A DNA stretch of 64,000 bases from Tibeticola sediminis (GTDB taxonomy: Bacteria; Pseudomonadota; Gammaproteobacteria; Burkholderiales; Burkholderiaceae_C): contig NZ_RKQL01000001.1 of assembly GCF_003843835.1 (NCBI RefSeq), forward strand, positions 930,001-994,000, in the 5' to 3' direction. A program made the translations under genes and the position numbers. Below are positions 1-64,000 of the stretch, in pieces. Below the pieces are notes generated by a model that was given only the letters and a program-made list of their open reading frames with translations, made no database searches and was not told where the DNA came from. Within the stretch, counting starts at the first letter, position 1, and each line of letters starts with the position of its first letter.

Positions 1-360
1 GCGCGCCAGCAAACGATGGCGCGCGCCGATCATCGCCACCCAGCGGTCCGGCCCCAGACGCGCGGGGTGGTCGTACCCGTTGATGAGCCCGGCCTCGGCA
101 GCGCTGGCGACGACCCAGTTCGGCGCGACATCCCAAAGCTCCATTTGCTCCTGGACCCGCCGCTTGACGGCCTCCCCCGCCACCACGCAGCCGAGCATAT
201 GCGTGGGCGCTGGCAACATCGCCCAAGGCCCTTCGCCGAGCGACTCGATGTGCTCCAGGAATTCCACGCCGTCGGCGAGCTTGCGCGACGCGGTATGAGC
301 CCGTTCGTACAGCGCCCACTTGAGTCGCGTGTTGCCGACGTCGATCGCAAGAAAAGTCAT
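1..360 (-). CDS. coaX: Type III pantothenate kinase, N-terminal part (runs off window)
   Basis: First step of coenzyme A synthesis: ATP-dependent phosphorylation of pantothenate in the cytoplasm. The protein reads in from the ATG at 360 and begins [18 protein letters not shown], the DxGNTxxK phosphate-binding signature of the ASKHA-fold CoaX family. About 120 residues are present, ending near [13 protein letters not shown], the conserved PDR motif at mid-protein. The 3' part lies outside the window, so its integrity cannot be judged. It is transcribed away from the downstream LuxR-type gene. Confidence 0.9.
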
Positions 361-391
361 GGCTGGCATTATGGCAAGCGTGCCGGGACGT

Positions 392-1060
392 TCAGAGCGC
401 GCCGAGCCAGCACGCACGCTGCACCGCTGCGAGCTTGTTGTCGACGCCCAGTTTGGCCATGGCATTGGCCAGGTGGTAGTTCACGGTGCGCTCGCTGCAG
501 CCGATCCGTTCGGCCACCTCGCGCGCGGTCAGACCGTCGAAGGTCAGCGCGAGGCATTGCCGCTCGCGCGGGCTGAGCAAGCCCTCGGCCTCGACGATGG
601 ACCGACGCAACTGCGGCCAGATATTCATCACCGACCAGACGACGCCGACCGCGTCGGTGCGATCGTGGAAAGCGCAGGAGCTGAACAAAAAACACTCGAA
701 CGCACGGCCTCCCGGCAGACCAAACTCGACCCGCACGAGACTTTGGAAACCGTGTCCGAGACACAGGCGCCGCCAGCGATTGCCTTCGTCGAATGCCGAC
801 TTCGCCAGGTGCTGCCAGGCCACCAGGGGCGCGCCGGACGCCGTCCAAGCGGGGCCAAAAGCGTCGCTCTGGGCCAGCGCCTCCGCAGCGACGCGCAACA
901 CCGGCGGATACACGGCCACCACGCGCCGCGTGGCCCCCGAATCCAGCCACTGGGGCCCGAGAATGATGACGGCCTCGACCGACTGACTGCGTAGGCCGAG
1001 CAACCAGTCGGCCAGCAGCGGGTCGAGCGCAGTGCTGTCAGAGTTCTCAGGGTGGTCCAT
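392..1060 (-). CDS. LuxR-family transcriptional regulator, orphan (LuxR solo-like)
   Basis: A 222-residue protein. The last 65 residues form a clear LuxR/FixJ helix-turn-helix ([20 protein letters not shown], then [15 protein letters not shown]), so it should bind DNA. The N-terminal 150 residues show the loose pattern of an autoinducer-binding domain ([20 protein letters not shown] resembles the conserved G-x-P-x-G stretch). I cannot verify the acyl-homoserine-lactone contact residues, and no luxI-like synthase is in the window. It starts at 1060 behind a CGAGG-type ribosome site and is divergent from the CqsS-like kinase. A role in the neighbouring quorum-sensing circuit is inferred from position only. 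Confidence 0.75.
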
Positions 1061-1239
1061 CGCCTCGGGAATTCAAAACTCAGACAATAGCAGGCTTGCC
1101 GGGTTCGCCGTTTGCTCGAATTCGGCGCCCAACGACGACCCGGCGTGCCCCCTGCGCGGTGCACGATTTCGCACGAACCCACCCGACCTTGGCAAGCGAG
1201 CGACCCTTGAAACTGAGCTCTTTCTGGCGTCATCCGTGG

Positions 1240-2493
1240 ATGCGGCGCCTGCGTGACGTGACGCTGGCGGTGCCGCTGGAGCCGATCCTGCACGCCTCGC
1301 CGCTGCGCCTCAAGCTGCTCGGGCTCTACACGATGATTGGCCACCCGCTGTTTTATTTCGTCTGGGAACACCTGTATCCGCAGCCGTTCGAGGATGCCGC
1401 CCTGCGCGCGTTGATGACCGCATGCGGCATCCCCCTGGTGCTTGACTCGGTCGCCCTGCGTCCGCATAGCCAGCGAAGCGCGCGCGTCTTCACCACCGTG
1501 CTGTTCATCCAACTGCCGCTGTTTTTCAGCTGGATGTACTTCATGAACGGTCACAACGACGTTTGGATCGCCAGCTTGGCGACCGTCATCGTCATCTATT
1601 TCCACTTGACCGATTGGCGGGTGGCCGCCGCAGGCTCGTTGCTCGGCCTGGGGCTCGCGGCCCTGCTGGCGCTGCCCTTCACCGAAGCACACTCGGGTGG
1701 ACTGCCCCCGCCCCACGCCTTCGTCCTGGCATTCGCATGGATGTCGGGCTTGCTGCTGGGCATTTCGGGCGCCAACCTGCGGCGCGAGCGGATCGAGCAT
1801 TCGCTGGCCACGATCGGCATCATGGCGCACGAGCTGCGCACGCCCTTGGCCACCACCGCACTGATCGCCGATGCGCTGCGCATGGAAGCACAACGCAAGA
1901 GCGGCGAGGGGCCGCGCCCCGAGTCGCTCGAAAAATGGGCGGCGCGGTTGCACCAGCTCACCCGGTCCATGAACCATCACATCGACCTGCAAATCGCCAA
2001 TGCGCGGCTGCTTCAACTCAGCGACCATGGCGACCGCATCTCGGCGGCCGAACTGGTCCGTGAAGCGGTCGCTGCCTACCCGTACCGTAGCGACAAGGAA
2101 CGTGAATGCATCCGCATCGAGGTCCACCAAGACTTCGAGTTTCGCGGCAGTCGCAGCCAGTTTCTGCGGGTGATCGACAATCTGCTTCAAAACGCGCTGC
2201 GGGCGATGCACGCGACGGGCAGCCCGCTGCGACCCGGAGGCATCCGCCTCGAGGTCGGAATTCGGGGGAAACAGGGCCGCATTCGGGTATCGGATCAAGG
2301 TCTGGGCATCGCCCCGGAGGTGCTGCCGCATGTGCTCGAACCCTTTTATTCGACCGAGGCCGGAACCGGTCATGGCCTGGGCTTGGCATTCTGCCGGCGG
2401 GTCGTCGAGTCTGCGGGTGGCGTGATCGAGGTTCGCAGCCCAGCAGGCAGCGGCGCCATCGTGTCCCTTACCGTGCCGGTTGCCGAGTCATGA
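1240..2493 (+). CDS. CqsS-like membrane sensor histidine kinase (alpha-hydroxyketone receptor family)
   Basis: Predicted receptor kinase for a long-chain alpha-hydroxyketone autoinducer. With the ATG at 1240 it has 417 residues. About six membrane segments fill the first 185 residues. The stretch GLYTMIGHPLFYFVWEHLYP closely resembles the CqsS sensor region of Vibrio cholerae (FPAYYFIWEYWFPQ). The phospho-accepting His197 lies in MAHELRTP. The segment AYPYRSDKERECIRIEVHQD again matches CqsS. ATPase boxes N (NLLQNALRAM), G1 (DQGLGIAPEV) and G2 (GHGLGLAFCRRVV) follow. It lacks the fused receiver of V. cholerae CqsS; a separate response regulator overlaps its stop instead. The start is uncertain: TTG 1207 or an upstream start near 1096 are possible. 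Confidence 0.88.
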   Translation: MRRLRDVTLAVPLEPILHASPLRLKLLGLYTMIGHPLFYFVWEHLYPQPFEDAALRALMTACGIPLVLDSVALRPHSQRSARVFTTVLFIQLPLFFSWMYFMNGHNDVWIASLATVIVIYFHLTDWRVAAAGSLLGLGLAALLALPFTEAHSGGLPPPHAFVLAFAWMSGLLLGISGANLRRERIEHSLATIGIMAHELRTPLATTALIADALRMEAQRKSGEGPRPESLEKWAARLHQLTRSMNHHIDLQIANARLLQLSDHGDRISAAELVREAVAAYPYRSDKERECIRIEVHQDFEFRGSRSQFLRVIDNLLQNALRAMHATGSPLRPGGIRLEVGIRGKQGRIRVSDQGLGIAPEVLPHVLEPFYSTEAGTGHGLGLAFCRRVVESAGGVIEVRSPAGSGAIVSLTVPVAES

Positions 2494-3491
2494 GAAAACC
2501 CACCGATATCGCCTGCTTCCCACTCTATTGGAGACCGGGTCGGGTCGCGTTCCTCGACGACGATCCCGACTATCTGGAAATGCTCGCCGAGGTCATGCCC
2601 GAAGATTGGGCGGTCTCGCTGTTCGAGCAACCGGCGGCCTTCATCCGCAGCCTGCAACAGGAGCCCCCGCTCGAATCCACCGATGAGTGGCAACACCGCC
2701 GCATGCTCGAGCGCTGGCGCGACGGGGCGGCGCTGATCCCCCAGCTCGTCGAATACTGGCGGCAGGATGGACAGGCCCGTTACGCGCGGCACAACGTCTG
2801 CGTGGTCGACTATTCGATGCCCGCCATGAACGGCATCGAAGCGCTCGACGAGCTGGTGCAATGGTCCGGGCACCGCGTGCTGCTGACCGGTCGCGCGGAC
2901 GAGCAAATCGCCGTGCGAGCGTTCAACCGCGGCATCATCGACCAATACATCCCGAAGCAGTCACCCGACATCACCGAGCGCCTCATCAGCTGCGTGCGCG
3001 AACTGCGCGCGCTCACGTCCGAGCGCCTGCAGCAGACCTGGCGCAACACGCTGAGCTGGACCCAGCTGCAGCTCATGCGGGACACCAGCGTCGCCGGCGC
3101 CTTGCGGGCTGCCCTGGACCAGCGCGGGTGTGTCGAGCATTTCGTCATCGGCGACCCCTTTGGCGTACTGGCGCTCGATGCCGAGGGGCGCAGCTGGTGG
3201 CTGCAGCTCGAAACGCCCAGACGGCTCGAGGAGCTCGCGCAGCTCGCGCAAGAGATCGGCTTCGATGCCCAGACACAGAACGACATCCGCGCCGGGCGCT
3301 GCGTGCTCGACGCCGAACTGACCCTAGGCCTGGGGCGTTCGCGGCGGCAGGCCGAGCGGCACCCAGCGCAGCGGCTCGACTGCGGCCCCGAACTCTACGG
3401 AGCCTGCATCGCCCTGTCCGAGGCGTGGTGCCCCGGCGCCGCAAGCGCCTACCGCAGCTATCTCGACCGCGCCCGTCTGCTGCGCGGCTGA
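2490..3491 (+). CDS. LqsR-like response regulator with atypical output domain
   Basis: A 333-residue response regulator whose ATG overlaps the kinase stop (ATGA), so the two are translationally coupled and very probably partners. The receiver has acidic residues at 23-25 (FLDDDPDY), the phospho-acceptor Asp107 (VVDYSMPAMNG), the Thr switch (LLTGRAD) and the conserved Lys (IPKQSPD). The gap between the acidic pocket and Asp107 is about 45 residues longer than in ordinary receivers. The C-terminal 170 residues contain no helix-turn-helix, GGDEF, EAL or kinase motif that I recognise. Size, layout and context resemble Legionella LqsR; that assignment is inference. Convergent with the cqsA-like gene. 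Confidence 0.8.
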   Translation: MRKPTDIACFPLYWRPGRVAFLDDDPDYLEMLAEVMPEDWAVSLFEQPAAFIRSLQQEPPLESTDEWQHRRMLERWRDGAALIPQLVEYWRQDGQARYARHNVCVVDYSMPAMNGIEALDELVQWSGHRVLLTGRADEQIAVRAFNRGIIDQYIPKQSPDITERLISCVRELRALTSERLQQTWRNTLSWTQLQLMRDTSVAGALRAALDQRGCVEHFVIGDPFGVLALDAEGRSWWLQLETPRRLEELAQLAQEIGFDAQTQNDIRAGRCVLDAELTLGLGRSRRQAERHPAQRLDCGPELYGACIALSEAWCPGAASAYRSYLDRARLLRG

Positions 3492-3557
3492 GGCAGCGCC
3501 GCGCGCGGGGGCGGCGACTCTGGCCTTTCGGAGAAGTGGACTCGCCCGCACCGAGCG

Positions 3558-4826
3558 TCAATCGGCCACGGCCTCGCCCACGCGCTGCCGGCGGGCGAGC
3601 GGCCATTTCCACGGCTCGACGATGGGGGCGATTTGCTCGGCCACCGAGACGGTGTAGTCGAGCTCGGCATCGGTCAGCCCGGCGTGCACCGTCAGGCGCA
3701 CCATGGTCCGATTTCGACTGGTCGCCGGAGCGCAGAAGACGGCACCGAACACGCCACGCTCTTCGAGCGCATCACGAAGAATCATGGTCGCAGGCTCGGT
3801 GCCGGCTTCGAGCGCAATGATCTGCTCGGTGCCCTGGTGGATCGGATAGCCCAAACCTTCGAGCGCGCGGCGCAGGCGTCGGGTCTGCCGGTGCAAGGCT
3901 GCCCTCGCTTCGTCGGCGCGCTGGATGACGTCGAAGGTGGCTGCCAGCGCCGCGATTTCATGCCCCAGCAGGCAGGAACTGAACATGTTGGGGTAGCTGG
4001 TGCTGAGAACGTAGTTGCGCATGTTCGTCGGCAGGGTCATGAAGCCCGCGCGGCCGGCAAAGGCTTTGGCGAGGCTCGCGGTGATGAAATGCACGCGCTC
4101 GCTCAAGCCCAGTGCTTTGCACAAACCCGCCCCCTGGGGGCCATGGGTGCCCAGCGAGTGCGACTCGTCGACGACGATCATGCAACCCATACGCTCGGCG
4201 ACCTCGACCATTTCCACCAAGGGGCAGACGGCCCCGGTGGTGCTGTAGACCGAGTCGACGACGACGACGCCAGGGCCATGGCGTGCCACGGTGCGCTGCA
4301 AATGCTGCGGATCGTTGTGGCGGAACACCTGCATCGGTGCCCCGGCACGACGAGCCCCTTCCCAGAGCGAGGTGTGTGCCAGGGTGTCGAGATACACCGG
4401 CGTTTCGGGGTCCGCGATCGCTTGCAGCAGGCCAAGGTTGGCTGCATAGCCCGACTGGCAAATCAGGCCGTCCTCATGACCGACGAAGGCTGCCAGCCCG
4501 CGCTCGAGCGCCCGTGCCGGGTGCGTGTCGAGCAGAAAGACGCTCGACTGAATGACGTAGTCCGCATCCCGGCGCAAAGCCTCCGTCTGCGCGGCGACGA
4601 TCTCCGGGTAGCCAGTCAGGTTGAGATAGTCATTGCCGTTGAGGCGCACGGCCTCGGGCCCGGCGTCTCGGCCGTGGAGAAGCGAGCGGCCGCCCCAAAG
4701 CGTGTCCCAGCGGGTGCGAAACTCCCGCACAATCCGCGCTTCGAGATGCGCACTGATCGGCGCCGAGCGGCCGCTCGAGTTCCAGGCCGGGTTTGGTTTT
4801 TGCGAACGTGTTTGAGCGATTTCCAT
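3558..4826 (-). CDS. cqsA: CqsA/LqsA-like alpha-hydroxyketone autoinducer synthase
   Basis: A PLP-dependent alpha-oxoamine-synthase-fold enzyme of 422 residues, predicted to condense an acyl-CoA with an amino acid or SAM-derived donor to make a CAI-1/LAI-1-type signal. Several blocks match Vibrio CqsA nearly word for word: RHGPGVVVVDSVYSTTGAVC, VDESHSLGTHGPQGAGL and FGAVFCAPATSRNRTMVRL. The PLP lysine is Lys254 in TASLAKAFAGRAG. These blocks separate it from BioF/KBL/HemA relatives. The start at 4826 is set by a GGAGG six bases upstream; an in-frame start at 4865 lacks a site. Two palindromes lie 40-80 bases upstream. It faces the response-regulator gene tail to tail across 66 bases. Confidence 0.92.
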   Translation of the reverse strand: MEIAQTRSQKPNPAWNSSGRSAPISAHLEARIVREFRTRWDTLWGGRSLLHGRDAGPEAVRLNGNDYLNLTGYPEIVAAQTEALRRDADYVIQSSVFLLDTHPARALERGLAAFVGHEDGLICQSGYAANLGLLQAIADPETPVYLDTLAHTSLWEGARRAGAPMQVFRHNDPQHLQRTVARHGPGVVVVDSVYSTTGAVCPLVEMVEVAERMGCMIVVDESHSLGTHGPQGAGLCKALGLSERVHFITASLAKAFAGRAGFMTLPTNMRNYVLSTSYPNMFSSCLLGHEIAALAATFDVIQRADEARAALHRQTRRLRRALEGLGYPIHQGTEQIIALEAGTEPATMILRDALEERGVFGAVFCAPATSRNRTMVRLTVHAGLTDAELDYTVSVAEQIAPIVEPWKWPLARRQRVGEAVAD

Positions 4827-4867
4827 GGCTGCCTCCGAGGGTGATAAACCCATTGAAGGCACCAACC

Positions 4868-4905
4868 GTGACTTTTGTCACGAAATCGACTGTCAGGATT
4901 GACAG
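4868..4905. promoter_or_regulatory. Tandem palindromes upstream of cqsA, candidate operators
   Basis: Two perfect inverted repeats lie in the gap between the cqsA-like gene and the dioxygenase gene: GTGAC-TTTT-GTCAC at 4868-4881 and CTGTCA-GGAT-TGACAG at 4890-4905. Both have four-base spacers and share TGAC/GTCA-type half-sites. They lie 42-79 bases upstream of the cqsA start, where a dimeric regulator could act on the cqsA promoter. The binding protein is unknown. Confidence 0.5.
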
Positions 4906-4956
4906 GGAGTGAGGCGGACGCTCACCCCCTCCCGCGCGCCGCAGGCAACTCGCGCC

Positions 4957-6081
4957 TCAGTTTTGGCGCCAGGGCAGCCCGTGAAAACGCCAGCCGCCTT
5001 TGTGTCCGCGCTGCGCGTGTTCGTCGGGGTCACCCTCGAAGCCTTCGAGGATGTTGTAGGCCTCGATCCCGAGTTCGGTGGCGCGCCGGGCGCCCGCGAT
5101 GGAACGAACCCCGCTGCGGCAGAGCAGCACGAGCGGTTTGCCTTGCGCCGCGGCGCGGCGCAGCCCAGCGTCGAAATCCGGGTTCGGGACCATGCCGGGC
5201 CACTGCTTGAGCGCCACCGCCTCGGCACCGGGGACGAACCCAACCCATTCGCGTTCGGCATCGGTGCGCACGTCGACCAGCACTGCGCGCCCGGCCTGCA
5301 CCCAAGCCCAGGCGAGCTGCGGCGTGAGGTCGCCCGCGTACCCTTCGGCCGGGCGGGGCGCATCGACACCCATGGCTTCGGCGTCGTGCCGCAGCCCGCT
5401 GCGCAGGTTGGCTGGAACGGCCTCCGCGATGCGCCGCGGAGGCGGCAGGTTCAGCGCGTTCATGAGCGCGACGAATTCTTCGAGCGTCTTGCCCGCAACC
5501 CGGGGGTTCTGGGTTTTCTCCTCGGCGATGGTCGAATGGCTGCGGCCTTGATAGTCGTGCCCCGGCCAGACCACCGTGTCGTCCGGCAGCGCGAACAGCA
5601 CCTCGGTCAGACTGCGGTACATCGCCGCCGGGTCGCCGGACTGAAAATCGGTGCGGCCGCAGCCCCGGATGAGCAAGGTATCCCCAGTGAACACGTGACG
5701 CTCGGCCCCACGGTCCCAGAAATAGCTCATACTGCCTGCGGTGTGTCCCGGGGTATGGAGGGCGAGGACCTTTTCGCGGCCAAAGGCCAGGGTATCGCCG
5801 TGCTTCAACTGCACCGCAGCGGTCGCGATGCCGCAGGCCGCCGGCGCGACCGTTTTGGCGCCCGTGTGCTCGGCCAGCAAACCGGCGCTCGTGATGTGGT
5901 CGGCGTGGGCGTGGGTCTCGACCGTCCACAGCAGTTTGAGACCGTATTCGCGCAGGGTGCGCAGGTCGCGCTCGAGCTGTTCGTCAACCGGGTCGATGAT
6001 CAAGGCCTCGCGGCTGTCCTCGTCGAACAGCACATAGGTGAAGGTGCTCGACGCAGGGTCGAACAGCTGGATCGGGTTCAT
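4957..6081 (-). CDS. Persulfide dioxygenase-rhodanese fusion (ETHE1-like)
   Basis: A 374-residue fusion in sulfide/persulfide detoxification. Residues 1-235 are a metallo-beta-lactamase-fold ETHE1-type dioxygenase with the metal site HAHADH (57-62), later HTPGHT, TGDTLLIRGCGRTDFQ and PGHDY; it oxidises glutathione persulfide to sulfite. Residues 255-370 are a rhodanese domain with the catalytic Cys321 in LLCRSGVRS, which can move sulfur between thiosulfate and glutathione. Fused forms of this type are known in proteobacteria and firmicutes. It lies 18 bases downstream of a CsoR/CstR-family repressor gene on the same strand, so the two probably form an operon controlled by reactive sulfur. Read-through into cqsA is possible. 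Confidence 0.92.
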   Translation of the reverse strand: MNPIQLFDPASSTFTYVLFDEDSREALIIDPVDEQLERDLRTLREYGLKLLWTVETHAHADHITSAGLLAEHTGAKTVAPAACGIATAAVQLKHGDTLAFGREKVLALHTPGHTAGSMSYFWDRGAERHVFTGDTLLIRGCGRTDFQSGDPAAMYRSLTEVLFALPDDTVVWPGHDYQGRSHSTIAEEKTQNPRVAGKTLEEFVALMNALNLPPPRRIAEAVPANLRSGLRHDAEAMGVDAPRPAEGYAGDLTPQLAWAWVQAGRAVLVDVRTDAEREWVGFVPGAEAVALKQWPGMVPNPDFDAGLRRAAAQGKPLVLLCRSGVRSIAGARRATELGIEAYNILEGFEGDPDEHAQRGHKGGWRFHGLPWRQN

Positions 6082-6099
6082 GCGTGGCTCCCGCTTGCT

Positions 6100-6345
6100 T
6101 CAGGCGAATTTGGTGAGCATTTCGGCGACATGCTCGGGCGGCTGGTCTCCTTGCTCGATCATGCAGCCCACCATCGAGAAAAAGGACTTGTCGAGCGCCT
6201 TGCGCGCGGCGGCCAGTTGCTGCGCGATCTTTTCACAGTCGGCGTCGGTTTCGATGAGTTTTTGCACACCGCGCAACTGCCCTTCAATGCGGGCCAGACG
6301 GGCGCACAAGGCTTTCTTCTTCTCGGCGTCGACGATTCTGCTCAT
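6100..6345 (-). CDS. CsoR/FrmR-family (DUF156) repressor, likely thiol or persulfide sensing
   Basis: An 81-residue all-helical repressor with the family signature ARLARIEGQLRGVQKLIE. It keeps the conserved first cysteine (Cys37 in DADCEKI). It lacks the copper- or formaldehyde-sensing histidine of CsoR and FrmR; a second cysteine, Cys61 in MVGCMIEQ, sits next to that position. A Cys pair without His, and location directly upstream of a persulfide dioxygenase, favour a persulfide-responsive CstR-like role over copper sensing. The effector is inference. The start at 6345 follows a GAGG site; longer upstream reading has no family similarity. Confidence 0.85.
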   Translation of the reverse strand: MSRIVDAEKKKALCARLARIEGQLRGVQKLIETDADCEKIAQQLAAARKALDKSFFSMVGCMIEQGDQPPEHVAEMLTKFA

Positions 6346-6469
6346 GAAACGGCCTCGGTCTAGTGAATGATCGTCCCATGATAGCGAAGCGCCCTGGGCA
6401 CGGCTGCGCCCTGCGCGTCTATCCCCCGCAAGCGCCACGGTTCGACAAGGTCGGCCGCAGCCGCTAAGA

Positions 6470-6491
6470 TTGACGTTTACGTAAACGTCAA
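6470..6491. promoter_or_regulatory. Perfect 22-bp palindrome upstream of ppk2-icmF, candidate operator
   Basis: Two abutting 11-base half-sites, TTGACGTTTAC and its exact reverse complement, end 24 bases before the PPK2 start. A -35-like TTGACG forms the left end, with a poor -10 (TCGATT, 6493-6498) 17 bases on, so a bound dimer would block the promoter. The TTTACGTAAA centre resembles sites described for the MerR-type regulator LiuR of branched-chain amino acid degradation. That link is from memory and unproven. Confidence 0.55.
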
Positions 6492-6515
6492 CTCGATTCT
6501 TCACCCCTTTCTGCC

Positions 6516-7361
6516 ATGGCGGCTGCATTTTCCGGTGCCGACGAGCGCCTCGCCCCTTGGGTGGTTCCCGCCGCAGGCGAGGGCCGCGTCTTTACGCTCG
6601 CCGCTCTGAAGCCCTCGGCCAAGCCGTTCTCGAGTGGCGACAAGGCGCGGGACGAGGCCGCCGTCGATGCGCTCGCGCTCGACCTCGATGCGTGGCAGAA
6701 CCTGTTTTACGCCGACCGCCGGCACCGGTTGCTGGTCGTATTGCAGGGCACCGATGCTTCGGGCAAGGACGGCACGATCCGCCGGGTCTTCGGCCGCATG
6801 AGCCCCTTGGGCGTGCGCACCGTGGGCTGGAAGGCGCCGAGCGAGGCGGAGCGGGCCCACGACTATCTCTGGCGCATCCACGCTCAGGTGCCGGGCGATG
6901 GCGAGATCATGGTGTTCAACCGCAGCCATTACGAGGATGTGTTGGTTCCAGTGGTCCAGGGCTGGATCGATGAGCGGCAGACACGGCAGCGCTATGCGCA
7001 CCTCAATGATTTCGAGCGGCTGCTCACCGAAACCGGCACGACGGTGGTGAAGTTCATGCTGCACATCAGCCGTGAGGAGCAGCGCGAGCGGCTGCAGGAG
7101 CGCCTCGACGACCCGACCAAGCGCTGGAAATTCCGCCTCGAAGACCTCGAGGCGCGCAAGCACTGGGACGACTACCAACGAGCCTACGAGGCGATGTTGC
7201 GCGCGACCAGCACACCCTGGGCGCCATGGATCGTCGTGCCGGCCAACTCGAAGCTGCACCGCAATCTGATGGTCGCGACCGTGCTGCGCGACGTGTTCGC
7301 TTCGATGGGCCTGAGTTATCCGCCCGATGATCCGGCGCTGGCCGGACTCCGGATCGACTGA
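6516..7361 (+). CDS. ppk2: PPK2-family polyphosphate:nucleotide phosphotransferase
   Basis: A 281-residue cytoplasmic kinase that moves phosphate between polyphosphate and nucleoside mono- or diphosphates. Walker A is LQGTDASGKDGT with Lys84, and the Walker B region is MVFNRSHYEDVLVP. A lid rich in Arg and Lys follows (DDPTKRWKFRLEDL). Single-domain length and these motifs fit the class III/one-domain PPK2 proteins; the direction (nucleotide synthesis or polyphosphate use) cannot be read from sequence. No strong ribosome site precedes the ATG. A 22-bp palindrome lies just upstream and icmF starts 42 bases downstream, so co-transcription is likely. Confidence 0.92.
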   Translation: MAAAFSGADERLAPWVVPAAGEGRVFTLAALKPSAKPFSSGDKARDEAAVDALALDLDAWQNLFYADRRHRLLVVLQGTDASGKDGTIRRVFGRMSPLGVRTVGWKAPSEAERAHDYLWRIHAQVPGDGEIMVFNRSHYEDVLVPVVQGWIDERQTRQRYAHLNDFERLLTETGTTVVKFMLHISREEQRERLQERLDDPTKRWKFRLEDLEARKHWDDYQRAYEAMLRATSTPWAPWIVVPANSKLHRNLMVATVLRDVFASMGLSYPPDDPALAGLRID

Positions 7362-7403
7362 CCCTCCCTGTTTTCTTCTTCGCCCTCTTCTTCTTCGACT
7401 GCC

Positions 7404-10400
7404 ATGACCGACCTATCCGCCGACTACCAGGCGCTCGCCGCCTACCGACCGAAGCACAAGGTGCGTTTCGTCACCGCTGCGAGCCTGTTCGACGGGCATG
7501 ACGCGGCCATCAACATCATGCGCCGCATTCTGCAGAGCATGGGCGCGGAAGTGATCCACCTCGGCCACAACCGCAGCGTCGACGAGGTGGTGAGCGCGGC
7601 GCTGCAGGAAGACGTGCAGGGAATCGCCGTCAGTTCCTACCAGGGCGGCCATGTCGAGTATTTCAAATACATGGTAGACCTGCTGCGCGCGCGGGGCGGC
7701 GCGCACATCCAGGTGTTCGGCGGCGGCGGCGGCGTCATCGTGCCGAGCGAAATCCGCGAACTCGAAGCCTATGGCGTGACCCGCATCTACAGCCCCGAGG
7801 ACGGCCAGCGCATGGGCCTGGCCGGCATGATCGGCGAGATGGTGATGCGCTGTGACCGCGACCTGAGCGGCTTCGCACCCACTTCGCCCGAAGCCATCGC
7901 CGGCCACACCGAGGCCGCCTGGCGCGCGCTGGCCCAACTCATCACCGCGCTCGAGAATTCCAAGCTTTCTGCGGCGGATGCCAGCGCCATTCGGTCTGTT
8001 GCTGCTACAAAAAAGATACCCGTCTTGGGCATTACGGGCACCGGCGGCGCGGGTAAATCGAGCCTGACCGATGAGCTGATCCGCCGCCTGCGGCTGGACC
8101 AGGACGACGCGCTGCGCATCGCAGTGATCAGCATCGACCCCTCGCGGCGCAAAAGTGGTGGCGCGCTGCTGGGCGACCGCATTCGCATGAACGCGATCGG
8201 CCCGTGGCGGCAGGGCCCGCGGGTGTTCATGCGCAGCCTGGCCACGCGTGAGACGGGCAGCGAGATCAGCCAGGCGCTGCCCGACGTGATTGCGGCGTGC
8301 AAGGCCGCGGGTTTCGACCTCATCATCGTCGAGACCAGCGGCATCGGCCAGGGGGACGCCGCGATCGTGCCGCATGTGGACGTGCCGATGTATGTGATGA
8401 CGCCCGAGTTCGGCGCCGCCAGCCAGCTCGAGAAGATCGACATGCTCGACTTCGCCGAGTTCGTGGCGATCAACAAGTTCGACCGCAAGGGCGCGATGGA
8501 CGCGCTGCGCGACGTGTCCAAACAAGTGCAGCGCAACCGCGAAGCCTGGGGCGTGCCGCTCGAGCAGATGCCGGTGTTCGGCACCATGGCCGCGCGCTTC
8601 AACGACGACGGTGTGACGGCGCTGTACCAGGCGCTGCGCGCGCGTCTGGCGGCCCTGGGCCTGCCGGTGCGCGAAGGGCGGCTTGCGCCGGTGACGGTGC
8701 GACACAGCACCAACCAGACCCCGATCGTGCCCGCGGCGCGCAGCCGTTACCTCGCGGAAATCGCCGAAACGGTGCGCGGCTACAAGCGCCGCGCGCGGGC
8801 GCAGGCGCGGCTCGCGCGCGAGCTGCAACAGCTGCGCGAAACCGCACGCATGCTGCTCGAAGCCGACCCAAACAAAGACGGCAGCGCCAAGCCCGGCGCC
8901 TACGGCACGGTGATGGCGCTGGCCGAAGCGCGCGCCGAGCGGCTCGAACCCGCCTGCGCCAAGCTGCTCGCGCAATGGGATGACCTGCAAAAGGCCTACG
9001 CGGGCGACGAATACGTGGTGAAGATCCGCGACAAGGAAATCCGCACCCGTCTGACGCACACGACGCTGTCGGGCAACAAGATCCGCAAGGTCGCCCTGCC
9101 CCAGTATGAAGACGATGGCGAGCGGCTGCGCTGGCTGATGCTGGAAAACGTGCCGGGCAGCTTCCCCTACACCGCTGGCACGTTTGCGTTCAAACGCGAG
9201 AACGAAGACCCCACGCGCATGTTCGCCGGCGAGGGCGACCCCTTCCGCACGAACCGGCGCTTCAAGCTGCTCTCCGAGGGCATGCCAGCCAAGCGGCTGT
9301 CCACCGCCTTCGACTCGGTCACGCTCTACGGCAACGACCCCGACCGGCGGCCCGACATCTGGGGCAAGATCGGCAACTCGGGCGTGAGCGTGGCCACGCT
9401 CGACGACATGAAGGTGCTGTATTCGGGCTTTGACCTGTGCGACCCGGCGACCTCGGTCAGCATGACCATCAACGGCCCGGCACCGACCATCCTGGCGATG
9501 TTTTTCAACACCGCGATCGACCAGGCGATGGACAAATTCCGCGCCGACAACGGCCGCGAACCGACCGATACCGAAGCGGCCAAGATCAAGGAGTGGGTGC
9601 TGGCCAATGTGCGCGGCACGGTGCAGGCCGACATCTTGAAAGAAGACCAGGGCCAGAACACCTGCATCTTCTCGACCGAGTTCAGCCTCAAGGTCATGGG
9701 CGACATCCAGGCCTATTTCGTGCACCACGACGTGCGCAATTTCTATTCGGTCTCGATCAGCGGCTACCACATCGCCGAAGCCGGCGCGAACCCGATCAGC
9801 CAGCTCGCGTTCACGCTGGCCAATGGCTTTACCTATGTGGAGTCGTACCTGGCGCGCGGCATGCACATCGACGAATTCGCGCCGAACCTGAGCTTTTTCT
9901 TCAGCAACGGCATGGACCCCGAATACACCGTGCTCGGCCGCGTGGCCCGGCGCATCTGGGCCGTGGCGATGAAAGAAAAATACGGCGCCAACGAGCGCAG
10001 CCAAAAGCTCAAATACCACATCCAGACCAGCGGCCGCAGTCTGCACGCGCAGGAGATTCAGTTCAACGACATCCGCACCACGCTGCAGGCGCTGATTGCC
10101 GTCTACGACAACTGCAACAGCCTGCACACCAACGCCTTCGACGAAGCCATCACCACGCCGACCGAAGACAGCGTGCGCCGCGCGATGGCGATCCAGCTCA
10201 TCATCAACCGCGAATGGGGTCTGGCGAAGAACGAAAACCCGAACCAGGGTGCGTTCATCATCGACGAGCTGACCGAACTGGTCGAAGAAGCGGTGCTCGC
10301 CGAATTCGAGCGCATCAGCGAACGTGGCGGTGTGCTGGGCGCGATGGAGACCGGCTACCAGCGCGGCAAGATCCAGGACGAGAGCATGCATTACGAGATG

Positions 10401-10712
10401 CTCAAGCACACCGGCGAACTGCCCATCATCGGCGTCAACACCTTCCGCAATCCGCACGGCGACCCGATCCCGCAGACCCTCGAGCTCGCGCGCAGCACCG
10501 AGGCGGAAAAGCAAAGTCAGCTCGATCGGCTCGAAGACTTTCACCGCCGCCACGCCGCCGAGGCACCCGCAATGCTCGAGCGGCTCAAGCAGGCTGCCAT
10601 GGCGCATGAAAACGTGTTCGAGGTTCTGATGGACGCCGTGCGCTGCTGCTCGCTGGGTCAAATCACCGACGCGCTCTTCGAGGTCGGCGGGCAGTACCGG
10701 CGGAACATGTGA
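7404..10712 (+). CDS. icmF: Fused isobutyryl-CoA mutase (IcmF)
   Basis: A 1102-residue adenosylcobalamin-dependent mutase. Domains in order: B12-binding (residues 18-150; lower-ligand motif with His32 in [10 protein letters not shown]), a MeaI-type G-protein chaperone (Walker [12 protein letters not shown], Lys218; switch region [11 protein letters not shown]), a linker, and the acyl-CoA mutase TIM barrel (from about 560; [31 protein letters not shown]). This order is that of IcmF, not methylmalonyl-CoA mutase. It interconverts isobutyryl- and n-butyryl-CoA, and some members act on pivalyl- or isovaleryl-CoA; the exact substrate is not settled here. It follows ppk2. A pyrimidine-rich run rather than a Shine-Dalgarno precedes the ATG. 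Confidence 0.94.
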
Positions 10713-10798
10713 GGGCCGCATCGGACCGGGATTTTTGAATAAAAACCGGCAGAGGCCAGCGTGTTCCGGTCTTCGTTCGCTCTTAAAACAAGAGCGAT

Positions 10799-10967
10799 TT
10801 AGGGCAACGCTGAATAAGTTCCCGTGATGGCGCGCGCCCGGCCGCGGGATGGGATGCGAGGCGCAAACCGCAGCCATAGCCGAAGCTATGGCGAGGATTT
10901 GCAACGACGCAGACCGCCCGGAGCCGGGATGCGCGACGCGCGGGGGACTTGTTCAGCGTTGCCTTAG
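10799..10967. repeat. Full-length palindromic intergenic repeat (family A), copy 1
   Basis: About 168 bases with imperfect terminal inverted repeats: left end TTAGGGCAACGCTGAATAAG, right end GGACTTGTTCAGCGTTGCCTT. A central hairpin, AGCCATAGC-CGAA-GCTATGGC, sits in a conserved core GCGCAAACCGC...GAGGATTTGCAACG. Close copies lie at 27347 and 33059, with shorter forms elsewhere. No coding capacity is evident. The right end supplies the TAA stop of the following VOC gene on the minus strand. Confidence 0.9.
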
Positions 10968-11515
10968 GGCTGCGAGGGCACGCCCTCGAATTCCAGCGCA
11001 TGCATCCAGGCGGCATGGCGCGGGGCGCGGCGGGTTTGCGCCCACTCGTTGAGCATGTCCCATTTCACGGCAGCGGCACGGGCGAGCTGCTCCGGCGTGC
11101 CGGTGTTTGCCGCAAGCTCGAGACGGTGGCCGTTGGGGTCGAAGAAATAAATCGACTGGAACAGCGTGTGGTCGGTCGGGCCTACCACCTCGATCCCGGC
11201 GGCTTCCAGGCGCGCCTTGGTGTCGATCAGCGTCTGCACGCTGTCGACCTCGAACGCGATGTGCTGCACCCAGGCGGGAGTGTTCGGGTCGCGGCCCATC
11301 TCGGGCGAGTTTGGCAGTTCGAAGAAGGCGAGCACATTGCCGTTGCCAGCATCGAGAAAGATGTGCATGTAGGGATCGGGTGCTTTGGTCGAGGGCACAT
11401 GGTCCTCGGCAAAGGCCAGGATGAAGTCCATGTTCAGGTGGCGCTGGTACCACTCGACGGTTTCTTTCGCGTCCTTGCAGCGGTAGGCGACGTGGTGGAT
11501 TTGGCGGATCTTCAT
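10964..11515 (-). CDS. VOC-family (glyoxalase/extradiol dioxygenase-fold) protein
   Basis: A 183-residue vicinal-oxygen-chelate protein. Candidate metal ligands are the His in RQIHHVAYR, the His in VQHIAFEVD and the Glu in GHRLELAAN. It starts behind GGAGA and is the last gene of a three-gene set with a DUF2783 protein and an FAD hydroxylase. That context suggests ring cleavage or another step on a hydroxylated aromatic, but no substrate can be named. Its TAA stop lies inside the conserved end of a palindromic repeat, so its C-terminus may have been reset by the repeat. Confidence 0.82.
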   Translation of the reverse strand: MKIRQIHHVAYRCKDAKETVEWYQRHLNMDFILAFAEDHVPSTKAPDPYMHIFLDAGNGNVLAFFELPNSPEMGRDPNTPAWVQHIAFEVDSVQTLIDTKARLEAAGIEVVGPTDHTLFQSIYFFDPNGHRLELAANTGTPEQLARAAAVKWDMLNEWAQTRRAPRHAAWMHALEFEGVPSQP

Positions 11516-11529
11516 GGCAGTCTCCGGGA

Positions 11530-11787
11530 TCAGGGTTGGGTGGCGCGCGCGGGCGCGTCGGCCTCGGCGCTCTCGCGCGCCAGGCGCAAGGCCTCGCGCA
11601 GCACGCGCAGGTCGCCGATGTGGTTGGCCAGCAGCAGGATGAGCCGGGCATTGAGCGCTTCGCTCTGCGCATCGGACAGGCCCCGGTGCGCCTCGATCAG
11701 CGCCTCGTAGAAGTCGTCGCCCGATGTGTAAGCGCGAAAGTCGCGCCGGCCGAGTTCGGCAAAGTTGGGTTGGGTGTTGAGCGGCAT
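11530..11787 (-). CDS. Small DUF2783-like protein
   Basis: An 85-residue soluble helical protein with no signal peptide or membrane segment. It resembles the DUF2783 family, whose members sit next to flavin-dependent aromatic hydroxylases in Burkholderiales. Here it lies 24 bases after the hydroxylase gene and 14 bases before the VOC gene, with GGAAAGGAAACGGCC upstream of its ATG. No catalytic residues are evident; a partner or stability role for the hydroxylase is a guess. Confidence 0.65.
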   Translation of the reverse strand: MPLNTQPNFAELGRRDFRAYTSGDDFYEALIEAHRGLSDAQSEALNARLILLLANHIGDLRVLREALRLARESAEADAPARATQP

Positions 11788-11811
11788 GGCCGTTTCCTTT
11801 CCTGCAGCGGT

Positions 11812-13482
11812 TCAGAGGACGGGCGTCGCCGCCGTTGCGCGCGCCAGCGCACGCTGCACCGCGGCCGCGTCGAAGACCCGCCAGCGTGCAGCCACATGCT
11901 GATCGGGACGCACCAGATAGACCGCGCCCGCCTCGGCGTCGTAGCGGCGCGCGGCCAGCCCTTCGATGTCAGCGACGACGCGTAGGCCCTCGACCGCGCC
12001 GCCCTCGGGCGTGAGGATCAGCGGCTCGACCGCGATGGCGCCGAGGCGCAAGCGGCGCAGCGCGGCCATCGTGGCGGCGTCGAGGTCTTCGAGACGCAGC
12101 GCAAACACGAGCAAGACGAAACGGTTGCCGACCTGATCGAGCAGCCAGCCGGGCTCGGCGCCGATGCCGATCGGTGCGTCGTCCATCGGCGCGCCCGGCA
12201 CCATGTCGCCGGCGAACGCATCCGTGTCGGGCGTGTTGAGCGCCGATGCGGTCAGAAACGAGGGCACCGACAACCGCCCGGAGTTGACCAGCCGCCGCGC
12301 GAACGGGTGGTGCCGCGCGAGCGCGAGCGTGGCGTCGCGGAAGACCCGGCTCACATGGCTTTTCGGGGTAATGAAGTCGGTCGAGCGCGTGGAATTGAGG
12401 ATGTTTTCGTCCGCAGCAAAGGCGCGGTCGGCGCTGTAGCTGTCGAGCAGCGCTTGCGGCGCGCGGCCTTCGATCACGAGTTGCAGCTTCCACATCAGGT
12501 CATCGACGTCCTGAATGCCGGAATTGGCGCCGCGCGCCCCAAAGGGCGAGACCTGGTGCGCCGCGTCACCCACGAACAGCACATGGCCGTGGCGAAACTC
12601 CTTCATCCGCCGGCATTGGAAGGTGTAGACGCTGACCCATTCCAGCTCGAAGGGCCGCGCGTCGCCCAGCATCGCTCGGATGCGCGGGATCACGCGCTCG
12701 GGCTTTTTTTCTTCTTCGGGATCGGCCTGCCAGCCCAGCTGAAAATCGATGCGCCAGACGTTGTCGGCCTGCTTGTGCAGCAGCACGCTCTGCCCCGGAT
12801 GGAAGGGCGGATCGAACCAGAACCAGCGCTCGGCCGGGAAGTCGGCCTGCATGACCACGTCGGCGATCAGGAAGCGGTCCTGGAACACCTTGCCCTCGAT
12901 GTCGAGGCCGAGCATGCGGCGGATGGGGCTGCGCGCGCCGTCGGCGGCGATGAGCCAGTCGGCCTCGATCTCGAACGGCCCGTCGGGCGTCTCGACCGTG
13001 AGTCGCACATGGTCCTCCTGCGGCTGCACGCCCACCACGCGGTACTTCCAGCGCAGATCCACGCCGAGCTCGAGCGCGCGCGCAATCAGCGTTTCCTCGA
13101 GGTGATACTGCTGCAAATTGATCATGCCCGGGCGCTTGTGGCCGGGCTCGGGCACGAGGTCGAAGCGATAGACCTCCTCTTCGCGCAGGAAGGTGCGGCC
13201 GACGTTCCAGCTAACCCCTCGGGCGCACAGCGGATCACCCACGCCCAGCCGGTCGAGGATTTCCAGCGTCCGCTTGGCGTAACACACCGCGCGCGAGCCC
13301 ACCGACACCGTCTCGTCCTCGTCGAACACCAGCACCGGCAGTCCTTTGAGCCGCGCATCCACCGCGGCGCTCAGACCCACCGGCCCCGCCCCCACGACGA
13401 TCAACGGCCGCCGCTGCGGCGCGCCCGCCTGCAGGTCGGCAGGGGCGCGGTAGGGATACTGCGGGTACACATAGGTGCCCAT
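11812..13482 (-). CDS. FAD-dependent aromatic monooxygenase (MhpA/PobA-like)
   Basis: A 556-residue flavoprotein hydroxylase of the PHBH fold. It shows the dinucleotide motif VVGAGPVGLSAAVDARLKG near residue 30, the DG motif LIAADGARSPIRR, and the GD motif LFVGDAAHQVSPFGARGANS. A thioredoxin-like C-terminal region follows, as in MhpA-type enzymes. It should use NAD(P)H and O2 to hydroxylate a phenolic substrate, here unknown. The ATG at 13482 is set by GAGGAG just upstream. It leads a hydroxylase-DUF2783-VOC operon. A palindrome 60 bases upstream may be its operator. Confidence 0.9.
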   Translation of the reverse strand: MGTYVYPQYPYRAPADLQAGAPQRRPLIVVGAGPVGLSAAVDARLKGLPVLVFDEDETVSVGSRAVCYAKRTLEILDRLGVGDPLCARGVSWNVGRTFLREEEVYRFDLVPEPGHKRPGMINLQQYHLEETLIARALELGVDLRWKYRVVGVQPQEDHVRLTVETPDGPFEIEADWLIAADGARSPIRRMLGLDIEGKVFQDRFLIADVVMQADFPAERWFWFDPPFHPGQSVLLHKQADNVWRIDFQLGWQADPEEEKKPERVIPRIRAMLGDARPFELEWVSVYTFQCRRMKEFRHGHVLFVGDAAHQVSPFGARGANSGIQDVDDLMWKLQLVIEGRAPQALLDSYSADRAFAADENILNSTRSTDFITPKSHVSRVFRDATLALARHHPFARRLVNSGRLSVPSFLTASALNTPDTDAFAGDMVPGAPMDDAPIGIGAEPGWLLDQVGNRFVLLVFALRLEDLDAATMAALRRLRLGAIAVEPLILTPEGGAVEGLRVVADIEGLAARRYDAEAGAVYLVRPDQHVAARWRVFDAAAVQRALARATAATPVL

Positions 13483-13542
13483 ATTGATCGGTCTCCTCGG
13501 GCGCGCGCACCCCCCGCGAACGGGGCTCAAAATCGCGCATTG

Positions 13543-13556
13543 GTAAATTGATTTAC
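13543..13556. promoter_or_regulatory. Palindrome GTAAAT-TG-ATTTAC, candidate operator
   Basis: A perfect 6+2+6 inverted repeat lies 61 bases upstream of the hydroxylase gene, in the gap shared with the divergent ubiA-like gene. It is AT-rich against a GC-rich background, as expected of a TetR- or MarR-type operator. No matching regulator gene is adjacent. Confidence 0.4.
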
Positions 13557-13667
13557 GGATGCGTAATCTTAGCAGCCACTCGCCTCGCGTGTCATCCGGC
13601 GTGTCTTCGGGCAACTTTGCCGAGTCGGTGGGCACAATGCGAATGCCCACTTCGAAGGAACCCTGCC

Positions 13668-14594
13668 TTGTCCCCCACCCCACTCGACCTGAAACTCATC
13701 TGGCGCATGACGCGCCCCGGCTTTCTCATCGTCACTGCGGCGGGTTGCGTGCTCGGCATCGCCTTGGCCGCCGCGTGTGGATGCGGCATTTCCTGGGGCC
13801 GCGCCGCTGCGACGATCGGCCTTGCGGTGCTCGCGCATGCGGCGGCCAACGTGCTCAATGATTTCGAAGACGGTCGCAGCGGCGCGGATGCGGCCAACAC
13901 GGCCGGACTGTTCCCGTTCACCGGCGGCTCGCGCTTGATTCAAAACGGCGTCGTCACGCTGGACGACACGCGGCAGGTCGCGCTCGCGCTGTTCGGGCTC
14001 GTGATTCCCGCCGGGGTGCTGCTCGCCGTGCTCAGTGGCGGTGTCGTCTTCAGCATCGGGCTCGCCGGGTTGTTTCTGGCCTGGGCCTACTCGTCGCCGC
14101 CGCTGTCGCTGATGCGCCGCGGCCTCGGTGAACTGGCCGTTGCAGCCGCCTGGTGGTTGGTGGTTTTGGGCGCCTACGCGGTGCAAAGAGGCACGGTTTC
14201 CGTGGTGGCTGCGGCCACCGCGTCGAGCTTTGCAGGGCTGATCGCAAACATCCTGCTGATCAACGGCATCCCCGATGCCGCCGCCGACGCCCAGGTCGGC
14301 AAGCGCACACTGGCGGTGCGGCTTGGGCCCCAAGGCAGCGCGCTGGCATACACCGCACTGGCCAGCGCGTCTTATGCGCTCTTGGCCGTCGGTGTCGCGT
14401 TCGACCTCCAGCCGCCGACCGCCATTTGGGGGCTGCTTTCGGCACCGCTGTCGGCTTCTGCGGCGGTCTACCTGTGGCGACATACCACAACGCCGCAAGC
14501 GCTGCGGCCCGCGATCATCTACACGATCGCCGCGGCGGTGCTGCACGCGCTGGCGATGTCGGTGTCGCTGGCCCTGGCGGCGCGCGCGCTTTAG
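13668..14594 (+). CDS. UbiA-family prenyltransferase
   Basis: A 308-residue integral membrane protein with about nine hydrophobic segments. The two Asp-rich prenyl-diphosphate sites are NVLNDFEDGRSGAD and GIPDAAADAQVGKRTLAVR. The proportions resemble 1,4-dihydroxynaphthoate prenyltransferases (MenA) more than UbiA itself, but the aromatic acceptor is unknown. The TTG at 13668 follows GAAGGA at good spacing and is preferred to the ATG at 13707. Its TAG stop is contributed by the end of a short palindromic repeat. Confidence 0.82.
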   Translation: MSPTPLDLKLIWRMTRPGFLIVTAAGCVLGIALAAACGCGISWGRAAATIGLAVLAHAAANVLNDFEDGRSGADAANTAGLFPFTGGSRLIQNGVVTLDDTRQVALALFGLVIPAGVLLAVLSGGVVFSIGLAGLFLAWAYSSPPLSLMRRGLGELAVAAAWWLVVLGAYAVQRGTVSVVAAATASSFAGLIANILLINGIPDAAADAQVGKRTLAVRLGPQGSALAYTALASASYALLAVGVAFDLQPPTAIWGLLSAPLSASAAVYLWRHTTTPQALRPAIIYTIAAAVLHALAMSVSLALAARAL

Positions 14595-14654
14595 GGCAAC
14601 GCTCAACAAGTCCCTCGCGCGCGCCATCACGGGAACTTGTTCAGCATTGCCTTT
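14591..14654. repeat. Short family A repeat (ends only)
   Basis: About 62 bases consisting of just the two repeat ends, TTAGGGCAACGCTCAACAAG and GGAACTTGTTCAGCATTGCC, with a short middle. It lacks the central core and looks like an internal deletion derivative that folds as one hairpin. Its TAG is the stop codon of the ubiA-like gene. Confidence 0.8.
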
Positions 14655-14803
14655 GTTGTCAATGCGGCGTCAAGTTCGGCGCGCATGATGGTGTTCATAC
14701 AACCGCGGATGCGCATGGGGTTTTCGCGCGGCCACGGCCAGAAGTTGATAATTCGGTACCGATTGTTCTAACGGCGAGCGCCTGACGCTCGAGCGAATTT
14801 GCC

Positions 14804-16063
14804 ATGAAGCGTGTCGATGATTTCCGTCTCCAACTGGGTTCCCATGAGTTGGTTCCCATCGTCGTGGGCGGCATGGGTGTCGACATTTCAACGGCCGAGC
14901 TGGCCCTCGAAGCCGCGCGCCTCGGCGGCATCGGACATATTTCGGATGCCCTGATCACCGACGTCGCCGACCGGCGCTTCGACACCAGCTTCGTCAAGGA
15001 AAAGACCAAGTTCTACAAGCTCAACATCGACAATGCCGACAAGTCGAGCGTGAAGTTCGACCTGGGCCATGTGGCCGAAGCCACGCGCTTGCACGTGGGC
15101 CGCACGATGGAAGCCAAACGGGGCTCGGGCCTGATCTTCGTGAACTGCATGGAAAAGCTCACGATGAACGGGCCGGCCGAGACGCTGCGCGTGCGGCTCG
15201 CATCCGCGCTCGACGCCGGGATCGACGGCATCACGCTGAGCGCCGGCCTGCACCTGGGTTCGTTCTCGCTGATTGCCGACCATCCGCGTTTTCGCGACGC
15301 CAAGCTCGGCATCATCGTGTCCTCGTTGCGCGCGCTGCAGTTGTTCATCCGCAAGAACGCCCGGCTCGAGCGCCTGCCCGATTACGTCGTGGTCGAAGGG
15401 CCGCTCGCCGGCGGGCATCTGGGCTTTGGGCTCGACTGGGCGCAATACGATTTGCGCACCATCGTGCGCGAGATCGCCGCTTGGCTCGAGCAAGAGCAGC
15501 TCGACATTCCCTTGATCGCCGCGGGCGGCATCTTCACCGGCACCGACGCCGTCTCATTCCTGGAAGACGGGGCTCGGGCGGTGCAGGTGGCCACCCGCTT
15601 TACGGTCACGCACGAGTGCGGCCTGCCCGACGACGTGAAGCAGGAATATTTCCGCGCCAATGAGGAAGACATCGAGGTCAACACGATCTCCCCGACCGGC
15701 TACCCGATGCGCATGCTCAAGAGCTCGCCGGCGATCGGCTCGGGCATCCGCCCCGGCTGCGAATCCTACGGTTACCTGCTCGACGCCAAGGGCCAGTGCG
15801 CCTACATCGACGCCTACAACCGCGAAGTGGCGCTGCACCCTGGCTCACGCGACATCCATGTCTGGGACAAGACGTGTTTGTGCACCCACATGCGCAACTT
15901 CAAGTGCTGGACCTGCGGCCACTACACCTACCGGCTCAAAGACACCTCGCACCGTCTCACCGACGGCAGCTATCAGTTGCTGACGGCCGAGCATGTGTTC
16001 CGCGACTACCAGTTCAGCACCGACCACCGCATCGCGCTGCCCGAGGTGCTCGAGGAAGCCTGA
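14804..16063 (+). CDS. Nitronate monooxygenase-family flavoprotein with Cys-rich tail
   Basis: A 419-residue TIM-barrel flavoprotein of the nitronate monooxygenase (2-nitropropane dioxygenase) superfamily. It has VVGGMGVDISTAELALEAAR at the N-terminus, GPLAGGHLGFG in mid-protein and the FMN-phosphate motif IAAGGIFTGTDAVSFLEDGA. It carries about 80 extra C-terminal residues with clustered cysteines (CLCTHMRNFKCWTCGHY), suggesting a bound metal or Fe-S centre absent from classical enzymes. Substrate unknown; relatives act on nitronates or enoyl thioesters. It stands alone downstream of a repeat and ends before the convergent msrQ. Confidence 0.8.
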   Translation: MKRVDDFRLQLGSHELVPIVVGGMGVDISTAELALEAARLGGIGHISDALITDVADRRFDTSFVKEKTKFYKLNIDNADKSSVKFDLGHVAEATRLHVGRTMEAKRGSGLIFVNCMEKLTMNGPAETLRVRLASALDAGIDGITLSAGLHLGSFSLIADHPRFRDAKLGIIVSSLRALQLFIRKNARLERLPDYVVVEGPLAGGHLGFGLDWAQYDLRTIVREIAAWLEQEQLDIPLIAAGGIFTGTDAVSFLEDGARAVQVATRFTVTHECGLPDDVKQEYFRANEEDIEVNTISPTGYPMRMLKSSPAIGSGIRPGCESYGYLLDAKGQCAYIDAYNREVALHPGSRDIHVWDKTCLCTHMRNFKCWTCGHYTYRLKDTSHRLTDGSYQLLTAEHVFRDYQFSTDHRIALPEVLEEA

Positions 16064-16098
16064 CGTCACACACTGCGACGCTTCTTTTTTGAGAGCAC

Positions 16099-16737
16099 TC
16101 AGTGACCCGTCGACGCCGGCAGAACCGCGTTTTTCTTGAAAAAATGGAGGCTGCGCTCGGCCAGCAGCAGCGCCACCAGCGCGGCGTACACCGCGACCTC
16201 GGCATCATCGTTCTTGCCCGCGCGCATCCAGAAAAAATGCAGCAGCGCCAGGCCCGCCACCGCATACACGAGCCGGTGCAGCCGCTGCCACCGGCGCGCG
16301 CCGAGCGCGCGGATCGCCCGGTTGAATGAAGTCGCGGCCAGCGGCACGAGCAGCACGAAGGCCGTGAACCCGACGAGGATGAAGGGACGCTTGGCGATGT
16401 CGCGCACCATGTCGGCCCACTCGAAGCCTTGATCCAGCCAGGCCCAGGCCAGCGCGTGCAGCACGGCGTAGAAGAAGGTGTAGAGCCCCAGCATGCGCCG
16501 AAAACGCGCCAGCGCGGGCTGCTGCAGCCCACGACGCAGCGGCGAAATCGCCAGCGTCACGCACAGGAGCCGCAGCGTCCAGTCGCCCGTGCCACGCAAC
16601 AGACTCTCGGCCGGATTGGCGCCCAGCCGATCGGTTGCAGCGGCGCCGATGAGCCACACCGCGGGCACAGCGGCGCACACGAACACCGCCACTTTTGCCC
16701 AGGGCGAGAGCAGCCCGCGTGCGCGCGTGCGTGGCAT
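16099..16737 (-). CDS. msrQ: MsrQ, heme-binding membrane subunit of methionine sulfoxide reductase
   Basis: A 212-residue inner-membrane protein with about six helices and conserved histidines (FYAVLHALAW, LHRLVYAVAGLALLHFFW) that bind heme b. MsrQ passes quinol-derived electrons to periplasmic MsrP, which repairs oxidised methionine in envelope proteins. It starts 8 bases after the msrP stop, so they form the usual two-gene operon. Confidence 0.93.
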   Translation of the reverse strand: MPRTRARGLLSPWAKVAVFVCAAVPAVWLIGAAATDRLGANPAESLLRGTGDWTLRLLCVTLAISPLRRGLQQPALARFRRMLGLYTFFYAVLHALAWAWLDQGFEWADMVRDIAKRPFILVGFTAFVLLVPLAATSFNRAIRALGARRWQRLHRLVYAVAGLALLHFFWMRAGKNDDAEVAVYAALVALLLAERSLHFFKKNAVLPASTGH

Positions 16738-16745
16738 GGGCCGCG

Positions 16746-17756
<1,011 letters not shown>

Positions 17757-17817
17757 GAGAAGCCTCCGGTGGGGATGCACATTTGTCGGGGTTCCATGCG
17801 AATTCTTTCAGGCTAGG

Positions 17818-17860
17818 CAAAAACAAAAACACCGTGGCGGAATGCCCCCACGGCGTGTGA
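17818..17860 (-). terminator. Rho-independent terminator downstream of ccsA
   Basis: On the minus strand a stem ACACGCCGTGG/CCACGGTGT with a loop of about ten bases is followed by TTTTTGTTTTT. It lies 90 bases after the ccsA stop and 60 bases before msrP, so it closes the resB-ccsA transcript. Confidence 0.75.
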
Positions 17861-17893
17861 TCTCGCAACAGCCCCGCCGACCGCGCCCGAGTC

Positions 17894-17951
17894 AGAGGCT
17901 GAGAGGGAATTGGGCGTGCCCGTAGGGGCGCCCAATCCCCTCTCAGCCTCT
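17894..17951. terminator. Long GC-rich hairpin at the ccsA stop codon
   Basis: Two 23-base arms (17894-17916 and 17929-17951, 22 of 23 paired) flank a 12-base loop. The outer arm AGAGGCTGAGAGGG ends exactly at the ccsA stop codon. There is no T-run, so it may stabilise the mRNA 3' end or help termination at the U-rich hairpin 35 bases downstream. Confidence 0.6.
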
Positions 17952-19288
17952 CAGAGCGTGCCGTAGCTGTGCAGGCCGCTCAGGAACATGTTGACGCCGA
18001 TGAACGCGAAGGTCGTCACCGCGAGGCCCACCAGCGCCCACCAAGCAGCGACCGTGCCGCGCAGGCCCTTCATGAGCCGCATGTGCAGCCAGGCGGCGTA
18101 GTTGAGCCAGACGATCAGCGCCCAGGTCTCCTTGGGGTCCCAGCTCCAGTAGCCGCCCCAGGCTTCGGCCGCCCACAGCGCGCCGAGCACGGTGGCGATG
18201 GTGAAGAACGCAAAGCCGACCGCGATGGCCTTGTACATCACGTCGTCGAGCACCTCGAGCGGCGGCAGGCGCTCGGCCAGGCGCTTGCGCGCGAGCAAAA
18301 TGCCGCCGACGATCAGCGCGGAAATGCCGAAATACACCGCCCAATAGCTGCTCAGCCCCGAATTCGCGGCCATGGCGCTGGGCGACTGGCGAAAGACGAT
18401 GGGCTCGAAACACAGCACGATGCCCAGCAGCAGCAGCGGCGCGAGCTTGTACCAGCGCGTCTCCGAGGCCGACTGCTTGATGAGGTAGGCAAACGCCACC
18501 ATGGCTGACAGCGCGAAGGTGCCGTAGCCGATGAAATTCGCCGGCACGTGGATCTTCATCCACCAGCTCTTGAGCGCGGGCACGAGCGGCTGGATCTCCT
18601 GCGCTTCACGCACCAGCGTGTACCAGAGCAAAAAGCCCACCGCGGCGCTGACGACCAGCATCACGAAGGCGCCGAGCGCGCGCGTCTGGTATTGCGCTTC
18701 GTAATATAGATAGAAGAGGGTCGTGAGCCAGCAGAACAGCACGAACACTTCGTAGAGGTTGCTCACCGGGATGTGGCCGATATCCGGGCCGATCTGGTGG
18801 CTTTCATACCAGCGCACCATGGTGCCGATGAGCGCCATGGCCACCCCCACCCAGGCAATCTTCGAGCCCAGCCCCTCGAACACCTCGGCCTGGCTCTTGG
18901 CGAACATGCCCGCCCAGTAAAACGCGGTGCTCATGAAGAACAGCAAACACATCCACAGGATGGCCGACTGGCTGGAGAGGAAGTATTTGAGCCAGAACAC
19001 CGAATCGGCACGCTTCAAGTCGCCCTGATAAGAGACGATGGCCAACAGCGAAGCGGCGGCCACCACCAGCATCAGGGTGCGCAGCGGCGCCCAGAACCAG
19101 CCGAGCCAAATCGCCAGCGGCGCGGCACACAGCAAGATGCCTTTTTCATAGACATCCATCGCGTGGCCGTAGCGCGCGAATGCGAAACCCGCGCCGCCCA
19201 CCACGAGCAGCGCAAACAGCCAGTCGTAGAGCGTTCGCCGGCTGAAATAGCCCTCGTGCAGCGTCAAAGCCTCGGTGGCAGTGTTCAT
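17951..19288 (-). CDS. ccsA: Cytochrome c biogenesis protein CcsA/CcsB (ResC)
   Basis: A 445-residue integral membrane heme-handling protein of the system II cytochrome c maturation pathway. The WWD-type signature WGGYWSWDPKETWALIVW lies in the C-terminal half, with conserved external histidines nearby (KIHVPANFIGYG). With ResB it moves heme to the periplasm and ligates it to CXXCH apocytochromes. It overlaps the resB stop by four bases. A long hairpin abuts its stop codon. Confidence 0.94.
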   Translation of the reverse strand: MNTATEALTLHEGYFSRRTLYDWLFALLVVGGAGFAFARYGHAMDVYEKGILLCAAPLAIWLGWFWAPLRTLMLVVAAASLLAIVSYQGDLKRADSVFWLKYFLSSQSAILWMCLLFFMSTAFYWAGMFAKSQAEVFEGLGSKIAWVGVAMALIGTMVRWYESHQIGPDIGHIPVSNLYEVFVLFCWLTTLFYLYYEAQYQTRALGAFVMLVVSAAVGFLLWYTLVREAQEIQPLVPALKSWWMKIHVPANFIGYGTFALSAMVAFAYLIKQSASETRWYKLAPLLLLGIVLCFEPIVFRQSPSAMAANSGLSSYWAVYFGISALIVGGILLARKRLAERLPPLEVLDDVMYKAIAVGFAFFTIATVLGALWAAEAWGGYWSWDPKETWALIVWLNYAAWLHMRLMKGLRGTVAAWWALVGLAVTTFAFIGVNMFLSGLHSYGTL

Positions 19289-21441
19289 GGCTGGTCGTCC
19301 TTCCGGTTCAAGAGCTTGCGTTGGAGATCGTCAAAAATGCGGTCGGTATCGAGCATGCGACGATGGGTGGACATCGCGATACGCGCGCGGCTTCGCGCGC
19401 CTTCGCCGGCGCCGGCGACCGGCTCGAGCCAAACCCACAGCCGCCGCTCGCGCACGTACAGCATGGCAAAAACGCCGATGATGAGCAAGGCGCAACCGAG
19501 ATAGACCACGGCCTTTCCAGGCGCGCGTGCGACCTGGAACACGCTGGCCTGCACCTGCTGGAAATCGACCAGTTGGAAGGCCATCGGCGCGGGATAAAAC
19601 GCGAGGTCACTCAAAGCGAGCACGGCCAAGTTCATGTAGCGGCGCAAAGCGTCGTCGGCCTGCAGCGGCGCGAGACCCGCGCGCTCGCGCGCCAGCGCCT
19701 GCAACTCGAACAGGCTGCCGTTGAGGATGCGCAGCAGCACCTCCCCGGCGCGCTCGCGCTCGGGTTCGGGCACGTTGGCTTCGAGAAAGTCGGAAATGGC
19801 CTGCAGGCCCGCCCCCCGGGTCCCTGCCTGAGGGTCGGCCCCGGCGAACAGCGCCAGCGTCCGTGCGGCCGACACTTCGAGCTGGCGGGCGACCTGCGGT
19901 TGCGCCGGGTCGACCGCGCGTGCCGCATAGCGGCGCACCGCCTCGGCGCGCATCGCCGGATCGGCCAGCGCATCGCGCAGCCGCAGGAAGCCGTCCATCG
20001 AGCCCTGGTCATCGGCGGGAATGCGCAAATAGCGCATGGGCTCGGCGGGCGTCTCGCGCACGCCGAGCAGAAACACGGGGACGCCATCGCCCGCATCGAT
20101 GGGCAGCATGTAGTTGTTGAACTCACGCGCTTGGCCCGATGCGTCGCGCAGCTTGTAGCTGATGCTCGGGCCGACGTTGCGCAGGGTCTTGTTCGCCGAG
20201 GGCTTGCTGCCCGAGCCCAAATGTCGCGCCAGGGTGGACTGCAGATCGACCTTGCGCACATCGACGGCACCGTCCGAACCGCCCTCACGCCCGCCCAAAT
20301 TTTCGACGTTGATGACGCGCAGGCCCGTGTATTCCAGCGTGAGCTTCTCGGCGTCGTCGCCCTGCCCTTTCGTCAGCTGCGACTTGCCACCGATGACGCC
20401 TTCGATTTCGAAGGGCCGCGTGGCCGCGCGCATCGGAATGGCCTTGAGCTTGACCCTCGATCCGCCGTCATCGAAGCTGGACTGATAGATTTCGATGCCC
20501 TTGTAGCTGGCGGGGTGGTTCACCTCCACTCGGGCTTCCTGTTTCTCGCCGGTGGCCTTGTCGTGTATGACGATGTCGCTCGCGAAGAGCTTGGGCATGC
20601 CGGTTTCGTAGTACTCGACGACGAATTTTTTGAGCTCGACCGCAAACGGCAGCTCTTGCAGCAAGATGCCATCGGACTGGCTCAGGATGGCGGTGTCGCC
20701 GCTCGTCCCCTCGGCCACGAACAGGTTGCCGCGGAACGTGGGGTTGCGCTCGGACAGCCGGTGCTGCGCGGGCACGTCGGAAATCAAGCCGCCGCCGTTG
20801 TAGGGCGTTTTGCCGTTGAGCAGCATCTGAGCGCGAACGATCAGGTCCCCATCGAGCAGGCCACCCAGGCAGATCAGCACGATCGCACTGTGCGCGGCCA
20901 GATAACCGAGCTTGTTCGCCTGCCCGGCCTTGGCCGCGACCATCACGCCGGGGCCGTGGGCCGTCTCGCGCGGCTGCAGTCGCACCCTCCAGCCTTCCTG
21001 CACCAGTTGGCGGCCGATGCGCTCGGCGGCGGTCTGCGGCGGCTCGGGCAGCAGCGCTTCGGCGCGGTGATGAAAGGCCTGCAAGCTGGTTTCGCGCAGA
21101 TCTTCCTTGTAGCTGCGCAGGTCGGAGAGGATTTTTGGGGTGTTGCGCGCGATGCACAGCGAGGTGCTCAACACGAGGAAAGCGAGGATCAGCAGGAACC
21201 ACCAGGCGCTGTAAACCGAATAGAGGTCGATGCTGCGAAAGACCTCGGCCCAGAACGGACCGAACTGGTTCACATAGTTCGGGTAAGGCTCGTGCTGCTT
21301 GAGCACGGTGCCGATGACCGACGCGATGCAGATCACCGTCAGCAGCGAAATCGCAAATCGCATCGACGAGACCAGTTCCACCGCCGAACGCCAGGCGCGT
21401 GATCCAAACGAAACTTCGAGACCCTGGGTGGATACCGTCAT
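19285..21441 (-). CDS. resB: Cytochrome c biogenesis protein ResB (Ccs1)
   Basis: A 718-residue membrane protein, partner of CcsA in system II cytochrome c assembly. It has three N-terminal transmembrane segments, the family motif CIASVIGTVLKQHEPYPNYV, a large periplasmic domain and a last transmembrane segment near VVYLGCALLIIGVFAMLY. The ATG at 21441 is preferred; an in-frame TTG lies at 21465. A strong minus-strand hairpin with a T-run sits only 30 bases upstream. The nearby cytochrome c4 gene is a plausible client. Confidence 0.93.
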   Translation of the reverse strand: MTVSTQGLEVSFGSRAWRSAVELVSSMRFAISLLTVICIASVIGTVLKQHEPYPNYVNQFGPFWAEVFRSIDLYSVYSAWWFLLILAFLVLSTSLCIARNTPKILSDLRSYKEDLRETSLQAFHHRAEALLPEPPQTAAERIGRQLVQEGWRVRLQPRETAHGPGVMVAAKAGQANKLGYLAAHSAIVLICLGGLLDGDLIVRAQMLLNGKTPYNGGGLISDVPAQHRLSERNPTFRGNLFVAEGTSGDTAILSQSDGILLQELPFAVELKKFVVEYYETGMPKLFASDIVIHDKATGEKQEARVEVNHPASYKGIEIYQSSFDDGGSRVKLKAIPMRAATRPFEIEGVIGGKSQLTKGQGDDAEKLTLEYTGLRVINVENLGGREGGSDGAVDVRKVDLQSTLARHLGSGSKPSANKTLRNVGPSISYKLRDASGQAREFNNYMLPIDAGDGVPVFLLGVRETPAEPMRYLRIPADDQGSMDGFLRLRDALADPAMRAEAVRRYAARAVDPAQPQVARQLEVSAARTLALFAGADPQAGTRGAGLQAISDFLEANVPEPERERAGEVLLRILNGSLFELQALARERAGLAPLQADDALRRYMNLAVLALSDLAFYPAPMAFQLVDFQQVQASVFQVARAPGKAVVYLGCALLIIGVFAMLYVRERRLWVWLEPVAGAGEGARSRARIAMSTHRRMLDTDRIFDDLQRKLLNRKDDQP

Positions 21442-21470
21442 GTTGGGCTGCCGACTGTCACTCAATGAAC

Positions 21471-21503
21471 AAAAAAGGGCGGGGCTTCTTGCAAGCCCCG
21501 CCC
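21471..21503 (-). terminator. Strong terminator just upstream of resB
   Basis: An 11-bp stem GGGCGGGGCTT/AAGCCCCGCCC with a five-base loop is followed by six T residues on the minus strand. It is 265 bases beyond the cytochrome c4 stop and 30 bases before the resB ATG, so it either ends the c4 transcript or acts as a leader attenuator for resB. Confidence 0.75.
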
Positions 21504-21558
21504 TCGTGAGATGCGCCAGGCCCCAGAAAGTTCACGCCACGTTCCACGCGCGTGAAGC

Positions 21559-21652
21559 TTAGGGCGACACTAAACCAGTCCCTCGCGTGCCGCGCATCCC
21601 GGCAGCGGGCGGGCACGCAGCATCGCGAGAACTGATTCAGCGTCGCCTTAGG
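21559..21652. repeat. Diverged family A repeat, short form
   Basis: About 92 bases between the left end TTAGGGCGACACTAAACCAG and right end GAACTGATTCAGCGTCGCCTTA. The middle is a GC-rich inverted segment without the central hairpin. It lies in the 325-base gap between cytochrome c4 and resB. The rest of that gap holds the terminator at 21471 and no gene that I can support. Confidence 0.75.
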
Positions 21653-21767
21653 CCCGCAATATTAACGGCTGCTGATATAACCCTTCACACCGAACCTTTA
21701 AGCCACGCGGGAACGGCTCCCGGGATGGCAGGCGCGGCGCGCCCGCGGATGAATCCGCGCGGCCTCA

Positions 21768-22382
21768 ATGCAAGCCGGCGATGTAGTCCGCCACGGCTTT
21801 CATTTCGCGGTCGTTCATCTTGGCCGCAACGCCGGTCATCTGCGCCGAGTTGGTCCGCACGCCGTCGCGGAAGGCCTGCAATTGGGACACCGAATAATCG
21901 GCATGCTGGCCAGCCAGACGCGGGTACTGAACCGGAATGCCCGAGCCGTTGGGGCTGTGGCAGCCGGCACAGGCGGCAATCTGGCGGTCGGCGATGCCGC
22001 CGCGATAGATGCGCTCACCGATGAGCAGCGTGTCTTTGTTCTTGGCGGCTCCAGGCTGCGCCTTCTGGCTGGCGAGCCAATAGGCGATGTTGCGCATGTC
22101 GTCCTCACTCAGCGATGCGACCATGCCGCTCATGATGGCATTGGCACGCTTGCCCGATTTGAACTCCACCAGTTGTTTGTAGAGGTACTGCGGATGCTGG
22201 CCCGCGAGCTTCGGATAGGCGGGCGTCGGCGCATTGCCATCGGCACCATGGCAGGCCGCGCACACGGCGGCATAGCTGGCCTGGCCCTTGGCCAGATCGG
22301 GCTTCGCGGGGGCTTTTTGCTCCGCAGCCCAAACCGGGGCGGCGAGCGCAGCGAACAGCAGGAGGGTGGTAATCGGCTTCAT
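21768..22382 (-). CDS. Diheme cytochrome c4
   Basis: A 204-residue periplasmic cytochrome. A Sec leader (MKPITTLLLFAALAAPVWAA) is followed by two related halves, each with one heme site: CAACH (41-45) and CAGCH (138-142). Distal Met ligands are offered by IMSGM and AQMTGVA. Cytochrome c4 carries electrons from the bc1 complex to terminal oxidases. Its maturation genes resB-ccsA lie just downstream. Confidence 0.92.
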
Positions 22383-22522
22383 GGTGTGAGTTGGTATCGT
22401 GGAGCGCGAGCGGTCTTGATTCTACAATGCGGCCTTTACGTCCATAGGCGTTAGGATTTGATCCGACGCAACGGTCGTGAACCTGCCGGCAGCGTCCAAC
22501 GCGGCATTTTTTCCTCACGCCC

Positions 22523-23188
22523 ATGAACACCGCCGCCGCCACCGATCCCTCACTTCCGACCCCTGCCACTGCCTTGGGCTGGCTCCATACCGCGCGTTTC
22601 CTCACCACCGCGCCGGAGCTGAAGTTCCTGCCGCCGCTCGAGGTGCCCGAGATCGCCTTCGTCGGCCGCTCCAACGCCGGCAAGTCGACCTGCATCAACA
22701 CGCTCACGCAGCAGCGGCAGTTGGCCTACGCTTCGCGCAAGCCTGGGCGCACGCAGCACATCAACCTGTTCACGCTCGGCAAGCAAGGCGTGACCGACGC
22801 GGTACTCGCCGACCTGCCGGGCTACGGCTATGCCGCTGTGCCGCTGGCGGACAAGCGGCGCTGGCAGCAGGTGATGGCCAATTACCTCGTGAGCCGCGCC
22901 AACCTCACGGGCGTGGTGCTGCTGATCGACCCCAGGCTGGGCGTGACCGAACTCGACGAGGTGCTGCTCGAAGTCATCCGCCCTCGGGTCGAAGAAGGCT
23001 TGAAATTCATGTTGCTTCTGACCAAGGCCGACAAGCTCACGCGATCCGAGCAGGCGCGTGCGCTGTCGATTGCGCGACTGCAGGCCGGCGGCGGCGAGGC
23101 GAGACTCTTCTCCGCGCTCAAGCGCCAGGGCATCGACGAGCTGGCTCTGAGCCTGTGGAGCTGGGCGCATCCGCAGCCCGCGGCTTGA
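22523..23188 (+). CDS. yihA: Ribosome biogenesis GTPase YihA/EngB
   Basis: A 221-residue TRAFAC GTPase needed for large-subunit ribosome assembly. G1 is FVGRSNAGKST, G2/switch I RKPGRTQHINLF, G3 DLPGYGYA, G4 TKADKL and G5 in FSALKRQG. Length and motif spacing are standard. It is divergent from the cytochrome c4 gene across 140 bases. Confidence 0.95.
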   Translation: MNTAAATDPSLPTPATALGWLHTARFLTTAPELKFLPPLEVPEIAFVGRSNAGKSTCINTLTQQRQLAYASRKPGRTQHINLFTLGKQGVTDAVLADLPGYGYAAVPLADKRRWQQVMANYLVSRANLTGVVLLIDPRLGVTELDEVLLEVIRPRVEEGLKFMLLLTKADKLTRSEQARALSIARLQAGGGEARLFSALKRQGIDELALSLWSWAHPQPAA

Positions 23189-23244
23189 GGCCGGGCGGAC
23201 CAAGAAGCCGCTCGGGCGCCGCGATGGATCGAGGAGTGTTTGCG

Positions 23245-24162
23245 ATGGTCGAGACCGAGCTTCGAACCCTGCCCCACGGCATCGAGCTGAGTTGCCGCAG
23301 CGCCGGTGCCGCGGGCCAACCGGTGCTGATGTTTTTGCACGGCTTTCCCGAGGCCGCCTTCGTTTGGGACGAGCTGCTGGTCGCATTTGCCGCACGGGGC
23401 TATCGCTGCATCGCGCCCAATCTGCGCGGCTACGCGGGCTCGAGCGCGCCGTCGGACGTCGCCGCCTACCGGGCCAAGCCCCTCGTCGCCGACCTCGCCG
23501 CGCTCGCAAAGATCGAAAGCCCGAATGCGCCGCTGGCCGCGCTGATCGCGCACGACTGGGGTGGCGCGCTGGCCTGGAACTTCGCCAATCAGCACCCCGA
23601 GCGGCTCGAGCGCCTGGTGATCCTCAACGCCCCGCATCCGGGCAGCTTTCTGCGCGAGTTGCAGCACAACCCCGCGCAACAGGCGGCGAGTGCCTACATG
23701 AACTTCTTCTGCCGGCCCGACGCCGAAGCCCTGCTGGCGGCCGACGACTACGCGCGGCTTTGGCCCTTCTTTACCAACATGGGCGCCTGCGCCGACCCCG
23801 CAGCACCCGATGGCCGGGGCTGGCTGAGCGAGGCGCTGCGTGAGCGCTACCGCGCCGTCTGGCGCCAGGGCCTGACCGGGCCGCTCAACTATTACCGGGC
23901 CTCGCCACTGCGCCCACCCAGCGCCGCCGACCCTGCCGCTGCGGCCGTCACGCTGCCGCCGGAGATGCTGCGCATCGACGTGCCCACCCTCGTGCTCTGG
24001 GGGCTCGCTGACACGGCGCTGCCGCCGGCGCTGCTCGACGGCCTCGAACACTGGGTGCCGCGACTCACCGTGCGCCGCCTACCGCGGGCCTCCCACTGGC
24101 TGCTGCACGAGCAGCCCGAAGCCGTTCGCGCACACATCGACGACTTCCTCGCGCGGCCTTGA
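23245..24162 (+). CDS. Alpha/beta hydrolase, epoxide-hydrolase-like
   Basis: A 305-residue alpha/beta-hydrolase. The oxyanion motif is HGFPEAAFVW and the nucleophile is the Asp of IAHDWGGALAW, an Asp in HDWGG being typical of epoxide hydrolases and haloalkane dehalogenases. NAPHPGSF starts the cap; the acid lies in LWGLADTALPP and the His in RASHWLLHEQP. The start at 23245 has GAGGAG at good spacing, while the in-frame ATG at 23224 has none. Substrate unknown. Confidence 0.85.
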   Translation: MVETELRTLPHGIELSCRSAGAAGQPVLMFLHGFPEAAFVWDELLVAFAARGYRCIAPNLRGYAGSSAPSDVAAYRAKPLVADLAALAKIESPNAPLAALIAHDWGGALAWNFANQHPERLERLVILNAPHPGSFLRELQHNPAQQAASAYMNFFCRPDAEALLAADDYARLWPFFTNMGACADPAAPDGRGWLSEALRERYRAVWRQGLTGPLNYYRASPLRPPSAADPAAAAVTLPPEMLRIDVPTLVLWGLADTALPPALLDGLEHWVPRLTVRRLPRASHWLLHEQPEAVRAHIDDFLARP

Positions 24163-24242
24163 TGCTCTGCTTTTAAGAGCAAGCAACGACCATTTTACGC
24201 CGGCATTCCGGCAACAATACTGAAAACTTCCAAAACGAAGGC

Positions 24243-25187
24243 TCAGTAAACCCCCGGCTCGCCCGGCGGTCGGGTCTTGAAGCGCTTGTGCACCCAGTAG
24301 TACTGCTCGGGCATGGTGCGGATCCAGCCCTCGAGTTCGCGGTTCATGCGCGTGGTGTCGGCCACCACGTCGTCGGTCGGGAAGTCTTGCCAGGGCGGCA
24401 TCACCTGCACCGTGTAGCCGCTGGGCGTCATGCGGGTGACCACCGGCACCACCTGCGCGCGCGCCAGCCGCGCAAAGCGCGACAGCGAGGGCACGGTGGC
24501 CGCGCTGACGCCAAAAAACGGCACGAAGATCGACTCTTCGGGGCCGAAATTCATATCGGGCAACAGATACAGCAGGCCACCTTTGCGCAGCGCCGAGACG
24601 AGCGACTTGACGCCGTCGCTGCGGTTGAAGAGCTGCACCTCGCCAAAGCGGCTGCGGCCCTGATGCAGCCAGGCATCGACGGCCGGGTTCGGCTGCGGCG
24701 TGTAGATGCTGAGCATGGGCCGCTGGAAGTTGAGCGTGAGCGCCATGCCGCCGGCGTCGAGCCCGTAGAAATGCGGCGCGAAGACCAGGGTCGGCTTCGG
24801 GTCGGCGAGCGCCTCGACCGCGCCCTCGAGCCGCACGCGCGCGCGCACCCGCTCGGCCGGCCCGTGCCACAGCCACGAGCGGTCCAGCCACGCCTGCGCA
24901 AAGCGCACGAACGTTTCGCGCGCCACCCGGCGGCGCTCGACCACCGGCCAGTGTGGAAAGCACAGCCGCAGGTTCACCATCACCACGCGCCGCCTGGGCA
25001 CGGCCAGCACATACAGCACCTGCCCCAGCAGCCAGCCCAGCGCCCGCAGCCACGGCAGCGGAAGCGGCGCGATCAGGCGCATGAAGGCAATGCCCGGGTG
25101 GAAGCCCGCCGCGCGGCGCGTGGGCGCTGATGCGGGCTCTGGCGCCTTCGGTGCGGCCGCGTCGGGGGTGGGCTCAGGCGTCGTCAT
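24243..25187 (-). CDS. LpxL/HtrB-type lysophospholipid acyltransferase
   Basis: A 314-residue membrane-anchored acyltransferase of the lipid A late acyltransferase family. An N-terminal hydrophobic anchor (about 35-60) precedes the catalytic HX4D-type motif in FAPHFYGLDAGGMALT; YLLPDMNFGPEESIFVPFFG is a second conserved block. It should add a secondary acyl chain to Kdo2-lipid A. It overlaps the stop of a second paralogue by 14 bases. The ATG at 25187 follows GAGGA inside that overlap. Confidence 0.88.
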   Translation of the reverse strand: MTTPEPTPDAAAPKAPEPASAPTRRAAGFHPGIAFMRLIAPLPLPWLRALGWLLGQVLYVLAVPRRRVVMVNLRLCFPHWPVVERRRVARETFVRFAQAWLDRSWLWHGPAERVRARVRLEGAVEALADPKPTLVFAPHFYGLDAGGMALTLNFQRPMLSIYTPQPNPAVDAWLHQGRSRFGEVQLFNRSDGVKSLVSALRKGGLLYLLPDMNFGPEESIFVPFFGVSAATVPSLSRFARLARAQVVPVVTRMTPSGYTVQVMPPWQDFPTDDVVADTTRMNRELEGWIRTMPEQYYWVHKRFKTRPPGEPGVY

Positions 25188-26019
25188 GGCGCAGTTCCTC
25201 ACGCGGCGTCTTGTAGCGGGCGTAGGCCCACAGGTATTGCTCGGGGCAGCAGCGGATCAGGGTTTCCATCGCTGCGTTGATCTGCACGGCCGCCTGGGTG
25301 GCATCCTCGCTGAGGGGCGCGTTGAACGGCTCGACATGCACGACGTAGCCGGCCGCGCGCGGCAGCCGCTCGCCCCAGGCCAGCAGCAGCGCAGCGCCGC
25401 TTTGCCGCGCCAGACGCGCAGCCAGCGTCATGGTGTAGGCCGGTCGGCCGAAGAATGGCGCCCAGACGCCCAGGCCCTGCGGCGGCACCTGATCGGGCAG
25501 CAAACCGACCGCATGGCCCGCGCGCAGCGCCTTGAGCAACTGCTTGACGCCCGCGAGCGTGGCCGGGGCGGCAGCCAGCCCCTCGCGCGCGCGTGAGCGT
25601 GCCACCACCTCGCGCAGCGCCGCTTGGCGTGCGGGCCGAAACAGCACCGTGATCGGCCCATGGACGGGCGCAAAGCGCGCAGCATAGGCCTGCGCCGTCA
25701 CCTCGAAGCAACCCAGGTGCGGCGTGAGAAACAACAGCCCGCGGCCGGCGGCCAGCGCCGCCTCGATATGTTCGGCGCCGTCCCAGCGTACCGGCACCGG
25801 GCGGCCAAACCATAGCCGCGGCAACTCAGCCACCATGCGCCCGGCGTGGGCCACCGCCGCGCGCACCTGAGCGAAGCGGTAGCCCGCCTGCGCCGCATGG
25901 TCGAGAAAACGACGCCGGTAGGTGGGCGAAGCCAGGAACACCAGCCAGCCCAAAGCCGCGCCCAGCGCATGCAGGGCACCGAGCGGCCAGCGCGACAACA
26001 ACAGGAACCAGGAGGTCAT
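25174..26019 (-). CDS. LpxL/HtrB-type acyltransferase, paralogue
   Basis: A 281-residue paralogue of the next gene. It has an N-terminal membrane anchor, the catalytic motif FLTPHLGCFEVTAQ (HX4E) and LLPDQVPPQGLGVWAPFFG. Two such enzymes in tandem suggest two secondary acylations of lipid A, or one acting on ornithine or other lipids. It is divergent from metK, whose leader RNA begins about 20 bases away. Confidence 0.9.
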   Translation of the reverse strand: MTSWFLLLSRWPLGALHALGAALGWLVFLASPTYRRRFLDHAAQAGYRFAQVRAAVAHAGRMVAELPRLWFGRPVPVRWDGAEHIEAALAAGRGLLFLTPHLGCFEVTAQAYAARFAPVHGPITVLFRPARQAALREVVARSRAREGLAAAPATLAGVKQLLKALRAGHAVGLLPDQVPPQGLGVWAPFFGRPAYTMTLAARLARQSGAALLLAWGERLPRAAGYVVHVEPFNAPLSEDATQAAVQINAAMETLIRCCPEQYLWAYARYKTPREELRHDDA

Positions 26020-26029
26020 TCGGGAGGAA

Positions 26030-26098
26030 TAAAATGGCGTTCGTCGCTGAGTTAAATGAGCAACTTGCAGGGCGACGTAAAAAAACTCTGCTAAAGCG
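26030..26098 (+). ncRNA. Candidate SAM-II-class riboswitch in the metK leader
   Basis: A -10-like TAAAAT (26030-26035) places the transcript start near 26042. There P1 forms between CGTCGC (26042-26047) and GCGACG (26072-26077). A pseudoknot can form between GAGTT (26049-26053) in the P1 loop and AACTC (26084-26088) downstream. Retained elements resemble the SAM-II (metA motif) consensus: CTGA.TTAAA in the loop, TTGCA before the P1 3' strand, and GCTAAA at the 3' end. The target gene makes SAM, which fits feedback control. The RNA ends about 60 bases before the metK ribosome site. Confidence 0.6.
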
Positions 26099-26167
26099 TT
26101 CGCCGAAGCTCCCGAGCCGACGGCAGCGCAACCCGCCGTCCACAGCCCACCTCAGGAGTTTATTCAA

Positions 26168-27349
26168 ATGGCGAACGACTTTCTCTTCACGTCCGAATCG
26201 GTCTCCGAAGGCCACCCCGACAAGGTGGCCGACCAGATCTCGGACGCCATCCTCGACGCCATCTTGCGCCAAGACCCGCGCTCGCGCGTGGCCGCCGAAA
26301 CCTTGTGCAACACGGGCCTCGTGGTGCTGGCCGGCGAAATCACCACCAACGCGCAGGTGGACTACATCCAGACCGCGCGCGACACCTTGAAGCGCATCGG
26401 CTACGACAACACCGAATACGGCATCGACTACAAAGGCTGTGCCGTGCTCGTCGCCTACGACAAGCAGAGCAACGACATCGCCCAGGGCGTGGACCAGGCC
26501 AGCGACGACCACCTCAACACCGGCGCGGGCGACCAGGGCCTGATGTTCGGCTACGCCTGCGACGAGACGCCCGAGCTCATGCCCGCGCCGATCTACTACG
26601 CGCACCGCCTGGTCGAGCGTCAAGCACAGCTGCGCAAGGACGGGCGCCTGCCCTTCCTGCGCCCCGACGCCAAGAGCCAGGTGACGATGCGCTACGTGGA
26701 CGGCCGGCCGCACAGCATCGACACGGTGGTGCTGTCCACGCAGCACAGCCCCGACCAGAGCGAAACCCAGACCCGGATGAAGCCGAGCTTCATCGAAGCG
26801 GTGATCGAAGAAATCATCAAGCCCGTGCTGCCCAAGGAGTGGCTGCAGGGCACGAAATACCTCATCAACCCCACCGGCCGCTTCGTCATCGGTGGCCCGC
26901 AGGGCGACTGCGGCCTGACCGGCCGCAAGATCATCGTCGACACCTACGGCGGCGCCTGTCCGCACGGCGGCGGCGCCTTCAGCGGCAAGGACCCGACCAA
27001 GGTCGACCGTTCGGCGGCTTATGCCGGGCGCTACGTGGCCAAGAACATCGTCGCCGCGGGCCTCGCGCGGCAGTGTCAGATCCAGGTCGCCTATGCGATC
27101 GGCGTCGCGCAGCCGATGAACATCACCGTCTACACCGAAGGCACGGGCGTGATCCCCGACGCGCGCATCGCCGAAATCGTGCGGGAAGTCTTCGACCTGC
27201 GTCCCAAGGGCATCATTCAGATGCTCGACCTGCAGCGCCCGATCTACGAAAAAACCGCGGCCTATGGCCACTTCGGCCGCGAAGAACCCGAATTCACCTG
27301 GGAGCGCACCGACAAAGCCCAGATACTGCGCGATCTCGCTGGGCTGTAA
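26168..27349 (+). CDS. metK: S-adenosylmethionine synthetase
   Basis: A 393-residue enzyme making SAM from ATP and methionine. Signatures: [19 protein letters not shown] at the N-terminus, [12 protein letters not shown], and [25 protein letters not shown] precedes the ATG. It follows a leader with a SAM-II-like fold. Its TAA stop directly abuts, and is part of, a palindromic repeat (TAAGGGCAACGC), so the final codon may have been set by that insertion. Confidence 0.97.
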
Positions 27350-27516
27350 GGGCAACGCTGAATAAGTTCCTGCGATGGCGCGCGCCCGGCCGCGGGGTGG
27401 GATGCGAGGCGCAAACCGCAGCCATAGCCCAAGCTATGGCGAGGATTTGCTTTCGACGAGACCGCCCGCCGCCGGGATGCGCGGCGCGCGAGGGACTTGT
27501 TCAGCGTTGCCGTAAG
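27347..27516. repeat. Full-length family A repeat, copy 2, abutting metK
   Basis: Same architecture as the copy at 10799, with ends AAGGGCAACGCTGAATAAG and GGGACTTGTTCAGCGTTGCC and the central hairpin AGCCATAGC-CCAA-GCTATGGC. It starts at the metK stop codon. The 185 bases between this repeat and the end of pilU hold no gene that I can support; a possible metK-end remnant is noted at 27562-27631. Confidence 0.9.
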
Positions 27517-27561
27517 GTCCAGCGTTCGTGCCGGCGAGCCCTGGGCTTTGGGGCGAAGTTG

Positions 27562-27631
27562 ATGTCCGCGCAGCGGACGTGAACGCAGACCACAAGGTCG
27601 CCGTGCTGCGCGACCTGGCCGGGCTCAAGTC
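27562..27631 (+). pseudogene. Possible remnant of a metK 3' end
   Basis: Beyond the repeat, one frame reads DHKVAVLRDLAGLK, close to the metK C-terminus [12 protein letters not shown], and a few residues earlier GLWGE parallels GHFGRE. About 26 of 42 bases match over the last stretch. It has no start codon or upstream metK sequence and looks like a leftover of the original gene end or a partial duplication. Chance similarity is not excluded. Confidence 0.3.
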
Positions 27632-27701
27632 TAGACTGCGCGGCATCCGTTCCCCCGGGCCGGTGCCCAGGGAGCCGGGTGCAGCGACGCCCTCAGACCC
27701 G

Positions 27702-28820
27702 TCAGAGACGCGGTGTCGGTGTGTCGACCTGAATTTTCAGGTCGTCGGTGGGCATCACGGCACCGTGGTGCAAGCGGATGCGCAAGGACAGATCGGTGCG
27801 TGAGTCGGCCTGGCTCAGCGCCTCATCCAGGCTGATGCGCCCGCTCACGTAGAGTTGGTAGAGCGACTCGTCAAAGGTCTGCATGCCTTGGGGGACGCTC
27901 TGCGCCATGGCGTCTTTGAGCTTGTCGATTTCGCCTTTTTGGATCAGGTCCGCGACATAGGCCGTATGCAGCAACAACTCGACCGCGGGCACGCGCTTGC
28001 CGTCCGTGCCGCGCAGCAGCCGCTGTGAGACGACCGCGCGGAGGTTGAGCGACAAATCGGTCAACACCTGCTGGCGCGCCGTTTCGGGGAAGAAGTTGAC
28101 GATCCGGTCGATCGCTTGGTTGGCATTGTTCGCATGCAAGGTCGACAGACACAGGTGCCCGGTTTCAGCATAGGCAATCGCCTGTTGCATGGTTGCGCGG
28201 TCGCGGATCTCGCCGATCAGAATCACATCGGGCGCCTGACGCATCGCGTTTTTCAAGGCAGAGTCATAGTCGAGCGTGTCGAGCCCAATCTCGCGCTGGT
28301 CGACGATCGACTTCTTGTGCATGTGCAGGAACTCGATGGGGTCTTCGATGGTCAGGATGTGTCCGCTGCGGTTCTGATTGCGGTGGTCGATCATGGACGC
28401 CAAAGTCGTGGACTTGCCCGACCCCGTCGCCCCAACGACCAGCACGAGGCCACGCGGAATCAGGACGAGATCCTGAATGCGCGCGGGCAGATTCAGCGAC
28501 GACAAAGGCGGCACCTGCATGGTGATGAAGCGGATGGCCATCGCCACGGTGCCGCGCTGGCGGTAAATGTTCACCCGAAAGCGCCCCACGTCGGGCAGCC
28601 CGATGGCAAGGTTCATCTCGAGGCTTGCCTCGAAAGCCTTTTGCTGCCGGTCGTTCATGACCGAATACGCCAGATCGTGAACCTGCGCCGCACCCAGCGG
28701 GGGCTGTTCGAGGTAGTGCGTCTCGCCGTTGATCTTGATGGCGGGTGGCGCGCCGGCGCTCAAAAACACATCCGAAGCTTTTTGTTCGGCCATGAGGCCA
28801 AGTAGCGTGCCGATTTCCAT
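27702..28820 (-). CDS. pilU: Type IV pilus retraction ATPase PilU
   Basis: A 372-residue secretion-type hexameric ATPase. Walker A is GATGSGKSTTLASM; the Asp box, Walker B and His box are EDPIEF, PDVILIGEIRD and HLCLSTLHANNANQAIDRI. QREIGLDT and the C-terminal MQTFDESLYQLYVSGRIS match PilU better than PilT. PilU assists PilT in pilus retraction (twitching, DNA uptake). No pilT lies in the window. GGAGG precedes the ATG. Confidence 0.92.
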   Translation of the reverse strand: MEIGTLLGLMAEQKASDVFLSAGAPPAIKINGETHYLEQPPLGAAQVHDLAYSVMNDRQQKAFEASLEMNLAIGLPDVGRFRVNIYRQRGTVAMAIRFITMQVPPLSSLNLPARIQDLVLIPRGLVLVVGATGSGKSTTLASMIDHRNQNRSGHILTIEDPIEFLHMHKKSIVDQREIGLDTLDYDSALKNAMRQAPDVILIGEIRDRATMQQAIAYAETGHLCLSTLHANNANQAIDRIVNFFPETARQQVLTDLSLNLRAVVSQRLLRGTDGKRVPAVELLLHTAYVADLIQKGEIDKLKDAMAQSVPQGMQTFDESLYQLYVSGRISLDEALSQADSRTDLSLRIRLHHGAVMPTDDLKIQVDTPTPRL

Positions 28821-28944
28821 CTGCCCTCCAGCGTGTGCGCGTTATCGGTTGCCCTCGTGCGGGGAACTGTGGGCGGATTCTGGCACGGTTGATCCCACGA
28901 GCCCCGACCGGATCGCGCGCTGGAAAGGCAGCGCCGCCGGAGCG

Positions 28945-30123
28945 TCAGGCAGCAAGACCGTAGCGTTGCATCAAGGCTTCGCGGCGGGATGGGTCGAAGT
29001 TGATGCGCCGCGGGTCGTGGCCGACCGCGGCGAGCAGCCGTGGGTCCATCACGCGGAACCACAGCCACGGGATGTAGGCGAGCACGAACATGCCGAAATA
29101 GCCGCTGGGCAACTGTGGCGCGCTTTCGAAGTGGCGTAGGGATTGATAACGCCGACCGGGGTGCGCGTGGTGGTCCGAATGGCGCTGCAGGTGGAACAGC
29201 GCCCAGTTGGAAAACACATGGTTGCTGTTCCAGGAATGTCGCGGCGCCGGACGCTCATAACGGCCGTCGGGGCCCCGCAGCCGCAGCAACCCGTAGTGTT
29301 CGATGTAGTTGGCCGACGTGAGTTGGAAGTTCGCCCAGGCCGACATGGCGACGATGAAGGGCAGCACGCCCCAACCCAGCCACGCCACCAGAGCCACCCA
29401 AAGCGTGAGCGTCAGTAGCCCGGTTTGCAGGATTTCATTGCGCCAGGACCATGCCGGGTAGCCGTTGCGGCGCAGCCGGTCGGCCTCGAGCGCCCAGGCA
29501 CGCCGGGCCGCGCCGGGCATCTCGCGCCAGACGAACCGCCAGATCGACTCGCCCATACGCGAAGAGGCCGGGTCTTCGGGCGTGGCCACGTCGCGATGGT
29601 GGCCGCGGTTGTGTTCGATGGAGAAGTGCCCATAGCCCGTGGGCGCGAGCACCAGGCGCGCCAGCCAGCGCTCGAGCCGCGTCGTCTTGTGGCCCAGTTC
29701 ATGCCCGAGATTGATGCAAAAGCCGCCGATGGTGCCGCCGATCAAGACCATCGCCACCCAGCCGTGCCAGGGCAGCGCGTGACGCGCAACGAACCAGGCT
29801 TCGAACACGAAAGCCGCCCACAGCAGCGGCACCAGCGCCCAGGTGATGCGGCGGTAATACGGGTCGGCTTCGAGTTGTGGCACCGCCCACTCGGGCGGGT
29901 TGCTGCGGTCCGGGCCCAGCCAGGCGTCGATCAGGGGCACCAGCCCGTACAGCAGCAGCGCGGGCAGCCACAAGGTCCAGGCCTCGCCTGTCTGCAACCA
30001 GACGAGCGGCCCCGCGGCGACGAGCAATGGCACGGCCAGCGACAACAACCAGGCATAGCGCTTGCCGTCGCGCCAACGCAAGGGTGCAGGCGACGGTGCA
30101 TCGAGCGCAGCATGGACAGACAT
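28945..30123 (-). CDS. alkB: AlkB-type alkane 1-monooxygenase
   Basis: A 392-residue integral-membrane non-heme diiron hydroxylase that oxidises the terminal methyl of medium-chain alkanes. About six membrane helices and all four His boxes are present: HELGHK, EHNRGHHRD, LQRHSDHH and the AlkB-specific NYIEHYG. It needs rubredoxin and a reductase, neither of which is nearby. GGAGG lies six bases before the ATG. Palindromes in the upstream gap may carry its regulation. Confidence 0.95.
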   Translation of the reverse strand: MSVHAALDAPSPAPLRWRDGKRYAWLLSLAVPLLVAAGPLVWLQTGEAWTLWLPALLLYGLVPLIDAWLGPDRSNPPEWAVPQLEADPYYRRITWALVPLLWAAFVFEAWFVARHALPWHGWVAMVLIGGTIGGFCINLGHELGHKTTRLERWLARLVLAPTGYGHFSIEHNRGHHRDVATPEDPASSRMGESIWRFVWREMPGAARRAWALEADRLRRNGYPAWSWRNEILQTGLLTLTLWVALVAWLGWGVLPFIVAMSAWANFQLTSANYIEHYGLLRLRGPDGRYERPAPRHSWNSNHVFSNWALFHLQRHSDHHAHPGRRYQSLRHFESAPQLPSGYFGMFVLAYIPWLWFRVMDPRLLAAVGHDPRRINFDPSRREALMQRYGLAA

Positions 30124-30215
30124 TGCACACCTCCAAGACAGCCCACCGACTCAGTGTTGCCCTTGACCGTTCGCCACTCTGCGCCGAAGCCGCGGCCGGT
30201 GTCAATTGGGTGCAA

Positions 30216-30263
30216 ACCCGATCGGGTGATTTCAAAAGCGCACGCCCGTGTGAACTCGGTCAC
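30216..30263. promoter_or_regulatory. Two palindromes in the alkB/CZB gap
   Basis: A perfect 12-bp palindrome ACCCGATCGGGT (30216-30227) and an inverted repeat GTGA-ACTCGG-TCAC (30250-30263) lie between divergent genes. Either could be an operator for alkB or the CZB gene. The rest of this 250-base gap shows no gene. Confidence 0.35.
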
Positions 30264-30374
30264 GAAACCGTCATTGACTTGGAGCTGACGGATTGAACGC
30301 CTCTTACTGCACTGCAACAATTCATTTTTGGCCTGCCGGGCCGGGTTGATCACAGGTATTCAAAGGGCATCACG

Positions 30375-30839
30375 ATGTTTGGATTTTTCAAGAGTTTCTT
30401 TGGCAACTCCGTCAACGATAGCCAGATCGCCGAGGAGGCCGCGCAAGCCATGGATGCGCTCGACATCCAGATGGCCAAGGCGGCGCATGAAAACTGGAAA
30501 ATTCGTCTCCAGGCCTATCTCGACGGCGCGTCCACCGAAGATCTCAGTGCCGAAACCATTTGCTTCGACGACCGTTGTGACCTGGGCCAGTGGATCTACG
30601 GCCCCGGCCAGCAGCGCCTGGGGCGCTTTCCCGGCTTCACCGCACTCAAAGGCCATCACAAGATGTTCCACTATGCGGCCTCCAACGTCGTCGCGCTGGC
30701 CAAGGCCGGCCGCGAGGACGAGGCCCGCAAGATGCTAAACACGCAGTTCGCGGGCTTTTCCAAGAACGTCATCGCCGAGCTCGAGCAGCTCGAAGCCATC
30801 GTGACCGAGGTCAAGAAGATTCGTCGCAAGCGGGCTTGA
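30375..30839 (+). CDS. Stand-alone CZB (zinc-binding) domain protein
   Basis: A 154-residue soluble protein made of a chemoreceptor zinc-binding (CZB) domain with a short amphipathic N-terminus. The 3His-1Cys zinc site is His38 (AAHENWKIRL), Cys68 (FDDRCDLGQWIYG), His95 and His99 (LKGHHKMFH). CZB domains usually sit at the end of chemoreceptors or diguanylate cyclases and sense zinc or hypochlorite through the Cys. Here no output domain is attached. It may sequester zinc or act on a separate partner. Confidence 0.85.
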   Translation: MFGFFKSFFGNSVNDSQIAEEAAQAMDALDIQMAKAAHENWKIRLQAYLDGASTEDLSAETICFDDRCDLGQWIYGPGQQRLGRFPGFTALKGHHKMFHYAASNVVALAKAGREDEARKMLNTQFAGFSKNVIAELEQLEAIVTEVKKIRRKRA

Positions 30840-30888
30840 GGACCATGGCCCAGGAGGCGCGCCGCCGTGGCGAGCCGCCCCTTCTCGA

Positions 30889-31569
30889 TCAGTTCAGCTC
30901 GGTCACGAAGGCGCTGCGCGGGCGGCGCACTTTTTCGAGCTTGACGAGCCAGTCCTTTTTTTCGAGGCGATAGCCCAGCGGCAGCATCGCCACGCTGCGC
31001 AGGCCGCGCGCCCGCAGGTCGAGGATCTGGTCGAGCGCAGCGGGATCGAAGCCCTCCATCGGCGTGGCGTCCACGCCCTCGAAAGCGGCAGCCACCAGCG
31101 CCACGCCGAGCCCGATGTAGGCCTGGCGTGCTGCGTGTTGGAAGTTCAGCTCGGCACCCCGTTGCGGATAGGTGGCCAGCAGCATCTGGCGGTAGTTCTC
31201 CCAGCCTTCGTTCTTGAAGCCGCGAACCTCGTTGGTGAGGTCGAACATGTGGTTGATGCGCTCGGGCGTGTAGTCGTCCCAGGCCGCAAAGACGAGCAGG
31301 TGCGAGCCATCGGTGATCTGGGCCTGGTTCCAGGCGATCGGCCGGATCTGCTCGCGGATCGCCGGGTTCGTGACCACGATGATTTCATAGGGCTGCAGAC
31401 CGCTCGAGGTCGGGGCCAGTCGCGCGGCCTCGAGGATGCGTTCGACCTTTTCGGCCGGCACGGGCTTGCTCGGGTCCATCGCCTTGGTGGCGTAACGCCA
31501 GCGCAGGCGTTCGAGCAGCGGTTCAGCGGTGGTGGCGGTCGAGGGGGTGGAAGACGAGAGAACGGGCAT
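30889..31569 (-). CDS. Nitroreductase-family NAD(P)H:FMN oxidoreductase
   Basis: A 226-residue nitroreductase-fold protein. FMN-contact regions are RWRYATKAMDPSKPV and APTSSGLQPYEIIVV, with IGLGVALVAAAFEGVDATPM in mid-protein and a basic C-terminus. Such enzymes reduce nitro compounds or quinones. The ATG at 31569 follows AAGGAT. It is divergent from a LysR-family regulator, which probably controls it. Confidence 0.88.
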   Translation of the reverse strand: MPVLSSSTPSTATTAEPLLERLRWRYATKAMDPSKPVPAEKVERILEAARLAPTSSGLQPYEIIVVTNPAIREQIRPIAWNQAQITDGSHLLVFAAWDDYTPERINHMFDLTNEVRGFKNEGWENYRQMLLATYPQRGAELNFQHAARQAYIGLGVALVAAAFEGVDATPMEGFDPAALDQILDLRARGLRSVAMLPLGYRLEKKDWLVKLEKVRRPRSAFVTELN

Positions 31570-31672
31570 GAGAGATCCTTGAAAAACGGAAAACGACAGG
31601 TGCGGTCGGCACCTTGGCAGCCAATGTAGGGCTGGATTCACGCGTTGCATAGACCCAATGCGACACAATACT

Positions 31673-31689
31673 GTTGCCAATCAGGCAAC
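31673..31689. promoter_or_regulatory. LysR-type box between the nitroreductase and lysR genes
   Basis: GTTGCC-AATCA-GGCAAC is a perfect inverted repeat containing a T-N11-A motif, the usual LysR-family recognition pattern. It lies 17 bases before the regulator's ATG and about 105 bases from the divergent nitroreductase, as expected for autorepression plus activation. Confidence 0.6.
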
Positions 31690-31705
31690 AAAAGCGCGAT
31701 CAACC

Positions 31706-32605
31706 ATGCCCAACCCCCTGCACCTCGCGACCTTCGCCGCCATCGTCGACGCCGGCAGCATCAGCAAGGCCGCCGCGCGGCTGGGCTGCGGTAAGTCGGT
31801 CGTCTCCAGGCAGCTCGCGCGGCTCGAAGCCGAACTGGGTGCACGGCTGATCCAGCGCACCACGCGCACGCTGACGCTCACCGAAGTCGGCGAGGCGGTC
31901 TGGCTCGAAGCGCAGCAGATCGAGCGGTCTTTGAGCAACGTCGAGCAGATCGCCGGGCAGTTTCAGCAAGAGGTGCGCGGGCGGCTGCGCGTAACCTGCC
32001 CCCGCCCACTCGGCCAGCGTTACCTCGTACCGCTGGTGGCGGCGTTTTCGCGCGCCTACCCGAAGGTGGAACTGACGCTGCAGGTGGAAGACCGGCTGAT
32101 CGACCTCGTGGCCGAGCAGATCGACGTGGCGCTGCGGGTGGCGCATCTCGAAGACTCGAGCCTGGTCGCGCGCAGAATCGCCGACAACCCGCGCGTGCTG
32201 GTCGCTGCGCCCCAATACCTCGAACACGCGCAAAGACCGCAGACGCCGCAGGACCTGGCGCAGCATCGCTGCCTGCTGTTCATGAGCGGCAACAGCGTCT
32301 GGGACAGCTGGACGTTTCAGCGAGATGGCAGCGCCATGACGGTGCGCGCGCAAGGCTCGATCCGCGTCAACGACGGCCTGTCGCTGGCGGCTTTGGCGTG
32401 CGCCGGTGCGGGCGTGGCGGTGATCGACCGGCTGCTGGTCGCTGCCGAACTGGCCAGCGGCGCACTCGTCGAGTTGCTGCCCGAGTACCGGCTCAACCCC
32501 GGCCCGCCGATCCACGCGGTGTACCCGGCCCGGAAATGGTTGCCGCTCAAAACCGCGGTGTTCCTCGAGTATTTGCAGGCGCACCTGTTCGAGGACGGAG
32601 TCTGA
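31706..32605 (+). CDS. LysR-family transcriptional regulator
   Basis: A 299-residue regulator. The winged helix-turn-helix occupies residues 1-60 (ATFAAIVDAGSISKAAARLG, KSVVSRQLARLEAELGARL), followed by a linker helix and a substrate-binding-like effector domain from about 90. The ATG at 31706 places the HTH at the usual distance. Effector unknown. Divergent from the nitroreductase gene with a LysR box in between. Confidence 0.92.
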   Translation: MPNPLHLATFAAIVDAGSISKAAARLGCGKSVVSRQLARLEAELGARLIQRTTRTLTLTEVGEAVWLEAQQIERSLSNVEQIAGQFQQEVRGRLRVTCPRPLGQRYLVPLVAAFSRAYPKVELTLQVEDRLIDLVAEQIDVALRVAHLEDSSLVARRIADNPRVLVAAPQYLEHAQRPQTPQDLAQHRCLLFMSGNSVWDSWTFQRDGSAMTVRAQGSIRVNDGLSLAALACAGAGVAVIDRLLVAAELASGALVELLPEYRLNPGPPIHAVYPARKWLPLKTAVFLEYLQAHLFEDGV

Positions 32606-32635
32606 CCCCGACGGCGCGATCGATGAAGGCCAGCC

Positions 32636-33028
32636 TTACTTCGGCCGGTACAGCGCGCAGAGCTTGTGGCCGTCAGGGTCGCGCACGTAGGCGAGGTAGA
32701 GCGCGCCGAGTTGGCCCTCGCGCAGACCGGGCGGGTCTTCGATCGACACGCCGCCGTGCGCGACGGCGGTGTCGTGGAATTGCCGGGCTTGCTCGGCGGA
32801 TTCACATTTGAAGCCGAGGGTGAAGCCATTGGCGCAGGTCGCGGGCTCACCGTTGATGGGCTCGGTGATGCAGAAGGTCACGCCGCCGTGGCGGTAGAAC
32901 AGCCGCATCTGGCCGGTCGCATTGCGGTTGCGCACGGCTTCGCCGACGCCGAGCACGCCGAGCACGGCGTCGTAGAACCGCTGGGATCGCTCGATGTCGT
33001 TCGATCCGATCATGACGTGGCTGAACAT
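32636..33028 (-). CDS. VOC-family protein
   Basis: A 130-residue single glyoxalase/bleomycin-resistance-fold protein with SHVMIGSNDIERSQRFYDAV at the start and AYVRDPDGHKLCALYRP at the end. It is convergent with the lysR gene. GGAG precedes the ATG at 33028. The substrate is unknown, and resistance or lyase activity cannot be told from sequence. Confidence 0.85.
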   Translation of the reverse strand: MFSHVMIGSNDIERSQRFYDAVLGVLGVGEAVRNRNATGQMRLFYRHGGVTFCITEPINGEPATCANGFTLGFKCESAEQARQFHDTAVAHGGVSIEDPPGLREGQLGALYLAYVRDPDGHKLCALYRPK

Positions 33029-33058
33029 GCGTGGGTCTCCTCGGTGGGAAGGCAGAAC

Positions 33059-33227
33059 ATAGGGCAACGCTGAATCAGTTCCCGCGATGGTGCGCGCCCG
33101 GCGGCGGGATGATATGCGAGGCGCAAACCGCAGCCATAGCCGCAGCTATGGCGAGGATTTGCAACGAAGCAGACCGCCCGCAGCCGGGATGCGCGACGCG
33201 TGAGGGACTGGTTCAGCGTTGCCTTAG
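33059..33227. repeat. Full-length family A repeat, copy 3
   Basis: Ends TAGGGCAACGCTGAATCAG and GGACTGGTTCAGCGTTGCCTTA; central hairpin AGCCATAGC-CGCA-GCTATGGC in the shared core. It fills most of the 256-base gap between the VOC gene and dnaE2. Confidence 0.9.
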
Positions 33228-33284
33228 CGCGTGATTGTGACCGCAAGCGCTTACGCGTGCACGGCTGGGCGGGGTCGGCGGCGT

Positions 33285-36200
33285 TCAGCGGAAATCCCGG
33301 CTGCTGGGCGCGGTATCGGCGAGGCGGCCAAGCAGCGGTGTGAGGTCTTGCAGGTGGCCGGCGATGAGGTGACAGACGGCGCCGGGGCCGTTTGCGGGTT
33401 CGCGCTGCCACTGGCCGTAGACGGCGAGCAGTTGCGCGTGCAGCAGCGGTGCGCGCTGGCGTTCTTTGAGTGCGGGCCAGACGATGACGTTGACGGTGCC
33501 GGTTTCGTCTTCGAGCGTGAGGAAGGTCACGCCCTTGGCCGTGCCGGGGCTTTGCCGCATCGTGACGAGGCCGCAGGCGCGCACCAGGCGGCGGTGCGGC
33601 GCAGCTTGCAGCTCGGCGGCGGTGGCGAGCCGCCGCTCGGCCAGCTGCGGCCGCAGCAGCGCGAGCGGATGGCGGCGCAGCGTGAGGCCGGTGGCGGCGT
33701 AGTCGAACACGATGTCTTCGGCCTCGGGCGGAGCGCGCAGTGCCGCGGGTGCGGCCTCGTGGGCGGCTTCCTGCACCGGGGCCTGCCGCAACAGCGCAAC
33801 GCCGCGGTGCGGGGCCACGGCGGCCCAGGTCTGCTGGCGACGGTGGCCGGCGAGCGTGGCGAGTGCGTCGGCGGCAGCGAGCCGGTCGAGCATGGCGGCG
33901 TCGAGCGCGGCGCGCTGCGCGAGGTCGGCCACGCTCTCGAACGGCCGCTGCCGGCGCGCGGCGACGATGCGCTGTGCTGCAGCCTCTGCTAGGCCGTTGA
34001 CCTGCTGCAGGCCCAGGCGCACGGCGGGCTGTGCGCTCGATGAGGCGGCGGTCGGCGGCGGGGACGCGGGCTCTTCCAGCGTGCAGCTCCAGTCGCTGGC
34101 GCACACATCGACGGGCCGCACCTCGACACCGTGGCGGCGTGCGTCTTGCACGAGCTGGCTCGGGCTGTAAAAGCCGAGCGGCTGGCTGTCGAGCAAGGCG
34201 GCGAGGAAGCAGGCGCTCTCGTGGCATTTGAGCCAGGCGCTGGCCCACACCAGCAGCGCGAAGCTCGCGGCGTGGCTCTCGGGAAAGCCGTATTCACCAA
34301 AGCCCTCGATCTGCGCGAACAGGCTCTGGGCATAGGCCGCGCTGTAGCCACGCGCGAGCATGCCGCCGACGATGCGCTCGTAAAACGCCTGCACGCCGCC
34401 CTTGCGCTTCCACGCCGCCATGGCGCGGCGCAGGCTGTCGGCTTCGCCCGCGGTAAAACCCGCGGCGAGCATGGCGATCTGCATGACCTGCTCTTGAAAC
34501 AACGGCACGCCCAGCGTGCGCGCGAGCGCCTCGCGCAGCGCGGGGTGCTCGTCGCGGACAGGCTCGAGGCCCTGACGACGCCGCAGGTAGGGGTGGACCA
34601 TGCCGCCTTGGATCGGGCCGGGGCGCACGATGGCGACTTCGATCACGAGGTCGTAGAAACAGCGCGGCTTCAACCGCGGCAGCATGCTCATCTGCGCGCG
34701 GCTTTCGATCTGGAACACGCCCACGGTGTCGGCCGCGCCGATCATGGCCCAGGTGGCGGGGCAGTCGGCGGGTATGTCTTGCAGACGGAAGGGCGCGCCG
34801 CGGCGTTCGCTGACGAGTTCGAGACAGCGGCGGATGGCGCTGAGCATGCCCAGCGCGAGGACGTCGACCTTCATGAGGCCGAGCGCGTCGAGGTCGTCCT
34901 TGTCCCACTGGATGACGGTGCGGCCGGGCATGGCGGCGTTTTCCACCGGCACGAGTTCGGTGATGGCACCGTCGGTGAGCACGAAGCCGCCCGGGTGCTG
35001 CGAGAGGTGGCGCGGCAGACCCAGCAGTTCGGCGCTGAGCGCGAGCCACAGCTCGAGCCGCGCGGGCGGCACCGGCGGCGCGGCGGGGCCGAGGCGCTGC
35101 AGCGTGTCGGCCAGGCGCTGGGCGCAGACTTCGCGCGCATACAGCGGCGGGTGCTCGCGTGCGAAGGCGGCGATCAGCGCTTCGGGCAGGCCCAGCGCCG
35201 CGCCCACCGCGCGCAGCGCGCTGCGCGGCCGCCAGGCGATGGCGACTGCGGTGAGGGCGGCGCGGTCGCGGCCGTATTTGGCGTAGAGGTACTGGATGAC
35301 CTCCTCGCGGCGCTGGTGTTCGAAATCGACGTCGATGTCGGGCGGCTCGTTGCGCTCGCGGCTGATGAAGCGCTCGAACAAGGTGTTCATGCGCGCGGGG
35401 TCCACCTCGGTGATGCCCAGGCAATAGCACACGGCCGAGTTCGCCGCCGAGCCGCGCCCCTGGCACAGAATGCCGCGGCTGCGCGCAAAGCGCACCAGGT
35501 CGTGCACGGTGAGGAAATACATCTCGTAGCCGAGCTCCTCGATCAGCGCGAGCTCGTGCTCCAGCTGCGCCATGACCTTCTCGGGCACGCCCGCGGGGTA
35601 GCGCGTGGCCGCGCCCGCGAGCGTGTGCGCGCGCAGCGTCTGCGCCGGCGTGTGGCTCGGCAGCAGCGTCTCGCGCGGGTAGCGGTAGCGCAGCGCGTCG
35701 AGGCTGAAGTGGCAGCGCGCGGCGACTTCGAGCGTGGCCTCGAGCAGCGGCACGGGGTAGAGCGCGGCCAGCCGCAGCCGCGCGCGCAGATGCGCCTCGG
35801 CATTGGGTTCGAGCGCGCCACCACACTCGGCCAGCGGCCGGCCCAGCCGCACGGCGGTGAGCACGTCGAGCAGGGGTTTGCGCGCTCTGCGGTGCATGCG
35901 CACGTCGCCGGCGGCCACGAGCGGCACGCCGCTGGCCGCCGAGAGGGCTTCGAGCTCGCGCAGCCAAAGCGCGTCGTCGAGCTGGTGCAGCAGCTCCACC
36001 GCAAGCCAACAATGGGAACCAAATTCCCGCTTCGCCAGCGTCAAACGGTGCTGCAGTGCTTCCAAATCCAGAGCATGCCGATGCAGCCGCGCGGGCGCGA
36101 GGATGAGCTCGCACTGCGGCAGCCGCGCCGCCGTCACGTCGGCCCAGCGCACGCGGTACTGGCCCTTGGGGCAAGGCTGAACCGGTCCGTCGCGCGCCGC

Positions 36201-36629
36201 GCCGCCCGGGAACGGATGCAGCGTTGCCTTGGGCGCGGCGCGGCGCGCATCGGTGATGAAGCGGCACAGCGCCGCCCAGCCCACGGCGTCGCGCGCGAGC
36301 ACGATGAGGTGCAACGCGGCCGCAGTCGGAGCGGAACCTGCTGCCTCTGCCGCCTCGACGGAGAGGACGAACTCGGCGCCGCAGAGCAGCTTCAAGCCGA
36401 GCTTCTTGGCCTCGGTGTGCGCCCGCACCAGGCCCGAGACGCTGCACTCGTCGGTGAGCGCCAGCGCCGCGTAGCCCAGCGCATGCGCCCGCGCAACCAG
36501 CTCCTCGGGCTGCGAGGCCGCCAGCCCGAAGCTGAAGGCGCTGCGGGCATGCAGCTCGGCATAGCCGGGCAGCGGCGGGTGCAGGCGCGAGGCCGAAGGC
36601 TGGGGGTCGGTGGGTGCCCAGAGGCTCAT
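33285..36629 (-). CDS. dnaE2: Error-prone DNA polymerase DnaE2 (ImuC)
   Basis: A 1114-residue C-family polymerase for SOS mutagenesis, acting with ImuA and ImuB. The N-terminal PHP domain (YAELHARSAFSFGLAASQPE) is followed by the palm with PDIDVDFEHQRREEVIQYLY and EQVMQIAMLAAGFTAGEAD, an HhH region and an OB-fold C-terminus. It lacks the C-terminal beta-clamp and tau regions of replicative DnaE1, as is normal for DnaE2. Its ATG overlaps the imuB stop (ATGA). It is the last gene of a LexA-controlled operon. Confidence 0.94.
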   Translation of the reverse strand: MSLWAPTDPQPSASRLHPPLPGYAELHARSAFSFGLAASQPEELVARAHALGYAALALTDECSVSGLVRAHTEAKKLGLKLLCGAEFVLSVEAAEAAGSAPTAAALHLIVLARDAVGWAALCRFITDARRAAPKATLHPFPGGAARDGPVQPCPKGQYRVRWADVTAARLPQCELILAPARLHRHALDLEALQHRLTLAKREFGSHCWLAVELLHQLDDALWLRELEALSAASGVPLVAAGDVRMHRRARKPLLDVLTAVRLGRPLAECGGALEPNAEAHLRARLRLAALYPVPLLEATLEVAARCHFSLDALRYRYPRETLLPSHTPAQTLRAHTLAGAATRYPAGVPEKVMAQLEHELALIEELGYEMYFLTVHDLVRFARSRGILCQGRGSAANSAVCYCLGITEVDPARMNTLFERFISRERNEPPDIDVDFEHQRREEVIQYLYAKYGRDRAALTAVAIAWRPRSALRAVGAALGLPEALIAAFAREHPPLYAREVCAQRLADTLQRLGPAAPPVPPARLELWLALSAELLGLPRHLSQHPGGFVLTDGAITELVPVENAAMPGRTVIQWDKDDLDALGLMKVDVLALGMLSAIRRCLELVSERRGAPFRLQDIPADCPATWAMIGAADTVGVFQIESRAQMSMLPRLKPRCFYDLVIEVAIVRPGPIQGGMVHPYLRRRQGLEPVRDEHPALREALARTLGVPLFQEQVMQIAMLAAGFTAGEADSLRRAMAAWKRKGGVQAFYERIVGGMLARGYSAAYAQSLFAQIEGFGEYGFPESHAASFALLVWASAWLKCHESACFLAALLDSQPLGFYSPSQLVQDARRHGVEVRPVDVCASDWSCTLEEPASPPPTAASSSAQPAVRLGLQQVNGLAEAAAQRIVAARRQRPFESVADLAQRAALDAAMLDRLAAADALATLAGHRRQQTWAAVAPHRGVALLRQAPVQEAAHEAAPAALRAPPEAEDIVFDYAATGLTLRRHPLALLRPQLAERRLATAAELQAAPHRRLVRACGLVTMRQSPGTAKGVTFLTLEDETGTVNVIVWPALKERQRAPLLHAQLLAVYGQWQREPANGPGAVCHLIAGHLQDLTPLLGRLADTAPSSRDFR

Positions 36630-38164
36630 CCGAAAAACCCGTGCAAAAACCACTGCGCTTGCTCACCGGCGTCGGCATCGGTGTGCGCGCGGTGGCGGCG
36701 GCGCTCGCGGAACACCCACACCAGGCCAGCGCCGGGGCTCTCGGCGATGAAGTAGTCGCGCTGGGCCACCAGGGCCTGCGGGTCGGGTGCGGCTGCTGCG
36801 GCGTCCCAGCGCAAGGCCTCGATGCGCTGCGGCCCCACGCGCAGCTCAAGCGGCCCCTGGTACAGCGGCCGCTCGCCGCGCAGCGCCAGCCGCAGCGGGC
36901 GCTCGAGCAGCCAGGACGGCAGCAACGCAGCCGGCATCGCCGAGCCGCATTCCGGCGTGCCGTTTTTGGCGGTCTTTCCTGGGTAGGCCAGCGAAAACTG
37001 GACTTTGGTTGCTCTGTTTTTAGAAGCATCGGCCGGCACCCAGCGCTGCATGGCTTCGGGCCGGGGGTCGGCCTCGCGCTGCACGCGCAGCACCGCACCG
37101 GCGCCCAGCCGCGCGGACAGGCGCTCGGTCAGCGCGTGCCAGGCCAGCGCGTCGGCACGCTCGCCCGCCGCCAACGGCAACAGGCTCTCGCTGGCCGTGG
37201 AGAGCGGCGCGGTTCTCCGCACGCGCAACCGCACGCGCTGCACCGGCGCAGGCCAGACGACGCGCGCCAGATGCTCGGCCAGCAGCCGCTCGATGTGCTC
37301 GAGGTCGGCGGTCGGCTCGGCGGTGCGCAGCGGCAGACGGCCTTGCACCGGGCCGTCACGTCGGCGGTCGTGCTGCCAGATGAGTTCGAGCGCCAACACC
37401 CCCTGCGTGCGGGCGCACAGCCAGGCCCGCAGTTGCGCGAGCAGGCCCTGCGCGTGGGTCAGCAGCGCCGGCGCCGACTCGAGCGCAAACGGCAGTTCGA
37501 CCGCCTCGTCGAAGCGCTCGGGCAGCACCAGCCATGGCAGCACCGTCGGCCGCAAACCCCAAGCCTGATCGAGCGCCTCGAGCAAAGCCGGCCCCAAGCG
37601 CCGTGCCAGCGCCGCCCGGGGCAAAGCACGCAGTTCGCCCCAGCTGCGGCAGCCCAGCCGCGCCAGCGTGTCCAGATGCGGCCGCGCCGCCGCCAGCGCC
37701 GCCAGCGGCAAAGCCTCGGGCGCGACGCGGGCGCCGCACTCGATCGCCGGCGCCGACCCCGCATCGTCCACCGGAGCGATCGGCGGCATGTCGAGTCGCC
37801 CAACCGCTATCCAAACCGTAGCGCCTTGCGCCCATTTCATGCCGGGAATCGGCGGAATTTCCTCAAAAAACCGCCGAATCAAGGCGGCGCGGCCGCCAAA
37901 CAGCCGCTCGCTCGCGGCGATCTCCAACACCAGCGTGCGCGCCGCCGCATCGCCCGAGCGGGCCTGTGCGCGGCGGCGCCTGGGCGCCGGTGTGGACGGG
38001 GAAGCGGTGGCCGGGTTGGGCGCTGCATCCTCCACCCAGGCCACGCGCGGCGTGAAGCGCAGCGCATGCCAAGCCAGCAACCGGTCGACCCCAGCCGGCA
38101 ACGCCTCCGCCTCGTCTGCGGCGGGCCGCCGCAGCGCCAGCCAATGCTCGCTCGGTCGGGTCAT
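36626..38164 (-). CDS. imuB: ImuB, catalytically inactive Y-family polymerase homologue
   Basis: A 512-residue Y-family-like hub protein of the mutasome. The family core is visible (LLAWHALRFTPRVAW, LEIAASERLFGG, LARLGCRSWGELRALPRAAL), but the acidic catalytic residues of active Y-polymerases are not seen. ImuB tethers ImuA and DnaE2 to the beta clamp. The ATG at 38164 follows GAGGG, which overlaps the imuA stop region. Confidence 0.9.
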   Translation of the reverse strand: MTRPSEHWLALRRPAADEAEALPAGVDRLLAWHALRFTPRVAWVEDAAPNPATASPSTPAPRRRRAQARSGDAAARTLVLEIAASERLFGGRAALIRRFFEEIPPIPGMKWAQGATVWIAVGRLDMPPIAPVDDAGSAPAIECGARVAPEALPLAALAAARPHLDTLARLGCRSWGELRALPRAALARRLGPALLEALDQAWGLRPTVLPWLVLPERFDEAVELPFALESAPALLTHAQGLLAQLRAWLCARTQGVLALELIWQHDRRRDGPVQGRLPLRTAEPTADLEHIERLLAEHLARVVWPAPVQRVRLRVRRTAPLSTASESLLPLAAGERADALAWHALTERLSARLGAGAVLRVQREADPRPEAMQRWVPADASKNRATKVQFSLAYPGKTAKNGTPECGSAMPAALLPSWLLERPLRLALRGERPLYQGPLELRVGPQRIEALRWDAAAAAPDPQALVAQRDYFIAESPGAGLVWVFRERRRHRAHTDADAGEQAQWFLHGFFG

Positions 38165-38173
38165 GGCCAACCC

Positions 38174-39202
38174 TCATGCCAGGGCAAGCGGCTGCGGCGA
38201 CCCGCCCGGCCCCGCGGACACGGACGCCGGCAAGGACTCGGTGGCCGGCGCAGCGACGGGTGCCGGCATGGGAGCGGAAGCAGTTGTGGGAGTGGGAGCG
38301 GTCACGGCCCCGCGCGCCATCCCGGCGCGCAGCCGCGCCCGGTACACCGGTTGCGCCGCCAGCAAAGCCTGCAAGCGCGCCGGAAAGCGGGGCAGCCCCA
38401 GCGGCTCGGCCAGCGGCGGCCCGCGCCGCTTGAGCAGTTGCACGCGCAGCCGCTCGTCGCCCTCGGCCTGCACCGCCAGCCGCAGCACCGCGCAGCTCGG
38501 CGCAGCCTGCGCCGCCTCGGGACGCAGCGCGACGAGCAGCCGGCCGCTGCCCTGCGCGGCCAGATGCAAGCGACGCAGCAGCAGGGCCTCGGACGGTGGT
38601 TCGGCAACGCGGCGGGCACGCGGCGGCTGGGGTGAGGCCGACGGCGGTGTCGGCACCGGCATCGCCACCGCGTCCTCCGCAGCCCCGTCACCGGCCGCCC
38701 CTGCGAACAGCGGCCCATGCAACCACAGCAACACCGCGCCCACTTCGGCGCAGCCCAGCGCCTGCCGGGCCGCCCAGGCACGCTCGACCGGCGTGCGCGC
38801 ACGCACCCACAGCAAACGCTGCGCCGCGATGCCCTGCGCCTCGAGCGCCGGCGCAAACGGCGGCAGCGGCGCGCCCACCAGCACCACCGCGCCGTCGAGG
38901 GCCGACAGCGCGGGCGCGAGCAGCCGCCACAGCGCCTGCGTGGGCGCGCGCTGCAGCACCTCGACCAAAGCCCCCAGCGGCCACCCCCCACCGGGCAGCA
39001 CCGCATCCAGCGCCGCGTGCCCCGTGGCACACACCCGCACAGGGGCCGTACCCAAGGCATCGGCGCGCCACACATCGGGGCGCGTCCGCCAACCCTGCGG
39101 CGCGGCCTGCACTCCATCCACCGACGCAGCCAGGCCCGCCTCGCTCCCAGAGACCGGGGTCGACAGGCGCGAAGTCGGCGGGACAGGCGAAACGGCAGGC
39201 AT
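38174..39202 (-). CDS. imuA: ImuA, RecA-like mutasome protein
   Basis: A 342-residue RecA/SulA-like protein, first gene of the imuA-imuB-dnaE2 cassette. GHAALDAVLPGGGWPLGALVEVL is the typical ImuA N-terminal core; a proper Walker A is degenerate. The Ala/Pro-rich C-terminal tail (about the last 45 residues) is low-complexity. Expression should be SOS-induced through the LexA box 105 bases upstream. Confidence 0.9.
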   Translation of the reverse strand: MPAVSPVPPTSRLSTPVSGSEAGLAASVDGVQAAPQGWRTRPDVWRADALGTAPVRVCATGHAALDAVLPGGGWPLGALVEVLQRAPTQALWRLLAPALSALDGAVVLVGAPLPPFAPALEAQGIAAQRLLWVRARTPVERAWAARQALGCAEVGAVLLWLHGPLFAGAAGDGAAEDAVAMPVPTPPSASPQPPRARRVAEPPSEALLLRRLHLAAQGSGRLLVALRPEAAQAAPSCAVLRLAVQAEGDERLRVQLLKRRGPPLAEPLGLPRFPARLQALLAAQPVYRARLRAGMARGAVTAPTPTTASAPMPAPVAAPATESLPASVSAGPGGSPQPLALA

Positions 39203-39307
39203 ATGCAGAATGGCGCGCTTGCGGCCCGCCCTGAAAACGGCCGGCCCAGGGCCATGGGACGAGCGGAAGCGAAAACGGTGTCAAAAGCGGGCCGAAAAAC
39301 AAATCAA

Positions 39308-39350
39308 CTGTATGTTTGTACAGTATAGATCGCTTCGACCGAAACGCAAA
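39308..39350 (-). promoter_or_regulatory. imuA promoter with overlapping LexA box
   Basis: LexA box CTGTATGTTTGTACAG (39308-39323) is an exact CTGT-N8-ACAG match. On the minus strand a -35 TTTGCG (39350-39345), 17-base spacer and -10 TATACT (39327-39322) overlap it, so LexA would block polymerase directly. Confidence 0.85.
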
Positions 39351-39381
39351 CCCGCGCGCGAGGGGCTTGCTCAGGAGTCCC

Positions 39382-41637
39382 CTACCCCAGCGCCGTCTCC
39401 CGCCCCTCCACGTCGCGCCGCACCAGCGGAAAACCCGGCAGGCCGCGCAGCAGGCGTTTGCCGTAGCCCGTGCGGGTCAGGCGCCGGTCGTAGCAGGTGA
39501 CGTAAGCGTGGTCGGTTTCGGTGCGGATGGCGCGGCCGGCCCATTGGGCGAGGCGGATGGCGGTGGCGGGGATGACGAGTTCGTTGAACGGGTCGCGCCC
39601 GGCCGCGCGCAGCCACTCGGCCCGCGCCTCCTCCACCGGGTCGTCGGGGCTGGCAAACGGCAGCTTGGTGATGAAGAGGTGCTCGCACAAGGCGCCGGGC
39701 AGGTCCAAGCCTTCGCCAAAGGACTGCATGCCGAAAATGATCGACGGCTCGCCGGCCGCCACGCGCTCGCGGTGGCGGGCCAGCAGCACGCTGCGCGGCC
39801 ATTCGGTCTGCACCCACACGCGCGCGCGCAGGCCCTCGGGCAGCGCCTGCACGGCCACGCGCATCTGCTCGCGCGAGGTGAACAACACCAGCGCGCCGCG
39901 CTCGACGGCGGCCAGATCGGCGACGAGGCGCTCGGCCAGTTCGGCATTGAAGGCGGCCGCGTCTTTGGGGTCGGCGCGGGTTTCGACGATGGTGAAGCGC
40001 CCCTGGGTTGCGTAGTCGAACGGACTTTCGACCTCGAGCGCGCGCACGTCGGGGTCGGCCGCGAGGCCGCTTTCGCGCAGGAAGAAGTCGAACTGCCCGC
40101 AGCTCGTGAGCGTAGCCGAGGTCAGCACCGCGCCGCGCACCTGCGGCCAGAGGTGCGTGCGCAGGGTCGCGCCGCTGAGGATGGGGCTGGCGTGCGCGCG
40201 CAGCACGACGAAATCACCTTCGACGCTGCTGCTGAACCATTTGGCCATCGGCAGGCCGCCCTCGCCTGCGGGCGCATCGGACGCATCCGGCGCGGCGTCG
40301 CTCGGGCGCCATGCGGTGACCGGCGGCGCGAGCAAGGCGCGGGCTGTGGCATACACATCGTCGAGGCGCGGCGCCAGCGTGCCGATCTGCGCATACAACG
40401 CCGAGAGGCGCCGCGCCTCGTCGGGCTTGTCGCGGATCTCGGCCTTGAGCGCGCGCGCGACGGCGCTCACGGCGGCCAGCAGCGCTTCGGACGTCGCCTG
40501 CAGCAGTTGCAGCGGCTCGTCGAAGGCTTCGGGCAGCGCGCCGCGCGGCAGCCGCACCCGCGCGGGCCCAAAAGCATCGCCGCCGGCGCGCAGCGTGTCG
40601 CCCCAAGCGTCCATGGCCAAGCGCGCCAGATCGGCCAGCGTCTGGCGGATTTGCCCGGCCAGCCGCGGCACGTCGACGACCTCCGACACCGCGAGCAAAC
40701 CGCCCGTACGCACCACGCGGGTCGCCAGGCGCTCGAGCCAGAGCGTGCGCGAAAGATCCATCGCGTGCGAAAACTGGTCGAGCGCGGTGGCGGGCAAGTG
40801 GTGCGCTTCGTCGAGCACGAGCAGGCAGTGATCCAGCTCCGGCAGCAGCCGCGCGCCCAGCGACGACAGCAGCAGATCATGGTTGGCCACGATGACCTGC
40901 GCGCCCACGAGCTCCTTGCGTCGCTCGTAATAGCTGCACTGGCCAAACAGCGGGCAGTGTCGCCCGGTGCAGCTGCGCGCGTCGGCGCCCACCGGCGCCC
41001 AGAGGTCCGCCTCGGGCGGCGTGGGCAGGCTGTCGCGGTCGCCGTCCCAGAGCTTGGAGGCCAGCGCATGCGTGAGGCTGGCGTAGAACTGCAGCCGCGC
41101 GCTCGCGCTGTGGCGGCTGGCCGCGCCGGCGTCGAGCGGTTCGTCGGGCTCGGCGTCTTCGTCGAACAGCGCCACCTCTTCGCCGCCGCTGAGACGGTTG
41201 AGCTTGAGTTTGCACACATAGCGCCCGCGCCCCTTGGCGAGCGCAAAGCGAAACGGCTGCGGCATTTGTGCGGCCAGCTGGGGCAGGTCCTTGTTCACCA
41301 GCTGCTCCTGCAGCGCCACCGTGGCGGTGGAAATCAGCACCCGCGTGCCGCGCGCAAGCGCCAGCGCAATCGCCGGTGCGCTGTAGGCGAGCGATTTGCC
41401 CACGCCCGTTCCCGCCTGGATGACGGCAATCGCGCGGCGCGGCGCGGCCTCACCACCGCCGGCGGTCTGCTCGGGCTTGCCCAGCGTGACAGCACAAAAC
41501 GTCTGCGCCACGGCTTCGGCCATGCGGCGCTGACCCGGACGCGGGCGCAGCTCACCCGCACCCGCCGCCAGCACGGCATCGAACGCGGCAAGCGCGTCGC
41601 GCGCGAAGGCATCGGAAGCATCGGTATCGGCAGACAT
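39382..41637 (-). CDS. DinG-family ATP-dependent DNA helicase
   Basis: A 751-residue XPD/DinG-like 5'-3' superfamily 2 helicase. Motif I is QAGTGVGKSLAY, motif II LDEAHH; late motifs include FGMQSFGEGLDLPG and QWAGRAIRTETD. Four cysteines for a 4Fe-4S cluster are visible (VCKLKLNRL, then CTGRHCPLFGQC). Such helicases unwind R-loops and damaged forks. ATG at 41637; no LexA box precedes it, though DinG is SOS-induced in E. coli. It is divergent from groESL. Confidence 0.92.
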   Translation of the reverse strand: MSADTDASDAFARDALAAFDAVLAAGAGELRPRPGQRRMAEAVAQTFCAVTLGKPEQTAGGGEAAPRRAIAVIQAGTGVGKSLAYSAPAIALALARGTRVLISTATVALQEQLVNKDLPQLAAQMPQPFRFALAKGRGRYVCKLKLNRLSGGEEVALFDEDAEPDEPLDAGAASRHSASARLQFYASLTHALASKLWDGDRDSLPTPPEADLWAPVGADARSCTGRHCPLFGQCSYYERRKELVGAQVIVANHDLLLSSLGARLLPELDHCLLVLDEAHHLPATALDQFSHAMDLSRTLWLERLATRVVRTGGLLAVSEVVDVPRLAGQIRQTLADLARLAMDAWGDTLRAGGDAFGPARVRLPRGALPEAFDEPLQLLQATSEALLAAVSAVARALKAEIRDKPDEARRLSALYAQIGTLAPRLDDVYATARALLAPPVTAWRPSDAAPDASDAPAGEGGLPMAKWFSSSVEGDFVVLRAHASPILSGATLRTHLWPQVRGAVLTSATLTSCGQFDFFLRESGLAADPDVRALEVESPFDYATQGRFTIVETRADPKDAAAFNAELAERLVADLAAVERGALVLFTSREQMRVAVQALPEGLRARVWVQTEWPRSVLLARHRERVAAGEPSIIFGMQSFGEGLDLPGALCEHLFITKLPFASPDDPVEEARAEWLRAAGRDPFNELVIPATAIRLAQWAGRAIRTETDHAYVTCYDRRLTRTGYGKRLLRGLPGFPLVRRDVEGRETALG

Positions 41638-41689
41638 GAAGGTGGAAGTGTTGCACACCGCGCGCGCGGGCCGGATGCCGCGCGGGGCC

Positions 41690-41717
41690 TTGAAAGCACG
41701 CGGTTTGACCGTATCAT
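41690..41717 (+). promoter_or_regulatory. groESL promoter
   Basis: TTGAAA (41690-41695) and TATCAT (41712-41717) are 16 bases apart, a good sigma-70 promoter. The same region reads CTTGAAA followed by CCGTATCAT, loosely fitting a sigma-32 promoter. The CIRCE operator begins at its last base. Confidence 0.6.
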
Positions 41718-41743
41718 TAGCACTCGGTTCGCGCGAGTGCTAA
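41717..41743. promoter_or_regulatory. CIRCE operator (HrcA binding site)
   Basis: TTAGCACTC, nine bases, GAGTGCTAA: an exact match to the CIRCE inverted repeat. It covers the predicted transcription start of groESL, so HrcA repression is expected, released by heat or unfolded protein. Confidence 0.95.
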
Positions 41744-41840
41744 CATTCGCGCCCGCAGAGTGAAGGGAGTGCCGGCAGCCTGAGCCGCCGACGCTTCCCG
41801 CTTCATCCAACGTGCATCCATCTAACCCATAGGAGATCTC

Positions 41841-42131
41841 ATGAAACTGCGTCCTCTGGCTGACCGCGTGATCGTCAAGCGTGTCGAAAGCGAAACCAAG
41901 ACCGCCTCCGGCATCGTCATTCCCGACAACGCGGCCGAAAAGCCCGATCAGGGTGAAGTGATTGCCGTGGGTCCGGGCCGCACCAACGACAAGGGCGAAG
42001 TCAAGCCCCTGACGGTCAAGGTCGGCGACCGCGTGGTCTTCGGCAAGTACAGCGGCCAGACCGTCAAGGTCGATGGCGAAGAACTGCTGGTGATGAAGGA
42101 AGACGACCTGTTCGCGGTCGTCGAGAAGTGA
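41841..42131 (+). CDS. groES: Co-chaperonin GroES
   Basis: A 96-residue co-chaperonin capping GroEL. It starts [20 protein letters not shown] with the standard mobile-loop region ([20 protein letters not shown]). AGGAG precedes the ATG. First gene of the CIRCE-controlled operon, 60 bases before groEL. Confidence 0.98.
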
Positions 42132-42158
42132 ACCCCGCCCAGCGCACTTCGCGTGTGA

Positions 42159-43832
<1,674 letters not shown>

Positions 43833-43892
43833 GTCGCAGCCCGGGTCCACGCATGCGGGCCCGGCTGGCTCCCGCCACCGAGAGCCACTTCC

Positions 43893-43929
43893 AAAAAAGC
43901 CCCGCGGGGTTCGCCTGCGGGGCTTTTTC
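43893..43929 (+). terminator. groESL terminator
   Basis: Stem GCCCCGC/GCGGGGC with an 11-base loop is preceded by six A and followed by TTTTTC, so it could work in both directions. The next 100 bases, up to the repeat at 44032, hold nothing recognisable. Confidence 0.9.
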
Positions 43930-44031
43930 TTGGGTATCCGGATTTGAGTGTGTTTCTGGCGTCTAAGTTGTGCCGTATAACCAGATGTTGCTGTTGCTTT
44001 CCGTACCGTGTTTGTTTAAAAACCAAATTTC

Positions 44032-44270
44032 AACCTAAATCCGGCAGTTGGGCGCGCCCGGTCGGGTCGTCATCGGGCGCGAGGGCAAGGCGCAAACCAC
44101 AGCCATGGCGGGCGCCATGGCGAGGATTTGCAACGCCGCCCCCGCACCCGAGGGCGGCTCGAACGGGTGCGCAGCGCTCACCCAAACGGTGAACGGTCTC
44201 CGCACCGAAAATTGTTGAAACATCAACACCTTGCTTTTCGCGAGTAGCGGTCAACAGCCGGATTTAGGTT
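44032..44270. repeat. 239-bp element with 19-bp terminal inverted repeats (family B)
   Basis: Ends AACCTAAATCCGGCAGTTG and CAACAGCCGGATTTAGGTT match at 18 of 19 positions when inverted. The core carries GCGCAAACCACAGCCATGGC and GCCATGGCGAGGATTTGCAA, clearly related to the core of the family A repeats. No transposase is encoded; it looks like a MITE. It ends 19 bases before the MntA-like gene, so that gene's promoter may lie inside it. Confidence 0.85.
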
Positions 44271-44289
44271 CATTGTGGGAGAAGCGCAC

Positions 44290-44580
44290 ATGAAGCCCTC
44301 TGATGCCTTGGCCTCGAACCGTGCCGCAATCCGGCGTGTGGTCGAGTCGCACCGTGCCCGCAACGCTCGGGTGTTCGGTTCTGTCCTGCGCGGTCAAGAC
44401 ACCGACAACAGCGACTTGGACATCCTCATCGATCCGACGCCGGAAACGACCCTTTTCGACATTGGCGCGATCCGCCATGAACTCCGGAAGCTGCTTGGCG
44501 TGCCTGTGGACGTGCTGACCCCCAACGCGCTGCCCGACAAATTCCGGGCCTCAGTGCTCGCGGAAGCTCGCCCTGTATGA
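44290..44580 (+). CDS. mntA: MntA-like minimal nucleotidyltransferase antitoxin
   Basis: A 96-residue minimal nucleotidyltransferase. The catalytic GSX10DXD motif is intact: Gly30-Ser31 (VFGSVLRGQ), Asp42 and Asp44 (SDLDILID). In MntA-HepT modules this enzyme polyAMPylates a Tyr on the HEPN toxin and silences it. The ATG at 44290 follows GGGAG; an in-frame GTG lies at 44275. Its stop overlaps the toxin ATG (ATGA). Confidence 0.88.
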   Translation: MKPSDALASNRAAIRRVVESHRARNARVFGSVLRGQDTDNSDLDILIDPTPETTLFDIGAIRHELRKLLGVPVDVLTPNALPDKFRASVLAEARPV

Positions 44581-44939
44581 GTCGCGAGCAGCAACGCCTT
44601 GCAGACTATCTCGCGCACATCGCGGAGGCCATCGAGCGCATCGACCGCTACACCGAGGACATGGACGAAGTGGCATTCCTGAATAACGAGTTGGTGCAGG
44701 ACGCCGTGATTCGCAACCTCGAGATCATCGGCGAGGCCAGCAACAACATCGAGAAGCTTTACCCGGATTTCGCGGCTGCGCATCCCGAACTGCCGTTGTC
44801 GTTCGCCTACCAAATGCGAAACGCTGTGGCCCACGGATACTTCAAGGTGGACTTTGAAATCGTCTGGAGGACGATTCACAGCGACCTTCCGGGCTTGCAC
44901 CAACAGGTGTGCCAGCTCGTCGATCTCCCGCGGGCATGA
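44577..44939 (+). CDS. hepT: HepT-like HEPN-domain ribonuclease toxin (DUF86)
   Basis: A 120-residue helical HEPN protein. The RNase motif RX4HXY is complete: Arg81, His86 and Tyr88 in MRNAVAHGYF, the Tyr being the AMPylation target in studied systems. Expected to cut RNA (tRNA in some members) when free of the antitoxin. Translationally coupled to the upstream nucleotidyltransferase. The module may serve phage defence or element maintenance. Confidence 0.88.
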   Translation: MSREQQRLADYLAHIAEAIERIDRYTEDMDEVAFLNNELVQDAVIRNLEIIGEASNNIEKLYPDFAAAHPELPLSFAYQMRNAVAHGYFKVDFEIVWRTIHSDLPGLHQQVCQLVDLPRA

Positions 44940-44990
44940 GAAGACAAAAATTTTTATAGCAAAACCCGACCACCCGGCGCGGGGAAGTGG

Positions 44991-46577
44991 CTATTTCTTC
45001 TCGAAAAACGGTGCCAGACGGCCGATCAGGCCCGCTGTGGCGGCATCCAGACCGGTCACATCGCCGCTCAAGAGCCGAGGGGTGAGATCGCGCGCGAGCG
45101 CTTTGCCCAGCTCCACGCCCCACTGGTCGAAACTGTCGATGCCCCAGAGTGAGCCGCTCACGAACACCCGGTGCTCGTAGAGCGCGAGCAGCGCGCCGAG
45201 GCTGCGCGGCGTGAGATCTTCGAGCAGAAGGAAGCTGCTGGGCCGGTTGCCGGGGAAATGCCGGTGGCCGCCCGGATCATCTTGACCGACCATCAGCGCC
45301 CGCGCCTGCGCCAGCGCATTGGCAACCAAGCCCGCATGATGCCCGACCAGCCCATGGCGCGCGCGCGCGACCGCGAGGAACTCGACCGGAATCACGTCCG
45401 TGCCCTGGTGCAGCAACTGGAAAAAGGCATGTTGGCCGTTGGTGCCGGGCTCCCCCCAAACCACGGGCGAAGTCGGCAGCGTGAGCGCGCGGCCGCGCAG
45501 ATCGACGCGCTTACCGTTGCTTTCCATCTCGAGCTGCTGCAGATAGGCCGGCAACCGCGCCAGCCCCGCGTGGTAGGGCGCGACGCAGCGGCTGCCAAAA
45601 CCCAGCACGTCACGGTTCCACAGATCGAGCAGCCCCAGGCGCGCCGGCAGATTGGCCTCGAGCGGCGCGGTGCAAAAGTGCGCGTCCATCGCATGGGCGC
45701 CGGCCAAAAAAGCGCGAAAGCCCTCGGCCCCGATCGCGATCGCCAAGGCCAGCCCCACCGCCGACCAGACCGAGTAGCGCCCGCCCACCCAGTCCCAGAA
45801 ACCAAACGTGGTCTCGATCCCAAACGCGCGCGCGGCCTCCACGGCCGTCGTGATGCCTACGAAATGCCGCGCCACATCACGCCCTCCCTGCGCCAGAAAC
45901 CAGTCGCGGGCCGAATGCGCGTTGGTCAAGGTCTCGAGGGTCGTGAAGGTTTTGGAGACGACGAGGAACAGCGTGCGCTCAGGTGCCAGGCCGGCGAGCG
46001 TCTGGGCCAGTTCATGCCCGTCGAGGTTGCTCACGAAATGCACGCGCGGCCCGGCGGCGCCCCAGGCGGCCAGCGCCTGCACCGCCATGCGTGGCCCGAG
46101 GTCTGAGCCGCCGATGCCGATGTTGACCACATCGGTCATGTCCGGGTCGGCCCGAACCGCCTCGGCGTAGGCCAGCATCCGCTCCAGCGTCTCGAGCACC
46201 GCCCGGTGCAGCGGCGCGAGTGCGGGCGTCGGCCAGCCCGCGATCGCGCTGCCCACAGCCGGCGCGCGCAGCAAGGGGTGGAGCGCGGCGCGGCCCTCGG
46301 TGGTGTTGACCGGCTCGCCGGCAAAGAGCGCATCGCGGTGGGCTTCGAGCCCGCAGGCGCGCGCCAAGGCCAGCAGCTGAGCCTCGGCCGCCGCGTCGAT
46401 GCGGCTGCGCGACCAATCGGCAAACAGCTCAGGCGCGCCCTGGCTCAGACGCGCGAACCGCTCGGGGTCCCGCGCAAAAGCCGCGCGCACATCGAAATCC
46501 GGCTGCGCCGCAGCGAGCCGGGTCAGCGCCGCCCACTCGGGCGTTTCATCGCAACGCGGGCGCTCTCTCCAATCCAT
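44991..46577 (-). CDS. pgi: Glucose-6-phosphate isomerase
   Basis: A 528-residue isomerase interconverting glucose-6-phosphate and fructose-6-phosphate. Signatures: NIGIGGSDLGPRMAVQAL, GRYSVWSAVGL, GEPGTNGQHAFFQLLHQGTD and the C-terminal GSLWGIDSFDQWGVELGK. It starts 6 bases after the transaldolase gene, so they form a sugar-phosphate operon. Confidence 0.96.
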   Translation of the reverse strand: MDWRERPRCDETPEWAALTRLAAAQPDFDVRAAFARDPERFARLSQGAPELFADWSRSRIDAAAEAQLLALARACGLEAHRDALFAGEPVNTTEGRAALHPLLRAPAVGSAIAGWPTPALAPLHRAVLETLERMLAYAEAVRADPDMTDVVNIGIGGSDLGPRMAVQALAAWGAAGPRVHFVSNLDGHELAQTLAGLAPERTLFLVVSKTFTTLETLTNAHSARDWFLAQGGRDVARHFVGITTAVEAARAFGIETTFGFWDWVGGRYSVWSAVGLALAIAIGAEGFRAFLAGAHAMDAHFCTAPLEANLPARLGLLDLWNRDVLGFGSRCVAPYHAGLARLPAYLQQLEMESNGKRVDLRGRALTLPTSPVVWGEPGTNGQHAFFQLLHQGTDVIPVEFLAVARARHGLVGHHAGLVANALAQARALMVGQDDPGGHRHFPGNRPSSFLLLEDLTPRSLGALLALYEHRVFVSGSLWGIDSFDQWGVELGKALARDLTPRLLSGDVTGLDAATAGLIGRLAPFFEKK

Positions 46578-46583
46578 CGGCCT

Positions 46584-47537
46584 TTACCCTCCCGCACCCA
46601 GCAGCGCGTCGAGTTTGCGCGCATCGACGCAAAAGGCACGGATGCCTTCGGCGAGTTTTTCGGTCGCCATCGCATCCTCGTTGAGCGCGAAGCGAAATTC
46701 CGCCTCCCGGTAATGCACTTCGGGCAACTCCATCGCGCGCGCCGCCTGCGGGTCGAGCGCACGCTCCACCGGCGCGTCGCTCGCCGCGAGTTGCGCGAGC
46801 AGCTCCGGGCTGATGGTGAGCAATTCGCAACCGGCCAAGGCCAGAATTTGCCCCGTGTTGCGAAAGCTCGCTCCCATGACCTCGGTTGCGATGCCGTGGT
46901 GGCGAAAGTAATTCCAGATCCGCCGCACCGACTGCACGCCCGGGTCGTACGCGCCGGCGTGCTCGGCCTCGACCCAGGAAGCGCCCGCAGCCTTTTTGTA
47001 CCAGTCGTAAATGCGGCCCACGAAGGGCGAGATCAGCCGAACGCCGGCGTCGGCGCAGGCCACCGCCTGGCAAAACGCAAACAGCAGCGTGAGGTTGGTG
47101 TGGATGCCTTCGCGTTCGAGCGTGCGCGCGGCCTCGATGCCCTCCCAGGTCGCGGCGATTTTGATGAGCACGCGGCGCTCGGTGTCCACGCCCTCGGCGC
47201 GATACAACGCCGCCAGCCGCCGCGCCCGCGCCACCGTCGCCTCGGTATCGAAGCTCAGCCGCGCATCGACCTCGGTCGACACCCGACCCGGCACCCGATC
47301 GAGAATTTCGCAGCCAAAGCGCACCAGCAGCCGGTCCACCCGCTCATCCAGCGGCGCGGCGCCGTGCGCGGCCTGTACCTGTGCGAGCAAAGGCGCATAG
47401 GCGGGCTTTTGCACCGCCTTGAGGATGAGCGTAGGGTTGGTGGTCGCGTCCTGCGGCCGGTAGGCCGCGATGTCGTTGAAATCCCCCGTGTCGGCAACGA
47501 CCACGGTCCATAGGCGCAAGGCATCGAGAGCGTTCAT
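46584..47537 (-). CDS. tal: Transaldolase
   Basis: A 317-residue class I aldolase-fold enzyme of the pentose phosphate pathway. The Schiff-base Lys is in [12 protein letters not shown], with [10 protein letters not shown] and [16 protein letters not shown] as flanking signatures. The ATG at 47537 gives the usual N-terminus ([18 protein letters not shown]); an in-frame ATG lies at 47546. Operon with pgi. Confidence 0.95.
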
Positions 47538-47586
47538 GCGCCGCATTATCGGCATTGCCGTTGACGGTCGTCTGAAGACTGCGGGC

Positions 47587-48606
47587 TCAGACGCGCCCCT
47601 CCTCCACCGCATGGCAGGCAACCTGCACCCCGGCCAAGGTCTGCAGCTGCGGGCGTTCGCTGCGGCAACGCGCATTCGCCCAGGGGCAGCGTGGGTGAAA
47701 GCTGCAGCCCGGCGGCGGCGACAAGGGGTTGGGCACCTCGCCCTGCACCGGCGTGCGGGCGCGGCCGGTGTCGCGCAGCTTCGGGATGGCGTCGATCAGC
47801 ATGCGCGTGTAGGGGTGGCGCGGCGCCGCGAACAGCGTGCGCTTGTCGGCCAGCTCCACCAACCGCCCGAGGTACATCACACCGATGCGGTCGCTCATGT
47901 GGCGAACCACGGCCAGGTTGTGCGAAATGAACAGGTAGGTCAGCCCCCGTTCGCGCTGCAGGTCTTTCATCAGGTTGAGCACCTGGGCCTGCACCGACAC
48001 GTCCAGCGCCGAGGTGGGCTCGTCGCACACCAGAAACTCCGGATGCGTGGCCAACGCCCGCGCGATCGAGATGCGCTGGCGCTGACCGCCCGAGAACTGG
48101 TGTGGGTACTTCGCCATGTCCCGCCCGGACAGGCCCACCGAGGCCAGCAGTTCGGCCACGCGCTCGCGCAAGGCCTGCGCGCCCGTGGCCAGACCGTGCT
48201 CGAGCAAGGGCTCGGCGACGATGTGCTCCACCGTCCAGCGCGGGTTCAGGCTGGCGTACGGGTCCTGAAAAATCATCTGGATGCGGCGGCGAAACGCCAG
48301 CGCGTCGGCCGAGCGGAAGGCCGCATGCGCATCCATGCCGTCGAACTGCACCGTGCCGCGGGTGGGCGCATACAGCCCCACGAGCAGCCGCGCCACCGTG
48401 CTCTTGCCGCAGCCGGATTCGCCCACCAGCGCCAGCGTGGCGCCGCGCGCGATCTCGAAGCTGACGCCGTCGACCGCATGCAGGACCTGCCGGCCCTTGC
48501 GCTCGAGTACGCGGTTCAGCCAGGGCGCCGACACATCGAAATCCATGGCCAGGTCGCTCGCCTGCACCAGCGTCACGCGCTGCTCCTGTTGGGCGCGTGT
48601 GCTCAT
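47587..48606 (-). CDS. dppF: Peptide ABC transporter ATPase (DppF-like)
   Basis: A 339-residue ABC ATPase. Walker A is [14 protein letters not shown], the signature [16 protein letters not shown], Walker [13 protein letters not shown]; the C-terminal oligopeptide domain contains [14 protein letters not shown]. With DppD it powers import of di- or oligopeptides. Its ATG overlaps the dppD stop by four bases. Last gene of the operon. Confidence 0.92.
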
Positions 48607-49583
48607 GCGCGCACCCCCTCGGCGGCATCGGCATGCAACCAGCATGCGGCTTGGGTGGCGCCGGCAAGCAGCAACTCGGGCCTTTCGCTGCGGCAGCGCT
48701 CGAACGCGCGCGGGCAGCGCGGGTTGAAGGCGCAGCCGCGCGGAATCGCATCCAGCCGGGGCATGCTGCCCTCGATCTGGTAGAGGTGATCGACGTCCGC
48801 GCTCATATCGGGAATCGCCGCCATCAGCCCCGCGGTGTACGGGTGGGCGGGGTGGTTGATGACCTGGTGCACCGGCCCGATCTCGGCCACGCGTCCGGCG
48901 TACATCACCGCAACGCGGTCGCAGGTTTCGGCAATCACGCCCATGTCGTGGGTGATGAGCATCACGGCCGCCCCGTGCTGGGCGCACACGCGCTTGAGCG
49001 GCGCGATGATCTGCGCCTGCACCGACACGTCGAGCGCTGTCGTCGGCTCGTCGGCCACGATGAGCTTGGGCTCTGCGGCCAACGCCAGCGCAATCACCAC
49101 CCGCTGGCGCATGCCGCCGGAGAACTGGTGCGGATAGTGGTCGATGCGCTGCTCCGGCGCCGAGATGCCGGTGTCGCGCAGCAGCGCGATGGCCCGCTCG
49201 CGGGCCTGCGCCGGCGTCACGTTCAAGTGGGTGCGGATGGTCTCGATGAGTTGCCGGCCCACGGTGTAGAGCGGGTTCAGCGAGGTCAGCGGGTCCTGGA
49301 AGATCGCGCCGATCTTGCGGCCGCGGATGTGCCGCATGGCCTCGTGCGGCAGGCCGTCGATGCGTTCCCCCTCGAGCCGGATTTCCCCGCTGGCGATACG
49401 CCCCGGGGGTTCGAGCAAACCGATGATCGCCGCACCGGTGAGCGACTTGCCCGCTCCCGACTCGCCCACCACGCACAGCACCTCACCCGGCGCGATGTCG
49501 AAGGAGACGCCATCGAGCGCCCGCAAGGTGCCGCGCCGCCCGGGGAACTCGACCACCAGGTCTTTGACTTGTAGAAGACTCAT
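48603..49583 (-). CDS. dppD: Peptide ABC transporter ATPase (DppD-like)
   Basis: A 326-residue ABC ATPase: Walker [15 protein letters not shown], signature [16 protein letters not shown], Walker [13 protein letters not shown], and the C-terminal Cys motif [14 protein letters not shown], which in this family can hold an Fe-S cluster. Overlaps dppF; starts 24 bases after dppC. Confidence 0.92.
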
Positions 49584-49607
49584 GCCTGCAGTTGATGTGG
49601 CCTCGGA

Positions 49608-50543
49608 TCAGCGCAGGCGCGGGTTCAGCGCGTCACGCAGCCAGTCGCCCAGCAGGTTCACTGACAGCGCAATCAGCACCAGCATCGCACCCGGAAACAC
49701 AGTGATCCACCACTCGCCCGAGAACAGGTAGTTGTTGCCGATGCGGATCAAGGTGCCCAGAGAAGGCGCCGTGGGCGGCGAACCCACGCCGAGGAAGGAC
49801 AGGGTGGCTTCGGTGATGATGGCCGTGGCCACCTGGATGGTGGCCAGCACCAGCACCGGGCCCATCACATTGGGCAGCACATGCCGGCGCATGATGCGCA
49901 GCGGCGCCACACCCGTCACGCGCGCGGCCTGCACATATTCCTTGTTGCGTTCGACCAGCGTGGATCCGCGCACCGTGCGCGCGTACTGCACCCAGCCGGT
50001 CAGTGAAATCGACAAAATCAGCACGCCAAAGGCCAGCCCCTCATTGGCGTTCGGGAACAGCGCGCGGCCCACGCCCGCAATCAACAGTGCGACCAGAATC
50101 GCCGGAAACGAGAGCATCACGTCGCACAGCCGCATCAGCGCGGCATCGACCCAGCCGCCGCGAAACCCGGCCACCAAGCCCAGCGTCACGCCCACGAGCA
50201 CCGAGAGCGCCACCGAGGCCAGTCCCACGACCAGCGAAATGCGCGCGCCGAAGATCACGGCCGAGAGGATGTCGCGCCCTTGATCGTCCGTGCCCAGCAG
50301 GTACTTGCGCGAGCCTTGTTCGCTCCAGGCTGGCGGCAGGCGCGCGTCGCTGAGTTCGAGCGTGCTGAGGTCGAAGGGGTTGTGCGGCGCCACCCAAGGC
50401 GCAAAGGCAGCGCAGAACAGGCAGACGAAAGCGATCAGCGCCGCGCCCACCGCCACCGGCGAGGTGCGGAAACTGTGGACGAGGTCGCTGTCGAGCCAAC
50501 GCGCCACGCCTGCGGCGGCGGGCGTCGAAGAAGTCTCGGCCAT
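49608..50543 (-). CDS. dppC: Peptide ABC transporter permease (DppC-like)
   Basis: A 311-residue inner-membrane permease with about six helices. The BPD loop (EYVQAARVTGVAPLRIMRRH) contacts the ATPases, and GTDDQGRDILSAVIFGARIS is the family N-terminal signature. It lies just after the binding-protein gene. Confidence 0.92.
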   Translation of the reverse strand: MAETSSTPAAAGVARWLDSDLVHSFRTSPVAVGAALIAFVCLFCAAFAPWVAPHNPFDLSTLELSDARLPPAWSEQGSRKYLLGTDDQGRDILSAVIFGARISLVVGLASVALSVLVGVTLGLVAGFRGGWVDAALMRLCDVMLSFPAILVALLIAGVGRALFPNANEGLAFGVLILSISLTGWVQYARTVRGSTLVERNKEYVQAARVTGVAPLRIMRRHVLPNVMGPVLVLATIQVATAIITEATLSFLGVGSPPTAPSLGTLIRIGNNYLFSGEWWITVFPGAMLVLIALSVNLLGDWLRDALNPRLR

Positions 50544-50552
50544 AGCGGACGG

Positions 50553-52136
50553 TTACGGCTTTACGACCACGTATTTCCAGGGCATGCCGTTGTCCGGCCA
50601 CTGCACGAGTTCAACGTTCTTCTTCGCGCCCCAGTTCAGCGCCTGCTGGTGCAGCGGGATGTGGCCGATCTCGTCCTGGTGGATCTTGAGCGCTTCGTGA
50701 ATCATCTCGTTGCGCTTCTTGTCGTCGGTCTCGGACGCCACCTTGGCAGTCAGTTCGTCCACCCGGGCATTGCTGTAGCTGCCGAGGTTGAACTGGCCGC
50801 GCCCGCCCTCCCCGGGCGTGGACATGATGGGGTAGAGCACGTTGTGCGCATCAACCGTACTCGGCGTCCAGCCCAGCATGTAGAAGCTGGTGTTGCGGCT
50901 GAGAATCTTGGGGAAGTAGGTGGCCTTGGTTTCGGCCTCCAGGTTGATCTTCACGTTGATCTTGGCCAGGTTGGCCGCCACCGCCTGGCAGATCGCGCTG
51001 TCGTTGACGTAGCGGTCGTTCGGGCAGTTCATCTTGACCTCGAAGCCATTGGGGTAGCCGGCCTCGGCCATGAGCTTCTTGGCCGCTTCGACATCGTAGG
51101 GCAGGCGTTTTTCGAGGTCTGGTGCGTAGCCGCGGATTTGCGGTGCCAACAGTGTGGCGCGCGGCGTGGCCGCACCACGCATCACGCGGGTTTTGATGCC
51201 CTCGATGTCGATGGCCTGGTAGAAGGCCTGACGCACGCGCTTGTCCTTGAACGGGTTTTTGCCCTTGACGTTGGAGAACAACAGCTCGTCGCGCTTTTGG
51301 TCCATGCCGAGGAAGATCACCCGCAGCTCCGGCCCTTGCAGTACCTTGAGCTTGGGGTTGTTCTTCACGCGGTCCACATCCTGCACCGGCACGGGCTCCA
51401 TCACGTCCACCTCGCCCGAGAGCAGCGCGGCGACGCGGGTAGCATCATTGCCGATGGGGGTGAAGATCACCTCGTCCACATTGCCGTCGATCATGCCCCA
51501 GTAATTGCCGTTGCGCACGAAGCTGGTGCGCACACCGGGCTGGCGCTCGCGCAGGCGGTAGGGGCCGGTGCCGTTGGCCCGGAACGAAGCCGCGTTCTCG
51601 ATGCCTTTGCGACGGTCCACGGGGCGAGTGGCCTGATTGGTTTCACACCACTTCTTGCTCATCATGTGCCACTGCGTGAACAGCTCGGGCAAGATGGGGA
51701 AAGGGGCGTTCAGCACGAAATCCACCGTGTGGTCGTCGATGCGCTTGACCTCCTTGATCTGGCCAACGTAGCTCTTCATGTCCGAGCCCTCGCCCTTGGC
51801 GCGCTCGTAGCTGAAGATCACGTCGTCGGCGGTGAACGGCGTGCCGTCATGAAAGGTCACGCCTTTGCGCAGCTTGAAGCGCCAGGTGGTGGGCGAAGTC
51901 TGCGTCCATTCAGTGGCCAGCGCCGGCGTGAGCTTGTAGTCGCGTCCGCGCGTGACCAGCGGCTCATACACATTGCCCAGCACCGAGAGCTGCAGCGACT
52001 CGTTGAGCGAATGCGGGTCCATCCCCAAGGCGTCGCCCTGGTTGGCCACACGCAAGGTCACGGCCTGCGCGCCAAGGGCGAAACATCCAAAGCCCGCGAC
52101 GAGGGCTGCAGAGACGAGGTGGCGCTTGAACTTCAT
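50553..52136 (-). CDS. Peptide ABC transporter substrate-binding protein (DppA-like)
   Basis: A 527-residue periplasmic SBP family 5 protein with a Sec leader (MKFKRHLVSAALVAGFGCFA, cut near AQA) and the family signature FKLRKGVTFHDGTPFTADDV. It should deliver peptides or a related ligand to the DppBC channel; the ligand cannot be named. AAGGAG precedes the ATG at 52136. It sits between the two permease genes, an unusual order. Confidence 0.9.
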   Translation of the reverse strand: MKFKRHLVSAALVAGFGCFALGAQAVTLRVANQGDALGMDPHSLNESLQLSVLGNVYEPLVTRGRDYKLTPALATEWTQTSPTTWRFKLRKGVTFHDGTPFTADDVIFSYERAKGEGSDMKSYVGQIKEVKRIDDHTVDFVLNAPFPILPELFTQWHMMSKKWCETNQATRPVDRRKGIENAASFRANGTGPYRLRERQPGVRTSFVRNGNYWGMIDGNVDEVIFTPIGNDATRVAALLSGEVDVMEPVPVQDVDRVKNNPKLKVLQGPELRVIFLGMDQKRDELLFSNVKGKNPFKDKRVRQAFYQAIDIEGIKTRVMRGAATPRATLLAPQIRGYAPDLEKRLPYDVEAAKKLMAEAGYPNGFEVKMNCPNDRYVNDSAICQAVAANLAKINVKINLEAETKATYFPKILSRNTSFYMLGWTPSTVDAHNVLYPIMSTPGEGGRGQFNLGSYSNARVDELTAKVASETDDKKRNEMIHEALKIHQDEIGHIPLHQQALNWGAKKNVELVQWPDNGMPWKYVVVKP

Positions 52137-52194
52137 GGTCTGGCTCCTTGTGAGCAGTGAAAAATGGGTTGCGACAGGTTCTGGAGACCGGTTT

Positions 52195-53175
52195 TCAGTG
52201 CGCGCGGCCGCCATCGCTGCGCAGGCGCGGGTCCACCGCGAAATAGAGCAGGTCGACGATCAGGTTGATGACGACGAAGATCAGGGCGATCAGGCACAGA
52301 TACGCGGCCATGACCGGAATGTCGGCAAAGCCCACGGCTTGAATGAACAGCAAGCCCATGCCCGGCCACTGGAACACGGTTTCGGTGATGATGGCAAACG
52401 CAATCAGGCCACCGAGCTGCAGCCCGGTGATGGTCAGCACGGGCACCAGCGTGTTTTTGAGCGCGTGGCCGAAATGGATGGCGCGGTCAGACAAGCCGCG
52501 CGCGCGGGCAAACTTGATGTAGTCGGTGCGCAGCACCTCGAGCATTTCGGCGCGCACGAGCCGCATGATGAGTGTGAGCTGGAAAATCGCAAGCGTGGTG
52601 GCGGGCAAGATCAAATGGGCCCAGCCGTCGCGCGTGAGCAGCCCGCTGCTCCACCAGCCGAGGGACACGGTGTCGCCGCGGCCAAAGCTCGGCAGCCAGT
52701 CGAGCGTGACCGAAAAGACCAAAATCAACAAAATGCCGATCAAAAACGTCGGCAGCGACACCCCCAGCAAAGACAGCGTCATGAGCGTCTGCGCGAGCCA
52801 CGAACCCCGCCGCAGCGCCGCCACCACGCCCATGGGGATGCCGATCAAAACCGCGAGCGTCGCGGCCACCAGGGCCAATTCCATCGTGGCCGGGAAGCGC
52901 TCGGCGATCAAGCGCGAGACCTTGGCACCCTGGCGCAGACTCAAGCCAAACTCACCCTGCACCGCGTTGAGCAGGAAATGCCAAAACTGCACGAAAAAAG
53001 GACGGTCCAGCCCCAAATCGGCGCGCAAGGCGCGGATCTGCTCCGGCGTAGCGTCCTGCCCCAGGAGGAAGACCACGGGGTCGCCCACGTACTGAAAAAG
53101 CAAAAACGCAATGAACGCCACCGAGACCATGACGATCAAGGCCTGGATCAGGCGGCGCAGGATGAAGGCAAGCAT
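52195..53175 (-). CDS. dppB: Peptide ABC transporter permease (DppB-like)
   Basis: A 326-residue inner-membrane permease, first gene of the operon (dppB-SBP-dppC-dppD-dppF). The start MLAFILRRLIQALIVMVSVA and the loop DYIKFARARGLSDRAIHFGH are family signatures. About six membrane segments. The next gene starts 58 bases downstream. Confidence 0.92.
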   Translation of the reverse strand: MLAFILRRLIQALIVMVSVAFIAFLLFQYVGDPVVFLLGQDATPEQIRALRADLGLDRPFFVQFWHFLLNAVQGEFGLSLRQGAKVSRLIAERFPATMELALVAATLAVLIGIPMGVVAALRRGSWLAQTLMTLSLLGVSLPTFLIGILLILVFSVTLDWLPSFGRGDTVSLGWWSSGLLTRDGWAHLILPATTLAIFQLTLIMRLVRAEMLEVLRTDYIKFARARGLSDRAIHFGHALKNTLVPVLTITGLQLGGLIAFAIITETVFQWPGMGLLFIQAVGFADIPVMAAYLCLIALIFVVINLIVDLLYFAVDPRLRSDGGRAH

Positions 53176-53272
53176 GCGGCGGTCGGGTCGGCAAACGTCC
53201 GGAACAGCGTTGTGACGAGCCTAGCAGAGCAAGCCGCGTGCCGGCTTAGGGGTTTTCGCGCGGTGTCGGCCC

Positions 53273-53290
53273 TTGGGCAACGCTGAATCA
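53273..53290. repeat. Fragment of a family A repeat end
   Basis: TGGGCAACGCTGAATCAGGG is the left end only; the rest of the element is missing. It lies between the start of dppB and the porin terminator. Nothing else was seen in this 205-base gap. Confidence 0.5.
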
Positions 53291-53314
53291 GGGCAAGGCT
53301 GCCCATCCGCCCAC

Positions 53315-53340
53315 AAAAAAGCCGCCCGAAGGCGGCTTTT
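53315..53340 (-). terminator. Porin gene terminator
   Basis: On the minus strand AAAAGCCGCC, a TTCG tetraloop and GGCGGCTTTTTT form a textbook rho-independent terminator 40 bases after the porin stop. Confidence 0.9.
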
Positions 53341-53380
53341 GGGAACCGATCACACAAGCAGCCCAACGGCTGCTGCACGA

Positions 53381-54346
53381 TCAGAAGTTGTGGCGCAGGC
53401 CGAGGGAATAGCCGTTGACGGCTTCAGGTTGCTTGCCCTTGCCGTCGCGCATGTAGACGGCATAGGCGAAGGTGCGCTTGGACAGGGGGTACTTGGCTTC
53501 GAGCAGGTAGTCGCTGTCCTTGTACTCGGAGTCGCGCGCGTAGTCGAAGGTCAGGCCGACGGCGCCGACGTTGCCGCTCACGCCCAGGGTGTAACCCTTG
53601 GCGAGAATGGTGCCGCTGTTGGTTTGCGACTTCTGGATCGAGGCAGCGACGGCAGCGGGGCCGAAGTTGTACTTGCCGCCCAGCGCATAGCCTTTGTTGC
53701 CGTCTTGCACTTTGTTGTAGGCGAAGGAGGCAACGATCGGGCCGTTGGCGTAGGTGGCGGACAGGTCATACTTGCCCTTGGGGTCAGCAGCGGTGCCATA
53801 CACAGCGTTACCCTTGAGGATGGTGCTGGCGCTGAAGCTGAAGCCCGAGAAATTGGGCGAGTTGTACATCACGACGCCGCTGTCACGGGGACCGGCACCA
53901 GCGAAACCGAACTGGTTGGCCACCACGGAGTAGTTGGCGGTACCGGTCAGTTCCCAGGAAGCGATGCTGTAAAAGGAGGTGGTCAGCGTGCGGCCGCCAC
54001 GGATTTCACCGAAACCGCCCATCAGGGACATGTTGGCGGCACGGGAGAACAGCTGACCGCCGCTCTTATTGCCGGAGCCGTCGGCCAGCGACAGACCGCC
54101 TTCGAAGTTGAAGCCCGCCTTGAGGCCGCCACCGAGGTCTTCCACGCCCTTGAAGCCGAAGCGCGAGGTGCCGTTGTTCAGGGTGTTCGAAGCGATGGCC
54201 TGGAACTTGTCATTGGCGAGGCCGAGACCAGCCTTGTTGGTCTTGCCGACGGCCATGTCGGCGACGCCGTACAGGGTGACGGAGGACTGGGCGAAAGAGG
54301 CGCCGGCGGCAGCCAGGGCAGCCAGGGCAATCAGGGTCTTTTTCAT
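53381..54346 (-). CDS. Outer-membrane porin, Burkholderiales type
   Basis: A 321-residue general porin: Sec leader MKKTLIALAALAAAGASFAQ, first strand SSVTLYGVADMAVG, a DLGGGLKAGFNFEGG turn, and the C-terminal strand LGLRHNF ending in Phe for BAM recognition. It forms a trimeric 16-strand barrel for small solutes. GGAG precedes the ATG at 54346. The 248-base gap upstream probably holds its promoter; I see no other gene there. Confidence 0.94.
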   Translation of the reverse strand: MKKTLIALAALAAAGASFAQSSVTLYGVADMAVGKTNKAGLGLANDKFQAIASNTLNNGTSRFGFKGVEDLGGGLKAGFNFEGGLSLADGSGNKSGGQLFSRAANMSLMGGFGEIRGGRTLTTSFYSIASWELTGTANYSVVANQFGFAGAGPRDSGVVMYNSPNFSGFSFSASTILKGNAVYGTAADPKGKYDLSATYANGPIVASFAYNKVQDGNKGYALGGKYNFGPAAVAASIQKSQTNSGTILAKGYTLGVSGNVGAVGLTFDYARDSEYKDSDYLLEAKYPLSKRTFAYAVYMRDGKGKQPEAVNGYSLGLRHNF

Positions 54347-54594
54347 TGCAGGTTTCTCCAAGGTTGAACAGAGGGCGCCGGTGACAAACGCAGCGCCCAT
54401 GCAGGGGGTCATGAGCGCACGCCCTTCGACCGGGCCAACCTCCTTTTCGGAAGTTGGGTCTATTGCACCAGAGCCGGGCGGCTTAGGCAAAGAAAATGAT
54501 GCGTTCGGGCCCGCATCCGTTGCCCATTTGCAACAGTGCGGATCAATACCCGGCTCAGCATCGATGACCGAGGCTGTGGAAGAATGTAGACGCC

Positions 54595-55284
54595 ATGAAC
54601 CTTGCCCCGCCCCGCCCGCTCGAACCCCGTCCCCTGGACGCCTGGATCACCGCCTTAGACACCGCCTTGCGCACGCTGGCCGCGCCGCCGCGCGCCACCC
54701 GGCCCACGCCGCGGCCTGCAGAACCCGGCGCGCCCGGTGACGACGCGCCAGCGGCCGATTCCGCCCTGCCCGAGCCGGTGCGGCGCGAAACCGGGGCGCT
54801 GATGCGCGTGAACCATGTGGGCGAGGTCTGCGCCCAGGCGCTGTACACGGCGCAGGCGCTTGCCACGCGCAACGCTGCGCTGCGCGCGCATTTTCTGCAC
54901 GCGGCGCGGGAGGAGACCGACCACCTGGCCTGGACGCGCGAGCGCATCGAGGCGCTGGGCACGCACCCTTCGTGGCTCAACCCCTTTTGGTATGGGGGCG
55001 CGTTTGCCATTGGGCTTGCGGCCGGGGCCATCGGCGGCGACCGCGCAAGCTTAGGTTTCGTCGTGGAGACCGAGCGCCAGGTCGAAGCCCATCTGGCCGG
55101 GCACTTGGAGCGCATCCCGGAGACCGACGCGGCGTCGCGCGCCATCGTGGCGCAGATGATGGCCGACGAAGCGCGTCACGCCGAGGCCGCACGCGCCGCA
55201 GGCGCCGCCGAGCTGCCCGCGCCGATCCCGGCCCTGATGCGGCTCGCCGCGCGCGTGATGACGACCGTCGCGCACCGGATTTGA
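54595..55284 (+). CDS. coq7: Ubiquinone biosynthesis hydroxylase Coq7
   Basis: A 229-residue diiron hydroxylase for the last ring hydroxylation of ubiquinone (5-demethoxyubiquinone to demethylubiquinone). The four-helix ferritin-like core has [41 protein letters not shown] and [11 protein letters not shown] supplying the Glu and His ligands. An Ala/Pro-rich stretch of about 30 residues is inserted near the N-terminus. Convergent with coaD. Confidence 0.93.
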
Positions 55285-55365
55285 AATGCGGCTGAAAGGC
55301 AAGGCTGAAAATTCCCGCGTTTTTGCCGGGCAGCCCGCGTCTTTCGCCGACTTTTTGCTCTTGTT

Positions 55366-55887
55366 TTAGGAATTTCCCGAGGCAGGAGCTGCGCCTGGCA
55401 ATGCGTGTGCCTTCGCCTTGAGGCGCAGCAGCACATGGCTCGAGACGAATTTGTCGACCTCGCCGCCCAGCAGCGCGATTTCGCGCACGAAGGTGGAGCT
55501 GATGAACTGGAAGCGGTCGCCCGGGGTGAGGAACACGGTTTCGACATCGGGCATGAGCGCGCGGTTCATGCCCGCCAACTGAAACTCGTAGTCGAAATCG
55601 GTCACGGCGCGCAGGCCGCGCACCATGGCTTTGCCGCCTCGCGCGACGACGAAATCGCGCACCAGCCCGTCGAAGGATTCGACGCTGACCTGCGGGTAGG
55701 CTTGAACCGCCTCGCGCACCATCTCGATGCGCTCGGGCAGTGAGAACAGCGTTTTCTTGTGGTGGCCGGCCGCCACGCCGACGATGACGCGGTCGAACAG
55801 TTGGCAAGCACGGCGGATCACGTCTTCGTGGCCGAGCGTGATGGGGTCGAAGGTGCCGGGGTAGACGGCGAGGACATCGATGCTCAT
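55366..55887 (-). CDS. coaD: Phosphopantetheine adenylyltransferase
   Basis: A 173-residue nucleotidyltransferase for the fourth step of CoA synthesis. Motifs: YPGTFDPITLGHEDVIRRA (T/HXGH), GLRAVTDFDYEFQLAGMN and QFISSTFVREIALLGGEV. The ATG at 55887 overlaps the rsmD stop (ATGA). Together with coaX at the window start, two CoA genes are present but not linked. Confidence 0.96.
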   Translation of the reverse strand: MSIDVLAVYPGTFDPITLGHEDVIRRACQLFDRVIVGVAAGHHKKTLFSLPERIEMVREAVQAYPQVSVESFDGLVRDFVVARGGKAMVRGLRAVTDFDYEFQLAGMNRALMPDVETVFLTPGDRFQFISSTFVREIALLGGEVDKFVSSHVLLRLKAKAHALPGAAPASGNS

Positions 55888-56534
55888 GGGCGTGCTCCAG
55901 AAGCGGGCAGAGGTTCGTGGGATTCGGTGCGCACCAGCAAATGCGCATGCACCGCGCCGGCCTTGAGGTGACGGTGCAGCGCAAGGCCCAGCGCGGCCAG
56001 CGCCGCCGCGTCCCAAGCGCGGGGCGCCTCGAGGTAGAGGTACGCGCCCCGTTTGAGCGCCGCGGCCGCCGCGGGCAGCGCCGCAGCATACAGCGCCTGG
56101 GCATCGAACGGGGGGTCGAGCAGGACGAGGTCGAGGCTGGCCGGCGCCGCCGAGCGCAGCGCGGCGACGCCGTCGCCGCGCTCGATGCGCACCGCCTCGG
56201 CGCCCAGGCGCGCCTGAAGCGCGGCCAAGCGCTCGACCAGGCCCGCATCCCGCTCGACCAGCCGCACTTCGCGCGCGCCGCGCGAGGCCGCCTCGAAGCC
56301 GAGCGCGCCCGTGCCCGCAAACGCATCGAGGCAGCGCCAACCGGACAAATCCTGGCCGAGCCAGTTGAACAAAGTCTCACGCACCCGGTCGGGCGTGGGA
56401 CGCAGGCCCGGCCGCTCGGGCACAGCGATGCGCGTGCGTTTCCACTGCCCGCCGATGATGCGGATTTCATGCGGCGGCGCCGCGCGCGCTGGCGTGGGCG
56501 CCGGCGGGCTCTGGGGGCGACGTGTGGTGGCCAC
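55884..56534 (-). CDS. rsmD: 16S rRNA m2G966 methyltransferase RsmD
   Basis: A 216-residue SAM-dependent methyltransferase. IIGGQWKRTRIAVPERPGLR and RPTPDRVRETLFNWLG are family signatures; the SAM site is LDAFAGTGALGFEA and the catalytic motif LLDPPFDAQALY. Operon with the upstream Lon-like gene (2-base gap) and coaD. Confidence 0.94.
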   Translation of the reverse strand: MATTRRPQSPPAPTPARAAPPHEIRIIGGQWKRTRIAVPERPGLRPTPDRVRETLFNWLGQDLSGWRCLDAFAGTGALGFEAASRGAREVRLVERDAGLVERLAALQARLGAEAVRIERGDGVAALRSAAPASLDLVLLDPPFDAQALYAAALPAAAAALKRGAYLYLEAPRAWDAAALAALGLALHRHLKAGAVHAHLLVRTESHEPLPASGARP

Positions 56535-56536
56535 GG

Positions 56537-58939
56537 TCAGCGCCCCCAGCCACGCCAGGCGCGGCGATAGCTGCGCAGCGTCTGCAGCGCGCGGCCATAG
56601 ACGGTGTCTTCACCGCCCCGGGCTTCGGCGGCGTCGAATCCGGCCGGCGTGCCGGTCAGCACCTCGATGCCTTCGCTGACGTGGGCGAAGGTCAGCACGC
56701 GAAAGCGCCCCGCGGCCACGGCCTCGACCACGCGGTCGGCCAGCATCAGATGGCGCTGGTTGCGCGCCGGAATCAGCACGCCCTGGCTGCCATCGAGGCC
56801 GGCTTCGGCGCACACATCGAACCAACCTTCGATTTTTTCGTTGATGCCGCCCACGGGCAGCACCTCGCCGTGCTGGTCGAGCGCGCCGGTGACGGCCAAG
56901 CCCTGGGCCAGCGGCAGACCCGAGAGCGCCGAGAGCAGCGCGAACAATTCGGCGCACGAGGCCGAGTCGCCCTCGATGCCGTCGTATTCCTGCTCGAACG
57001 CCAGCGATGCGGCCAGCGCCAGCGGCGCAGCGTCGGCAAACAGCGCCGACAGAAAGCCCTTGAGGATCAGAACCCCCTTGGCATGGATGGGCCCGGAGAG
57101 CTCGACTTCGCGCGCGAGGTCGATGATGCCCTCGCGCCCGGGCCAGCAGCGCGCGCTCACGCGCACCGGCAGGCCAAAGCGCGTGTCACCGAGGTCGATC
57201 TGCGTGAGTCCGTTGATCCGGCCGAGCAAGCCGCCTCGGGTCGCGATGAGCCGCTCGCCCTCGGCGATGGCTTCGCGCTGGCGGTCGGCCAGGTAATCGT
57301 GCCGGCGGCTGCGCGCGCGCAAGGCCTCGGCGACGTCGGCGGCCGCCACGCACGCGGCGCCGCGCTGCTGCGCCAGCGCCGCGCTTTCGATGACGAGCGC
57401 CTCGGTGTGCGCGAAGATGGCGCTTTGGCGGGTTTGATCGTCGGCCTGGCGGTGCATGTCTTCGAGCAGCCGCGCGACCGCGCCGGCGTCGAAAGGCGGC
57501 AGCGCGAGCCGTGCGCAGCATTGCGCGACGAACACCGCGCTGGCATGCCAGGTTTCGGCGCTGGCGCGGAACTGCTCGGCGAAATCGACCTTGATGCGAA
57601 AGTGCCGCGCGAATTCGGGGTCGGCTTCCTGCAGCTCGTAATAGCTCTCGACCGTGCCGATGAGCACGATCTTGACATCCACGTCGACCGCCTCGGGTTC
57701 GAGCGACACCGCCGCCAGCGGCGCATACGCCGTGCCCGGCTCTTCGATCTGCAGCCGCGCGCTGCGCAGGAAGCGGCGCAGTTTTTCCCACACCAGCGGG
57801 TCGGCGAGCAGGTCGCGCAGATGCAGCATCAAAAAGCCGCCGTGGGCGCGCAGCAGACTGCCGGCGCGGATGCGTGAGAAGTCGGTGACGAGCACATCGT
57901 CTTCGGACTGGTATTCGATGCTGCCGAACAGCAGCCGAAACAGCGGGTTGTTTTCCTCGATGACGGGCGCGCCTTCGAGGCCGGAGTTGTCGACCACGAC
58001 GTTGACGCGGTAGCGCGCGACCACCCCTTCGAGCGCCTCGGCGCGCTCGGCGTCTTCGTCCTCATCGGCGGCCGGGGCGGAGAACACATCGACATGGTCG
58101 AGCACGTCGGCTTGCAGCGCATCGATCCAGCGCGCGATCTTGGCTGCGTCGGCCGCAGCCGGGTCGATGGCCGAGCGCAACTCGGCCATCGCTTGTTGGA
58201 GCCAGGGACGAGCGACCTCCCGGCGCAAAGCGCCCAAGGCCCGCTCGAGTTCGCGCTCGAGCGCGTTGCTCTCGTCGACGAAACGGTTGATCTGTACGCG
58301 CAACTCCTGCTCGGCACGGTCGATTTCGGAGCGGCGCTCGCGCGGCATCGCCGCGAGCTGGGCCTCGGAAATCGGAGCACCCTGCTCGTCGCGCCAGGTG
58401 AAGATCATGCGGCCTTCCTCGCGCCGCAGAGCGAAATGACGCGCCTCGGCAAAAGCGACCAGCGCATCCCAGGCCGCGGCCTCGCGGGCCGCATGTTCCT
58501 TTTCGAGCGCCTCGCTCCGCTCGCGAAATGCCGGGCTGGAGAGCCGCTTGGGCAGCTCGGAGCGCAACTCGTCGACGAAGGCCGCAAGCCTCTGCCGCAG
58601 CGCGCGCCCACCGCCGGCGGGCAAGCGCACGGCCAGGGGACGCTCGGGCGTCTCGAAGTGGTGCACGTAACACAGGTCGGGCGGAACCGGGCGGCCCCGC
58701 GCCTGCTCGAGCATGAGGGCGCGCAACAGCGAGCTGCGGCCGCTGCCGACCTCGCCGAGCACGAAGAGGTTGTAACCAGGCTGAGGCAGCGTGAGGCCCA
58801 GTCGGGCGGCTGTGTAGGCGCGCTCCTGCCCGATCCAAGGCAGGGGCTCGCCCTCGAGTGCGCGCGTGTCGGCAAAGCCCAGCGCGGCGGGATCGACGCG
58901 CAGGCGCAGGCGGTCAGCAGAGAGCGTCGTGGCAGGCAT
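56537..58939 (-). CDS. Lon-like ATP-dependent protease (YcbZ/LonB-type)
   Basis: An 800-residue AAA protease lacking the N-terminal LAN domain of classical Lon. The ATPase region is interrupted by a long helical insertion (about 110-280) and its Walker A is GEVGSGRSSLLRA, with Arg in place of the usual Lys. The C-terminal Lon protease domain has the Ser-Lys dyad: Ser in GIEGDSASCAELFALLSAL and Lys in GINEKIEGWFDVC. It matches the archaeal-LonB-like family of E. coli YcbZ. Protease activity looks intact; ATP hydrolysis may be weak. Start at 58939; an in-frame start lies at 58978. Confidence 0.87.
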   Translation of the reverse strand: MPATTLSADRLRLRVDPAALGFADTRALEGEPLPWIGQERAYTAARLGLTLPQPGYNLFVLGEVGSGRSSLLRALMLEQARGRPVPPDLCYVHHFETPERPLAVRLPAGGGRALRQRLAAFVDELRSELPKRLSSPAFRERSEALEKEHAAREAAAWDALVAFAEARHFALRREEGRMIFTWRDEQGAPISEAQLAAMPRERRSEIDRAEQELRVQINRFVDESNALERELERALGALRREVARPWLQQAMAELRSAIDPAAADAAKIARWIDALQADVLDHVDVFSAPAADEDEDAERAEALEGVVARYRVNVVVDNSGLEGAPVIEENNPLFRLLFGSIEYQSEDDVLVTDFSRIRAGSLLRAHGGFLMLHLRDLLADPLVWEKLRRFLRSARLQIEEPGTAYAPLAAVSLEPEAVDVDVKIVLIGTVESYYELQEADPEFARHFRIKVDFAEQFRASAETWHASAVFVAQCCARLALPPFDAGAVARLLEDMHRQADDQTRQSAIFAHTEALVIESAALAQQRGAACVAAADVAEALRARSRRHDYLADRQREAIAEGERLIATRGGLLGRINGLTQIDLGDTRFGLPVRVSARCWPGREGIIDLAREVELSGPIHAKGVLILKGFLSALFADAAPLALAASLAFEQEYDGIEGDSASCAELFALLSALSGLPLAQGLAVTGALDQHGEVLPVGGINEKIEGWFDVCAEAGLDGSQGVLIPARNQRHLMLADRVVEAVAAGRFRVLTFAHVSEGIEVLTGTPAGFDAAEARGGEDTVYGRALQTLRSYRRAWRGWGR

Positions 58940-58963
58940 TCGGAGGCGAGATGCAACAGCGTT

Positions 58964-59048
58964 CCGGCAACGCTGCATCCGTTCCCGCGGTGGCGCGTAC
59001 CCGCAGCCGGGATGCGCGGTGCGCGAGGGATGGTTTCAGCGTGGCCTC
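58964..59048. repeat. Degenerate family A repeat, short form
   Basis: Ends GGCAACGCTGCATCCGTTCCC and GGATGGTTTCAGCGTGGCC, with GC-rich middle and no central hairpin. It directly adjoins the family B element starting at 59052. Together they fill the 343-base gap between the Lon-like gene and the AMP-phosphorylase-like gene. Confidence 0.7.
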
Positions 59049-59051
59049 TTG

Positions 59052-59229
59052 AACCCAGATTGTCCATTAGGCGGCCCTGCGGGCCTACGCACGCCCTGGC
59101 GGTCGCTTTGCGGCGTCTTCGCGCCCGTGCTCGTCGCCAATAGCCTCGGCTATTGGCTCCTCTCCCGTGCGCCAATCCACTCGCAAATCACCGCGCCATC
59201 TTCGTGCGTCCTAATGAACAATCTGGGTT
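59052..59229. repeat. 178-bp element with 19-bp terminal inverted repeats (family B variant)
   Basis: Ends AACCCAGATTGTCCATTAG and CTAATGAACAATCTGGGTT match at 18 of 19 positions when inverted. Inside is a hairpin GCCAATAGCC-TC-GGCTATTGGC. The outermost bases (AACC, T or C, A) resemble the element at 44032, but the core differs. No coding capacity. Confidence 0.85.
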
Positions 59230-59282
59230 GAAGGCAGAATGGCACCCGAGCTTACTCCAGGCCGAGCGGCCTCCTGCGCGAC

Positions 59283-60899
59283 ATGCCCGACGTTTCCGTT
59301 TCATCCGCCCCGACCGTCATCGCCAGTCCCGAGACCCCAACCGAGGCGCCCCCGCGCGCCGCGCAGGCGCTCGCCGTCAAGCGCGTGGCGATCGACACCT
59401 GGAAGGAGAACGTGGCCTATTTGCACCGCGACTGTGCGGTCTACCGGGCCGAGGGGTTTCAGGCGCTCTCCAAGGTGGAGGTGCGCGCGAACGGGCGGCG
59501 CATCCTGGCCAGCGTCAACGTGGTCGACGATGCGAGCATCGTGAGCTGCGAGGAGTTGGGCCTGTCCGAGGATGCGTTCGCGCAGCTCGGCCTCGAGGAC
59601 GGCCATGCGGCGACCATCCAGCAGGCCGAGCCGCCGGCGTCGATCGCCGCGCTGCACCGGAAGATCAACGGCGAGCGGCTCGACCGCGAGGCCTTCGAGC
59701 GCATCGTCGCCGACATCGCCGCGCACCGCTATTCCAAGATCGAGCTCACTGCCTTCGTGGTGGCCTGCAACCGCGGCGAGCTCGACCGCGAGGAGGTGTA
59801 TTTCCTCACCGAGGCCATGGTGCACGCCGGTCGCCGGCTCGATTGGCGCGAACCGCTGGTGGTCGACAAGCACTGCATCGGCGGCATTCCGGGCAACCGC
59901 ACGTCGATGCTGGTGGTGCCCATCGTCGCCGCGCACGGGCTGCTGTGCCCCAAGACCTCCTCGCGCGCGATCACCTCACCCGCGGGCACGGCCGACACCA
60001 TGGAGGTGCTCGCCGAGGTGGCGCTGCCCTTCGAGCGGTTGGCGGAAATCGTGCGCGAACACCGCGGCTGCCTGGCCTGGGGCGGCACGGCCGAGCTGTC
60101 GCCGGCCGACGATGTGCTGATCTCGGTCGAGCGGCCGCTCTCGCTCGACTCGCCCGGGCAGATGGTGGCTTCGATCCTGTCGAAGAAACTCGCCGCGGGA
60201 TCGACCCATCTCGTGCTCGACATCCCGATCGGCCCGACCGCCAAGGTGCGCTCCATGCCCGAGGCGCAGCGCCTGCGCCGGCTGTTCGAGTACGTCGCCG
60301 ACCGGCTGCGCTTGTCGCTCGAGGTGGTCATCACCGATGGTCGCCAGCCCGTGGGCTATGGCATTGGCCCGGTGCTCGAAGCGCGCGACGTGATGCGCGT
60401 GCTCGAAAACGACCCGCGCGCCCCGAACGATCTGCGCCAGAAGGCCCTGCGGCTCGCCGGGCGGCTGATCGAGTGCGACCCCGACGTGCGCGGCGGCGAC
60501 GGCTTTGCGATTGCGCGCGACATCCTCGACTCGGGCCGGGCGCTCGCGCGCATGCAAGCCATCATCGAAGCCCAGGGCCGCAAGCCTTTCGACCCCGAGC
60601 ATCCGCCGCTCGGTGCGCTGCAGTTCGAGGTGCGCGCCGCGGCCGACGGCGTGGTCACCGGCATCGACAATCTGCACATTGCGCGCATCGCGCGGCTGGC
60701 CGGCGCGCCGAAGGTCGCCGGCGCCGGTGTGGACCTGGCCGTCAAGCTCGGCGAGCCGGTGCGCCGCGGCGACCTGCTCTACCGGGTCTATGCGGGCTAC
60801 GCGGCCGACCTCGCCTTCGCCCGCCAGGCGGCCGAGCGCGACGGCGGCTACCAAATCGGCAGCGCCAGCGCGGTGCCGCATGTCTTCGTGGAGTTTTGA
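59283..60899 (+). CDS. AMP phosphorylase-like (thymidine phosphorylase superfamily)
   Basis: A 538-residue pyrimidine-nucleoside-phosphorylase-fold protein, about 100 residues longer at the N-terminus than DeoA. It has [20 protein letters not shown] and [18 protein letters not shown] in the catalytic region and a biotinyl-like C-terminal barrel. Length and motifs match archaeal AMP phosphorylases, which split NMP with phosphate into base and ribose 1,5-bisphosphate, rather than true thymidine phosphorylase. Its stop overlaps the start of a PRPP-synthetase-like gene (TGATG), so the products probably act together. Substrate is inference. Confidence 0.82.
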
Positions 60900-61813
60900 T
60901 GGACGCTTGCCTGCTGCATTTCGACGACGAAGCCGCGAGCGCCGCGCGGCTGGCCGCCGCCACCGGGCTCGAAGCCCGCTGCATCGAACGCCACCGTTTC
61001 CCCGATGGTGAAATCAAAGTGCGGCTGCCGCTCGAACGCGCGCCGCTGCCTCAGCAGGTGGTGCTGCTGCGCAGCCTCGCGCAGCCCAACGAAAAGCTGG
61101 TCGAACTGCTGCTGGCCGCGCAGACCGCGCGCAGCCTGGGCGTGCGCGCGCTCACGCTGGTCGCGCCCTACCTTGCCTACATGCGGCAAGACATCGCGTT
61201 CACGCCGGGCGAAGCGGTCAGCCAACGCATCGTCGGCGGTTTTCTCGCGGGCTTGTTCGACGCCGTCCTCACGGTGGACCCGCACCTGCATCGTGTCCAC
61301 ACCCTGGCCGAAGCCATCCCCCTGCCCGAGGAGCGTGCGCTCGCGCTGTCGGCCGCGCCCTTGCTGGCCGACTGCGTCGTCGCGTATCGGCCGCATGCCT
61401 GGCTGGTGGGGCCCGATGCCGAGTCCGAGCAATGGGTGGCACAGGCCGCCGCGCGCCACGGGCTGCGTTGGGCGGTCTGTGGCAAGCGCCGCCACGGTGA
61501 CCGCCGGGTCGAGGTGACGCTGCCCGAGGGGGTGAACTTCGCCGGTGCGGCCGTGGTGTTGATCGACGACGTGGCCAGCACGGGCCACACTTTGGCCGAG
61601 GCCGCGCGGGGCCTGCATGCGGCCGGCGCCGCCTCGGTGGACGTGGCCGTCACGCATGCGCTGTTCGCGGGCGATGCGCTCGCGCTCTTGCGCGCCGCGG
61701 GCGTGGGCCGCGTCTGGAGCAGCGACAGCGTTCCTCATGAGACCAATGCCGTTCCGCTCGCGCCGCTGCTCGCGCAGGGGCTGGCGGCGCTACCGCGTGC
61801 GCTGCTTTCCTGA
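60899..61813 (+). CDS. PRPP synthetase-like protein
   Basis: A 304-residue phosphoribosyl-pyrophosphate-synthetase-fold protein. The PRPP-binding loop is VLIDDVASTGHTLAEAA; other motifs are FPDGEIKVRLP, LVAPYLAYMRQDIAFTPGEA and VDPHLHRVHTL. It differs enough from housekeeping Prs to be a separate paralogue. Being translationally coupled to the AMP-phosphorylase-like gene, it may act on ribose phosphates released there. Catalytic competence appears retained; direction and substrate are unknown. Confidence 0.82.
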   Translation: MDACLLHFDDEAASAARLAAATGLEARCIERHRFPDGEIKVRLPLERAPLPQQVVLLRSLAQPNEKLVELLLAAQTARSLGVRALTLVAPYLAYMRQDIAFTPGEAVSQRIVGGFLAGLFDAVLTVDPHLHRVHTLAEAIPLPEERALALSAAPLLADCVVAYRPHAWLVGPDAESEQWVAQAAARHGLRWAVCGKRRHGDRRVEVTLPEGVNFAGAAVVLIDDVASTGHTLAEAARGLHAAGAASVDVAVTHALFAGDALALLRAAGVGRVWSSDSVPHETNAVPLAPLLAQGLAALPRALLS

Positions 61814-61858
61814 TGCCGCCGCTCCATCGACTCGTCCTCGACCCGCCGCTTCCACACC

Positions 61859-62488
61859 ATGCTGACCCTGGACCAACTGCTGCCGTTTCTCGCTGCCGCC
61901 GTCGTGCTGACCCTCACCCCGGGGCCGGACAACCTCATGGTGCTGAGTTTGGGCGCTTCGCGCGGCCGCGCGCAGGGGGTGGCGTTCGGGCTGGGCTGCG
62001 CCGCGGGCTGCCTGAGCCACACGCTGCTGGCCGCCTTGGGCGTCTCGGCGGCCCTGGCCGCGTCGCCGCTGGCCTTCACGCTGCTGCGGCTTCTGGGCGG
62101 CGGCTACTTGGTGTGGCTGGGCATCGGTGCGCTGCGCAGCGCGGGCAGCACGGCCCTGCCCGCCGTCGGCAGCGAGGCGCTGTCCTCACCCGGGCGCGCC
62201 TTTGCGCGTGGCGTGCTGGCCAATGCCATCAACCCCAAGGTGGCGCTGTTCTTCCTGTCCTTCCTGCCCCAGTTCGTCGTTCCCGGCCATGGACAAGTGG
62301 CGCTGCAGATGGCGGCGCTGGGCCTCGTGTTCACGCTGCAAGCGGCGCTGATCTTCGGCGCGCTCGGCTGGTTTGCGGGCAGCATCGGCCGCTGGCTGCA
62401 GCGTCGGCCCCGCGCGGGCCGCTGGCTCGACCGGATCGCGGGCATGGTGTTCATCGCGCTCGGGCTGCGGCTGGCGCTCGCCCGTTGA
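61859..62488 (+). CDS. LysE/RhtB-family amino acid exporter
   Basis: A 209-residue inner-membrane protein with about six helices. The family motif LTPGPDNLMVLSLGASRGRAQG opens it, and ANAINPKVALFFLSFLPQF marks the middle. Such proteins export amino acids such as lysine, homoserine or threonine, or small metabolites; the substrate is unknown. It lies 45 bases after the PRPP-synthetase-like gene. Confidence 0.9.
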   Translation: MLTLDQLLPFLAAAVVLTLTPGPDNLMVLSLGASRGRAQGVAFGLGCAAGCLSHTLLAALGVSAALAASPLAFTLLRLLGGGYLVWLGIGALRSAGSTALPAVGSEALSSPGRAFARGVLANAINPKVALFFLSFLPQFVVPGHGQVALQMAALGLVFTLQAALIFGALGWFAGSIGRWLQRRPRAGRWLDRIAGMVFIALGLRLALAR

Positions 62489-62494
62489 ATTCAA

Positions 62495-62575
62495 GCAACG
62501 CTGAAGTCGGGCAACGCTGAACAAGCCCCTCGCATGCCGCAGCGCCCAGCCAAGGGCGGCCTGCTTCGTCCCGTA
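62495..62575. repeat. Degenerate family A repeat with a doubled left end
   Basis: GCAACGCTGAA at 62495-62505 and GGGCAACGCTGAACAAG from 62509 are two copies of the left end in tandem, then GC-rich sequence up to the M16 gene. No right end is clear. Confidence 0.6.
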
Positions 62576-62580
62576 GGGTC

Positions 62581-63924
62581 TCAGCGCTCGGTGCCGCCCA
62601 CGACGACGGTCACCATGGCCTGGGGCTTGAGCACACGCGCCACCGCCGAGCGGATCTGCTCCAGCGTGACCGCCTGCACGCGCTCGGTCCAGGTGTCGAG
62701 GTAGTCCGCCGGCAGGTCGTACCAGGCCATGGCGGCGATGTTGTCGAGCAGCTTGCGGTTGCTGTCGATCCGCAACGGAAAGCCCGCGATCAGCGCGCGC
62801 TGCGCGGCCTCGAGTTCTTCCGCCGTGGGGCCCTTGGCGACGAAGTCCGCCACCACCTGGCGCACGACTCCGACCGCCTGCGCGGCCTGGTCGGGCCGGG
62901 TTTGCAGGCCAATGACGAAGGGGCCGCTCTGGCGCAAGGGCTGGAAGTAGCTGTAAACGCTGTAGCTCAGGCCGCGCTTTTGCCGCACCTCCTCCATCAG
63001 CCGCGAGACGAAACCGCCGCCGCCCAGGATGTAGTTGCCCACCAGCAGCGGGAAGTAGTCGGGGTCGCTGCGCGCGATGCCGGGCTGGCCGACGCGCACA
63101 TGCGCCTGCGCCGAACCGAAAGGCACGGCGATTTCGCGCGCGGCGGTCAGCGGCTCGACCGCCGGCAACTCGGGCAAGCTCGGGCAGCTGCGGGCATCGA
63201 GCCGCGCGAGCAGTTGCTGCACCAGGCGTTCCGCCGCGGGCCGGTCGAGCGCGCCCACGATGCTGATGCGCGCGTGGCAGGGCGCAAAGCCGCGCGCATG
63301 TGCCGCGCGCAGGTCGGCCGCCTCGATGCGCGCGAGCGTCTCGGGCGTGGGGAACTGGCCATAGGGATGTCGGCCATAGATGGCGGGCATGAACTGCTGA
63401 TCGGTCACGGTGGCCGGACGGGTGGCGGCTTCGCGCAGATCGGCCGAGTAGCGCGCACGCTCGCGCGCCCAGACAGCGGGGTCGAACGCGGGCTCGGCGA
63501 TCTGCCGCGCCGCCAAGGCCGCGGCGCGCGCGAGCAGATCGGGCTCGGTCAGCGAGCGCAGCGTGAGGCTCAGCCGGTCGGGCTCGACCTGCGCGTCGAG
63601 GCTCGCGCCCAAATCGGCCCAGGCCTCGCCGAGCTGGTTTTCATCGAGCGCCGGCGCGTCGCCACGCGCCGCCACGCCCTTGGCCAGCATGAGGGCGACG
63701 CCTTGCGCCAGACCCGCCTGCGGCGCCGGGTCGCGGCGGCTGCCCGCGTCGAAGTCCAGGCGTACATCGACCATGGGGATGGCGGGGCTTTGCACCAGCG
63801 ACACCCGCGCCCCGGTGGGCAGCGTCCAGCGCTCCACCGGCAGGCCCGCGACCGCCATTTTTGAAAGAAATAGGCCGATTGCCAGCGTGAATAGGCAAGG
63901 TAGTGCTCTTTTTTTCATAGTCAT
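62581..63924 (-). CDS. M16-family peptidase-like protein, non-catalytic type
   Basis: A 447-residue periplasmic protein (leader about residues 1-26) of the M16B zinc-peptidase fold. The HXXEH zinc site is missing: the equivalent stretch reads AGLAQGVALMLA. The C-terminal RGLSYSVYSYF, which supplies the Arg/Tyr pair, is present. This is the pattern of the inactive subunit of paired M16B proteases, whose active partner is normally encoded next door. The ATG at 63924 or 63918 may be used. Confidence 0.85.
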   Translation of the reverse strand: MTMKKRALPCLFTLAIGLFLSKMAVAGLPVERWTLPTGARVSLVQSPAIPMVDVRLDFDAGSRRDPAPQAGLAQGVALMLAKGVAARGDAPALDENQLGEAWADLGASLDAQVEPDRLSLTLRSLTEPDLLARAAALAARQIAEPAFDPAVWARERARYSADLREAATRPATVTDQQFMPAIYGRHPYGQFPTPETLARIEAADLRAAHARGFAPCHARISIVGALDRPAAERLVQQLLARLDARSCPSLPELPAVEPLTAAREIAVPFGSAQAHVRVGQPGIARSDPDYFPLLVGNYILGGGGFVSRLMEEVRQKRGLSYSVYSYFQPLRQSGPFVIGLQTRPDQAAQAVGVVRQVVADFVAKGPTAEELEAAQRALIAGFPLRIDSNRKLLDNIAAMAWYDLPADYLDTWTERVQAVTLEQIRSAVARVLKPQAMVTVVVGGTER

Positions 63925-63945
63925 CGATTGCTCGTCATCCGCCGC

Positions 63946-64000
63946 TCAATGACGGCCCATCGGCACCGCGGGCCGGGGGCGGGGCGTGCCGCGCTGGGGC
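63946..64000 (-). CDS. Possible C-terminal end of the upstream gene (M16 partner?)
   Basis: Eighteen codons read in from the window edge to a TGA at 63946, 21 bases before the M16 gene. The short Pro/Arg-rich tail carries no recognisable motif. Position suggests the catalytic M16 partner, but this rests only on family context. Confidence 0.3.
   Translation of the reverse strand, partial: PQRGTPRPRPAVPMGRH

Follow-up and report, generated by a model that had tools for sequence, protein, structure and literature searches.

The genome of Tibeticola sediminis carries, next to the genes for an alpha-hydroxyketone (AHK) autoinducer synthase, a membrane histidine kinase and an LqsR-type response regulator, a fourth gene, whose product is a DNA-binding protein of predicted LuxR-like fold, as well as two operator-like repeats. 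The three-gene locus is not new in kind, because betaproteobacterial AHK clusters with LqsR-type regulators are already in print: the accessible parts of the literature describe AHK clusters, some with lqsR, in Ralstonia eutropha, Burkholderia xenovorans and Polaromonas (PMC3376566) and the Jqs system of Janthinobacterium (PMC3566124). New is the LuxR-fold partner with its repeats beside the AHK module, and no description of a LuxR-type gene in a Comamonadaceae AHK locus was found in the open-licence literature. The locus lies in the window, i.e., the whole stretch of 64,000 nucleotides that was analysed, and comprises the following features:

392..1060, minus strand: LuxR-fold DNA-binding regulator of 222 amino acids (Pfam GerE, 2.7e-17)
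1034..1051, minus strand: operator-like site CTG-N10-CAG in codons 4 to 9 of the LuxR-fold gene
1240..2493, plus strand: CqsS/LqsS-type membrane histidine kinase without a receiver, 417 amino acids (HATPase_c, 1e-22)
2490..3491, plus strand: LqsR-type response regulator, 333 amino acids from the ATG (Response_reg, 2.8e-8)
3558..4826, minus strand: predicted AHK autoinducer synthase, 422 amino acids
4852..4857, minus strand: core-promoter-like element TTCAAT between the operator and the synthase, its place counted by hand from the sequence
4889..4906, minus strand: putative lux-box-like operator CCTGTCAATCCTGACAGT, centred 71 bp before the synthase ATG and with one mismatch to the pattern

A first-pass annotation had recognised the synthase, the kinase and the regulator within positions 1240 to 4826. 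These identities hold, as does the convergence of the kinase-regulator pair with the synthase, the frames of regulator and synthase being separated by 66 nt, and the presence of all three genes in this interval is far beyond chance. The description of the locus as complete, however, does not stand, as the conserved fourth gene had been missed and lies outside that interval, and neither does its description as a variant of its own. A scan of named genomes yielded 239 stretches encoding a synthase relative, the best 80 of which were kept. The regulator is located behind the synthase on the opposite strand in all 80 of these best-scoring loci, the kinase lies behind it in 79, and the LuxR-fold gene is divergent from the kinase gene, as in the window, in 76. 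Its lack in L018, L036 and L087 is explained by contigs that end too early, and in L078 (Polaromonas sp. OV174) it is truly absent within 17 kb. The synthase also faces the regulator-kinase pair in 10 of 14 loci fetched from an order sample, nine of the ten coming from other families. The only own-family locus among the 14, L131, has all four genes. The 13 other-family loci yielded no LuxR-fold gene, L130 giving just a weak hit with the DNA-binding domain, and three of them (L126, L128 and L132) do not extend far enough to rule the gene out. Taken with the kept loci, the order sample shows that the convergent arrangement is common, which rules out an arrangement unique to the window, and the fourth gene seems to be characteristic of the window's family.

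The product of the fourth gene is predicted to consist of a LuxR-like/GAF-like N-terminal domain followed by a GerE helix-turn-helix. Its AlphaFold model has a mean pLDDT of 87.4 and resembles QscR, RhlR and TraR, with matches over both domains. A GerE domain was detected by Pfam in 63 of 63 members of the LuxR-fold family, and the protein of the window is 49 to 66% identical to its relatives (62 aligned).

The pattern CTG-N10-CAG, which we liken to the lux-box consensus, is found upstream of the synthase in 75 of 79 loci, centred around 73 bp before the ATG, against a background expectation of 0.13 per 250 bp. These 79 loci, which include the window, have at least 150 bp of upstream sequence, and two with less (L025 and L051) were dropped; the pattern is missing in L024, L030, L038 and L078. 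Most of the sites read CCTGTCA-N4-TGACAGG or a near form. Among the 75 loci with an operator, 63 have the element TTCAAT, which may be a -10 or a start-site element, at 41 to 42 bp from its centre. In the genome of T. sediminis, only two places come within one mismatch of the pattern, one of them the site at 4889 to 4906. The LuxR-fold gene itself carries a second copy of the repeat within codons 4 to 9 in 74 of 77 cases, the window among them; the copy of the window is weaker and has TCT (Ser) as codon 7. Across 76 genes (the cut gene of L072 was dropped), codons 4, 7 and 8, encoding Pro4, Phe7 and Asp8, vary less than any others among 107 conserved-residue columns and are the only three with no variation in codon choice. 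In LuxR-fold genes CCT accounts for only 10.3% of the proline codons and TTT for 34% of the phenylalanine codons; CCT is forced by the pattern, yet CCT is also present in the three genes in which the pattern is not matched.

Across loci as well as genomes, the repeat accompanies the LuxR-fold gene. In 15 of 15 synthase loci in which the LuxR-fold gene was not found and the upstream region was whole (L132, with a cut synthase, was left out), the best site reaches 7 to 12 of 14 positions, as in random stretches; the highest value, 12 of 14 in L119, was seen in 5 of 2000 random draws. Genome-wide searches found the exact repeat in 27 of the 40 genomes that have the LuxR-fold gene (64 sites) and in two of 40 genomes without a match to this gene (two sites). 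The gene-bearing set comprises 40 of the 42 other genomes found, G294 and G569 being dropped for a weak and a partial match, respectively. Of its 64 exact sites, 24 lie before the synthase, two at synthase-less loci and 38 elsewhere.

The kinase has the HELRTP motif at residue 197 as well as N, G1 and G2 boxes, and it carries no hybrid receiver, the ATPase domain being its last. A relaxed pattern derived from its N-terminal sensor block, GHPLFYFVWEHLYPQP, matches 14 of 18 stretches inspected, including the window, and is absent from L020, L067, L078 and L225. Simple hydropathy, used to look for the six transmembrane helices of CqsS/LqsS-type kinases, places overlapping segments between residues 53 and 180. 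The kinase is a likely sensor of AHK. The regulator starts either at the ATG at 2490, which gives the frame an overlap of 4 nt with that of the kinase, or at a GTG at 2463. It has a receiver with a phospho-aspartate, and residues D32, D33, D116, T142 and K165 (window numbering) are kept in 16 of 16 loci checked. Its predicted model matches LqsR (6sy9) along the length in VIA-align, including the LqsR-type output domain, and no recognised DNA-binding domain was found in it. The available parts of a 2012 review describe the C-terminal portion of LqsR as unlike any known output domain and of unknown function (PMC3376566).

On balance, we favour a four-gene quorum-sensing module in which information passes from AHK through kinase, regulator and LuxR-fold protein to the operators. 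The synthase would make the AHK, the membrane kinase would sense it, and the LqsR-type regulator would relay the signal. Because the regulator is without a recognised DNA-binding domain, its phosphorylation state is proposed to affect promoters through the LuxR-fold protein, a relay suggested by gene association, the pattern of loss and the back-to-back position of the LuxR-fold gene and the kinase-regulator pair. The LuxR-fold protein likely binds the repeats before the synthase and inside its own gene. At the site around 73 bp upstream of the synthase ATG, whose distance from the core-promoter-like element is nearly fixed, binding would activate the synthase and complete a positive feedback loop. 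Binding in codons 4 to 9 may limit the expression of the LuxR-fold protein itself or act on the divergent promoter of the kinase. The protein may also activate a few other genes.

The main rival, and the bolder reading, is that the LuxR-fold protein acts, in parallel to the kinase, as an intracellular receptor of the ketone (or of its amino precursor), as LuxR does for AHLs, and that the kinase-regulator pair acts on other targets. We regard such a receptor as a tentative and rather unlikely possibility. The fuller claim built on it, in which AHK is read twice, by a CqsS-type kinase and by an intracellular LuxR-type receptor, with lux-box autoinduction of a CqsA-type synthase, we hold to be unlikely. 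The locus resembles LuxI/LuxR systems and LuxR solos in the predicted LuxR-like fold and shares with them the GerE domain and CTG-N10-CAG before a signal synthase; it differs from them in that the synthase is of the CqsA type and that the AHL-binding domain Autoind_bind (PF03472) is matched by none of 63 LuxR-fold members at E values up to 1. In a profile comparison with 12 LuxR proteins that have Autoind_bind, the alignment is limited to the later part of the N-terminal domain and GerE. A cognate LuxI (PF00765) was not matched in the genome, but the control genomes were unmatched as well. The automatic names given by JGI to close relatives are SolR (LuxR quorum regulator) in some cases and CsgD family in others.

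In the favoured pathway from regulator to LuxR-fold protein, the two are placed next to each other because of their pattern of loss. Among 399 genomes of the family, 43 have the LuxR-fold gene, 35 the synthase and 33 both, and the regulator is present in 51, of which 42 also have the LuxR-fold gene. Ten genomes have the LuxR-fold gene and lack the synthase, and nine of them were inspected (G569 was left out). No kinase of the module's kind was found in the 12 to 13 kb fetched at these nine loci, and regulator and LuxR-fold gene lie back to back in eight of them, with the phospho-site residues of the regulator intact in all eight; the ninth, G294, has a partial match to the LuxR-fold gene only, and its regulator is distant and on the same strand. 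Nine genomes run counter to the pairing in that they encode the regulator but show no LuxR-fold gene. In four loci (L220, L221, L222 and L224), the regulator adjoins a persulfide-dioxygenase-like gene, and the rest of the module is missing. The persistence of the LuxR-fold gene without synthase and kinase at the locus, and the indirect nature of its link to the regulator, could also indicate a transcription factor, constitutive or under some other control, that determines synthase expression with no AHK input; however, the gene co-occurs with the module and adjoins it, and we consider this explanation improbable.

An alpha-hydroxyketone signal is the predicted product of the synthase. The enzyme scores 560.5 bits on the NCBIfam model NF005526 (AHK-type autoinducer synthase), whose curated cut-off is 428, and its best match in the PDB is CqsA (2wk8, E = 1.9e-98), compared with 6.8e-40 for serine palmitoyltransferase. 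The alignment to CqsA has 162 of 360 positions identical, and the block VDESHSLGTHGPQGAGL is one residue off V. cholerae CqsA. K267, numbered from the TTG at 4865, is aligned to K236 of CqsA, which we take to be the PLP lysine. The first-pass annotation had proposed a phylogeny as a check, and in a tree of 38 rows the synthase of the window groups among 26 AHK synthases (branch 95/96) and not with the BioF/KBL rows. In the outgroup, to which 12 of 17 loci offered contributed a row and in which three are named by NCBIfam, 11 rows form a separate set (100/100), with the twelfth, L105, lying closest to the AHK synthases; the program gave long-branch warnings for this tree, which contains no named CqsA or LqsA rows. 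A metabolic enzyme of the BioF, KBL or serine palmitoyltransferase kind, which would share the PLP fold and is matched by the bioF model at 220.5 bits, is very improbable and was rejected, because NF005526 is above its cut-off and bioF below its own (426.45), and because of the tree and the adjoining kinase and LqsR-type regulator. Of nine acyl-pocket residues described in the available text of PMC3285556, five are identical to CqsA and four differ; according to the same text, the pocket residues fail to explain the chain-length difference between two Vibrio species (PMC3285556).

The Vibrio Cqs system (CqsA/CqsS) has a similar synthase, including the kept K236, and differs from the locus described here, in which the kinase has no receiver, the regulator has its own gene and four of the nine pocket residues are changed. 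The Lqs system of Legionella (LqsA/LqsS/LqsR) has the same synthase family and a kinase with a separate LqsR-type regulator, but the available parts of the review place hdeD between the genes there (PMC3376566), whereas no hdeD is found here, and the LuxR-fold gene and the lux-box-like repeats are added. The transcription factor named in the Legionella network is LvbR (PMC10692735). The Janthinobacterium Jqs system (JqsA/JqsS/JqsR) is likewise an AHK cluster of a betaproteobacterium, whose regulator is separate and whose synthase is preceded by a palindrome, and the available parts of the published description name no LuxR-type gene in it (PMC5080296, PMC3566124). The JAI-1 motif given there is TTGA-N6/7-TCAA (PMC5080296), in contrast to CCTGTCA-N4-TGACAGG here; if our reading is correct, the two belong to different transcription factors. 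Since a conserved gene for a DNA-binding protein adjoins that of an LqsR-type regulator and goes with a defined repeat, the route of such regulators to promoters becomes testable in ordinary freshwater and soil bacteria. The LuxR-fold partner, if confirmed, would help to explain how AHK signals reach the genes they control, and the repeat would provide an operator-reporter for AHK signalling.

The neighbours of the exact repeats away from the synthase were fetched for 36 of the 38 sites, which are not independent because many of these genomes share a genus. Neighbour starts were called by script, and these genes are candidate targets. A presumably rsmD-like gene recurs in five genomes. Other recurrent neighbours, assigned with Pfam on one or two examples each, encode a ShlB/FhaC-type secretion protein (four genomes), a phosphonate-type binding protein and a GH5 cellulase-like protein (three each), and NDH-2-like and TctC proteins (two each).

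The predicted alpha-hydroxyketone (AHK) synthase gene of the window is adjoined by two further genes:
4957-6528, a metallo-beta-lactamase-fold and rhodanese protein, and a protein of the metal-sensitive-repressor family
The former, which we take to be persulfide-dioxygenase-like, is encoded close to the synthase in many of the best 80 of 239 related loci. A persulfide-dioxygenase-like gene adjoins an LqsR-type regulator in four fetched loci (L220, L221, L222 and L224), and no synthase, kinase or LuxR-fold gene was found around the regulator within the 13 kb fetched.

A protein resembling the synthase was found in another genome:
L105:1507-2523 (G015:C1), AHK-synthase-like protein
Its best match in the profile search was the AHK synthase model NF005526, with 298 bits, below the cut-off of 428 bits. 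Among the rows of the 38-row synthase tree that fall outside the AHK synthases it lies closest to them, at the end of a long branch.

Exact copies of the lux-box-like operator lie near a FeeM-like gene or a relative in two genomes:
L201:1809-2258, FeeM-like N-acyl amino acid synthase (PF21926, Pfam)
L183, a relative, approximately 460 bp beyond the operator

One large open frame of the window was read by eye:
7404-10712, 1102 amino acids
Judged in this way, it looks like a fused acyl-CoA mutase.
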